Below are positions 1-49,349 of a stretch of DNA of 49,349 nucleotides, piece after piece. Position 1 is the first letter of the stretch; every line of letters begins with the position of its first letter. Source of the DNA: Acidimicrobiia bacterium (GTDB lineage: Bacteria; Actinomycetota; Acidimicrobiia; Acidimicrobiales; UBA8592). A program made the translations under genes and the position numbers. A model generated the notes under the pieces. That model was not told the origin of the DNA. It made no database searches and saw only the letters and a list, made by a program, of their open reading frames with translations. The stretch spans positions 1 to 49,349 of the forward strand of contig JAUIIS010000005.1 of NCBI GenBank assembly GCA_030431575.1, in the 5' to 3' direction.

Positions 1-79
1 TCGTTCAGTTCCGCCTCGGAGACTTTGGTAAAGGACTGCAACCTGCATGGTGATGCGAGTCTACTCAAAGGCTGGGTCG

Positions 80-179
80 GTGCCGATTTATCGCGAAACG
101 CGCTGTGCCGATTTGTCGCGAAACGCTCTGTGCCGATTTGTCGCGAAACGCTCTGTGCCGATCTATCCGGCGGCGCTGG
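80..179. repeat. 25-bp tandem repeat, 3 copies plus a degenerate fourth
   Basis: Units gtgccgatttatcgcgaaacgcgct (80-104), gtgccgatttgtcgcgaaacgctct (105-129 and 130-154), then partial gtgccgatctatccggcggcgctg from 155. Confidence 0.9.
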
Positions 180-1026
180 TGCCGCCAAGCGATGCCGCGT
201 TGGCGACAAACGCTTCGATCGCTTGTTCGGCTCGCTCGGTTCCGTCAAACGCGACGGGCTCGACCTTCGACAACCAGGTGGTTGACACGTACCCAGCCTC
301 AACGGCGCCAACATCGGTGTCTTCGGGGAAGCTGTGCTCGGCCGGACCCCAGTCCAAGTTGAGGTAGAAAGCCTGTTCGTGACCTTCCTTGGGGACAACG
401 TCCACGGTGGTCAGCGCTCGCGTTGGCCGTTCGCCAATGCTGGTTTGGCGCCAGCCACGCAACTCGGTGAGGTTGAGGTTGGGCACGTTGATGTTGAGGC
501 AACCGGGCTGTTCGAGCGGGTTGTTTACCAGCGAAGACACAGCCGCTGCGGCAACCGACGCGGCCGTTTCCCACTTCAGATCCTTGATCATGTCGTCCCA
601 GGCTTGGCCCATGACCCCCGTGCCGGTGGTCACAGCCTGGCTAACGGCCACGCCGGTGACACCGCCGTTGCGTGCGGTGATGGCAGCACCAATAGTGCCC
701 GAGTGGTACACCGCTCGGCCAACATTGGCGCCCGGGTTGATCCCCGAAACCACCAGGTCAAACGGGTCTCCCAACGCGCCGAGTCGAGCGAACATGACAC
801 ACAGCGCTGGCGGCCCGCTGATAGCCCATGCCTCGTCGATGCCGTCGACGTGGGCGCGGTGCATCTCGGGACGCAATAGGTGCAGCGCTCCGAATGCGGC
901 CGAGGCCCCGGAGTACTCCGAGTCGGGTGCACCAACGACAACCTCCCCGAAGGGTCTCATTGCTCGAGCAAGGACGTGGAGGCCGACGGAATCGATGCCG
1001 TCGTCGTTTGTCACCAAAATGCGCAT
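163..1026 (-). CDS. surE: 5'/3'-nucleotidase SurE
   Basis: N-terminus MRILVTNDDGIDSVGLHVLARAM and VVSGINPGANVGRAVYHSGTIGAA are SurE family motifs. Confidence 0.93.
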   Translation of the reverse strand: MRILVTNDDGIDSVGLHVLARAMRPFGEVVVGAPDSEYSGASAAFGALHLLRPEMHRAHVDGIDEAWAISGPPALCVMFARLGALGDPFDLVVSGINPGANVGRAVYHSGTIGAAITARNGGVTGVAVSQAVTTGTGVMGQAWDDMIKDLKWETAASVAAAAVSSLVNNPLEQPGCLNINVPNLNLTELRGWRQTSIGERPTRALTTVDVVPKEGHEQAFYLNLDWGPAEHSFPEDTDVGAVEAGYVSTTWLSKVEPVAFDGTERAEQAIEAFVANAASLGGTSAAG

Positions 1027-1158
1027 ACCGCGACCTTACTGGCCTGAGCTGTATCCCAGACGAGCCCGCCCTAAACGCAGCCTGAACAGCAGAAAATCCC
1101 CCAACCTGACGGACCACAGTTCCGCTTCGGCCACGGATCTCCACCAGGTGCGAAGCAT

Positions 1159-2565
1159 GTGCCAACTGGCGGACCACGGTTCCGCTATCGACTCCATGTG
1201 CCCGCCAGTTGGGATGGCCCTTTGACCTATCTGCGCGGGCTTGGCTCATTGTGCGGTGCGTGGCGTCGATGGAATTCGGTGACGCGTCGTACAGCAACCC
1301 CTCAACAGGCCTCTTTGCGGGCTAGTGGCCAGCCGTTCTGGCAGGTCAGGAGCAACCCCGAAGGCAATATTTTGCCTGAGCAATCAGCGACATCAGCCGC
1401 CGCTGGGTCGGTCTTTGACCTGGTGTGGGAGCGCAACCATGACTTGTTGAAGCTTGTGTTGGATACCGCAGTAGATGGGCGTTCGGTTAACCGCGGCGTT
1501 GGTGTGCGCGTGTGGGTAGATGGGCAGCTCGTTGACGCCACCATGTGTGCACGGGGCGAAGACAACCAGGTCACGTTCAGTTTTCTGGCTACGTTGCCCG
1601 ACCCGCTTCGAGCAACGACGGCCGCGCTCAGTACAGGTCGAGACTTGGCCAGCACCCTTGCCGCAGCAGTCAGCGTCTTTGGTGAGTCGAACCCGGCCTT
1701 GTGGGTGACCGTGCATTACGGACGCAGCGACAGCGATCGATACACGCAGGTGGTTGCCAGCTCTGGCCACGACACGTTCCGACGTTCTGTCGAAGCAGCA
1801 GTTGCCGGCGAAAGCCGCTGTCTGTGGGATGAATCATTGCCCGATGACGGCGACGCGCTGGCGCTTGCTGGCTTCGGTGACGGCATTGCCTTGGCTGGTC
1901 CAAGAGCGGGCATTAACACGGTGACGTTGATTCCTATCGGGTTTGCGGGTCATGACCTGGGGTGTGTTGCGGTGTGGTCCGAAAGCGCCGCACAGCGCAC
2001 CGACCCCGAGTCCATGCTGGTCGTGCGCAGAGCGCTCACCGCAGTAACGCTTGCGTTTCACGCCGAAGATCAACGACGCGAAGCCCACCGGCTTCGCACC
2101 GAAGACGGCTTGACGGGCGCGCTGAATCGCCAGAGCTTCGTCGAGAATCTGAAGGCCGCCGAGGCACAACGCAACTGCGCACTCATTGTGGTGAACGTCG
2201 ACCAGTTCCAGGCTGTCAACGACTGGCAGGGGTATGCCAGCGGAGACGACGTGCTTCGGGGCCTGGCTCGGCGCCTCAGAGCTGTCATGCGCCCAAGCGA
2301 CGTGTTGGGCCGGGTAGGCGGCGACGAGTTCGCGTTGCTTTGCCACGACGTTCGCACTGGCGAGTCTGCTGAAGGCATTCTCAGCCGGGTACTGTCGGTC
2401 ACCGATGACGAGTTCTGCGTTGGCGGCGAAACCTTCGCCGTTGCGATGACCGCTGGTGTAGCAACCACCAACAAGGACCGTTCCGGCTCCGCGTTACTGG
2501 CGGCTGCAGACCGTGCAATGCGCGAAGCAAAAACCAATCCCGCTTCCGCCTGGGCCTGGGCGTAA
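1159..2565 (+). CDS. GGDEF-domain diguanylate cyclase with GAF-like N-terminal region (start uncertain)
   Basis: LTGALNR and RPSDVLGRVGGDEF; RxxD I-site five residues before an intact GGDEF. True start may lie downstream of 1159. Confidence 0.85.
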   Translation: MPTGGPRFRYRLHVPASWDGPLTYLRGLGSLCGAWRRWNSVTRRTATPQQASLRASGQPFWQVRSNPEGNILPEQSATSAAAGSVFDLVWERNHDLLKLVLDTAVDGRSVNRGVGVRVWVDGQLVDATMCARGEDNQVTFSFLATLPDPLRATTAALSTGRDLASTLAAAVSVFGESNPALWVTVHYGRSDSDRYTQVVASSGHDTFRRSVEAAVAGESRCLWDESLPDDGDALALAGFGDGIALAGPRAGINTVTLIPIGFAGHDLGCVAVWSESAAQRTDPESMLVVRRALTAVTLAFHAEDQRREAHRLRTEDGLTGALNRQSFVENLKAAEAQRNCALIVVNVDQFQAVNDWQGYASGDDVLRGLARRLRAVMRPSDVLGRVGGDEFALLCHDVRTGESAEGILSRVLSVTDDEFCVGGETFAVAMTAGVATTNKDRSGSALLAAADRAMREAKTNPASAWAWA

Positions 2566-2623
2566 AGGGCCTTCGCGGTCTTATCCAGGGTCAAATGAGG
2601 CCCTACAGGTCTAACCTGGGCAT

Positions 2624-3031
2624 ATGGGGATTGATGTCCGAGATGGGTTACATATCCCCGACGCCGAGCTCTCCATGCGGTTCACTCCTTCGGGCGGACC
2701 CGGCGGCCAACACGCAAACAAGGCAAATACCAGGGTTGAGCTGACCTGGGAGGTCGCCGAGTCTACGGCAGTTTCGGGTAGCGTTCGACGCCGCCTCGTC
2801 GACGAGCTCGGGCCGACCATACGGGTTGTTGTCGACGACGAAAGATCTCAGTCGCGTAACCGTGATATCGCGCACGACCGGCTCCGGGCTCGCATCCTGG
2901 GGGCGCTCCATCAAGCGGCCCCGCGCCGGAAGACAAAGCCCTCACGGTCGTCGCAGCGCAAACGCATCAACAAGAAGAAACAGCGAGGCCAGCTAAAGGC
3001 GCAGCGCCGCCGACCCTCGATGGGCGACTGA
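2624..3031 (+). CDS. arfB: Peptide chain release factor-like / ArfB (YaeJ) type peptidyl-tRNA hydrolase
   Basis: MRFTPSGGPGGQHANKANTRVEL GGQ motif, no codon-recognition domain, basic C-tail KRINKKKQRGQLKAQRRR. Confidence 0.85.
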   Translation: MGIDVRDGLHIPDAELSMRFTPSGGPGGQHANKANTRVELTWEVAESTAVSGSVRRRLVDELGPTIRVVVDDERSQSRNRDIAHDRLRARILGALHQAAPRRKTKPSRSSQRKRINKKKQRGQLKAQRRRPSMGD

Positions 3032-3049
3032 CAGCGCGGGGTACGTTGC

Positions 3050-5797
3050 TCAACCCGTGTTGCGTAAGCCTGCAGCCACACCGTTGACGGTGAGCAACAG
3101 CGCTCGGCGCAGCCGTGCTTCTTCCTCTTCGCTAGCTCCCCGCCGAGAGCGGGCCAGCAGCTCCACCTGCAACACGTTGATCGGGTCAAGGTAGGCGTCG
3201 CGCACCATCAGCGTGCGATTCAAGACAGGCAAGTCGGCAAGGAGCTCCGATCCCGTTACTGCCGCGATCCCTTCGACTGTTCGGTCGAACTCTGCGGTCA
3301 CCGTGTCGAAGAAGTGATGCAACGAGGGGTCGACCAGGGTTGTGACGTAGTGGCGGGCGATCGCTAGGTCGGTCTTGGACAAGGTCATTTCCACATTCGA
3401 GATAAACGTGCGGAAGAACTGCCAGTCGTTGTACATCTCGGTGAGTTCTTCGGCATGGCCCGCGTCGATGGCGGCGCGCAGCGCCGTGCCCACCCCAAAC
3501 CAGCCGGGGATGATTTGGCGAGACTGCGTCCAGCCGAACACCCATGGGATGGCGCGAAGGTCCGCGATGCCGCTGCTGGAGTTTGCCCGCCGGGCAGGCC
3601 GCGAGCCGATGTTCATTTGGCCCAGCTCTTCTACCGGCGTGGATGTCTGGAAGTACTCGACCAGGCCGGGGGTTTCCAGAAATGACCGGTAGGTGTCGTA
3701 CGCGGTGGTGGACATCAGCTCCATGATGGCGCTGAAGGCCTCGCTCTTCTCGGGCGCGTGCCGGGGGTGGCGGTGGGCCAGCGAGGCCTCAATGAGTGCC
3801 GAGAACGCGAGGTCCAGATTTCGGTGAGCCAAGTCGGGAAGCCCGTACTTGTCGGCGATGACCTCGCCTTGCTCAGTGATCTTGACGCCGCCGTTCACCA
3901 CACCTGCGGGCTGGCCCAGGATGGACGCGTTGGTGGGGCCGCCGCCACGGCCTATGGTGCCGCCGCGGCCGTGGAAAACGATGATGCGAATGCCAGTGGC
4001 TTTGGACACTTCGGCAATCTGGCGGAGCGCCTTGTGGATCTCCCACTGCGAGGTAGTGATGCCGCCATCTTTGTTCGAGTCGGAGTAGCCAACCATGACC
4101 TCCTGGGTGTCGCCACGTAGCCGCAGCAAGTCGCGGTATGCCTCGTTGGCAAACAAGTCGCCGAGCACCGGCCCGATATTGCGCAGGTCGCCAATGGTCT
4201 CGAACAGGGGCACGAACCCGAGGCGGGCCACGCCTGCGGGGAGGTCAATGAGCCCAACGTCGCGGGCGAGCACTGCAGGCGCCAAGATGTCGTCGACGGC
4301 TTGGGTCATGGAGACGATGTAGCTTTCGACAACTTCGTCCCCGCTCTGGTCGAGGACGTCCCGCAGGGTTTGGAACAACGCCAGCGCGCCCGTAGAAGTG
4401 GAGTTGGGTGGTGCGAGGGGTCGTCGGCTGGCGAGTTCGGTAGTGAGGAGCGCGGTGCGTTCTGCGGAGGACATCGATGCGTAGTCGGTACCTAGGGCCC
4501 CGAACAGCTCGCTGAGTGCTTCGTGGTGCTTGGCTGCGTGCTGGCGGATATCGAGGACCGCTAGGTGGAAACCCACCATGGCGAGCGTGCGTCGCACCCG
4601 TGCCAGGCGGCCGTTGGCGAGGAGCTCGCCGTGGTTGGCCTGCAACGACCGCCCCATCATCGCCAGATCTTCTGCCAGCTCGCTTGGCCTGGTGTAGGCG
4701 CCTGGACCGGGTGGCGTCAGGGCCGCTTGTTGCACCCGATGGTGCATGACTGCGCAGCGTTGGCGGTAGGGCTCGCCTTCGCTGAGGCGGTCGAAGCGGT
4801 CGGTGATCTCGGGGAACGTCTCGCTGTCTTGGACGAGTTGCGCGGCTAGCTCATCTGAGATTTGGCTGACCACCGCGCTCACCGAGAGTTCGGAGGACAG
4901 GTCCTCGAGCTCGGTGGTGAGCAACCTGAGCGCTCGCCCACGTTGGAAGGCTAGAACCTCGCGGGTGGTGTCGGGGGTGACGTTTGGGTTGCCGTCACGA
5001 TCGCCGCCAACCCAGGACCCGAACTTGATGGGCGCTCGGTCGGGGTCGAGGCCACCACCCAACGAACCGAGGGTGGCATCGATGTCGTCGAGGAGTTCGG
5101 GCACCCCTTGCTCCATGATCTGCGTCAAGAAGTAGAGGATTGATCGGGCTTCGTCGACGGGGTTGGGTTGTTGGCGGCGAAGCTCGTCGGTCTGCCAGAT
5201 GGCGTCGATCAGCTCGTCGACCCGGCGGTCGATGCGCCTGCGGTCGGTGGCCGAGGCACTGCTTTCGTTGCGTCGTTCGATAAGGGTGGCAATCTCGGCC
5301 AGCTTGTCCAGGATGGAGCGCCGCGATGCCTCGGTGGGATGGGCGGTGAAGACCGGGCGCAGGTCTGCGTTTCGGGTGCTCGTGAGAATTTCGGTGTCGC
5401 TGATGCCCAGGCCTTGGAGCTTGGCAACGGTGTCGGCGAATCGGTTGTTCGACGCGGGCGCACTGGTGTTTAGGTCTTCCACCCGGTGCACCTGTTCGGC
5501 GGTGTTGGCCAGATGGAAGTACACGGTGAACGCTCGCACCAACCGGATGGCGTCGGGCAGGTCGATGTCTTTGAGGTATGCGGCCAGGTTCGAGCTGGTG
5601 TCGTCGTCGCGTCGCAGGCTTTGTGCGGTTGCGCGCACCTGTTCGACGCGGTCGAGGAGTTCTTGGCCGTGTTGACGGACCAGCGCATGGCCGAGTTGGG
5701 TGCCCAGGCGCCGGATGTCGTTGCGGAGAGCTGCGTCAAGCTGGCTGAGTTGTTCCTGATCCACGGTTGCAACGCTAGTGGCGACCCCACCCCGCAA
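3050..5797 (-). CDS. ppc: Phosphoenolpyruvate carboxylase
   Basis: 915 aa; TAHPTEASRRSI, GGDRDGNPNVT, VMVGYSDSNKDGG, FHGRGGTIGRGGGP motifs. Confidence 0.97.
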   Translation of the reverse strand: MRGGVATSVATVDQEQLSQLDAALRNDIRRLGTQLGHALVRQHGQELLDRVEQVRATAQSLRRDDDTSSNLAAYLKDIDLPDAIRLVRAFTVYFHLANTAEQVHRVEDLNTSAPASNNRFADTVAKLQGLGISDTEILTSTRNADLRPVFTAHPTEASRRSILDKLAEIATLIERRNESSASATDRRRIDRRVDELIDAIWQTDELRRQQPNPVDEARSILYFLTQIMEQGVPELLDDIDATLGSLGGGLDPDRAPIKFGSWVGGDRDGNPNVTPDTTREVLAFQRGRALRLLTTELEDLSSELSVSAVVSQISDELAAQLVQDSETFPEITDRFDRLSEGEPYRQRCAVMHHRVQQAALTPPGPGAYTRPSELAEDLAMMGRSLQANHGELLANGRLARVRRTLAMVGFHLAVLDIRQHAAKHHEALSELFGALGTDYASMSSAERTALLTTELASRRPLAPPNSTSTGALALFQTLRDVLDQSGDEVVESYIVSMTQAVDDILAPAVLARDVGLIDLPAGVARLGFVPLFETIGDLRNIGPVLGDLFANEAYRDLLRLRGDTQEVMVGYSDSNKDGGITTSQWEIHKALRQIAEVSKATGIRIIVFHGRGGTIGRGGGPTNASILGQPAGVVNGGVKITEQGEVIADKYGLPDLAHRNLDLAFSALIEASLAHRHPRHAPEKSEAFSAIMELMSTTAYDTYRSFLETPGLVEYFQTSTPVEELGQMNIGSRPARRANSSSGIADLRAIPWVFGWTQSRQIIPGWFGVGTALRAAIDAGHAEELTEMYNDWQFFRTFISNVEMTLSKTDLAIARHYVTTLVDPSLHHFFDTVTAEFDRTVEGIAAVTGSELLADLPVLNRTLMVRDAYLDPINVLQVELLARSRRGASEEEEARLRRALLLTVNGVAAGLRNTG

Positions 5798-5824
5798 CCA
5801 CCACGATTCTGCAGAACCCAGTCT

Positions 5825-6526
5825 TCAGATGATCCCTCGGGCAGTAAAGGCGTCCCAGACGTTGCGGTGCATCTCGATGTAGGCCTTGTCATTGGGATGA
5901 AACTTGTCTTCGGCCCACATGCCCCGCATCGTTGGCCATGCCCACGCATTGAACAGGTGGATCTTGCCGTCGCCGCCCGCTTGTTGAAACACCTTGTTGA
6001 CGCTTCGTCGCCTGAGGTCGCCTTGGGAATCAGACACTTGGGAGAGCAAGGTGGCTTCGGGTAACAAGTCAACCAAGGCGCGGGCGTCGTGCACAATGGC
6101 CCGTCGGTTCCGGCGCCAGATCACGTCGTTGCTGCCCACAATTGCGCTGACCGCATCGGGTTGAAGACTTGCCGCGGCCATGGTTGGCAACTGGTGCTCG
6201 ATCACGTCTGCAAAGCGGCCACCGCTCATAGACAGGTTGATGAGGCGCCACGGCCGACCGGTCGTTTCACGGAGCTTGGTGTAGGTCAACATGGCGTAGC
6301 TGGCCTCAGGCGAGCTTGCCCCGACTCCTTGAGTGACCGAGTCGCCAAGCGCCACCCACAAGGGGCCTTCAGCGTGGAGTTGATCGTGGTTCCACTCGTC
6401 CCAGAAGGCTGCGAAGGGTTCGACGGTGGCATCAACCTTGGCCACGCCCTTGGACAAGCGCTTGGCGAGGTCAGCCAGGTTAATGCGCCGGCGGGTGCGT
6501 CTGAGGGGCGGCAACCGATCAATCAT
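5825..6526 (-). CDS. SGNH/GDSL hydrolase family protein
   Basis: VALGDSVTQGVGASSPEASY, GSNDVIW and DKFHPNDKAY blocks; start chosen at internal ATG (MIDRLPPL). Confidence 0.8.
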   Translation of the reverse strand: MIDRLPPLRRTRRRINLADLAKRLSKGVAKVDATVEPFAAFWDEWNHDQLHAEGPLWVALGDSVTQGVGASSPEASYAMLTYTKLRETTGRPWRLINLSMSGGRFADVIEHQLPTMAAASLQPDAVSAIVGSNDVIWRRNRRAIVHDARALVDLLPEATLLSQVSDSQGDLRRRSVNKVFQQAGGDGKIHLFNAWAWPTMRGMWAEDKFHPNDKAYIEMHRNVWDAFTARGII

Positions 6527-6633
6527 CAATGCGACGGTAGTGGCATCTCTGCGAAATGAGTGCGCACCATTCGGTGGCCACGGACTCCATCGAACTGTCC
6601 GCCATTCCGCAGACACACCACTAGCCTGTGTGC

Positions 6634-6732
6634 GTGGCACTTCGGATCTTTCTTATTTGCTGGGGCCTTGTGATTGTGGCCAGCATGCTTTGGGCCACCG
6701 TCGGCCGTTGGAACCAACGGCGCAAAAACTAG
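6634..6732 (+). CDS. Candidate 32-aa single-pass membrane microprotein (GTG start)
   Basis: GTG-initiated ORF MALRIFLICWGLVIVASMLWATVGRWNQRRKN with hydrophobic core and RRK tail, ends 10 nt before the NYN gene ATG; absent from the supplied ORF track. Confidence 0.4.
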   Translation: MALRIFLICWGLVIVASMLWATVGRWNQRRKN

Positions 6733-6742
6733 AGGCAACAAC

Positions 6743-7693
6743 ATGACCATCGAAGAGCCAGAGCCCCGGATCGCCGTGTTTCTCGACTACGAGAATCTCG
6801 CTATTGGTTCGCGTGATCACCTCGGCAAACCATTCGACTACGCAGCGTTGGCCGATGCGTTGGCCGAACGCGGCCGCGTCATTACCCGTAAGGCTTACGC
6901 CGACTGGTCCTACTTCGACGAAGACCGACGCATGCTGACCCGCCACCATGTGGAGCTTGTTGACATCCCCCAGAAGATGGGGGGTAGCCGCAAGAACGCC
7001 GCCGACATCAAGATGGCCGTCGACGCGGTCGAGCTGGCTATGGACCGCCACTACATTTCGGCCTTTGTCGTCTGCACCGGCGACAGCGATCTCAGCCCTT
7101 TGGTGCACAAACTGCGTGAGCTCGACCGGACAGTCATTGGTGTTGGCGTCCGAGACTCGACGTCCAAGCTCCTGCCACCCGCATGCGACGAGTTCCTGTT
7201 CTATGACTCGTTGGTGGCCAGTGACGAGCCAGACGACGAGTCCGGTTCTTCAGATGCCAGCATTGTGTTGTCCACGTTGGCTGGCATCGAGGCCAGTTCG
7301 GGAAGCGTTCGTGCCTCGGCCCTCAAACGCGCTGTGTTGCGTAAGGACCCCACCTTTAGCGAGTCCGATCTTGGGTTCCGCGGGTTCCGTGCCCTGTTGA
7401 CCAGCATGGGCGAAGAGGGTTTGGTGACCCTAGAGGGGACCACCGACCCGGTGGTGTCGTTGGCTGGAGCTTCTGCGCAAGCCGCTGGCGATACCTTGGT
7501 TAAGCGAGTGTTGGCCGATGGCCCCGTGCCGCTAAGCGGCCTGAAGACGGCGATGCGAAAGGCGGACGAACGGTTTTCAGAGCGGCAGCTGGGCTACCGA
7601 AACTTCGGGAGCTTCGTCCGGTCTGTTGAGGCCCGAGGCATTGTCCGTGTCGAGGGCGAAGACGACGCACGCATGGTGCACCTCGCCGGTTGA
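6743..7693 (+). CDS. NYN-domain ribonuclease-like protein with two C-terminal OST-HTH/LOTUS domains
   Basis: VFLDYENLAIG, KNAADIKMAVDAVEL, VVCTGDSDLSPLVHKLREL (NYN acidic residues), then two ~70-aa winged-helix repeats (FSESDLGFRGFRALL / FSERQLGYRNFGSFV). Confidence 0.85.
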   Translation: MTIEEPEPRIAVFLDYENLAIGSRDHLGKPFDYAALADALAERGRVITRKAYADWSYFDEDRRMLTRHHVELVDIPQKMGGSRKNAADIKMAVDAVELAMDRHYISAFVVCTGDSDLSPLVHKLRELDRTVIGVGVRDSTSKLLPPACDEFLFYDSLVASDEPDDESGSSDASIVLSTLAGIEASSGSVRASALKRAVLRKDPTFSESDLGFRGFRALLTSMGEEGLVTLEGTTDPVVSLAGASAQAAGDTLVKRVLADGPVPLSGLKTAMRKADERFSERQLGYRNFGSFVRSVEARGIVRVEGEDDARMVHLAG

Positions 7694-7694
7694 G

Positions 7695-8234
7695 CTACAC
7701 GAGGTACAACGTGCGGTTGCATATTGTGTGGAGCAGGTCGCGGTAGTCGCCAAGCGGCGGTGTGATCATTGGACCCTGTCCCGCTTTGGTGTCCACGATG
7801 GCCAGTTCAACGGCCGCACTCGCATGTGGCGAGTGACCGAGCCGTCGTTCGGCGGCCCGGCCCTCCGGCGTTGGGGTAAGACCCTGGTTTTCGCGCAGGT
7901 AGATGCGGGCATCTGCAAGAAGCGAGATGGGTGCGGTCACGGTTTCGGGAAAGTGAAGTCCGAGGTGGCTCAGCGTTGCCTGCACCGGGTCAGTGGGTCC
8001 CGACCGAGAAGGGTGGCGTGACCAGCTGGCAACGAGCGCGTCGCCAATGCCATACAGTAAGGCAGCCGCGATCGTTGCGTTACTGGCACCTGCTGCACTG
8101 GCCAGTGCCGCGGCCTGTCGGGCATGTTCGTGGAGTGGCACCGTTGACCCGGCGATGCGGCGATTGGAGTCGCGAATCATCACCAGGGTTTGGTCCACGA
8201 AGATCTCGGCCGGAAACACGCGTGCTGCTGTCAT
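7695..8234 (-). CDS. HD-domain-like protein, apparently degenerate
   Basis: LHEHARQAAALASAAGASNATIAAALLYGIGDAL resembles HD-fold helices, but the expected LLHDIGH is LLYGIGD. Confidence 0.5.
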   Translation of the reverse strand: MTAARVFPAEIFVDQTLVMIRDSNRRIAGSTVPLHEHARQAAALASAAGASNATIAAALLYGIGDALVASWSRHPSRSGPTDPVQATLSHLGLHFPETVTAPISLLADARIYLRENQGLTPTPEGRAAERRLGHSPHASAAVELAIVDTKAGQGPMITPPLGDYRDLLHTICNRTLYLV

Positions 8235-8299
8235 GTCCTGAAGCTAAGAAACGCGTTTGTCGGCGGTTTAACCGGAGTGTGAACGCGCAGTAAACACGA

Positions 8300-8782
8300 C
8301 TACTTCTGGCCGGTGTCCAATTCTTCGGCCTCACGCTGTAGGTCGTTGCGGAGCTGCTGGATGTCGTCGACGGTCACAACGGCTTCTAGGCGCAGCCTGA
8401 TTGCGGCGAGTTCGCGGCTGAGGAACTCGGTATCAGACAAGATGCGCTCGTTCACGAGGCGGTCGCGTTCTGCTAACGCTCGTTCGCGAGTGTCTTGACG
8501 GTTCTGAGCCAACAAGATGAGCGGCGCCGCATAGGCGGCCTGCGTCGAGAAGACCAGGTTCAACAAGATGAACGGGTAGGGGTCCCATCGAAGGGTGACT
8601 GCAGCAGCGTTGAGAGCGATCCACAAAATCACGACCACGGTCTGGATAGCCAGGTATCGGCCCGTTCCAAGGAATCTCGCTATGGACTCTGACCAACGCC
8701 CAATGGCATCGGCGTCGTACACGGGTATGGGAGTCGTGCCAACGCGACCTGGCCGCGAAACTTGGTCGTCGCGTACTTTCAT
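8300..8782 (-). CDS. DUF1003 family membrane protein
   Basis: GTGRYLAIQTVVVILWIALNAAAVTLRWDPYPFILLNLVFSTQAAYAAPLILLAQNRQ two-TM signature. Confidence 0.88.
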   Translation of the reverse strand: MKVRDDQVSRPGRVGTTPIPVYDADAIGRWSESIARFLGTGRYLAIQTVVVILWIALNAAAVTLRWDPYPFILLNLVFSTQAAYAAPLILLAQNRQDTRERALAERDRLVNERILSDTEFLSRELAAIRLRLEAVVTVDDIQQLRNDLQREAEELDTGQK

Positions 8783-9990
8783 CGCCGGTGCTCCACCATA
8801 CGAACGAGCACGTCGTCGACGGTTACGACGCCGAGCAGCCTTTGGGCTGCGTCGACTACCGGGACAGCGAGGAGGTCATATCGGGCAAACAACTCGGCCA
8901 CCTCTCGCTCCGGGGTGGATGGTGACAGCTGCGGTATCTCGGTCTCCAGGCAGTTGCCGATTGGTTGGGTTGGGGGTTCTTTCAGTAACCGAGGCAACGT
9001 GACGGTGCCCAAGTACCTCCCCGTGGGTGTGGCGGTGGGAGGGTCGGTGACAAAGAGCCGCACCATCAAAGCTGGTGGCAGCTGGGCGTCTCGCAACCTC
9101 GCTATCCCAGTTGCCACCGGCGTTGTTCCGCTCACGATGACGGCTTCAGGGGTCATGATGCCGCCTGCGGTGTCTTCGCGGTAGGACAAAAGGGACCGCA
9201 GAAGCACGACTCGATCTTCGGGCATTTCCCCGAGGAGCTCCTCGCGGTCTGCGCGTTTCATCTGCTTTAGGAGGTCGATCTCGTCGTCGGTCTCCATCTC
9301 GTTCAGCAATGCGACGGCGTCGTTGGTGCTGAGTTGCGCAATGATCTCAACCTGCTCAGCTTCGGGGAGTTCTTCCATAACGTCGGCCAGTTGGCTGGTA
9401 TCGAGCGCAGCAGTGAGTTCGGCCCTGCGCTCGTCTGAGAGCCCCTGGAACTCTTCGGCGGCGTCGGCCTTGTGCATCTCTCGCAGGCGTGCAACGTCGC
9501 CGGTGACTGCATCGGCCAGGAACCGAGGTGCTACTTCGCTCCATGGAAGCGTGTGCAAGGGGCGTCGACGGACCCGACCGCCGCCCCCCGTGGCCACTTG
9601 ATGGGCAACCATGTTGCCGTGCCCGCGTTCACTTTCGATGAGGCCCACGTCGGTTACGGGCCCCTTGGAGGTCGGGACGCCGATGATGTCTTCGGTTACC
9701 AGGATTTCGCCCTGGCGTTGTTTGAACTGGCGCAGGTCAACGGTGCCTCCGCGCAGGTGAACGCCGTCGCGATCGACCGCCTCGACGCGGGCTTCGTGCA
9801 CAAAGATGCGGCGGCGGTCGACCTGGACCACAAAGCCACGAAGCGCCGGTGCCATTGCTGGTGTGCCCGAGGCCAACAACACGTCTTGCACGGTGCCTAC
9901 CGTTGAGGCGTCAGCGTCGAAGAGCGGTCTCCGCAGCACACGCGAGGACCACAACATTGCGGCTGGTTCGGTGGTAGCGGTGTCGGCCAT
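8779..9990 (-). CDS. MgtE N-terminal domain plus CBS-pair protein with PRC-barrel-like N-terminus, lacking the MgtE transport domain
   Basis: EFQGLSDERRAELTAALDTSQLADVMEELPEAEQVEIIAQL, EDTAGGIMTPEAVIV, LLGVVTVDDVLVRMVEHRR; overlaps the DUF1003 gene by 4 nt. Confidence 0.85.
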   Translation of the reverse strand: MADTATTEPAAMLWSSRVLRRPLFDADASTVGTVQDVLLASGTPAMAPALRGFVVQVDRRRIFVHEARVEAVDRDGVHLRGGTVDLRQFKQRQGEILVTEDIIGVPTSKGPVTDVGLIESERGHGNMVAHQVATGGGGRVRRRPLHTLPWSEVAPRFLADAVTGDVARLREMHKADAAEEFQGLSDERRAELTAALDTSQLADVMEELPEAEQVEIIAQLSTNDAVALLNEMETDDEIDLLKQMKRADREELLGEMPEDRVVLLRSLLSYREDTAGGIMTPEAVIVSGTTPVATGIARLRDAQLPPALMVRLFVTDPPTATPTGRYLGTVTLPRLLKEPPTQPIGNCLETEIPQLSPSTPEREVAELFARYDLLAVPVVDAAQRLLGVVTVDDVLVRMVEHRR

Positions 9991-9993
9991 GTT

Positions 9994-12021
9994 CTAGAGC
10001 GTACTTGCCTCGATCTTGGCCGAGAGTACTTCCCACTCGTTCATGAGCGTTGCCGCCTTGTCTTTGGCGACGTCGTGCTGTTCTACCAGCGACTGCACTT
10101 TGTCTTTGTCTGCGTACACGTCGGGGTCGGCCATTTGTTCGGTGAGGTCAGCAACGGTGGCTTCGGCGCGTTCCCAAGCCTTTTCCACTTTGGCGAGTTG
10201 CTTGCGAAGCTCGCGGCCAGCCTGACTGTCTTTGGGGGCCGTGCCGTTGCCCTTGCCATTGATCTTGCCACCGCGCTTGTTGTTGCCATTTTGGCCATTG
10301 CTGGATGATTTCTTGCCGCCGCTACTTGCCGCAGCGCCCTTTGTCTTGGCTCGAGCATCTTTCGCCCCAGCAGCGGTCGAGCCTTGCGACTTGGCCAGCA
10401 CTTGGCTTGGGGTCTTGGTGGCCGAGGGGATCCCGAGCACCGATTCCTCGACGCCGTTGTGCCATTTGACCCGTCCGTCTCGGACCTCGATGACGTGGTC
10501 GGCCACGTTGCGGATGAGGTGACGGTCGTGGGTGACCAACAAGACCGTGCCGGGGTATGCGGTGAGCGCGTCTTCGAGGAGGTCGCACGATGGCAGATCG
10601 AGGTGGTTGGTTGGTTCGTCCAAGATCAGCAGGTTCACGGGGGTGGCCATGACCTTGGCCAACGCCAGTCGGGTCTGTTCGCCGCCCGAGAGCGCACCGA
10701 CGTGACGGTCTGCGGCATCGCCGGAAAAGCCGAACGAGCCCAAGACGGTGCGTAGGTTGCGGGGGTCGCCTTTGGGTAGGGCGCTGCGGAACTCTTCGTT
10801 GACCAGCTTGTCCATGTCCATGACTTCGGCCTGGTGTTGGTCGAACCGGGCAATGTCGACGTTGTTTCCCACGGTGACCTCGCCTGCTAGCGGCGGGATC
10901 TCGTTGAGAAGTGTCTTGATCATGGTGGTCTTGCCGGCCCCGTTGGGTCCCACGATGGCTACCTTTTGGCCTCGTTCAATGGCCAGGTCGAAGGGTTCGA
11001 GGACGAGGTCGTCGTCGTAACCGGCTGCGACACCGTCGGCTTCGATGACGACCCGGTTGGCCCGGCGTGGCTCGGGGAACGAGAACCGGGCGCTGATTTC
11101 TTTGCGGTCGGTGACGTTGATGACCTCGAGCTTTTCTAGCTGCTTGATCCGGCTCTGAACTTGGCGTGCCTTGGTGGCCTTGTAGCGGAAGCGTTCGATG
11201 AAGCGCTCGGTCTGTGCCATCTTGCGCTGCTGGGCTTCGGCGGCAGACTTGCGGCGCTCGATGCGTTCTTCGCGTTCGACCACGAAGTCCATGAAGTTGC
11301 CCACGTATTCGGTGACGTTGCCGTTCTCGATTTCGACAATATGGGTGGCAACCCCGTCGATGAAGTCGCGGTCGTGGCTGACAAAGAGCAGAGCACCGGT
11401 CCAGCTGGCGAGGTGCTGTTCCAGCCAGGCCACGCTGTCCACGTCGAGGTGGTTGGTCGGTTCGTCGAGGATCATGACGTCTGGAGCAGAAAGCAGCAAC
11501 CGGGCCAGGGCCAGGCGCATGCGCCAGCCGCCTGAGAGTTCTTTGACGCTTCTCGTTGCGGCTTCTGGGGCAAAGCCGAGGCCGGCAAGGACCTGATGAG
11601 CTTCGGCTTCGATGGCGTAACCGCCAAGCTGTTCGAATCGGCTCTGCAGCTCGCCATAGCGTTCGATGACCTTGGTGGCTTCTTCGCCGGTGGCCACAGC
11701 CATCTTGGCCTCGAGTTCGGCCAGTTTGTCTTGGAGTTCCGTGATGTGTTCGGCGCCGCGCAGGGCTTCTTCGAGGACGGTACCTCGTTGTTCTGCGGCG
11801 AGGTCTTGGGGCAAGTAGCCAACTCTGGTGGCGTTGGCACGGAGCACTTCGCCGCTGTCGGGCTGTTGCATCCCAACCAGCATTTCGACCAGCGTTGTTT
11901 TGCCAACGCCGTTGCCGCCTACCAACGCAACTCGGCGCCCGGGCCGGATCTGTAGTGACACATCACTAAAGAGCGTGCGCGGTCCATGGGCTTTCGATAC
12001 TCGGCTCACACTCAACGACAT
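9994..12021 (-). CDS. ABC-F family ATP-binding cassette protein with C-terminal coiled coil (Uup/Ettа-like class)
   Basis: Two Walker A motifs ([18 protein letters not shown]), two LSGG signatures, low-complexity linker and coiled-coil tail; start set at [13 protein letters not shown]. Confidence 0.93.
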
Positions 12022-12049
12022 TGCGATGAGGGTAACGTCGTCTGTGGCA

Positions 12050-12829
12050 ATGGCCTTTCGACCGCGCAGGATCCCCCAGCTGGTGGCCCACATGGGAGAC
12101 ACCACAGACGCCGCACCCAACACGTTGCGGTCCTTTGCCAATGCTGTCGACAGTGGCGCCGACATGATCGAAATTGATGTGTCAGTCACCGCCGATGGGG
12201 TAGCGGTTGCCACCCACGGCCCTCATCTACAGCATTGGACAGACGGTGAGGGCAAGGTGCACGAGGTGCACTGGGACGTCATCTCTGAGCTTCGGGCCCG
12301 GCTAGAAGCCCATGGCGCAGTCAGCCCGGACACTGTTCCTTCGCTGGCTGCGGTTCTGGAAACCATCGACGGCCGGTTGCCCGTGAACCTCGATATCAAG
12401 TGGCCATCGGCGCTGGACGCTGCGCAACGGGTCCTAGGACACCAACCAGACCAAAACTGGGGGGTGTACTCGGGCCTAACGCCAGGGATGGTGCGCTTTG
12501 TCCTGCACCGTCATCGAGGGACGCCGGTGCTGGTCAACTTGTCGAAGTTTGATCAGTTCGTGGCTCGGACGCCGTTCTTTCGTACTCGGTGGCTGACTCG
12601 GCTTTCCATGCGCCGGTTGCTGCGGCGCGACGAGGTGGTCGGACTCAACATCAACTATCGGTTGGTGGACAAGAAACTCATCGAACGTGTGCATGCGCTG
12701 GGGGCCCAGGTTTGGGTATTTACCGCGCCTAGCCAGGCGGTGGCGGATTATCTTGCAGGCCTTGGGGCGGACTCCATCACCGTCAACAAAGCATCAACCT
12801 TCGTTCCACCTGCGCAAGCAGACTACTGA
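12050..12829 (+). CDS. Glycerophosphodiester phosphodiesterase-like protein (divergent active site; start 12026 or 12050)
   Basis: [46 protein letters not shown] and LPVNLDIK match the GDPD layout. Confidence 0.8.
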
Positions 12830-12928
12830 ACAGGCGCGCTGGGTGGGCCGTCCCCCAACCTGTCTGCGGGCAGGCTGGTGGGGTAACGTCACCCCCAGAC
12901 TCGAAGCACGTCTAGGAGGCGCAGCAGT

Positions 12929-13714
12929 ATGGGTGAGCTGGTTTGGCTCGAAGAAGATGTAGCACCAGGGGTGGCAACGATCCGTTTGCAGAACGGCAAG
13001 ATGAACCCCATCAGCAATCAAGTGACTGCAGAGCTCACCGAGGTGGCCGAGGGGCTTGGGGCTCGGGACGACATCGGGGCTGTGGTGATTTGGGGCGGCG
13101 AGAAGATCTTCGCTGCTGGCGCCGACATCAACGAGTTCCCCGAGATCGCCAACAAGGCCGAGGCCGTTGCGTTCAGCCTCCGGCTACACCACGCCCTCCT
13201 GGCGGTCGAGAACCTCCCCCAAATCACCATTAGCGCGGTCAACGGGTACGCGCTTGGTGGAGGCTGCGAAGTATCTATGAGCACCGATTTTCGCATCTGC
13301 GGCGAGAAGTCAGTCTTTGGGCAGCCCGAGGTGCTTCTTGGCATCTTGCCTGGTGCTGGTGGCACCCAGCGGCTCCCCAGGCTTGTGGGCATGACCAAGG
13401 CCAAAGAACTCAACTACACCGGCCGCCAGGTCAAAGCCGACGAGGCCTTGGACATTGGTTTGGTATCTGAGGTCGTGGCCGACGACCAGGTCTACCCCCG
13501 CTCGGTAGAGCTGGCATCGGCTTACGCCCAGGGTCCAGCGGCACTGCGCCACATCAAATGGGCCATGCAAACCGGTATTGCAAAGCCAATCGGTGACGCG
13601 GTCAAGGACGAGGCCGAGGCTTTCGGTAACTGCTTCGAGACCGAAGATCGCGTCACCGGCGTGGCCAGCTTCCTCGAACACGGACCCGGTAAGGCCACCT
13701 TCGCCCGCAAATAG
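12929..13714 (+). CDS. Enoyl-CoA hydratase/isomerase family protein
   Basis: AGADINEF, NGYALGGGCEVSMSTDFRI, GILPGAGGTQRLPRLVG; RBS-like aggagg upstream. Confidence 0.93.
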   Translation: MGELVWLEEDVAPGVATIRLQNGKMNPISNQVTAELTEVAEGLGARDDIGAVVIWGGEKIFAAGADINEFPEIANKAEAVAFSLRLHHALLAVENLPQITISAVNGYALGGGCEVSMSTDFRICGEKSVFGQPEVLLGILPGAGGTQRLPRLVGMTKAKELNYTGRQVKADEALDIGLVSEVVADDQVYPRSVELASAYAQGPAALRHIKWAMQTGIAKPIGDAVKDEAEAFGNCFETEDRVTGVASFLEHGPGKATFARK

Positions 13715-13778
13715 CAGCGGCAGGCGACGCTCCCAACGCTGATGGGTGTGCCGCCAGTCACTAAGAAAAGGGGACGCG

Positions 13779-15119
13779 ATGGCGCTTCATCCAAATGCCA
13801 GAGACAACGATCAGATCCAGACGCAAGATCCGCTCGCGCTGTCGTCTCAGATCATCGACACCGGCGAGGCATCCGAGCCCACCAACCGTGTCACCAACAC
13901 GTTGGTCGAGCTCGGCAGCGACGTTGCCATGGTCGAGTCGTTTAGCCACATGATTGTGTTCCGTACCGAGGGCGGGCTGGTCACGTTCGACGCCAGCCAC
14001 CAGAATTCGGCCGGCGCGGTAGTCGAGGCACTGCGCACGTGGACGAACGATCGCATCGATTCGTTGGTCTACACGCACGGGCACGTCGATCACGTTGGCG
14101 GTTCGGGCGCAGTGGTCGCCGACGCCGCGCGCCTGGGCCACCGTCGGCCACGGGTTGTGGGCCACGACAATGTGGCGCCGCGCATGCAGCGCTACCGCGA
14201 TACCAACGGGTACAACGTCATCATCAACGCCCGTCAGTTTGGCGGCGTGAAGCGCGACTTCGGCATGGGGGCAGCCCCGGACTTCTTGGCCGAAGACGTG
14301 GCCTGGCCAGACACCACATACTCGAGTCATCTCAACCTCAACGTGGGCGGCCTCGACTTCGAGCTACACCACGGTAAGGGCGAGACCGACGACCACACGT
14401 GGGCATGGGTGCCCGAGCACAAGGCACTGTGTGTTGGTGACCTTGCGGTTTGGGTGTTCCCCAATGCCGGGAACCCACAAAAGGTGCAGCGGTACCCGCA
14501 CGAGTGGGCACAGGCGCTGCGGACCATGATGGCCTACCCGGCCGAGCTCTTCTTGCCTGCGCATGGCTTGCCAATTGTTGGGCGCGACCGGATCCAGCGG
14601 GTCTTAGGTGATGTCGCTGGTGCACTGGAAGGTCTGGTCACCGACACGCTGGCGCTCATGAACCAAGGGGCAACGCTCGACGAGATCATCCACACCGTAC
14701 GCGTGCCGCAGGCAACGCTGTCGCTGCCTTGGATGATGCCGGTCTATGACGAGCCAGAGTTCGTGGTGCGCAACATCTGGCGCAAGTACGGCGGCTGGTG
14801 GGACGCTGTTCCATCCAACCTCAAGCCCGCACCGCAAGCGGCGTTGGCCGGCGAGCTAGCCAGCTTGTCGGGAGGCGCCGCAGCATTGGCGGCACGGGCG
14901 ACCGAGTTGGCCGATGCTGGTGACCTGCGCTTGGCCTGTCACCTCGTAGATCTGGCCGGGGCAGCCGCGCCACAAGATAAGGCCATCCACGAAGCGCGCG
15001 CAGCGATCTACTTCACGCGGCGGGCTCACGAGACCAGCTTGATGAGCAAGGGCATCTTTGCCGCTGCGGCCCGCGAGTCCGACGCTGTGGCCAAGGCCGA
15101 CGACGCGGCCAACTCGTAG
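13779..15119 (+). CDS. MBL-fold hydrolase, alkyl-sulfatase-like
   Basis: YTHGHVDHVGG metal motif, HHGKGETDDHTWAWVPEHK, alkylsulfatase-dimerisation-like middle region WRKYGGWWDAVPSNLKPA. Confidence 0.82.
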   Translation: MALHPNARDNDQIQTQDPLALSSQIIDTGEASEPTNRVTNTLVELGSDVAMVESFSHMIVFRTEGGLVTFDASHQNSAGAVVEALRTWTNDRIDSLVYTHGHVDHVGGSGAVVADAARLGHRRPRVVGHDNVAPRMQRYRDTNGYNVIINARQFGGVKRDFGMGAAPDFLAEDVAWPDTTYSSHLNLNVGGLDFELHHGKGETDDHTWAWVPEHKALCVGDLAVWVFPNAGNPQKVQRYPHEWAQALRTMMAYPAELFLPAHGLPIVGRDRIQRVLGDVAGALEGLVTDTLALMNQGATLDEIIHTVRVPQATLSLPWMMPVYDEPEFVVRNIWRKYGGWWDAVPSNLKPAPQAALAGELASLSGGAAALAARATELADAGDLRLACHLVDLAGAAAPQDKAIHEARAAIYFTRRAHETSLMSKGIFAAAARESDAVAKADDAANS

Positions 15120-15414
15120 GCGTCGGTAGGCGCCATGCCAGCGACTGCACTCAGGTAGCCCAGACAACCCGCGGCGAACTCAAACGCCTAGGTTCGGGCT
15201 GGCTAGCGTTGGCCGCGGAGCTATTCCACGGCCGTATTGTACGTACTTCACAAGTGCACTAGCGTGCGATCGAGGGGGCGTTGCGGGGGCCAGACCCAGG
15301 GCCATCCCTCGAAAAAAGACATCGCTGTGTGAAGCAAAGCACACGATGTGGCGCGTTGCGTTGCACAGCGCAGATTGGGCTGGCAGAAGCCAGCTCAGAG
15401 AGATGGTGGGAACT

Positions 15415-16029
15415 ATGTATATGACTATCCGGCAAATGCGGGCCGAACCGACGCGCATGAACGACGCAGTTGTTTTTGCGACGTTTGTCGCAGGGCGGCT
15501 CAATGAGAACCATGGTGCGGCAATGGGGGTGTCGGTCAACATTGGTGGCGACCCAACGGCGGTGTCGCTGTCGGGACGTTGGGAAACGTTGGGTGACTAC
15601 GAGAAAATGCGGCACTCAATGATGGCCGACGAGCAACTGCAGTCGGCAATCAGGATGGGAACGTCGCTTTTTGTTGATGCCCAAGATGTCATTGGTCAGG
15701 TGCTCAGACCCGCGGGCGACCCAGGTGGCATAGCGACGGTCAGTCGGGCTCGAATGCAGATGGAGAACGTGGCCGAGGCCATCCCCTTCGCACTCGAGGT
15801 GGCCGACGTAGTGCACGGGATAACCGGAAACGATGTCGGCGTGGTTACCGCGGTAACAGGCGACCGGTCCGAGCTTATGTGGCTTGGCTTCAACGACAGC
15901 CTGGCCGCGGTTGGCGAACAGAACGAAGCGTTGGAGGCCAACCCCGACTACGTCGGGCTATTCAAGCGGTCTGCGGCCACCTTTGTGCCGGGATCGCTGA
16001 CCCAAAGCTTCTGGCAGATAGTCGGCTAA
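15415..16029 (+). CDS. Hypothetical protein with two ABM-like (dimeric alpha-beta barrel) halves
   Basis: Two ~95-aa halves with similar layout: MTIRQMRAEP...FVAGRLNE...SGRWETLGDYEKMR and IATVSRARMQ...ALEVADVVH...MWLGFNDSLAAVGEQ. Confidence 0.5.
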   Translation: MYMTIRQMRAEPTRMNDAVVFATFVAGRLNENHGAAMGVSVNIGGDPTAVSLSGRWETLGDYEKMRHSMMADEQLQSAIRMGTSLFVDAQDVIGQVLRPAGDPGGIATVSRARMQMENVAEAIPFALEVADVVHGITGNDVGVVTAVTGDRSELMWLGFNDSLAAVGEQNEALEANPDYVGLFKRSAATFVPGSLTQSFWQIVG

Positions 16030-16152
16030 CACGGCCTGTCAGACATCGTCATTGCCCGTGGCGGTGCCTTGACACCGTGCCCGAGCCGTTCACCTATCCG
16101 CTAAGGCGGTTGCGCGCTGCTGGGAGTCTCCCAGTGCGGGACCTGTGCGGGG

Positions 16153-19100
16153 CTACAGCGGTAGGTGAACGGTCTCGGTTCGGCGGGCCGGAATCCGGTC
16201 GCCGGGCAGGATCACACCGGTGAGGTTCAGCGGGTCAGAGCCACAAACCGTGACGGTTCGCCCCGATGCTGGTTCTTTGCGGATCTTCTTGAGGGCGTCG
16301 ACGGCTTCGGGCAGTGCGAACTGTTCGCCGCTGAACCCAGCCACAAACCGGCCCCCCTTGATGAGGCCGCGATCTTCGAGGCGTCGCAGCGCCCATTGCA
16401 GGTCTCGCCAGGGAACCGACAGGTGTTCGTGGGCTACCAGGTCGTAGAAGATCACGCCCCACCGTTGCAGAAGCTGATCGGCGAGCGCCTCGGTGAGCTC
16501 GTCGTAGTCTTCGATTTCGTCGGCGGGTGGCACAAGGCTCCAGCGCCCCGCCGCATGCGCCGATTTCACACCAGAGCGGCGAAGCTTGGACAGCGAGCGT
16601 TCGCGTCGGTCGGGGCGCTTCTTTGGTGCAGTGAGGGCCCGGATGGCTTCGAACCCGTCGCTGGTGAGGAGTCCGCGGGCCACCCCATCCCAGAGGCCGC
16701 GTTCGATGTCGGCTGGGAGCCGACCTGTGGCGCTGGCCAGGTCGCCCAAGAACTGGGCGCCTGTGGTCTCTAACGTTTCGGCGATTTCGGCAACGGCACC
16801 AAGGCTGGGGAGCGGGGCAACAGTGTCGCCCCGAACTGCTCGGAGCAGCCAGCCCAGCTCGTCGCGGAACACCAAGCTGACCGGTGTGGCCTTTGACGGC
16901 CCGCCACTGGTCTTGTCAGGGTCCTCCATGCAGCGTGGCGATAGCCGTAGCCATTGCAGGTCGCCGTCGTGGCATAGACGGTCGAGCCACGCCGGTTGGT
17001 AGTCGCGTACGCGGGCAGCCAGCAGATCTGGTTCCCAGCTGGCCACGGCTGCTTCCCAACCTTGGAGTTGCTCGAGGACTCGTGTCATGCCTGCGGTGCC
17101 GGCAAGGCGGGTGCCTGGGGCCACGTGCTGCCACCGTGTCAAGAAACGTACAAAGTCCTGGGGGGACACCGATTGCACCGACTTGCGACGCGAGCTTCGC
17201 GACAACGAATGCATGCGGGCCAACAATCGCCGCGAGCACCATTCGATGGTGCGGTCGTCGTTGCTTGCTTGCGCGGCGTTGGTAAAGCGGCCTTGCAGGA
17301 CCGCACCGGACGACTCAAGCGTCAGCAACCCCACAGTCACGTTGGTTGCCGAGATGCCCAGTTCGGCCTCCAAGGCAGTTGCGGTGGCGGGCGACATGAG
17401 CTCGAGGTGGCCGCGAAGGGCATCGGCCGCAACCGCTTCGGGGAAGAGATCCTCTGACGGTTTGCCGCTGAGCAGTACGTCGACGGCTTGGCTGGATTCG
17501 ATGGCAAACCAGCGATCTCGGTCTACCTGGGTATGGCTGCCAGCTCTGCCTCGCTGCACCAACTCGTCGAACAGCGGCTGCCACTGCGGGCGGGCCCGCA
17601 ACAACACAACGTCGCGCAGCAGGTCGTGCAGTTCGTCGGGCGTGCCTGGGTTGGGGGTGAGTTGCGCTTGGACTTGGTTGATGGCGTCCTGGTCCAGTTT
17701 CCCAAGCTCTGATGGGGCTAGTGGCAACCCGCGACGCAGGCGCACGTTGTGGGTGCGTCGGTCTGGGAGCTCGTCGTCGTCCAAGAACGCGTACGGCTTG
17801 GCCGTCAGAATCTCGTGCGCCAGCGCCGACGGTTCGGTGGTGTCGACATGGTGAAAGCAGACCTGGTCGGCTTCGAGACGCTGCCACAACTGGATAAGCC
17901 CGTCGACGTCCATACCTTCGGTCAGCGTGTCGTGCACGGTTTGGCGCACCAGCGGGTGGTCGGGGATGGTGGCCGGGCCGGTGACGTTTTCCTGGCAGGC
18001 GGCGGCGTCGGGGAACAGCGCAGCCATCATGTCGTCGCTTTCCATGCGTTGAATGGGCGGCGGGTTGCGTTTGCCGTTGCGCATGCGGAGCACGATGAGC
18101 GCCCGGTTGAGGTTCCAACGCCATCGTGACTGAAATGCTGGCTGATCCAGCACCGCTTGGGTGAGCGTTTCGCGGATGTTTTCGGGGGTCAGCCAACGCT
18201 GCACGTCCGTGAGAGGAAACGAGTGGTGCGGCCCCAGCGAGATCACCACGGCGTCGTCGCTGGCTGCGGCTTGGAGCTCGAAGTTGAAGCCCACGCAGAA
18301 CTTCTTGCGCAACGCATACCCCATCGACCGGTTGATGCGGCCTCCAAGAGGGGAGTGGATAACCAGCTGCATGCCTTCGGCGTCGTCGAAGAAGCGTTCC
18401 ATGACCAGCGTGCTGCTCGTGGGCATGGCTCCGAGGACCGCTCGGCCGGTGGCGAGGTAGGTGACGATGAGTGCTGCGGCCTCGGTGGTGACCCCGGCGT
18501 CTTCGACAAGCCACGCGGTGGCCCCAGCGAGGTCGTCGTTGACAATGAACGTGTCGATGTTGGCCCGTAACCGTGACACTTCTTCGCTTAGTTCGGCCGT
18601 GCGGGCCGGTGCTTCACCCGTCCAGAATGGAACGGTGGGAGGGGAGTCGCCGGCATCGACGACGCGTACCTCGCCGCCGGTGACGCGCCGGATGCGCCAG
18701 GAGTTGGTGCCCAGTAAGAAGATGTCGCCTGCGGAGGACTCCATGGCCCAGTCTTCGTTGACGGTGCCAATGAAGGTGTCGTCGGGTTCGGCCACTACCC
18801 GCATGTCGTAGATCTCGGGGATGGCGCCGCCGGAGGTGAGCGAGATGAGGCGGGCGGCTTTGCGGCCGCGAAGTTCGCCGTTGACGGTGTCGTGGTGCAC
18901 CCACGCGGCCCGTCGGCCGCGCCCGGTCATGATCCCGTCGCTGACCTGGGTGATGGTGGCGTCGTAGTCGGCTCGGGTGAGGTTGCGGTAGGGATAGGAA
19001 GTGGTGAAGAGCTGGTAGAGGGCGTCGGTACCCCATTCTTCAGCGGCGGTTTCGGCCACGATCTGTTGCGCCAAGATGTCCAGGGGTGCCTCGGGTGGAG

Positions 19101-20451
19101 TGACGGTGTCGAGACGACCACCTCGGACTGCGGCCAACAAGGCGGTGCACTCGACGAGTTCGTCTCGGGTTAGCGGATAGAGCCGTCCCCGGGGCGTGCC
19201 ATGGCGGGTGTGGTTGGAGCGGCCCACCCGTTGCAGGAACGTGGCGATGCTGCGCGGCGACCCTATTTGGCAGACCAGCTCGACCGGGCCAACGTCTATG
19301 CCAAGCTCCAACGAGGCCGTTGCCACCAGCGCTTTGAGGTCTCCTGCTCGGAGCCGGCGTTCGACCCGGTGGCGCCTGTCCTTCGACAGCGACCCGTGGT
19401 GTGCGGCCACCACGTCTTCGCCCAAGCGTTCGCCAAGCTGGTGGGCCAACCGTTCGGCCAAGCGGCGGGTGTTGACAAAGACCAAGGTGGTGTGGTGTTC
19501 GGCCACCAGTTCAGCGATGCGGTCCAGCACGTCATCCATCTGGTTGTGCGATGCCACCGCCTCGAGCTCCATGTCGGGGAGCTCGATGGCGAGGTCGAGC
19601 GTCCGCTGGTGGCCGCCGTCGACAATCTCGCACAGGATGTCGTTGTCGCCACGCGACGTAACCCCTCGCCGGGTCCCGACCAGCAACTGAGCCACGGTTT
19701 CTATGGGCCGCTGCGTGGCCGACAGCCCTACGCGTGCCGGCGGATTAGTGCACGCGTGATGCAGCCTCTCCATGGTGAGCGCCAGGTGCGAGCCCCGCTT
19801 GTCGCGGGCCATGGCATGGATTTCGTCGACGATGATGGTCTTTACGTCTTTGATGACCTCGCGGCTCTTGGCTGCGGTGACCAGCAAATACAGCGATTCG
19901 GGAGTGGTAACCATGAACGTGCGTGGCTTGCGCAGCATGGCTTGGCGTTCGGATTGGGGCGTGTCCCCGGTGCGCACCCCAATGGTCAGCGTGGGTGCGG
20001 TCAGCCCCATGCTGTTGGCCATCTCGGCGATTTCGGTAAGTGGCCGCTCGAGGTTTTCGGCGATGTCGACCGCCAGCGCTTTCAGCGGCGACACGTACAC
20101 AACCTGGGTGCCCGTTGTAGCCCGCCCAGCCGCATGGTCGAGGTACAAGCGATTGATGCACATCAAGAACCCAGCCAACGTCTTGCCAGACCCGGTGGGC
20201 GCCGCAATGAGGGTGTGTTTCCCGGCCGCTATGTGGGGCCACCCTTCAACCTGAGGCGGCGTAGCTCCCTGCGGAAACCGCCCCACAAACCACCGAGCCA
20301 CCGCCGGATGAAACGCCACCCCTGGCACGAGGTCGTCCACCGTTACCACGCCATTGAGCTTTAACGGATCGAACATCTCGCCATCGAGCGTGGGTTGCAA
20401 CACGTCGCCCGCAACAACAACATCGGGTACCGGAGGATCTGTGACAGCCAT
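16153..20451 (-). CDS. lhr: ATP-dependent helicase Lhr
   Basis: APTGSGKTLAGFL, VDEIHAMA, LSATQRP, LELGIDVGPVELVCQIGSP, QRVGRSNH; ~1432 aa from MAVTDPPVPD. Confidence 0.95.
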   Translation of the reverse strand: MAVTDPPVPDVVVAGDVLQPTLDGEMFDPLKLNGVVTVDDLVPGVAFHPAVARWFVGRFPQGATPPQVEGWPHIAAGKHTLIAAPTGSGKTLAGFLMCINRLYLDHAAGRATTGTQVVYVSPLKALAVDIAENLERPLTEIAEMANSMGLTAPTLTIGVRTGDTPQSERQAMLRKPRTFMVTTPESLYLLVTAAKSREVIKDVKTIIVDEIHAMARDKRGSHLALTMERLHHACTNPPARVGLSATQRPIETVAQLLVGTRRGVTSRGDNDILCEIVDGGHQRTLDLAIELPDMELEAVASHNQMDDVLDRIAELVAEHHTTLVFVNTRRLAERLAHQLGERLGEDVVAAHHGSLSKDRRHRVERRLRAGDLKALVATASLELGIDVGPVELVCQIGSPRSIATFLQRVGRSNHTRHGTPRGRLYPLTRDELVECTALLAAVRGGRLDTVTPPEAPLDILAQQIVAETAAEEWGTDALYQLFTTSYPYRNLTRADYDATITQVSDGIMTGRGRRAAWVHHDTVNGELRGRKAARLISLTSGGAIPEIYDMRVVAEPDDTFIGTVNEDWAMESSAGDIFLLGTNSWRIRRVTGGEVRVVDAGDSPPTVPFWTGEAPARTAELSEEVSRLRANIDTFIVNDDLAGATAWLVEDAGVTTEAAALIVTYLATGRAVLGAMPTSSTLVMERFFDDAEGMQLVIHSPLGGRINRSMGYALRKKFCVGFNFELQAAASDDAVVISLGPHHSFPLTDVQRWLTPENIRETLTQAVLDQPAFQSRWRWNLNRALIVLRMRNGKRNPPPIQRMESDDMMAALFPDAAACQENVTGPATIPDHPLVRQTVHDTLTEGMDVDGLIQLWQRLEADQVCFHHVDTTEPSALAHEILTAKPYAFLDDDELPDRRTHNVRLRRGLPLAPSELGKLDQDAINQVQAQLTPNPGTPDELHDLLRDVVLLRARPQWQPLFDELVQRGRAGSHTQVDRDRWFAIESSQAVDVLLSGKPSEDLFPEAVAADALRGHLELMSPATATALEAELGISATNVTVGLLTLESSGAVLQGRFTNAAQASNDDRTIEWCSRRLLARMHSLSRSSRRKSVQSVSPQDFVRFLTRWQHVAPGTRLAGTAGMTRVLEQLQGWEAAVASWEPDLLAARVRDYQPAWLDRLCHDGDLQWLRLSPRCMEDPDKTSGGPSKATPVSLVFRDELGWLLRAVRGDTVAPLPSLGAVAEIAETLETTGAQFLGDLASATGRLPADIERGLWDGVARGLLTSDGFEAIRALTAPKKRPDRRERSLSKLRRSGVKSAHAAGRWSLVPPADEIEDYDELTEALADQLLQRWGVIFYDLVAHEHLSVPWRDLQWALRRLEDRGLIKGGRFVAGFSGEQFALPEAVDALKKIRKEPASGRTVTVCGSDPLNLTGVILPGDRIPARRTETVHLPL

Positions 20452-20481
20452 AGCTGTCACAGTAGCGAGGCCCTGTGACAG
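20439..20481. promoter_or_regulatory. Candidate operator: three CTGTSACAG palindromes around the lhr start
   Basis: ctgtgacag (20439-20447), ctgtcacag (20454-20462), ctgtgacag (20473-20481). Confidence 0.6.
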
Positions 20482-20603
20482 GCTCAGCTGCCCCACACCC
20501 GCCCCCCGGGGTTGGTAGCCGTCTCCGAAGTCGGCGGAGGCCCACACCGCTCGCAACCAGCACCCGGTGGGGAACCGTCAGCGAGCCGGGCACACTGCGG
20601 GTT

Positions 20604-21155
20604 ATGGCACAGCGCAGGTACGGGACCATCGTCAAACACCTCACCGACGACCCCGATACGGCGGGCGAGCTCGCAGCAAAGCTCAGCGACGATGTGCTAT
20701 TCCACCTGTCCGCGGCCCTGGCCGACGAACAACGCCGCAGAGCCATCGTCGACGGCAACGAAGAAGCGGTCATCACCGACGCCTTCGAGACCAGCTTCGG
20801 TCGCGACGGCCTGGGCATCAACCCGTACATCTCTGGTTCGTTCATCGTCTGCCCCGGCAGCATCATTGCGAAGTCGCGCAACTCGCACCGCTGCCGTTTC
20901 GCCAGCATCAACGACACCTGGGTGTGGGACTCAGACCTGCTGATCAACGAGGTCAAACGCTCCAACGCCGGCACCAAAGAAGGGTTTCGAGCAGTAGCGC
21001 TTCTCCCCATCATCCAAGGCACCGAAATCGACATCGTCACCGGCCGCATGCGTAGCGGTCAACACAGCGTCGAACACGTCATCTCCTACGAAGTAAAGCG
21101 CGGCAAGCTCGTCGAAGTAAGTCAACGCAACGTCAAACCCTCCGGCATGGCGTGA
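20604..21155 (+). CDS. Conserved-looking hypothetical protein, 183 aa, divergent from lhr
   Basis: Start at MAQRRYGTIVKHLTDD; good coding character, no family recognised. Confidence 0.65.
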   Translation: MAQRRYGTIVKHLTDDPDTAGELAAKLSDDVLFHLSAALADEQRRRAIVDGNEEAVITDAFETSFGRDGLGINPYISGSFIVCPGSIIAKSRNSHRCRFASINDTWVWDSDLLINEVKRSNAGTKEGFRAVALLPIIQGTEIDIVTGRMRSGQHSVEHVISYEVKRGKLVEVSQRNVKPSGMA

Positions 21156-21166
21156 ACTCAGCCGGC

Positions 21167-21395
21167 CGGGCTTCGCCCGATTTTGCCGGCTTCGCTTCAC
21201 GCATCTTGTTGCCGCAAGGCTCGTTCCGCTTCGCTTCTCTCGCGCTGCCGATTTTCCGCTGCCCGGGTCGCGGGGTGAGCTCGGCCGCAGGGCCTTCGGC
21301 CCAGTATCGCGGCTTCGCTTCTCTTGCGCTGTGGATGTCCTACTGCCCGGGCCGTGGGGGTGAGCTCGGCCGCTGGGCCTTCGGGCCAGCATGGC
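21167..21395. repeat. REP-like repeat island: two ~84-85-bp direct repeats with GGGCC-TTC-GGCCC hairpins
   Basis: tcgcttctct at 21231 and 21315; gtgagctcggccgc at 21275 and 21360; hairpins cgggc-ttc-gcccg (21167-21179) and gggcc-ttc-ggccc (21290-21302). Confidence 0.8.
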
Positions 21396-22470
21396 GGGTT
21401 CGGCGAAGGAGAAGGGCGGGGGCCACAAAGGGGAACGTGGCGGGGAGGCGCGACCAGGCGAAGCGGGCGGCGGCGCGGCCTTCGGACTGGCGTGGGGATG
21501 GGGCCGAGTCGTCGACCAGCAGAACGCGTGAGCCGTCGTCGGGGTGGACGGTGAAGCGCGCGAACCAGTCGAGGCGGGGGAGCCAGCGGGCCAGGGCGCT
21601 GTCTTTGGGGACGATGAGTTGGCGGCGGCGTTCGGCGGGGGTGACCCAAATACACAGTGCAGCGAGGGCGATGTAGGAGAACACCTGCACCCTTGCGGTG
21701 AGTTCGATCGCCAAGTGGAACCAGACGGCCACCCAAATCGCGGCGAGGCGGGTGCGGCGGTGCAGCAGACAGAAGCCAATGAAGAATTCGGTCAGCACCG
21801 CAACCTTGGAGAACCACCATTGGAAGTCGGGGTCTGTCAGCAGATCGATCGCCCATGACGGCGCGCCGCTGTCCAACGCTAGGTCGCGGGTGTAGACGGC
21901 TCGGAGCCGAAGGACTTGACCGCTCCACCAGTCTTGGTCGATCAGTTTCGAAGTGGCTGACGCCAGGTAGACCGTGCAGACCTCTATCCGGAGCAGCCAC
22001 AGGGGCCACAAGCGCGCTGGCTGATTGGTGGGGAGCCCGCGGCGGCGTCGAATGAGCGAATCGAGGGACAGGTGGTTCCCTGGTCGGAGCGCGGCCACGG
22101 CAACGAGGATGAAGACAAGGAAGAGCCGATTGTGCTGGAAGTGCAGGGTCGACAGCGCCAGGTTGTATCCCACGAACCCGGCGAGGTAGGCCACGCTGAG
22201 CCGAGAGAAGAACCCAAGGGTTGTGGTGATGGCGGCAGCGACAGCGACCCACATGAGGGCGCGGTACGTTTCGAAGCTGGCTTCCGGGAACCAGTCGAAG
22301 TAGGGCTCGTAGAAGCGACCTGCGTAGAAGGTGCCTGCCCGCACGTCTTCGAGGAACGGGCGCAGGTGCAGGAGCACGATGGGCCCCAACGTGATGCGCA
22401 GGACGGCGATGGCACGAACGGAACCAGAGGCATCGATTGCGGTATTGAGCCGCTTCAGCATGGCGATCAT
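21340..22470 (-). CDS. HTTM-domain (vitamin K gamma-carboxylase-like) membrane protein
   Basis: LRITLGPIVLLHLRPFLEDV, FYAGRFYEPYFDWFPEAS, ASATSKLIDQDWWSGQVLRLR; multi-TM. Confidence 0.8.
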   Translation of the reverse strand: MIAMLKRLNTAIDASGSVRAIAVLRITLGPIVLLHLRPFLEDVRAGTFYAGRFYEPYFDWFPEASFETYRALMWVAVAAAITTTLGFFSRLSVAYLAGFVGYNLALSTLHFQHNRLFLVFILVAVAALRPGNHLSLDSLIRRRRGLPTNQPARLWPLWLLRIEVCTVYLASATSKLIDQDWWSGQVLRLRAVYTRDLALDSGAPSWAIDLLTDPDFQWWFSKVAVLTEFFIGFCLLHRRTRLAAIWVAVWFHLAIELTARVQVFSYIALAALCIWVTPAERRRQLIVPKDSALARWLPRLDWFARFTVHPDDGSRVLLVDDSAPSPRQSEGRAAARFAWSRLPATFPFVAPALLLRRTRHAGPKAQRPSSPPRPGQ

Positions 22471-22943
22471 TCGATAGCCCGGTCTTCGCTGCGGAAAACC
22501 GCGGTTTGGGGTCCACGGCCGTTGTCGAGGTACGCCACGGTTGCTTCGAGATACAGCGTCGTGGTGTCTTCAGGTGTGTTGTCAGCTACCCAGTCCAGCG
22601 CCGCTTCAAAGAACGCCAGTTGGGCGCGCAAACCGGAATCTGCGTGATGCCAGCGTTGGGGGTAGGTGAGGCCGCGCCCTTGCACGAGGTCGGCCCAACG
22701 GTATTCCCAGTTGTCTTCTAGCGGTATCCGGGTGCCGTCGGTTTGGACCCGGACAATGTCGGCGTTCCATCGGCTTGCTTCGGGGAACATCTGGAAGCCG
22801 CCCTGGCGGTGATCGTTGTCGTACGCGGCCACAATGGCCACCAGTTGGGTGCACAGAACAACAGCAATGACGACACGCGGAAGTAGCCAGGCCAGCCCCC
22901 CTCGACGTTCTGTCTGGGTCTCCGTGGCGTCGTGGGATGTCAT
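22467..22943 (-). CDS. Hypothetical single-TM protein coupled to HTTM gene
   Basis: MTSHDATETQTERRGGLAWLLPRVVIAVVLCTQLVAIVAAYDND; 4-nt overlaps with both neighbours. Confidence 0.7.
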   Translation of the reverse strand: MTSHDATETQTERRGGLAWLLPRVVIAVVLCTQLVAIVAAYDNDHRQGGFQMFPEASRWNADIVRVQTDGTRIPLEDNWEYRWADLVQGRGLTYPQRWHHADSGLRAQLAFFEAALDWVADNTPEDTTTLYLEATVAYLDNGRGPQTAVFRSEDRAIE

Positions 22944-24364
22944 GTTGGCGCCGCCGTGGTGGCCTCGCGATCTTCGCTGGAGCCTGAGGGGAACATGGTG
23001 GCGATCACGATGGCGCTGGTGAAGTAGCAGCCACAGACAAACAGCCATGCCCAGCGGAAGCCTTGGAGCCCGCTGAGTTCGGTCCCGGTGGCGATGAGGG
23101 TGACGACAATGGAGATGCCGAGAGCGTAGAAGACCTGTTGGGTGGTGCGGATGGTGGCGTTTGCGATCCCGAACTTGGCGGGTTGCACGTCGCTCATGCC
23201 GGCGCTGGCCCAGGTGGCGATGGTGGTGCCTACACCAATGCCAGTGATGACGCTGATGGGGACGTAGCGGTCAAAAACGTGCGGTTCGTTGTCCAGCAGC
23301 AAGAAGTAGAGCAGGTTTCCAAACGCGCACATGCACGCGCCCGCGGCCAGGATCCAGCGGTGCCCAATGCGGTCGGCAAGTTGTCCCGACAAGGGAGAGA
23401 ATGCGGCCGACAGCAGCGGAGCGACGACAAGCGCTTTGCCCGTGGTGGTGATGGACTGGTCCCACAGGTCTTGGAGCAGTAGCGAGTTGGTGAGGAAGCC
23501 CGACGTGAACGCCAGCGAGTAGAAGGCGACCCCGGCGTTGGTGGCTTTGAACGACGGGTAGCGGAACAGGCTGAGGTCGATGAGCGGTTCGGGGTGGGTG
23601 GCCGAGCGGCGTAGTAACCACGGGATCAGCGTTGCCCCGATGATGAACGCCGCAACGGTTCGTGGGTCGCCCAAGCCCCATTGTTCGCTTTGGACGATGC
23701 CAAACATCATGAGGGCAATGGCAGCAGTGCCGATGGGCACACCGAGGAAGTCGATCTTGCCGTTGGCGTTTGGGTCTTTGGTCTCCTGGAGCAGTTTGGG
23801 CCCCAGGATCAGCACCAGGATACAGATGGGCACGTTCATGTAGAAGATGCCCCGCCACGACCAGACGTCGATGATGAACGACCCCAAGGCGGGCCCGGCA
23901 ACGCCGCCCAGGCCGCCAGTGGCGCCAGTGATGCCGATAGCCATCGATCGTTTGTTGGGTGGGAAGGCCGGCAAGATGACGGCCAGCGCGGTGGGCGCAA
24001 CCACAGCGCCACCGATGCCCTGAAGCACACGCGCCGCGATCAGCCAGCTAGCGCTGGGGGCGAGGCCACACGCCAACGATCCCAGCATGAAGACGGTGAC
24101 GCCGGGCAGAAAGACGCGTTTGCGGCCCCAGCTATCGGCCAGCCGTCCAGCGACCAACAGCAGGGCCGCGACCACCACGTTGTAGCCCGAGATGATCCAG
24201 CTCAGCGACGCTTCGCTACTGCCAAAGTCGTCGGCGATGCTGGGGAAAGCCACGTTCACCGCGGTCACGTCGATGACCACCAGAAAGAACACGATTGTGG
24301 TGACAACCAGTGCCAGCCACGCCTCGCGGGTGATTTCGGTGGGAGGCGCCTCAGCGGTTGTCAT
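22940..24364 (-). CDS. MFS transporter, DHA2 (EmrB/QacA-like) family
   Basis: LSWIISGYNVVVAALLLVAGRLADSWGRKRVFLPG, RVLQGIGGAVVAPTALAVI; ~14 TM layout. Confidence 0.92.
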   Translation of the reverse strand: MTTAEAPPTEITREAWLALVVTTIVFFLVVIDVTAVNVAFPSIADDFGSSEASLSWIISGYNVVVAALLLVAGRLADSWGRKRVFLPGVTVFMLGSLACGLAPSASWLIAARVLQGIGGAVVAPTALAVILPAFPPNKRSMAIGITGATGGLGGVAGPALGSFIIDVWSWRGIFYMNVPICILVLILGPKLLQETKDPNANGKIDFLGVPIGTAAIALMMFGIVQSEQWGLGDPRTVAAFIIGATLIPWLLRRSATHPEPLIDLSLFRYPSFKATNAGVAFYSLAFTSGFLTNSLLLQDLWDQSITTTGKALVVAPLLSAAFSPLSGQLADRIGHRWILAAGACMCAFGNLLYFLLLDNEPHVFDRYVPISVITGIGVGTTIATWASAGMSDVQPAKFGIANATIRTTQQVFYALGISIVVTLIATGTELSGLQGFRWAWLFVCGCYFTSAIVIATMFPSGSSEDREATTAAPT

Positions 24365-24416
24365 CGCCGCACAACCTACCTTGAGGCAGCGACCGGCGAA
24401 GATTTGGGCCGTTTCG

Positions 24417-26612
24417 CTACTTCAAGGTGGCGAGAAGGTCCGAGAAGTCGTCGGTCCAGGTGCGGCCGTGGGCTGGGGCGGGGTCCCAGGGGCCGTCGAA
24501 GGTGAAGGTCGAGTCTTTGGCGGTGATGGCCACCCACCGGGTCGATGAGGCACCGGTTTCGCGGTCTGCTGCGGCGGGGTCGAAGTGCCAGAGGTAGGCG
24601 TTGGCGCCGAGGTCTTTGCTGATCTGGCCTAGCACGGGGGCGAGGTCGAAGTGGCGGTTGGAGATGTGAATCATGATCGCGCCGCTGCCTACGTGGTCGA
24701 GGTACGAGGCCACGGCTTCTTTGGTAAGCAGGTGCACGGGGATGGAGTCGGAGCTGAAGGCGTCGACGACAAGCAGGTCGTAGGTGTCCTCGCTGGCTTC
24801 GACGAGGAGACGCCCGTCACCGATTTCGATGGCGACGTCAGCTTCGGCCCGGGCTAGGTGGCCAAACCACTCCTCGTTGTTGGCTATATCTGCCACCACG
24901 GGGTCGATTTCGAAGAAGGTCACCTGGTCGCCAGTTCTGCCGTAGGCGGCGATTTCGCCGACGCCGAGGCCCACGACGCCGGCGTGCCAGCTGGCGTCGG
25001 CGTCCATCTGGTCAAACGCGGAGCCCAGCGGCCCGGCCGGGTGGTAGTACGAGGTGGCGTGGCCGGGGGAGTCGTTGAGGTCTCGGCCGTGGATGGTGGT
25101 ACCCATCACCAGTTCGGTGCGGTCGGGATAGGTCAGCACTTCGTAGGTGCCAAAGAACGACCGGTCTCTGAAGATGGCGTTGGTGGGCCCTACGGCCACC
25201 AGCACGATGAGCGTGGCCGCCGCGATGGGGGCCATGACTTTGGGGTGGCCGACGGCGAGGTAGCCAAGGGCTGCGGCAAGGCCGAGGGCGGCGGCGGTGA
25301 GTTGGTGTTCGCCTTGGCTTTGGGTCCATGCTCCTGCGGCCAGGAGCGACACGATGGTGATGCCCAACACGATTGCGACGCCGCGGCCTCTGGTGGGCAG
25401 GGCCCGCACGGGGAGTGCGAGGGCGATGGCGGCCACGATGGCGAGGGGGTATTCCCAGACTCGGTCAAAGAGCAGTGGGGCGGCCAGAGCCACGGTGGCG
25501 CCACCGAGGGCTCCGCCGACCGAGAGCCAGGCGTAGAACTCGGTGAGGTGGTTGACGTCGGGACGGTCTTTGGCGAGGCGCAGGTGGCTGAGCAGCGCGG
25601 CGAGGAAGAACCACAGGCAATGCAGGGCCACGGTGGGCACCAGTGGAAGTCCGAGGAACGAGAGCGGTAGCGCGACTGCAAGCAACAGCACGGCCATGTT
25701 GACCGGTGCCAGCCAGCGTTCCGAGCCGGGTTGGAACGCGACCACGAAGGTAAGGAGGTAGAGCGTGAGGGGCACGGCCCACAGCAGCGGGAACGACGCC
25801 ACGTCGGTGGCGAGGTGACGGGTAACACCCAACAGGAGTGCCGAGGGGACGGCACCAAAGGTCACCCAGCGGGCTCGTCGTGCCCAGGCCATGGTTGATG
25901 CGGCGGCTTGTCCTGCGGTGGCTGAACTGGCTGCTCGTAGCGCAGAGGTGGTTGCGCTTGGGGCGTGCACGAAGAAGGCGCAGGCGGCGGTGAGGCCTAG
26001 GAGGGTGGCGTAGCCCACGGTGAAGAGGGTGGTTTGTGCACCGAGGCCCAAGCGGGGTTCGATGATGAGCGGGTAGCCAAGCAGCGCGCCGATGGACCCT
26101 ACGTTGCCTGCGGCGTAGAGGAAGTAGGGGTCTTGTGCGTGGGGATGTCCGGTTTCGCTAAACCAGCGTTGCAAGGTGGGGCTGGCGGTGGAGAGGGCAA
26201 AGAATGGCAAGCCAACCATGACGCCTAACACCCATAGCGTGTCCAGGATGGGCCGGTCGGCATCTAGCGACCATCCGCCAGGGACGGCTAGTGGCAGCAC
26301 CAGCAGCGGCAGTGCCAACAGCACCAGGTGCAGTCCTCTGTGGCGGCTGACGCCGAGCTTCGATGTGGTGAAGTGTGCCCAAAGGTAGCCGCCTAGCAGC
26401 GTGACCTGGAAGAACACCATTGCGGTGCTCCACAGGCTCGCGCTTCCGCCAGCGGCGGGCAGAAGAAGCCGAGCCACCATGGGCTGCACCAAGAAAAGCA
26501 GCGCCGAGCCCACAAAGCTTGTGAGCGTGAACGCAAGGAGCGCCACGCGGTGGCGTGAGACGGTGCCCACCGCTACCTGCGGGAGGGCCACGTCCCTGAT
26601 GGCTCCAGACAT
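24417..26612 (-). CDS. Fused MFS / spermidine synthase-like protein
   Basis: N-terminal multi-TM region followed by VVGLGVGEIAAYGRTGDQVTFFEIDP ... DLLVVDAFSSDSIPVHLLTKEA. Confidence 0.85.
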   Translation of the reverse strand: MSGAIRDVALPQVAVGTVSRHRVALLAFTLTSFVGSALLFLVQPMVARLLLPAAGGSASLWSTAMVFFQVTLLGGYLWAHFTTSKLGVSRHRGLHLVLLALPLLVLPLAVPGGWSLDADRPILDTLWVLGVMVGLPFFALSTASPTLQRWFSETGHPHAQDPYFLYAAGNVGSIGALLGYPLIIEPRLGLGAQTTLFTVGYATLLGLTAACAFFVHAPSATTSALRAASSATAGQAAASTMAWARRARWVTFGAVPSALLLGVTRHLATDVASFPLLWAVPLTLYLLTFVVAFQPGSERWLAPVNMAVLLLAVALPLSFLGLPLVPTVALHCLWFFLAALLSHLRLAKDRPDVNHLTEFYAWLSVGGALGGATVALAAPLLFDRVWEYPLAIVAAIALALPVRALPTRGRGVAIVLGITIVSLLAAGAWTQSQGEHQLTAAALGLAAALGYLAVGHPKVMAPIAAATLIVLVAVGPTNAIFRDRSFFGTYEVLTYPDRTELVMGTTIHGRDLNDSPGHATSYYHPAGPLGSAFDQMDADASWHAGVVGLGVGEIAAYGRTGDQVTFFEIDPVVADIANNEEWFGHLARAEADVAIEIGDGRLLVEASEDTYDLLVVDAFSSDSIPVHLLTKEAVASYLDHVGSGAIMIHISNRHFDLAPVLGQISKDLGANAYLWHFDPAAADRETGASSTRWVAITAKDSTFTFDGPWDPAPAHGRTWTDDFSDLLATLK

Positions 26613-26695
26613 GCCCTAGCAATCGGCTCGTTCGGTCGAGAGCTGAGGGCTGGCCGCTTCGGGAATTGCGGCAGGCACCTGGCTTGCTACAGGCG

Positions 26696-28489
26696 TCAGC
26701 GCAGTGCGCTGCTTGGTATCGCGTAGAGATCGTCGGCGCCAGCCATGATGGCGGGGAGCAGGCCGTGGATTTGGGGCAGGATTTGGTTGGCGTAGAACTG
26801 CGCGGTGGCCACTTTGGCGTCGAGGAATTCGTCGCTGAATTCGCCGCTGCCTTTGAGCCCAACTGCCGCTACTGCAGACTTGCCGAGGAGCCAGCCGCCC
26901 ACAATGGTGCCGAAGAGGCGTAGGTAGGGCGATGCGCCAGCCAGGCCATCGTTGGTGGCGCCGCCACCCTTTTCGAGGAGCCAACGGCTTGCTGAGGTGA
27001 GGTCGGTGGCCGAGTACTCGATGCGGTCGGCCAGTTCGGTGAGGCCCAGGTCTTTGAGTTCGGCAACGGTTTGGGCCATTTCGCCGATGAGTTCTTTCAC
27101 CACGTCGCCGCCACGCATAGGGAGCTTGCGGCCAACGAGGTCGATGGCTTGGATGCCGTTGGTGCCTTCGTAGATGCCGCCGATGCGCATGTCTCGGAGG
27201 TGTTGGGCGGCGCCGGTTTCCTCGATGTAGCCCATGCCGCCGTGGACTTGCACGCCAATGGAAGTGATCTCGTTGCCGAGGTCGGTGCACCAGCCCTTGG
27301 ACAACGGCGTGAGGAGGTCGGCCATTTCTTGGCCTGCCTGGCGGCCGTCGGCGTCGGGGTGATGATGGGCAATATCGACGGCTTGGGCGTTGAGGTAGAT
27401 GAGGCAACGCATGGCTTCGATGTAGGCCTTCATGGTCATGAGCATGCGGCGCACATCGGGGTGTTCGATGATGGCCGCTGATTCGCCTTTGGGCGTGTCG
27501 GGCGTTGCTCCCTGCACGCGTTCTTGGGCGTACTCGAGTGCTTGTTGGTAGGCACGGTCGCCGACGGCGACACCTTCGAGGCCAACGGCGAGGCGGGCCT
27601 GGTTCATCATGGTGAACATGGCGCGCATGCCACGGTTTTCTTCGCCGATGAGGTAGCCAACAGCGCCGTCGTTGTCGCCGAATTGGAGCACGCAGGTGGG
27701 CGAGCCGTGGATGCCCATCTTGTGTTCGATGGATACACAGCTCACGTCGTTGCGCTCGCCGATGTTGCCAGCGTCGTCAACCAAGAACTTGGGGACGATG
27801 AACAGCGAAATGCCCCGGGTCCCGGGGGGTGCGCCGGGGGTGCGGGCTAAGACGAGGTGCACGATGTTGTCGGTCATGTCGTGTTCGCCGTAAGTGATGA
27901 AGATCTTCTGGCCGCTGATGCGGTAGGTGCCGTCGTCTTGAGGGATGGCTTTGGAGGTCAGCGCACCAACGTCGGAGCCCGCCTGGGGTTCGGTGAGGTT
28001 CATGGTGCCGGTCCACTCGCCGCTGATGAGCTTGGGGAGCCACTTGAGTCGCTGTTCTTCTGAGCCGTGGGCAGCTAGCGCATGGATAGCCCCTTGGGTA
28101 AGCAGCGGGTTGAGCGACAGCGCCATGTTGGCGGCGGTCAGCATTTCGGTGATGGCGATGCCGATAACCCAGGGGAATCCGCCGCCGCCATATTCGGGGT
28201 CGAAGGACATGCCGCCCCAGCCCGCTTCGACGTACTGGTTGTACGCCTCTTTGAAGCCGTCAGGTGTGGTCACCGATCCGTCGTCGTTGCGGACCGAGCC
28301 TTGGGTGTCGCCGGTTCGGTTGGTGGGCGACACCACTTCGGTGAAGAAGCGGGCGCCTTCGTTGAGCAGGTCGGGGATGGCTTCGAGCCCCACGTCGGCG
28401 AAGGCCGGAAGCTTGGCTAGATCTTGGACACCCACCACGTGTTGAAGGGCAAAGAGCATGTCTTCGGTTGGGGCTTGGTACTCGTTCAC
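26696..28489 (-). CDS. Acyl-CoA dehydrogenase (long, ~600 aa class)
   Basis: MNLTEPQAGSDVGALTSKA, ISGQKIFITYGEHD, HGGMGYIEETGAAQHLRDMRIGGIYEGTNGIQAIDLVGRKL. Confidence 0.95.
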   Translation of the reverse strand: MNEYQAPTEDMLFALQHVVGVQDLAKLPAFADVGLEAIPDLLNEGARFFTEVVSPTNRTGDTQGSVRNDDGSVTTPDGFKEAYNQYVEAGWGGMSFDPEYGGGGFPWVIGIAITEMLTAANMALSLNPLLTQGAIHALAAHGSEEQRLKWLPKLISGEWTGTMNLTEPQAGSDVGALTSKAIPQDDGTYRISGQKIFITYGEHDMTDNIVHLVLARTPGAPPGTRGISLFIVPKFLVDDAGNIGERNDVSCVSIEHKMGIHGSPTCVLQFGDNDGAVGYLIGEENRGMRAMFTMMNQARLAVGLEGVAVGDRAYQQALEYAQERVQGATPDTPKGESAAIIEHPDVRRMLMTMKAYIEAMRCLIYLNAQAVDIAHHHPDADGRQAGQEMADLLTPLSKGWCTDLGNEITSIGVQVHGGMGYIEETGAAQHLRDMRIGGIYEGTNGIQAIDLVGRKLPMRGGDVVKELIGEMAQTVAELKDLGLTELADRIEYSATDLTSASRWLLEKGGGATNDGLAGASPYLRLFGTIVGGWLLGKSAVAAVGLKGSGEFSDEFLDAKVATAQFYANQILPQIHGLLPAIMAGADDLYAIPSSALR

Positions 28490-28759
28490 CGGCGTGGTCC
28501 TTTGATGGGGCGAGTGGCTGGAATCCTGAGGTAATCCTAGGACGTCAAACTAAATCCCATTGTATCGGTGACGACGAGTTGCGGCTGCGGGGTTGCTTGT
28601 CCCATCGCTGCACCTCTTGTCGGTCAGGCGATGCACCGTTGCTTGGATTGCACAAGCGCTGCCATTGGGCATCGTCGCGAAACCACGGCTTTGGTGGGCG
28701 TGCGATACTTGGAGGGAGACGTCTGGCGCTAGCAGCGGCATCAACAGTGAGGTCAACTA

Positions 28760-31700
28760 ATGAGCACGACCGACACCTATCAGCTCAACGACCGGTATCT
28801 GGCTGACGCCGGCACGGTGTTCCTGACCGGCATTCAGGCGCTGGCTCGGCTGCCCATCGAGCAGTTACGCGCCGACAGGCGCAACGGGTGGAACACGGCG
28901 GCGTTTGTGTCGGGCTACCCCGGCTCCCCGCTAGGGGGCTATGACGGTGCTATCGCCGGCGCGGCGCGCTTGGCGGCCGACCTACCAATCATTGCCAAGC
29001 CAGGCATGAACGAAGAGCTAGCGGCCAGCGCCGTTATGGGTTCGCAACTGGCTGTGTTGCAACCCGACTGCCGCTACGACGGCGTGGTGGGTGTCTGGTA
29101 TGGCAAGGCCCCCGGCGTCGAACGGGCGGCTGATGCGTTGCGCCACGCAGTGTTCGCTGGGACGTCCACGCGTGGGGGAGCGGTGTGCCTGGTGGGCGAT
29201 GACCCCAACGCGAAGAGCTCCACCGTGCCTTCATCGTCGGCAGGATTGTTGTCGGGCATGCACATGCCGCTGCTGTATCCGGGAGACCCGGCCGAAGCGC
29301 TCGACCTTGGCCGCCACGCTATTGCGATGTCGCGCACCACCGGCTTGTGGTCGGCGCTCAAGATTGTGGCAGACGTTGCTGACGCCACCGCCACCGTGCA
29401 GCTGGACCCAGATCGGGTCACGCCCGTGATTCCGCTCGTCGACGGCGAGCGCTACCGGCACAGCCCCGACGGCAGGCTACTGACCCCGCATACGCTGGAG
29501 CTCGAGCAAGAGATCGTCGAGGTGCGCTACGAGCTTGCTCGCGAATACGCGGTGGCCAACAAGCTCAACCACGTGACGGTCAGTACTCCCGATGCATGGA
29601 TTGGCATTGTGGCGTCTGGCATCACCTATCGGGAGGTTCGAGAAGCGTTGTCTCGGCTGGGCCTCACCACCGACGACGAGATCGCTCGAGTAGGGATTCG
29701 GCTGCTCAAGATGGGTATGCCGTTGCCGTTCCGTGCCGCCACCATTCACAGCTTCGCCGAAGGCCTCAAGGAGGTCTTTGTCATCGAAGAGAAGCAGCCG
29801 AACATCGAGTCGCTCATAAAGGACGCGCTCTACCCGCTGGCGGATCGGCCACTCATTGTGGGCAAAGCCGATCATCGGGGCGACCCGCTGCTGCCTGCGT
29901 GGGGTGCGCTTGACGCCGACAAGATCATGCCCATCTTGCACCAGCGCCTCACCCGCAAGGTCGACCCGGCCCGCCTAAAGCCGCTGCCCCCAAAACGCCG
30001 GCCGCTTATTCCCCTCACAGTCAATCGCACGCCGTTCTACTGCTCGGGTTGCCCTCACAACCGCAGCACAGAAGCCCCCGACGGATCGCTCATCGGCGCT
30101 GGCATCGGCTGTCACACTATGACGCTGCTCATGGACCCCGAACGCGTTGGCGACATTGCTTGCGTGACCGCCATGGGCGGCGAAGGCATGCCATGGGTGG
30201 GTATGTCGGACTTTGTGGACCGCGAGCATTTCATTCAGAACCTGGGCGACGGCACGTACTTCCATTCGGGCCAGTTGGCTATCCAAGCAGCCATCGCGGC
30301 TGGCGTGAACATCACCTACAAGCTGCTCTACAACGGCACCGTGGCCATGACCGGGGGCCAAGACCCTGCCGGGCAGCTCAGCGTGGCCGAGGTGACCTCC
30401 AACTTGTTGACCCAGGGCGTGGCCCGAGTGTTGGTTACCACTAACGACGTCGACTCCTACCACGACATCGAGCTACCAAGCGGCGTCGACGTGTGGGACC
30501 GCATGCGACTCGACGAGGCCCAAGCAGTGCTCGCCGAGACCTCAGGGGTCACCGTCCTCATCCACGACCAAGGCTGCGCTGCCGAGCTGCGCCGAGATCG
30601 CAAACGGGGTCTGCTACCTACACCCACGCAACGGGTGGTCATCAACCCCAGGATCTGCGAAGGCTGCGGCGACTGCGGCCAAGTCAGCAACTGCTTGTCA
30701 GTGCAGCCGTTGGAAACCGAGTTTGGGCGCAAGACCACTATCGATCAGACCACCTGCAACTACGACTACTCGTGTCTTGAGGGCGACTGCCCGTCGTTCA
30801 TGACTGTTGACACCGAACCCGCAACCAAACTGGGGAAATGGCTCGCTAAGCGCAAGGGTTCAGACAGCGGCGACGCCCCTGCTGGCGTTTCCGGCGGTAT
30901 CGCATCGCCACCCGAGGTTCCCGACCCACAAGTAGTCGTGCCAACGGACGACTTTGCGTTGCGCATCACCGGCATTGGCGGCACCGGCGTGGTCACGGTG
31001 GCCCAGGTCCTCGGTACAGCCGCCATGTTGGATGGCTACCACGTGCGGGGGCTTGACCAGATTGGCCTTTCGCAGAAGGCGGGTCCGGTTGTTAGCGACG
31101 TGCGCCTGACAAGAGCCCAACCCACCGCAACCAACCGGCTTGGCGAAGCACAAGCCGACCTGTTGTTGGCGTTCGACCAGTTGGTCGCAGCGTCAGAGAT
31201 CGGCCTGCTCACCGCCGACCCCGCGCGCACAACGGTGGTTGGCTCGACCACGCTAACGCCCACCGGCGCCATGATCACCAACCCGTCGCTAGCGCCCCCA
31301 TCGCCAGACGAACTGGCCGAACGCATCGGCGAACGCACCCGTACCGACCAGCATTATTGGGTCGACGCCCACGGCGCCACCAACGACCTCTTCGGCTCAA
31401 CCACCGCCGCAAACCTGTTCGTCATTGGCATGGCGGTCCAAGCTGGGTGCTTGCCCATTGCCCCCACCATGGTCGAGGAGGCCATCGGTCTCAACGGTGT
31501 GGCGGTGGAAGCCAACGTTGCCGCATTCCGCTGGGGCCGCGCCCAAGTGGCCGACCCAACCAGCGTGGCCGCCGCCAGAGCCGCCAATGCTGTGGCTGCG
31601 GACCGCCCAACACCCAAGGTGCCGCCAGCGGTTGAGGCCAGGCTCGCAGCGCTACAGCTGAGCGAATCTCAAACCGATCACCTGCGCCTCCTGGCCACCG

Positions 31701-32287
31701 AACTCGAGGCTTGGGGCGACAGAACCGATGTCGCACAATGGCTCGATGTGGTCGAACGGACACGCTCCGCGGAGATGGACCTCACCACCGAAACCGCACT
31801 GACCGCAGCAGTGGCCGCTGGCCTGTTCAAGCTGGCCGCCTACAAAGACGAGTACGAAGTGGCTCGCCTTATGCTGGACCAGCAAGGCCTGGCCGAAGCA
31901 AGCGCCATCGCCGCCGAAACCGGCGGCTCGGTCACCTACCGCCTGCACCCGCCCATGCTCCGTGCCCTGGGCATGGATTCCAAGATCCGCATCGGCACCT
32001 GGGCCAAACCCGCTATTGCCGCTCTCGCCAAAGGCAAGAAGCTACGAGGCACCCCCGCCGACCCATTCGGCCGCGCCGAAGTCCGCAAGGTCGAGCGCCA
32101 ACTCCCGGGCGAATACACCGACGCCATCGACCGCGTACTCCGTCAGCTATCGGCCACCAACTACGACCAAGCAGTTGCCATCGCCGAACTCTCAGAACTC
32201 GTCCGCGGCTACGAAGACATCAAACTCGCCAACGTCGCCACCTTTCGCGAAGCCCTAGCGACCGCAGTGACCGGCCTGACTGGCTAA
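28760..32287 (+). CDS. Single-chain indolepyruvate ferredoxin oxidoreductase family protein
   Basis: 1175 aa; FVSGYPGSPLGGYD, CSGCPHNRST, CEGCGDCGQVSNCLSVQP, C-terminal ITGIGGTGVVTVAQVLGTAAMLDGYHVRGLDQIGLSQKAG. Confidence 0.93.
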   Translation: MSTTDTYQLNDRYLADAGTVFLTGIQALARLPIEQLRADRRNGWNTAAFVSGYPGSPLGGYDGAIAGAARLAADLPIIAKPGMNEELAASAVMGSQLAVLQPDCRYDGVVGVWYGKAPGVERAADALRHAVFAGTSTRGGAVCLVGDDPNAKSSTVPSSSAGLLSGMHMPLLYPGDPAEALDLGRHAIAMSRTTGLWSALKIVADVADATATVQLDPDRVTPVIPLVDGERYRHSPDGRLLTPHTLELEQEIVEVRYELAREYAVANKLNHVTVSTPDAWIGIVASGITYREVREALSRLGLTTDDEIARVGIRLLKMGMPLPFRAATIHSFAEGLKEVFVIEEKQPNIESLIKDALYPLADRPLIVGKADHRGDPLLPAWGALDADKIMPILHQRLTRKVDPARLKPLPPKRRPLIPLTVNRTPFYCSGCPHNRSTEAPDGSLIGAGIGCHTMTLLMDPERVGDIACVTAMGGEGMPWVGMSDFVDREHFIQNLGDGTYFHSGQLAIQAAIAAGVNITYKLLYNGTVAMTGGQDPAGQLSVAEVTSNLLTQGVARVLVTTNDVDSYHDIELPSGVDVWDRMRLDEAQAVLAETSGVTVLIHDQGCAAELRRDRKRGLLPTPTQRVVINPRICEGCGDCGQVSNCLSVQPLETEFGRKTTIDQTTCNYDYSCLEGDCPSFMTVDTEPATKLGKWLAKRKGSDSGDAPAGVSGGIASPPEVPDPQVVVPTDDFALRITGIGGTGVVTVAQVLGTAAMLDGYHVRGLDQIGLSQKAGPVVSDVRLTRAQPTATNRLGEAQADLLLAFDQLVAASEIGLLTADPARTTVVGSTTLTPTGAMITNPSLAPPSPDELAERIGERTRTDQHYWVDAHGATNDLFGSTTAANLFVIGMAVQAGCLPIAPTMVEEAIGLNGVAVEANVAAFRWGRAQVADPTSVAAARAANAVAADRPTPKVPPAVEARLAALQLSESQTDHLRLLATELEAWGDRTDVAQWLDVVERTRSAEMDLTTETALTAAVAAGLFKLAAYKDEYEVARLMLDQQGLAEASAIAAETGGSVTYRLHPPMLRALGMDSKIRIGTWAKPAIAALAKGKKLRGTPADPFGRAEVRKVERQLPGEYTDAIDRVLRQLSATNYDQAVAIAELSELVRGYEDIKLANVATFREALATAVTGLTG

Positions 32288-32335
32288 CTGGCCGTCTCAT
32301 CCAGATGTCGTTCGGCCGGCACTAGCCTTCGATCT

Positions 32336-32791
32336 TCAAGCCTTCAGCAGGTCTGCGGTCATCTCGAGGTGGCCGAGGTGTTGGGCGAGCTCTTCATAGG
32401 CATGGATCAGTGCTGCGCCGACGGTCCATTCGCCATCGAGCGGGGTTTGCGTTCGTGTAGGCTCAACCAGGCCCGTTGCTTGGGTCATCGCGGTCCGGTT
32501 CGCGTGCAGCATGACCTTTGTGGCAGTGGCCATCGTCTGCAGTTCTTGGTGTGAACCCGTGGCGCCGAACTCGGCGTCTCGGTTGCGCGCGCTGGGTTGG
32601 TGGCAGACCATGTGATCTACCCACCAGGTACAGGCGCCAAGCGCGTGAGCCATCAACTGAAACGGGCTAGAGGCCCCATCCCAAGGGGGCGCCTCGTTCA
32701 GTTGATCCGGCGTCAATGCATCGACACAGTCGAGCATCCCGTCGATGGTTCGCTCACAAAACAGCACGAAGTCCTCAACCGAAATGACCAT
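32336..32791 (-). CDS. DinB-like / maleylpyruvate isomerase-fold family protein
   Basis: ISVEDFVLFCERTIDGMLDCVDALTPDQLNEAPPWDGASSPFQLMAHALGACTWWVDHM; EEL AQHLGHLEM C-terminal helix. Confidence 0.7.
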   Translation of the reverse strand: MVISVEDFVLFCERTIDGMLDCVDALTPDQLNEAPPWDGASSPFQLMAHALGACTWWVDHMVCHQPSARNRDAEFGATGSHQELQTMATATKVMLHANRTAMTQATGLVEPTRTQTPLDGEWTVGAALIHAYEELAQHLGHLEMTADLLKA

Positions 32792-32890
32792 GACGCGACT
32801 GTAGCCAGCGTCGGAACCAGCCGGCGTCGGGCTAGCGCTGGCTATATCTGAGCGAACGGGGACTGCTGGCCGCTAAGTTCGGGGACATCC

Positions 32891-34768
32891 ATGGAGCCCC
32901 CTAGTACCAGCGCATCCGACAAGGACGCGCCAAAAGAGAGCACTCCGCAAGCCAGCACCACCTCAGTTGGGTCGGCACCAGCGGTCGAAGCCGAGCTATC
33001 CAACGCTGGCAGATCAGCTGGCTGGAAGCTGTTGTGGGGCTCGGTCAAAGAGCAGCGGCTGGGCATCTTCTTGGGCATGCTGATCGCGCTCATCTGGACT
33101 GTTGGGCGCGTGGCCATTCCGTTGCTGGTGCAGGCCGGTATCGACCGTGGCATCGAGGGTGACGACTCCGCTACCAAATGGGCGCTGTATGTAGTGGGGG
33201 CCGGCGTCTTGTCGGGCATCTTCTTGGGCCTGCGCCGATACGTGGCTTTCCACAACGCCCGCATCGTCGAAGCTCGCATGCGCGATCGACTGTTTGCCCA
33301 CATTCAGCGCCTGCACTTTGCCTTCCACGACGCCAACGCCACCGGCGACCTAATGAGCCGAGCCAACACCGACCTTCAGCAGTACCAGAACATCATCACC
33401 ATCATTCCCCTGATCACCGGAAACCTGCTGACCGTCATTGCGGTCACCATCATCATGGTGTGGGTCCAACCGCTACTGGCTGTGCTGGCGCTTAGCTCGC
33501 TGCCGTTCGTGAACTGGCTAGGTAAGCGGTTCGCCCAGAAGCTGCACCCATCGGTAATGGGCATCCAACGCGAGTCGGCCAACCTGGCCACCGTTGTCGA
33601 AGAAACCGTCACTGGCGTCCGCGTCATGAAGGGTTTCGGAGCTGAAGACGTGCAGCGCGACAAGCTGTCGGGCGCCGCCGACGAGGTGTACAGGCACTCC
33701 ATGGCGGCATCCATGACCCGGTCTCGCTACGGGCCAGCTATGGAGATCATGCCCAATCTTGGACTCATCGTCGTCTTGGGTTTCGGCGGGCACTTGGTGC
33801 TGGACGGCCAAATGACGGTGGGCGAGCTGGTCAGCTTCAACATCTACGTCATGTTGCTCGTTCAGCCGCTGCGGATGCTTGGCGTTGCTGTCGCCAACGG
33901 TCAACGAGCCGCCGCAGCGGGCGAGCGTATCAACGAGATCTTGTCCACGTCGCCCTCCATCGTTGCCCCAACCAAACCCTTGGCGCTTCCCGCTACCGGG
34001 CCTCGAGGAAAGGTTGTCTTCGACAACGTCACGTTCGGCTACCAGCCAGACGACACTATCCACCAGGGCGAACCCAACCCAGTGCTGGTGAACCTCAGCT
34101 TCGAGATCCAGCCAGGAGAATCTGTGGCCATCGTGGGTGCCACCGGCTCTGGCAAGTCCACCATCGCCAACCTGTTGCCTCGTTTCTACGACGTGGACTC
34201 GGGAACCATCAGTCTCGACGGCGTCGACGTGCGCAACCTGCGACCCCAGGACCTCCGTCGTGAAGTTGGGCTGGTATTCGAGGAAACGTTCCTGTTCAAC
34301 GCCACCATCCGAGACAACATCGCTTACGCAAACCCTGATGCCTCGCAAGAAGATGTTGAGTTGGCCACCACGCTGGCCGGCGCCGACTTCATCGCCGACC
34401 TGCCAGCCAGCTATGGCACAGAAATCGGCGAACGTGGTTTCAGCCTGTCGGGCGGGCAACGCCAACGCCTTGCCATCGCCCGAGCCCTGCTGGCCAACCC
34501 TCGGGTCCTCATTCTCGACGACGCCACCTCAGCGGTCGACCCCACCAAAGAACACGAGATCCGCGACGCTCTGGCCGTCGCCATGGACAAGCGCACCACC
34601 ATCGTCATTGCGCACCGCCCAGGCACCATTGCCCTGGCCGACCGGGTCATCGTGTTGGACGAAGGCCAGGTCGTGGCCGAAGGCGCACACGCAGACCTCA
34701 TGGCCAACAACGCTCGCTACCGAGAACTCCTCGCCGCCGAGGAGGTGCCTAGTGTCCCGTCCAGTTAG
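32891..34768 (+). CDS. ABC exporter half-transporter (TM plus ATPase), C-terminus altered by inserted element
   Basis: GATGSGKSTIANLLPRFYD, LSGGQRQRLAIARALLANPRVLILDDATSAVD; ends ...AAEEVPSVPSS*, last residues encoded by the repeat element. Confidence 0.95.
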   Translation: MEPPSTSASDKDAPKESTPQASTTSVGSAPAVEAELSNAGRSAGWKLLWGSVKEQRLGIFLGMLIALIWTVGRVAIPLLVQAGIDRGIEGDDSATKWALYVVGAGVLSGIFLGLRRYVAFHNARIVEARMRDRLFAHIQRLHFAFHDANATGDLMSRANTDLQQYQNIITIIPLITGNLLTVIAVTIIMVWVQPLLAVLALSSLPFVNWLGKRFAQKLHPSVMGIQRESANLATVVEETVTGVRVMKGFGAEDVQRDKLSGAADEVYRHSMAASMTRSRYGPAMEIMPNLGLIVVLGFGGHLVLDGQMTVGELVSFNIYVMLLVQPLRMLGVAVANGQRAAAAGERINEILSTSPSIVAPTKPLALPATGPRGKVVFDNVTFGYQPDDTIHQGEPNPVLVNLSFEIQPGESVAIVGATGSGKSTIANLLPRFYDVDSGTISLDGVDVRNLRPQDLRREVGLVFEETFLFNATIRDNIAYANPDASQEDVELATTLAGADFIADLPASYGTEIGERGFSLSGGQRQRLAIARALLANPRVLILDDATSAVDPTKEHEIRDALAVAMDKRTTIVIAHRPGTIALADRVIVLDEGQVVAEGAHADLMANNARYRELLAAEEVPSVPSS

Positions 34769-34912
34769 AGCGCTGGATAATTCGGTGGAGAATGACCTGG
34801 TCAACAAGGCGCGGCTTCGAAGGCGCACTGCCACCCGTGCATCAAGAAGGTGCAACGCCGTTGGGCTGGTCAGGCGACAGCGAATCATGTGGCGAAATAG
34901 CCGGACGGGACA
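34753..34912. mobile_element. MITE-like non-autonomous element, ~160 bp, flanked by CTAG (34749-34752 and 34913-34916)
   Basis: Perfect inverted ends ctagtgtcccgtcc (34749-34762) / ggacgggacactag (34903-34916), with imperfect inverted similarity continuing ~40 nt inward (ATTCG.TG.....TGACC). Confidence 0.8.
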
Positions 34913-34919
34913 CTAGCTA

Positions 34920-36701
34920 ATGGGTTGGCCAATGAGCCCCGGCGTGGGCGACGACGACAAACTCGACATCGCGGGCACCTCCCAAGTGCTGCGCCGCAGC
35001 GCCAAGATGCTTGGCCCCTACCGCAAGCGTGCCGTGCTGGCCGCAGTCTTCTTGGTGGCATGGACCGCCATGCTCGTCGCCGGCCCGCTGCTGGTGCGAC
35101 GCGGCATCGACAGCGGACTCGAACAGAACGACGCCACCGCACTCAACACCTCGGTGGTGCTCTACATCGCCGCCGCCATCGCGTCCTACTGGTTCTACCG
35201 TCTCGCCGTGGTGAACCTAGCCATCGTGGGCGAAGGGTTCCTCCGAGATCTTCGCAATCGAGTGTTTGGCCGCATTCTCAAACACTCCATGCCGTTCTTC
35301 GACCGCAACAAGTCCGGCGTTCTCATCTCGCGCATGACCTCCGACGTCGACTCGCTGCAAGACCTCGTGCAAATGGGGCTGCTCATGTTTGTGAGCGCCG
35401 TCTTGTTGCTCACCGCCTCGGCCGTCACGCTGCTGTTGTTGAGCTGGAAACTGTTCCTGCTCTGCCTCGTCACCTTGCCACCCGTGGCCGCAGCATCGGT
35501 GAAGTTCCATCGAGACTCCAACAAAGCATTCCTGGCGGTCCGAGACTCGGTGGGCACCACGTTGTCCAGCCTCCAAGAAGGCATCAGCGGCGTCCGCATC
35601 GTCCAGGCCTTCGCCCGGGAATCCGCCGAAGCCGAAAAGTTCGCGGTCACCAACCGCCAGCTCTACCGGACGCACATGGATTCGGTGAAGGTGGCTGCCT
35701 GGTACCTGCCGGTGGTGGAGATCGCCGGTGCCATCACCACCGCCATTGCGTTGGGCGTTGGCGGGTGGCTCATTGTCGAAGGACAAGTAACCCTGGGCAC
35801 TGTCGCGGCGTTCATCTTGATCCTCCAAAGCATGTTTGGCCCCGTCCAGCAGCTCAGCCAACTGTTCAACCTGGTGCAGTCCGGCGCCGCCAGCCTCAAC
35901 AAGATCTACCAACTCCTCGACGAACCTCTTGAGCAACAAGACGACAATGCCTCGGTGCCTTTGCCCGCAGGCGGCGCCATCGAAGTGGACAACGTGGGCT
36001 TCAGCTACGTCGAGGGTGAGCCGGTGCTCGATGGCGTCTCGGTCACCATCCCGGCCAAAGAACGCATCGCGTTCGTCGGCCCAACCGGTGCAGGTAAGTC
36101 CACGCTGGCCAAGGTCATCGCCCGCTTCTACGACCCCACCGTTGGCGCAGTGCGGGTCGGCGGCGTAGATCTTCGAGAGGTCTCTCAAGACTCGTTGCGC
36201 TCGGGCATCGTGGTCGTGCCCCAAGAAGGCTTCCTCTTCGCTGGCACCGTCGCCGACAACATACGCCTCGCCCGCCCCGCGGCGTCCGACGCCGAGGTGC
36301 GCTCCGCCGTCGAACGCATCGGGGTGGCCCCCATCTTTGACGCCCTCCCCGATGGCCTCAACACCGAGGTTCGAGAACGCGGCACCCGCTTGTCCGCAGG
36401 CGAGAAACAGCTGGTGTCCCTTGCCCGAGCGGCCCTGGTGGACCCCGACATCTTGGTGTTGGACGAGGCCACCTCGAGCATCGACCCCGGCACCGAAGCC
36501 ATCGTCGAAGCCGCCATGGAAACCCTCATGCAGGCGCGCACGGTCATTGTCATCGCCCACCGCCTCTCCACCTCCGAACGCTGCGACCGCGTCGCCGTTA
36601 TCGATGCCGGCGGCATCACCGAACTGGGCACCCACGACGCCCTCATCACCCAAGGCGGCCACTACGCCGACCTCTACAATGCCTGGACCCAAGTGGTCTA
36701 A
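34920..36701 (+). CDS. ABC exporter half-transporter (TM plus ATPase), partner of the preceding gene
   Basis: GPTGAGKSTLAKVIARFYDP, LSAGEKQLVSLARAALVDPDILVLDEATSSIDPGTE. Confidence 0.95.
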   Translation: MGWPMSPGVGDDDKLDIAGTSQVLRRSAKMLGPYRKRAVLAAVFLVAWTAMLVAGPLLVRRGIDSGLEQNDATALNTSVVLYIAAAIASYWFYRLAVVNLAIVGEGFLRDLRNRVFGRILKHSMPFFDRNKSGVLISRMTSDVDSLQDLVQMGLLMFVSAVLLLTASAVTLLLLSWKLFLLCLVTLPPVAAASVKFHRDSNKAFLAVRDSVGTTLSSLQEGISGVRIVQAFARESAEAEKFAVTNRQLYRTHMDSVKVAAWYLPVVEIAGAITTAIALGVGGWLIVEGQVTLGTVAAFILILQSMFGPVQQLSQLFNLVQSGAASLNKIYQLLDEPLEQQDDNASVPLPAGGAIEVDNVGFSYVEGEPVLDGVSVTIPAKERIAFVGPTGAGKSTLAKVIARFYDPTVGAVRVGGVDLREVSQDSLRSGIVVVPQEGFLFAGTVADNIRLARPAASDAEVRSAVERIGVAPIFDALPDGLNTEVRERGTRLSAGEKQLVSLARAALVDPDILVLDEATSSIDPGTEAIVEAAMETLMQARTVIVIAHRLSTSERCDRVAVIDAGGITELGTHDALITQGGHYADLYNAWTQVV

Positions 36702-36793
36702 CGCCGTCGCCAGCGTGCGAGCGTTCGCGTTGGTGTTGTGTGTGGCGTGAAGCCGCGAGAGATCGGTGTCGGGTGGCTTGTGGGTTTTCTGGC

Positions 36794-36876
36794 GGGGTCA
36801 GATGTGGTGCATTTCATTTCGTTGGTGGTTGGCGGGGGCGGCCTGTTGCGAAATGAAATGCACCACATCTGACCCC
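36794..36876. repeat. Perfect 28-bp inverted repeat with 27-nt loop
   Basis: ggggtcagatgtggtgcatttcatttcg (36794-36821) and cgaaatgaaatgcaccacatctgacccc (36849-36876). Confidence 0.95.
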
Positions 36877-36889
36877 ATTGGCAGGGCAG

Positions 36890-37864
36890 TTAGACGCCCA
36901 GGATGGTGGCAACCAGGGTGCGGGCCGCTTCGGCGGGGGAGACGTCGCGGTTGCCCGCTCTGGCCAGCAGGTCGGTGCCGGTGGCGCCCGACAGGGTGGC
37001 CTCGGCCTTGACGGCCAGTAACTGGTCGACCCGGTTCTTGACCTCCATGCGAAGTCGGCCGGCGCGGCGGGCTTCGAGCGTGTCGGTGTCGATGAGGTGT
37101 TGGTAGTGCGCCTGGACCGCTTCCCATACCTCGGGCGAGCCGGTGCCATCGAGCGCTGTGCTCATGATGATGGGGGGCCGGTAGCCGCTTTCGTCTTCTT
37201 GGCCGCTGACATGGCTGAGCTCCAGCATGAGCTCGAGGTCTCGGCGGGCATCGTTGGCACCGGGGCGGTCGGCCTTGTTCACAACAAACACATCGGCCAC
37301 CTCTAGCAGGCCAGCCTTGTTGGCTTGCACCGCGTCGCCCATTCCGGGGGTTACCACCACCACGGTGGTGTCGGCGGTACCGGCAACGTCGACCTCTACT
37401 TGGCCTACGCCCACGGTCTCGATGATTACGGGGTCAAAGCCAGCTGCATCGAAGAGCCTGACGGCGCCAGGGACGGCAAGCGCGAGGCCGCCGGAGTGGC
37501 CCCGGGTGGCCATGCTGCGAATGAATGCAGATTCGCCCGCGATGTCGTCCATGCGGATGCGGTCGCCCAAGATGGCGCCGCCGGTAAGGGGAGATGATGG
37601 GTCGACAGCCAGCACCGCTGGGCGCAGTCCCATCTGAGGCAACAGTCGAGTGAGCTGCCCCGTCAGCGTGGACTTGCCAGAGCCGGGAGCGCCCGTGATG
37701 CCGACGATGTGACCCTTGCCTGAGGCCGGGTGCGCTAGCTCGGTAATCTCGTCGGCTTCGGCTCCGCCACGCTCGACATGGGTGAGGAGGCGCCCTAGTG
37801 CCCGACGTTCGCCTTCTTGTGATCGTTCGAAGAGCTCTTCGAGGCTGGCGTGGCGAATGCTCAC
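36890..37864 (-). CDS. meaB: Methylmalonyl-CoA mutase-associated GTPase MeaB/ArgK family
   Basis: GITGAPGSGKSTLTGQLTRLL, AVDPSSPLTGGAILGDRIRM, IETVGVGQVEVDVAGTADTTVVV, VVNKADRPGA. Confidence 0.94.
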   Translation of the reverse strand: MSIRHASLEELFERSQEGERRALGRLLTHVERGGAEADEITELAHPASGKGHIVGITGAPGSGKSTLTGQLTRLLPQMGLRPAVLAVDPSSPLTGGAILGDRIRMDDIAGESAFIRSMATRGHSGGLALAVPGAVRLFDAAGFDPVIIETVGVGQVEVDVAGTADTTVVVVTPGMGDAVQANKAGLLEVADVFVVNKADRPGANDARRDLELMLELSHVSGQEDESGYRPPIIMSTALDGTGSPEVWEAVQAHYQHLIDTDTLEARRAGRLRMEVKNRVDQLLAVKAEATLSGATGTDLLARAGNRDVSPAEAARTLVATILGV

Positions 37865-38268
37865 GCGGCTGACGATGCGTTGACTGCGTCTCGGACGGTC
37901 TGCACCACAACCTCGGCAGAGGCGCCTGGGCCAATAACGGCGGCAACACCCTTTTCGGTCAGTTCTGCCACGTCTTCGTCGGGCACGATGCCGCCAACAA
38001 TGACCGGGATGTCCAGGTCGGCGTCGGCCAGGGCTGCCACCATGCGTGGGGCCAGGGTGAGGTGGCCGGCATTGTGCATGGACAGCCCAATGGCATCGGC
38101 GTCTTCTTCTTCGGCGGCCGCAACAATGCTGGCTGCGGTTTGGCGCAGGCCAAGGTAGATGACTTCCATGCCGGCATCACGCAGGATGCGGGCTACGACC
38201 TTGATGCCTCGATCGTGGCCATCGAGACCAAGTTTGGCCAAGATGACGCGGAGTTGGGGTTCAGACAC
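37861..38268 (-). CDS. Cobalamin B12-binding subunit of acyl-CoA mutase
   Basis: RVILAKLGLDGHDRGIKVVARILRDAGMEVIYLGLRQT: DxHxxG cobalamin-binding motif; 4-nt overlap with meaB. Confidence 0.94.
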   Translation of the reverse strand: MSEPQLRVILAKLGLDGHDRGIKVVARILRDAGMEVIYLGLRQTAASIVAAAEEEDADAIGLSMHNAGHLTLAPRMVAALADADLDIPVIVGGIVPDEDVAELTEKGVAAVIGPGASAEVVVQTVRDAVNASSAA

Positions 38269-38285
38269 GGTGGTTCCTTAGGGTC

Positions 38286-39941
38286 TCAGACGATCGCTTT
38301 TTCGACGTACGTGCCGAACTCGGATTCCATGGCCATCACGATTTCTTCTTCGGTGGCGTAGGTCTTGACGGCCTCGATGATGGAGGGCATCACGTTAGTT
38401 GTGGGCTCGGCCGCAGCAGCGGTTACGACGGCAAGTGCATCGGCAACCGCTGCATCGTTGCGGTCGGTCTTGACGTTGGCCAATCGCTTGAGCTGGTAGT
38501 CCTCGGTTTGGCTGTCGATGCGCAACAGGTTGCGGTCGCTGGGGTCGTCGCCTTCGGTGAAGTCGTTGACACCCACGATGATGCGACGGCCAGCGTTGAC
38601 CTCGCGCTCGAAGCGGTAGGCCGCGTCGGCGATCTCGCCAACGAAGTACCCATTTTCGATACCCACGTAGGTGCCTTCGAGGATGGACCCGTTACCAAGG
38701 TCGAGGAGGTGAGCAAAAATGTCTTCTGCCTGGCGTTCCATCTCGTCGGTCATCCACTCGACATAGGGGGCACCGCCTAGCGGGTCGGCCACGTTGGCCA
38801 CGCCGGTCTCGTGCGCCACGATCTGTTGGGTGCGCAGCGCAATGCGGGCCGCTTTCTCGGTGGGTAACGCCACCGCTTCGTCGAAGCTATCGGTGTGCAA
38901 CGACTGGGTGCCCCCAATGGCACCGGCCAATGCCTGGATGCCGACGCGAGCGATGTTGATTTCGGGCTGCTGCGCAGTGAGCGAAACCCCGGCTGTTTGG
39001 GTGTGGAACCGGCACAACATGGCGCGCTCGTCGGTGGCGCCGTAGCGCTCTTTCATCCAGCGAGCCCAGATGCGACGAGCGGCACGGAACTTGCCGATCT
39101 CCTCGAAGAAGTCGATGTGGCTGTTGAAGAAGAAGCTAAGCCGCTTGCCAAATTCGTTGACGTCTTGACCCTCGGCAATGGCGGCTTCGACGTAGGCAAA
39201 ACCGTTGGCCAATGTGAAGGCCAGCTCTTGTGCAGCGGTCGAGCCAGCCTCGCGAATGTGGTAGCCCGAGATAGACACTGGGTGCCAGCGCGGCATTTCG
39301 GTGGTCGTGTATTTCACCATGTCGGTGACGATCCGCATAGACGGCCGGGGAGGGTAGATGTACTCCTTTTGGGCTTGGTATTCCTTGAGGATGTCGTTCT
39401 GGATCGTGCCAGCCAGCTTGTCGGTGGGCACGCCTTGTTTCTCGGCCACTGCGACGTACATGGCCAACAGGATGGCGGCTGGGCCGTTGATGGTCATGGA
39501 CGTGGACACACCAGACAGGTCAATGCCGTCGAAGAGGTCTTCCATGTCGGCCAAGGTGTCGACGGCTACGCCCGCACGGCCAACCTCGCCCAGCGACCAT
39601 TCGGAGTCGGAGTCGCGGCCCATGAGGGTGGGCATGTCGAACGCGGTGGATAGGCCGGTGCCGCCGTGGCGCAGGAGTTCTTTGAAGCGAGCGTTGGTGT
39701 CTTCAGCAGTTCCGAACCCCGCAAACATGCGCATGGTCCAAAGACGAGACCGGTACATGGTGGGGTAGACACCGCGGGTGTAGGGGTACTGGCCGGGGTA
39801 GGGGCCATCGCCGTAGACGGGTTCAACGGGTACGCCCGACATGGTCTCGAAGGGAACGTCGCGCAATGGGGTAGCGCCGTAGGCCTCAAGCCACGAGGCC
39901 TTCAGTTCTTCGTTGGTTGGCGTGCTGGATTCGTCGGTCAC
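38286..39941 (-). CDS. Acyl-CoA mutase (methylmalonyl-CoA mutase family) large subunit
   Basis: TRGVYPTMYRSRLWTMRMFAGFGTAEDTN, AGTIQNDILKEY, YIYPPRPSMRIVTDM, SISGYHIREAGSTA, GGTQSLHTDSFDEA. Confidence 0.94.
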   Translation of the reverse strand: MTDESSTPTNEELKASWLEAYGATPLRDVPFETMSGVPVEPVYGDGPYPGQYPYTRGVYPTMYRSRLWTMRMFAGFGTAEDTNARFKELLRHGGTGLSTAFDMPTLMGRDSDSEWSLGEVGRAGVAVDTLADMEDLFDGIDLSGVSTSMTINGPAAILLAMYVAVAEKQGVPTDKLAGTIQNDILKEYQAQKEYIYPPRPSMRIVTDMVKYTTTEMPRWHPVSISGYHIREAGSTAAQELAFTLANGFAYVEAAIAEGQDVNEFGKRLSFFFNSHIDFFEEIGKFRAARRIWARWMKERYGATDERAMLCRFHTQTAGVSLTAQQPEINIARVGIQALAGAIGGTQSLHTDSFDEAVALPTEKAARIALRTQQIVAHETGVANVADPLGGAPYVEWMTDEMERQAEDIFAHLLDLGNGSILEGTYVGIENGYFVGEIADAAYRFEREVNAGRRIIVGVNDFTEGDDPSDRNLLRIDSQTEDYQLKRLANVKTDRNDAAVADALAVVTAAAAEPTTNVMPSIIEAVKTYATEEEIVMAMESEFGTYVEKAIV

Positions 39942-39960
39942 GATGTCGATCCTGATTTAG

Positions 39961-39972
39961 TTGGACGTCCAA
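39961..39972. promoter_or_regulatory. 12-bp perfect palindrome TTGGACGTCCAA between mutase operon and MarR gene
   Basis: Direct reading; 20 nt upstream of the mutase start and immediately upstream of the divergent MarR gene. Confidence 0.7.
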
Positions 39973-39985
39973 GTAGTTGGGTCCT

Positions 39986-40489
39986 ATGGTACACGCGATG
40001 TCGTTGCGGTTCGACCCCATCTCTGAAGCCCGAAAAAACTGGGGACAGGCTGGCTGGGGTGCCGTGGATGCCATGGCGGCAGCCACGTCGATAACCCGGG
40101 CCCACCAGATCCTGCTTGGTCGCATAAACGCCGTGCTGGGGCCATTGGGTCTGAACTTCAGCCGCTTCGAAGCGTTGGCCCTTTTGCGGTTCAGTCGCAA
40201 GCAAGAACTCCCGCTGGGCAAGATCGGCGAACGACTGCAGGTGCACCCCACCAGCGTTACTAACACTATCGACCGGCTACAACGCGACGGCCTCGTGCAG
40301 CGGGTGGCACACCCCACCGATGGACGGGCCACATTGGCCCGCCTCACCCCCGAAGGTCGAAAGCGGGTAGAGGCTGCCCAAGAGGCCTTGGCCAAGATTG
40401 AGTTTGGCTTCAGCGGCCTCGACGTGCGGGCCCTCAACCGGCTTGACACCGACATCAAACAGCTCCGACAACAGGCCGGCGACTTCTAA
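39986..40489 (+). CDS. MarR family transcriptional regulator
   Basis: LGKIGERLQVHPTSVTNTIDRLQRDGLVQRVAHPTDGRATLARLTPEGRKRVEAA winged helix; exact start uncertain. Confidence 0.92.
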   Translation: MVHAMSLRFDPISEARKNWGQAGWGAVDAMAAATSITRAHQILLGRINAVLGPLGLNFSRFEALALLRFSRKQELPLGKIGERLQVHPTSVTNTIDRLQRDGLVQRVAHPTDGRATLARLTPEGRKRVEAAQEALAKIEFGFSGLDVRALNRLDTDIKQLRQQAGDF

Positions 40490-40523
40490 CTCAAGAGCGT
40501 GCCGGGGATGCCGATTGCCATGT

Positions 40524-41495
40524 GTGGTCAATCCTCCTGAATCCACGGCCGCGCCCGGCCGCTCGTTGTCACCATGGCTGGTGGTGGGTTGGGTCGGCGT
40601 TGTGCTGGTCCTGTTGTTGACAGTCCTGGACCACGGGCCTGTTGGGTTGACCGTCGTTGGGTTGCTCACCGGGCTGCTGTTTACCCGTGACCCTTCCGTC
40701 GCCAGTGCCTTGCGGGTTACCCGCGACTGGCTGGGCATGCTGCTCTTTCTGGCGTTCTATGGCAACAGCTTTGCCGTCGCCGACACCATGGGCATGCCGG
40801 TGCAAGAACGGTCGGTCATCGCCATCGACGAGTTCTTGGGCTTTGGCGAAAGCTGGGTCCACCGCACTCAGCGACTCATCAACTGGAACGCAGATCCCGC
40901 CTGGTGGGAAGTGCTGTTCCCACTGTTCTATGCCAGCCACTTCCTCGTATCGTTTGCCACCTTGGCCACGCTTTACGTCTCGAACCGTAGCCGCTGGAAG
41001 CAGTACATGATCCGCTGGGTCACGCTGTCGTTTGTGGGATTGGTGGGGTATGTAACCATGCCAACCGTGCCGCCGTGGATGGCATCAGAGAACGGCACCG
41101 TGGCGTTTGTCCACGAAGGCAACCCCAGAGGCTGGAGCGTTGTGGACGGCCAAGCAATCAGCGAACTGTTCACCTTCGGCCGAGATGCCCTGAACCCCAT
41201 CGCCGCAATGCCCAGCTTGCACGCCGCGTACCCCATGCTGTTGCTGGTCCTGTTCTGGCCCACGCGGGGCTATGTGATGCGAGCGGTCCTGGTTGTTTAC
41301 TGCGCCTTCATGGCGCTGACGTTGGTTATCACTGGACAGCACTGGCTAATCGACGTGTTTGCCGGATGGGCCTGCGCCATTGCCGTGCACACCTTCTTCA
41401 ACTGGCGTGAGGCCTCCAAGCAAGGCGAAACCGTCCCCTCTTCTCAGCTGATCCGACCCGCAGCCCGAGCCGCTTCTTCGGCTGCGGTTACCTGA
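40524..41495 (+). CDS. PAP2-superfamily membrane phosphatase / inositol-phosphoryl transferase-like protein (GTG start)
   Basis: NPIAAMPSLHAAYPMLLL and GQHWLIDVFAGW PAP2 motifs; multi-TM. Confidence 0.82.
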   Translation: MVNPPESTAAPGRSLSPWLVVGWVGVVLVLLLTVLDHGPVGLTVVGLLTGLLFTRDPSVASALRVTRDWLGMLLFLAFYGNSFAVADTMGMPVQERSVIAIDEFLGFGESWVHRTQRLINWNADPAWWEVLFPLFYASHFLVSFATLATLYVSNRSRWKQYMIRWVTLSFVGLVGYVTMPTVPPWMASENGTVAFVHEGNPRGWSVVDGQAISELFTFGRDALNPIAAMPSLHAAYPMLLLVLFWPTRGYVMRAVLVVYCAFMALTLVITGQHWLIDVFAGWACAIAVHTFFNWREASKQGETVPSSQLIRPAARAASSAAVT

Positions 41496-43243
41496 GCCTC
41501 CACCAAGTCCAAGCCCGCATCCCAGAATGACGGATCCTCGAGGTCGCAGTCGACAATGCGGCCCAACTCTTCAGGAGGCAGCGAACCACCCGCAGCAAGC
41601 AGCTCTAGGTACTGGGGGATGAACGTCTCACCCTTTGCCTGGTAACGGCTGTACACCGACAACGCCAAGAGCTGGCCGTAGGCGTAGGCATACACGTACC
41701 CAGGGCTGCCAATGAAGTGCGGGATGTAGCTCCACCAGCTGCGGTAGTTGTCGGTTATCTCCACGGCGTCGCCCATCAGATCGCGCTGGGACTGCGCCCA
41801 AAGGTCGCCGAACTTCTCAACCGACAGTTCGCCCTCGGTGCGGCGTGTGGTGTGTACCGAGTCCTCAAACCGGTTCATGGCCACCTGGCGGAAGACCGTG
41901 GCAATGGAGCCTTCCACCGACTCGGCTAGCAGCGCGAGGCGTTCGTTTGGCTCGTGGGTCATCTCGAGCAGTCGTTCGAACGTCACGGTTTCGCCAAACA
42001 CCGACGCCGTCTCGGCCAGCGTAAGGGGAGTGAAGTGGTGGTAGATGCCTTTGGGTTGCGCCCACACGGCGTGCAGGCCATGACCTAGTTCGTGTGCCAG
42101 CGTCATGACGTCACGACGCTTGCCGGTCCAGTTCAGGAACACGTAAGGGTGATGCTCGGGGACCGTGTAGGCACAAAATGCGCCGGGCCGTTTGCCGGGC
42201 GAGGCCGGCGCATCGATCCAGCCTTCGTCAATAAAGCGTTGCGCACCGTCGGCCATCTCGGGTGAGAAGGAGCGGTACGAGTCCAAGACGATGCGGGTGC
42301 CTTCGTCCCAACCAATCACCTCGGTGCTCTCGGCTAGCGAGGCCACTCGGTCGTAGTCGGCCAGTTTGTCGATGCCAAGTATGTCGCCCTTTAGCTTGTA
42401 CCAGCGGCGGGCAATGTCGTACCGGTTCACGACCGCGTCGATGAGCGCTTGGACCGAGGCATCGCTGGCTTCGTTCGACAGGTTGCGGGCTGAGATCCAC
42501 GACGGGTAGTTGCGCAGCCGATCGTCGGTTGCTTTGTCGGCGGCAATGGTGTTGAACACGTAGGCGCGGGTACGAAGGCCTGGTTCGAGGCCGTCGGTCA
42601 CCGCTTGCGCAGCTTCGGCGCGCACCTCGCGGTTGGGGTCGGCCAGGCGAGAAAGGGCCGCCTCAATCGTTGAGCCGGGTGCATCGGGCAGGTCGACGGT
42701 GATTGACGAGCTGAGTTCGGAGAACAACCGAACCCAAGCGTTTACGCCAGTCACGGCCTTCTCGGTCAACACCTTCTCTTCGTCTTCGTTGAGCACGTGT
42801 GGCTGGTAGCGCCGCATCGAGCGCAGATAGTGGGCGCAAAAGTCAAGGGCCGGGTCGCTCAGTACCTGGTCGGCTGCCTCGTCTTCGATGGCTACCCATT
42901 CCAGCTCAAAAAAGATCAGCTTGGTCCCCACCGCAGTGGAGCGTTCCTCAACCCGTTGCATCAGCGCGCCGTGTTCGGGGTTGGCGGTGTCTGCCGAAAA
43001 CTTGAGCTGTGCGTAGTTGCCCGCCCGCCCAAGCAACTCTTGCAGCTTGGCCGACTTGGTCATGTACTCCGCGAGTTGGCTGCTGGAGAAACCAGCCACC
43101 TGACCTCGCGCCGAGGCCAGATCGTCGGCCAACGTGTCGGCCGCACGCAGCAGCTCATCAATGGTCTGACCGTTGAGTAGCGATTCAAGATCCCAACGAA
43201 CGTGCGCTGCGGTGAGGTCGGTGCTGGTGTCAGTTTCGCTCAT
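41444..43243 (-). CDS. pepF: Oligoendopeptidase F family M3 metallopeptidase
   Basis: DVMTLAHELGHGLHAVWAQ zinc motif HELGH; IGSPGYVYAYAYGQLLALSVYSRYQ. Confidence 0.93.
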   Translation of the reverse strand: MSETDTSTDLTAAHVRWDLESLLNGQTIDELLRAADTLADDLASARGQVAGFSSSQLAEYMTKSAKLQELLGRAGNYAQLKFSADTANPEHGALMQRVEERSTAVGTKLIFFELEWVAIEDEAADQVLSDPALDFCAHYLRSMRRYQPHVLNEDEEKVLTEKAVTGVNAWVRLFSELSSSITVDLPDAPGSTIEAALSRLADPNREVRAEAAQAVTDGLEPGLRTRAYVFNTIAADKATDDRLRNYPSWISARNLSNEASDASVQALIDAVVNRYDIARRWYKLKGDILGIDKLADYDRVASLAESTEVIGWDEGTRIVLDSYRSFSPEMADGAQRFIDEGWIDAPASPGKRPGAFCAYTVPEHHPYVFLNWTGKRRDVMTLAHELGHGLHAVWAQPKGIYHHFTPLTLAETASVFGETVTFERLLEMTHEPNERLALLAESVEGSIATVFRQVAMNRFEDSVHTTRRTEGELSVEKFGDLWAQSQRDLMGDAVEITDNYRSWWSYIPHFIGSPGYVYAYAYGQLLALSVYSRYQAKGETFIPQYLELLAAGGSLPPEELGRIVDCDLEDPSFWDAGLDLVEAQVTAAEEAARAAGRIS

Positions 43244-43303
43244 GTTCAAATCGTACCGGCGCACTCTTGCTCACAGCGGGCAGATCCAGGCCGATAGTGC
43301 TAG

Positions 43304-44068
43304 ATGAACGGACGGCTGACGCTCACGATTGCAGCGACCTTCGCAGCGATCCTCCTGGTAGTGGGCTGTGGTGGCTCTCCCGCGAACCAGGAGCCAGTTG
43401 CGATGCCTGCGGCCGAGGATGCTGAACCACCAAAGGAACTAGCCCTTGTGGCTACCGACCTGTTGCTCGCAGGACCTACCGAACTGAACGTGGTGCCGGG
43501 CGAGACCTTCACCATTGCCCACGTCATGAAGAACCCCTCAAGTGGCCGCGTCAGCGCAGGCCTTGTTGCTCGACCAAGCAGCGACCGGCTGCTCGTCGAC
43601 CCACTGGTTAGCTCGCTGCGGCTCGAGTCCGGTGAGGCGCGCGGCTTTGGTGTGGAGGTTGTCGTCCCGGCAGACGCCGAAGTGGGCACGACCTACACGT
43701 TCAAGCTGACCGCTGGAACGACCGGAGGTACTCAGCCAGCCACGCACACCGTGAACTTGGCCGTGGTCGACGTTGCCGGTCAGCGGCCAACGATCGGCCC
43801 GGTGTCGGGAGAGACCACCACCAACGAGCAAGTGTCTATGTACGTCCTTGCCTCTGCATCAGATTCCGACGCCAACCTCGACCAGGCGTCGCTGGGGGTG
43901 GTATGGCACGGTTTTGTCTCCGACGACGTTTCCGCAGCAAATGGCACCGTGACCTATGTGCCGTTCAAAGACGTGACGGGCACCGATGCAGTGATCTACC
44001 AGCTTTGTGACCTCGAAGGGCTATGCGCCACCGCTGTGGCCGAGATCACGATCAATAGCGACGGCTGA
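43304..44068 (+). CDS. Putative lipoprotein with Ig-like C-terminal region
   Basis: MNGRLTLTIAATFAAILLVVGCGGS signal peptide with lipobox; C-terminal SLGVVWHGFVSDDVSAANGTVTYVPFKDVTGTDAVIYQLCD. Confidence 0.75.
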   Translation: MNGRLTLTIAATFAAILLVVGCGGSPANQEPVAMPAAEDAEPPKELALVATDLLLAGPTELNVVPGETFTIAHVMKNPSSGRVSAGLVARPSSDRLLVDPLVSSLRLESGEARGFGVEVVVPADAEVGTTYTFKLTAGTTGGTQPATHTVNLAVVDVAGQRPTIGPVSGETTTNEQVSMYVLASASDSDANLDQASLGVVWHGFVSDDVSAANGTVTYVPFKDVTGTDAVIYQLCDLEGLCATAVAEITINSDG

Positions 44069-44069
44069 G

Positions 44070-45326
44070 CTAGAGCAGCTCGCCAACCGCGTGGATGAGC
44101 GTGCCCACCAGGCCACCAACCACGGTGCCGTTGATACGGATGAACTGAAGGTCGTGGCCAACCTGAAGCTCAATGCGCTCGCTGGTCTGTTCGGCATCCC
44201 AACGTTCGACCGTGGTGGAGATCAAGTTCGCAACCTCGCTGCCCGACTGCTCGATCCCGTAGCGGACAACCGACTCGATCCATCCGTCGACCTTGGCCTG
44301 AAGCAGCGGGTCGCTGGCCAGGCTTTGCCCGGCGCGCATGATGGTCTCTTCGACCTTCTGGCGGAACTCTGACTCTGGGTCCTCGGCTGCTGCAATGAGG
44401 CTGGCCTTGATCTGGTCCCAAAGCGAGTCCAGCCAGGCACGCACCTCGGGATGGTCCAAAAGTTGTGCCTTGAACTCTTCGCCCTTTGCCTCATAGGCCG
44501 GCGACGATTTGAGGTCTTCGGCGAATGCTCTGACCTTTGTGTCCACGAGTGTGCGTACTTCGTGGTCGGGCGTGGCCAACACGTCGGCTGCGAAGCTGAC
44601 CACACCGGACTGGATTTTGTCGAAGACCCGGTCGTCGATGGCCTCGGGGACCCACCAAGGCGATTCCTCGTACAGCCGAGCCCGCAAAACGGTGGCGTTC
44701 TCTTGCACCAGTGTGGTGGCACCGTGCAACACCGAATCCAGAGCGGCTTGATGATGGCCACCTTCGATCGCCGCTTCCATGGCCTTCGACGCCAGCAACG
44801 TCACCGGAAGTTGCTCAAGTCGGCGGCGCAACATGCTTTCGATGCTGGCCGCAACCTCGTCGTCTTGGAGCATCTCGCTGACACCAGTGATGGCCGCAGC
44901 TGACTGCGACCCCAGACGAGCAGCGTTGTCCGCCTCAGACAGCCACATACCCGCCCGCTTGGCGATGCCGTAGCTGTTGACCCGCTCGGCCACCATGTCT
45001 GGCTCCAAGAAGTTCTCTTGGACAAAGATGCCCAGGCTGGAGCCGATGGCGTCTTTGCGGCGCGGGATGATGGCGGTGTGCGGGATGGGCAGGCCAAGGG
45101 GATGGCGAAAGAGTGCAGTTACCGCAAACCAGTCGGCGACACCGCCCACCATGGCTGCCTCAGCGGCGGCTTCGACATAGCCAGCCCAGCCTTCGCTGTC
45201 GGTTGCGGTGCGCATCACCACAAAGATGGCGGTGACAAGCACTAACAGCGCGCTGGCTCGCAGTTTCATGCGGCGCAGTTCGGCGGCCTTTGCGGGGTCA
45301 TCGGTGCCCTGGAACGTTGTTGCCAC
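44070..45326 (-). CDS. DUF445 family membrane protein
   Basis: AAAEAAMVGGVADWFAVTALFRHPLGLPIPHTAIIPRRKDAIGSSLGIFVQENFL. Confidence 0.9.
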   Translation of the reverse strand: MATTFQGTDDPAKAAELRRMKLRASALLVLVTAIFVVMRTATDSEGWAGYVEAAAEAAMVGGVADWFAVTALFRHPLGLPIPHTAIIPRRKDAIGSSLGIFVQENFLEPDMVAERVNSYGIAKRAGMWLSEADNAARLGSQSAAAITGVSEMLQDDEVAASIESMLRRRLEQLPVTLLASKAMEAAIEGGHHQAALDSVLHGATTLVQENATVLRARLYEESPWWVPEAIDDRVFDKIQSGVVSFAADVLATPDHEVRTLVDTKVRAFAEDLKSSPAYEAKGEEFKAQLLDHPEVRAWLDSLWDQIKASLIAAAEDPESEFRQKVEETIMRAGQSLASDPLLQAKVDGWIESVVRYGIEQSGSEVANLISTTVERWDAEQTSERIELQVGHDLQFIRINGTVVGGLVGTLIHAVGELL

Positions 45327-45415
45327 AGTTCGGCCATTGTAGAGGCCGCTTTACTAGGTACCGGCGCCCGCACTCAGCTACCGTTCCCGTCGAGCCAACC
45401 ACCTTTGGAGCAGCG

Positions 45416-47122
45416 TTGTACCAAGAACTCAAAGAAGCCTGGAGTCAACTCACCGCACCAGGAGCCCCCTTCGAGATCAAAGAAACTGAAGTTCGCGGCG
45501 TCACCATTCGCGAATACGCCTCGGCCCCACCCAGTTTGCGTGACATGTGGTTGATGAGCGCGGCGCACGGCGACAACGACTACCTGGTCTACAACGACGA
45601 GCGCATCAGCTACACCGAGGCCCACCGCCAAGTTGCCCAAATCGCCAACTGGCTGAAGGCCCAAGGCGTGCAACCCGGCCAACGCGTAGCCATTGCCATG
45701 CGCAACTATCCCGAGTGGATGCTGGCCTACTGGGCCTGTGTCAGCAGTGGCATTGCTTGCGTGGGCATGAACGCATGGTGGACCGGACCCGAGATGGTCT
45801 ATGGCATCACCGACGCGGACCCGCAGGTCATCATTGTCGATGCCGAACGTCTCGAGCGCCTCCAGCCCCACCTTGAAGAGATCGGCGACCGCACCTTTGT
45901 TGGCGTGCGCCTGCCCGAACCCGCTGAGGGCGTGACCCCGTGGTCAGACCTCACCGTTGGCGACGCCCCGTTGCCCGAAGCCACCATCGACGGCGACGAC
46001 GATGCCTGCATTTTCTACACCTCAGGGACCACGGGCCGCCCCAAGGGTGCCCAGCTCACCCATCGCGGGTGTGTCAACAACGCCATGAGTCTGGCCTTCT
46101 CAGCTAGCGTGCAAGGCGCTGCGCTTGCAGCTGTTGCTGCCGCCAAGGGCGAGGCACCTGCGGCAGAATCCACGCTGCAACCGGCCGCACTGGTCATTAC
46201 GCCCCTGTTCCACGTCACTGCAAACAACTGCGTAGCTCATGCCATGACCCTCACCGGCGGCAAGCTGGTGCACCTCTACAAGTGGGACCCAACGGAAGCC
46301 CTTCGCCTTATCGAGGCCGAAAAGGTCACCGCCATGAGCGGAGTACCGGTGCAGTCTCGAGAAGTCATTGGCCACCCCGACTTCCACAAGTACGACACGT
46401 CCTCGCTGCAATCCATGGGCGGCGGTGGAGCGCAGCTTCAACCCGATCTGGTGCAAAAGATCGATGACACGGTCGAGACCGCACGACCCTCCACCGGGTA
46501 CGGCATGACCGAAACCTGCGGCATCATCACCGCAATCGCCACCGACTTCTTTGTGGATCGCCCGGCCTCTGCGGGCCCGGCCATGCCTTGTTATGAGGCC
46601 AAGGTTGTCGACAGCGAAGGCAACGCCTTGCCTGTGGGCGAAGTGGGCGAGCTTTGGGTCAAAGGTGCTCAGGTCATCAAGGGCTACCTCAACCGTCCCG
46701 AGGCCACCGCCGAAGACATCACCGACGGGTGGCTGCACACCGGCGACGTTGCCCGATTGGACGAAGACAACTTCATCTACATTGTCGACCGGGCCAAAGA
46801 CATGGTCATCCGTGGAGGCGAGAACATCTACTGCGCCGAGGTAGAGACCGCCATCTTCACCCACGATGCCGTGGCCGAATGCACCGTGTTTGGGGTCGAA
46901 GACGAACGCATGGGCGAAGAAGTAGGTGCCGCAGTGGTGTTGTCGGCCACGCCGGGCCAACTCAGCGCCGACGAACTTCGAGCGCACCTCGCCGTTTCGC
47001 TCGCTAAGTTCAAGATCCCGCGCTACATCTGGTTCCTCGACGATGCGCTTCCCCGCAACGCATCTGGCAAGTTCCTCAAGCGCGAGCTACGCGACACGCT
47101 CGATCCCCAAGACGCAAGCTAA
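45416..47122 (+). CDS. AMP-dependent acyl-CoA synthetase (start uncertain; TTG at 45416 with GGAG upstream)
   Basis: CIFYTSGTTGRPKGAQLTHRG, GYGMTETCG, GWLHTGDVARLDEDNFIYIVDRAKDMVIRGGENIY. Confidence 0.93.
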   Translation: MYQELKEAWSQLTAPGAPFEIKETEVRGVTIREYASAPPSLRDMWLMSAAHGDNDYLVYNDERISYTEAHRQVAQIANWLKAQGVQPGQRVAIAMRNYPEWMLAYWACVSSGIACVGMNAWWTGPEMVYGITDADPQVIIVDAERLERLQPHLEEIGDRTFVGVRLPEPAEGVTPWSDLTVGDAPLPEATIDGDDDACIFYTSGTTGRPKGAQLTHRGCVNNAMSLAFSASVQGAALAAVAAAKGEAPAAESTLQPAALVITPLFHVTANNCVAHAMTLTGGKLVHLYKWDPTEALRLIEAEKVTAMSGVPVQSREVIGHPDFHKYDTSSLQSMGGGGAQLQPDLVQKIDDTVETARPSTGYGMTETCGIITAIATDFFVDRPASAGPAMPCYEAKVVDSEGNALPVGEVGELWVKGAQVIKGYLNRPEATAEDITDGWLHTGDVARLDEDNFIYIVDRAKDMVIRGGENIYCAEVETAIFTHDAVAECTVFGVEDERMGEEVGAAVVLSATPGQLSADELRAHLAVSLAKFKIPRYIWFLDDALPRNASGKFLKRELRDTLDPQDAS

Positions 47123-47138
47123 CCAAGAAAGCGCTCAC

Positions 47139-48029
47139 ATGAACCTCGGAATCTTTGGCTCCGCCAACACTGTTACCGCCCTCGAAGCACAGATCAAGCG
47201 GGTAGGTGAACTTGGCTACGGCTCGTTCTGGATGCCTCAGATCTTCGACCTCGATGCGTTGACCGCCATTGCGGCAATGGCGCGTACTGTGCCCGACATC
47301 CGCATGGGTACCGCCGTCATCCCCACGTACCCACGCCATCCCATGATGTTGGCCCAGCAGGCCCTCACCGTTAACCAACTGGCCGAGGGTCGCCTCGACC
47401 TTGGTATTGGCCTCTCGCACAAGCCAGTAGTCGAAGGCATGTGGGGCATCTCGTTCGACAAGCCGGTTGGCCACATGAATGACTACCTCACCATCTTGGG
47501 TGCGTTGTTGCACGAGGGGCAGATCTCCCACGGAGGCGAGCACCTCACCAGCCGCGGCGGTATCGGCGTCAAGGCTGAAGCACCGCCAGTACTGGTTGCT
47601 GCCCTTGGCCCCCAGATGCTCAAGCTTGCTGGGCGCCTCGCCGACGGCACCATCACCTGGATGACGGGCCCGGTCACCCTCAACGAGTTGACGGCACCCA
47701 CCATCAACCAGGCGGCCGCAGACGCCGACCGTCCGACGCCACAGGTCATCAGCGCGGTGCCCGTGTGCATCACCGACGACATCGCTGGCGCGGAAGCCTC
47801 GGCTGCGGCCAACTTCGGCTTCTACGGCGACCTGCCGTCGTACCGGGCCATGCTTGACCGCGAAGGTTTCGAGAAGTCCCAAGATATTGCGCTCATTGGC
47901 AGCTTCGACAAGGTGGCCGAAGGCCTCCAGAAGTACGCCGATGCCGGTGCAACAACGGTTGTGGCCAGCATCTTTGGTACCCCCGAAGACACCGCTCGCT
48001 CAACCGAAGAACTAGCCCAACTTCTCTAG
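47139..48029 (+). CDS. LLM-class (F420-dependent-like) oxidoreductase
   Basis: MNLGIFGSANTVTALEAQIKRVGELGYGSFWMPQIFDLDALTAIAAMA, IRMGTAVIPTYPRHPMMLAQQALTVNQL. Confidence 0.88.
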   Translation: MNLGIFGSANTVTALEAQIKRVGELGYGSFWMPQIFDLDALTAIAAMARTVPDIRMGTAVIPTYPRHPMMLAQQALTVNQLAEGRLDLGIGLSHKPVVEGMWGISFDKPVGHMNDYLTILGALLHEGQISHGGEHLTSRGGIGVKAEAPPVLVAALGPQMLKLAGRLADGTITWMTGPVTLNELTAPTINQAAADADRPTPQVISAVPVCITDDIAGAEASAAANFGFYGDLPSYRAMLDREGFEKSQDIALIGSFDKVAEGLQKYADAGATTVVASIFGTPEDTARSTEELAQLL

Positions 48030-48036
48030 ATAGCTG

Positions 48037-48999
48037 TTAGAGCGGGAAGTGACAGGCGACCCAATGGTCGCCGTCGCCGGCCTTCTGCATCTGTGGCTCT
48101 TCGCTCGCACATTTGTCTTGTGCGTTGGGACAACGGGTGCGGAACCGGCAGCCACTTGGTGGGTTGATGGGCGAGGGCAGCTCGCCGAGCAAGGTCTCGC
48201 TGCCATCGGCGTGCTTGTTAGACGGGTCGGGGACCGCAGCCAACAACAGGTGGGTGTAGGGGTGGCGGGGGTTGTCGTAGATGAGATCGCCGTCACCAAT
48301 TTCGCACAGCTTGCCCAAGTACATGACCGCGACGCGGTCTGAGATGTTCTTGACCACCGACAGATCGTGGCTGATGAACATGAGGGTCAAGCCGTAACGA
48401 GCCTTCACCGAAACATCGAGGGCAGACACGGGCTCGTCGCAGATGACGATCTTGGGGTCGAGTACTAACGCTCTGGCCACAGAGATGCGCTGGCACTGGC
48501 CGCCTGAGTATTCGTGGGGGCGCTTTTCTTTGGCGACCTCGGGGTCGAGGCCAACATCTTTGATGATGGTGGCTACGCGGTCTACTGAGAAGCCTGCGTC
48601 GCCTTTGTTGCCCCACACGCTGAGGCCCTCAGAGACAATGTCGAACACCTTGCGGCGCGGGTTGAGGCTGGAGATGGGGTCCTGGAAGATCATCTGCACC
48701 TCGGGACGCATCCTGCGCAGGGCCTCGCCCTTGAGTTCTGTGAGGTCGGTGCCGTTGTAGACGATGGACCCAGAGGTGGGCGGCGGGTATTGCACCATGG
48801 CTTTGGCGGTGGTGGATTTGCCGCAGCCAGACTCACCAACCAACCCCAAGGTTTCGCCTTCGACGACGTCGAAAGAAACATCAGAGACGGCGTGCACAAC
48901 CTTGTTCTTGCCGGCGGGAAACTCCATGACCAGGTTGTGCACGCTGAGGAGCACGTTGGGGTTGTCCTCACGAAGGTGCGCGGTACCGGAACCAGCCAT
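48037..48999 (-). CDS. Oligopeptide/dipeptide ABC transporter ATP-binding protein (OppF-like), shortened core
   Basis: GESGCGKSTTAKAM, YSGGQCQRISVARALVLDPKIVICDEPVSALDVSVKARYGLTLMFISHDLSVV, CRFRTRCPNAQDKC. Confidence 0.9.
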   Translation of the reverse strand: MAGSGTAHLREDNPNVLLSVHNLVMEFPAGKNKVVHAVSDVSFDVVEGETLGLVGESGCGKSTTAKAMVQYPPPTSGSIVYNGTDLTELKGEALRRMRPEVQMIFQDPISSLNPRRKVFDIVSEGLSVWGNKGDAGFSVDRVATIIKDVGLDPEVAKEKRPHEYSGGQCQRISVARALVLDPKIVICDEPVSALDVSVKARYGLTLMFISHDLSVVKNISDRVAVMYLGKLCEIGDGDLIYDNPRHPYTHLLLAAVPDPSNKHADGSETLLGELPSPINPPSGCRFRTRCPNAQDKCASEEPQMQKAGDGDHWVACHFPL

Positions 49000-49349
49000 C
49001 AGGTCGTGACCTCCACGAGAGACATGGGAAGGCCAACAGCGGTTTCGCCGCGGGCCCGATTCTTCTCGAGCGCATCGTGGCCTGCGTCGCTGCCCACGGG
49101 GAAGAAGCAGGCGTAGCGGTGGTTGCCCCCATGCTCGAGTTCGGGTGTGTCGGTGGCGCACTTGTCCTGGGCGTACTTGCAGCGTGGCGCGAATCGGCAA
49201 CCAGGCGGGGGCGACACAATATCTGGCGGCGCTCCTGGGATGGGGTTGAGGCGAGTGTGCTTTGGCCGATCGAGGCGCGGGATCGAGGCCAGCAGCGCCT
49301 CAGTATAGGGGTGGCGCATTTCGGCAAATAGCGTCTCGGTGTCGGCGTG
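48999..49349 (-). CDS. Oligopeptide/dipeptide ABC transporter ATP-binding protein (OppD-like), C-terminal part only; continues past window edge
   Basis: MRHPYTEALLASIPRLD...GAPPDIVSPPPGCRFAPRCKYAQDKC; TGATG stop/start overlap with the next gene. Confidence 0.88.
   Translation of the reverse strand, partial: HADTETLFAEMRHPYTEALLASIPRLDRPKHTRLNPIPGAPPDIVSPPPGCRFAPRCKYAQDKCATDTPELEHGGNHRYACFFPVGSDAGHDALEKNRARGETAVGLPMSLVEVTT

Follow-up and report, generated by a model that had tools for sequence, protein, structure and literature searches.

A dispersed hairpin family in a genome of the Acidimicrobiales, best read as terminal-repeat dimers of a tyrosine transposase

Structure and setting of the hairpin

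The window is a stretch of 49,349 nucleotides from an Acidimicrobiia bacterium (GenBank assembly GCA_030431575.1, contig JAUIIS010000005.1, positions 1 to 49,349 of the forward strand). An MsbA-like ABC exporter gene (34920..36701, plus strand) and meaB, the gene for the methylmalonyl-CoA mutase-associated GTPase (36890..37864, minus strand), converge there on a complete hairpin unit of 83 bp (36794..36876), which lies 92 bp beyond the end of the exporter gene and 13 bp from the stop codon of meaB. The left arm (36794..36821, plus strand; 28 nt, GGGGTCAGATGTGGTGCATTTCATTTCG) is separated by a variable loop of 27 nt (36822..36848) from a right arm (36849..36876, minus strand) that is its exact reverse complement, so that the arms are 100% complementary over 28 nt. 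The perfect repeat with its 27-nt spacing, the convergent genes and the lack of a flanking T-tract had all been described in the first-pass annotation and were found again here: no T-tract directly followed either arm, and matches to the arm with up to 3 mismatches occurred at just two places in the window compared with 0.00 expected from shuffles, which excludes chance. Folded as RNA, the hairpin has a predicted energy of −68 kcal/mol (z = −9.9), and its position would be compatible with a hairpin in the RNA that affects the two converging transcripts, one of the roles proposed earlier. Rfam gave zero matches to the window. No inverted repeat of at least 12 nt was detected inside a single arm of the family to which the hairpin belongs (family I, below), and inspection of the arm by eye revealed no short palindrome either.

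Family I across the genome

The genome (4.17 Mb in 518 contigs, 83% complete) was scanned for both arms, allowing at most 3 mismatches in each. This returned 34 hairpins, designated family I, with the consensus arm GGGGTCGGGTGTGGTGCATTTCATTTCG, and a reversed-pattern control returned 0; the hairpin in the window is therefore not single-copy. All 34 had two arms, and only 2 unpaired arms were found (C388:3784 and C461:4156). Loops were 27–33 nt long, the end motif was GGGGTC[A/G]G, and the foot was GGGG, or GGTG in one copy. The copy in the window departs from the consensus at positions 7 and 9, in both arms alike. An assembly fold-back, which the first-pass annotation had named as a possible artefact, was excluded because the 34 copies lie on separate contigs and differ in loops and flanks.

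A 19-nt core of the arm was absent, at up to 1 mismatch, from the 396 other Acidimicrobiales genomes searched, and an exact scan of GTDB contigs with a 22-nt arm in the variant of the window gave zero matches. Among viral contigs there was one stretch resembling a single arm and no hairpin (IMG/VR contig L226:1558-1577, where 20 nt of the arm are matched and a hairpin partner is lacking). In the flanks of family I (e.g. L009, L034, L038, L043, L028 and L019) many copies adjoin further imperfect repeats at varying distances; these extend up to 150 bp, are about 75–90% identical and suggest mosaic interspersed repeats in intergenic DNA.

Conservation of arms and divergence of loops

Across the 34 hairpins, 15 of 1904 arm positions differed from the consensus (0.8% substituted), and pairwise identity of the loops was 55.5%, compared with 50.6% for shuffled loops. 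There were 10 distinct arm changes, 5 of which were matched in both arms where 0.016 would be expected if the arms changed independently; the copy in the window carried two of these, and C75, C421 and C440 one each. Matched changes of this kind may reflect selected pairing or the copying of one arm from the other, and the data fit both alike. The five one-sided changes were inspected for a bias towards wobble pairs, by which a constraint on RNA might be told from one on DNA, but their number is too small to tell. Invariant arms, diverged loops and matched changes together support the active maintenance suggested earlier. The recent origin offered beside it found no support, and family I shows no sign of a recent burst or of very recent copying, because even the most similar loops reach only 83% identity.

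Placement relative to genes

Gene context was taken from the calls of a purpose-built codon-score caller. All 34 hairpins lay outside called genes. At the 29 sites with both neighbours called, 13 gaps were convergent, 15 tandem and 1 divergent. For comparison, the hairpin sites were removed from the count of all gaps 90 bp or longer, and the remaining 44 comprised 8 convergent, 18 tandem and 18 divergent ones. Divergent gaps were thus depleted (1/29 vs 18/44, p = 0.0003) and convergent gaps enriched (13/29 vs 8/44, p = 0.02) among the hairpin sites, and at 12 of the 15 tandem sites the hairpin was closer to the 3′ end of the upstream gene. The first-pass annotation had proposed testing whether copies lie in intergenic convergent sites: all were intergenic, and convergent sites made up part of the set. 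The hairpins lie downstream of genes and keep away from the promoter regions between divergent genes, and they may affect mRNA 3′ ends; position alone is no proof of terminator function, because a published survey of REPs reported the same preference in placement for REPs generally.

Y1 transposase genes and family II

The first-pass annotation had proposed a search for a Y1 or RAYT transposase. A profile search of the genome with Y1_Tnp (PF01797) returned two genes of the Y1/HUH type and RAYT superfamily, one of them between family-I arms. This gene (L036:2410-3210, on C388, minus strand) encodes 266 aa with the HUH motif SNHFH and Y---NP, and sits between a full family-I copy (C388:2725-2812) and a single arm (C388:3784-3807). 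At L036:3269-3328 (C388:3768-3827) this single arm is edged by an 18-bp direct repeat, CGTTGGAAAGGTGTTGGG, a possible footprint of insertion or recombination. The second gene, on C476, encodes 310 aa with HUH and Y---NP, and has on either side a hairpin of another family, family II (L073:2182-2264 and 3294-3376; GGGGTCAGACCCTCAACGTT[T/G]ACCCC). Family II has about 15–20 dispersed copies in the genome, with less perfect arms, and has the end GGGGTCAG in common with family-I copies such as that in the window.

Both proteins carry N-H-[FY]-H and Y---NP and align over their length with relatives from many phyla. Their C-terminal extensions also align with these relatives, in 10 of 19 of which Bac_DnaA_C was found; no significant match to an HTH was obtained in the two proteins themselves. 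Both matched the NCBIfam model for REP-associated tyrosine transposases below its cut-off, and a sequence search of solved structures with both gave no match.

Similar hairpins in other genomes

The pattern GGGGTCAG-N50..80-CTGACCCC was scanned in 248 genomes of the order. Multi-copy GGGGTCAG hairpin families were found in G025 (64), G223 (11), G045 (6) and G129 (5), with at most 1 in controls; the arm sequence differed from family to family, and the loops were variable. Most single matches to the pattern, which had no longer arm similarity, are probably due to chance. A Y1 gene was present in 6/6 genomes with multiple hairpins and in 4/22 sampled genomes without hairpins, a comparison that is indicative only, the genomes having been hand-picked. 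At 25 of 62 related Y1 loci in other phyla the gene was flanked by inverted repeats with a score of 16 or more, compared with 0 in the shuffled control, and most of these repeats began (G)GGGTCA. Outside the order, dispersed hairpin families were also found in Desulfoscipio (14 hairpins in G403) and in a betaproteobacterium (21 in G405). The dispersed hairpins corresponded to the gene-flanking repeat in G129, G231, G160 and G403. In G025, G045 and G223 the dispersed family did not match the repeats beside the Y1 genes found.

Most of the listed hairpins among the 64 of G025, a genome of the same order, start GGGGTCAGGCACCTTC and have variable loops (e.g. L092, L109), and the repeat flanking the sole Y1 gene found there (L198) is a different one, a GGGGTCAG tandem repeat. 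At L202 (G160) a Y1 gene has clusters of GGGGACAGGCCCC repeats on both sides, a GGGGWSAS variant with a short palindrome of its own.

Comparison with known systems

Tyrosine transposases with flanking terminal inverted repeats (TIRs) were described as TIRYTs by Di Nocera 2013 (PMC3733652); the sequence GGGGWSAS is common to some of these TIRs, and some TIRs form moderately abundant dispersed families, often as dimers. Quentin 2018 (PMC6006769) places most TIRYTs in TnpA-Y1 subclass 2.1, with a C-terminal HTH or Bac_DnaA_C and without canonical REPs; in its abstract such subclasses are termed not REP-associated, and the equation of subclass 2.1 with TIRYTs is said to await confirmation by further analysis. 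The present elements resemble this system in having a Y1 HUH gene bordered by long inverted repeats of its own family (a hairpin and a single arm on C388, family-II hairpins on both sides on C476), an end motif that fits in some of the copies, dispersed families consisting largely of dimers, and a C-terminal HTH or Bac_DnaA_C in many relatives of their Y1 proteins. A start GGGGTCAG that fits GGGGWSAS is found in the copy of the window, the C75 copy and family II; the remaining family-I copies start GGGGTCGG (GGTGTCGG in C440), one or two positions off a motif that in the original paper covers some TIRs and not all. They differ in that the arms are new, that one genome holds two families, each with its own gene, and that long perfect arms enclose a nearly random spacer.

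REPINs, as described by Bertels and Rainey 2011 (PMC3116915), belong to classical RAYTs and combine inverted doublets with a less conserved spacer and compensatory changes. Family I shares with them the inverted doublet unit (34 doublets against 2 unpaired arms), conserved ends over a poorly conserved spacer, compensatory changes, extragenic location and a linked RAYT-type gene, whereas its ends lack the imperfect palindrome of a REP, it has no GTAG tag and its stem is the 28-bp arm itself. With classical GTAG REPs and BIMEs it has in common an extragenic position downstream of genes and the link to a transposase, but its foot does not fit GT[AG]G, its perfect stem is far longer and its copy number is low. 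A classical GTAG REP was rejected on the GGGG foot. Of the earlier suggestion of a REP/BIME-like or RAYT-mobilised palindrome, the dispersed extragenic copies and the Y1/RAYT-family gene with the same arms support the mobilised palindrome, and the classical GTAG form falls away with the end GGGGTC[A/G]G. Judged from these comparisons, family I is best read as a TIR dimer of a TIRYT that would be REPIN-like in its working; it is a new family of a class that is already known and thinly studied.

Discussion

The hairpin in the window is very probably one of the dispersed copies of a palindromic, non-autonomous element that would have been spread by a TIRYT. Its unit would consist of two inverted 28-bp terminal repeats, recognised by this HUH single-strand transposase akin to TnpA-REP/RAYT, and of a spacer almost free in sequence. 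When the DNA becomes single-stranded, as on the lagging strand, the arms may pair into a hairpin; the TIRYT would read its stem together with the GGGGTC[A/G]G foot, then nick and rejoin, so that the unit is copied or moved. Copies that had lost the arm sequence or its pairing would no longer spread, the loop would drift freely, and copies would survive mainly at harmless places downstream of genes. The paired copies, the contrast between arms and loops, the matched changes, the extragenic sites on the 3′ side of genes and the Y1 gene between repeats all back this reading, as do the second Y1 gene with its family-II hairpins, the fit of the end to GGGGWSAS in part of the copies, the inverted repeats flanking related Y1 genes, the dispersed hairpins that match such repeats in G129, G231, G160 and G403, and the co-occurrence of multiple hairpins with Y1 genes; recognition of the DNA by the TnpA protein is inferred. 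Counting against it are the family-I transposase gene with just a single arm on one of its sides, the absence of near-identical loops in family I, the dispersed families of G025, G045 and G223 that do not match the repeats beside the Y1 genes found, the lack of a sequence match to solved structures for both proteins and their scores below the NCBIfam cut-off.

The hairpins might instead be terminators or mRNA 3′-end hairpins selected by the host and kept for their function, with the link to the transposase incidental or a matter of origin only. The extragenic location of every copy, the depletion of divergent and enrichment of convergent gaps, the proximity to upstream 3′ ends at tandem sites and the highly stable RNA fold would all suit such a role, but the downstream T-tract is absent, 28 bp of invariant sequence exceeds what a terminator needs, REPs generally share the placement, and neither the Y1 gene between repeats nor a second family of the same kind is explained; we regard this account as unlikely, although it deserves to be kept in mind. 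Some REPs have been proposed to be bound by chromosomal proteins with a role in the nucleoid, in segregation or of the gyrase type, and conserved arms around a free spacer would also suit the binding site of such a protein acting as a dimer. Single arms, however, occur only in the vicinity of the transposase gene or of further copies, and the absence of the 19-nt core from the other genomes of the order argues against a conserved host role, which makes a site of this type improbable. Least probable of all is an ordinary MITE of a DDE transposase: the element is short, has terminal inverted repeats and contains no gene, but MITE families have common interiors, whereas here the interiors are nearly random and the ends invariant, and the matching gene encodes a Y1 HUH transposase.

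Beyond this genome, the chances seem evenly balanced that subclass 2.1 TIRYTs widely keep REPIN-like GGGGTCAG hairpin populations of their own across phyla, in which the transposase or arm conversion would keep the arms identical while the loop drifts.

For the TIRYT reading favoured here, likely cognate palindromes have been identified for two tyrosine transposases, and no report was found for this lineage. With invariant arms, near-random loops and one gene per family, the two families provide clean material on which the recognition specificity of subclass 2.1 transposases could be tested, and the hairpin in the window would be explained as a mobile repeat and not as a feature of the exporter gene or of meaB.
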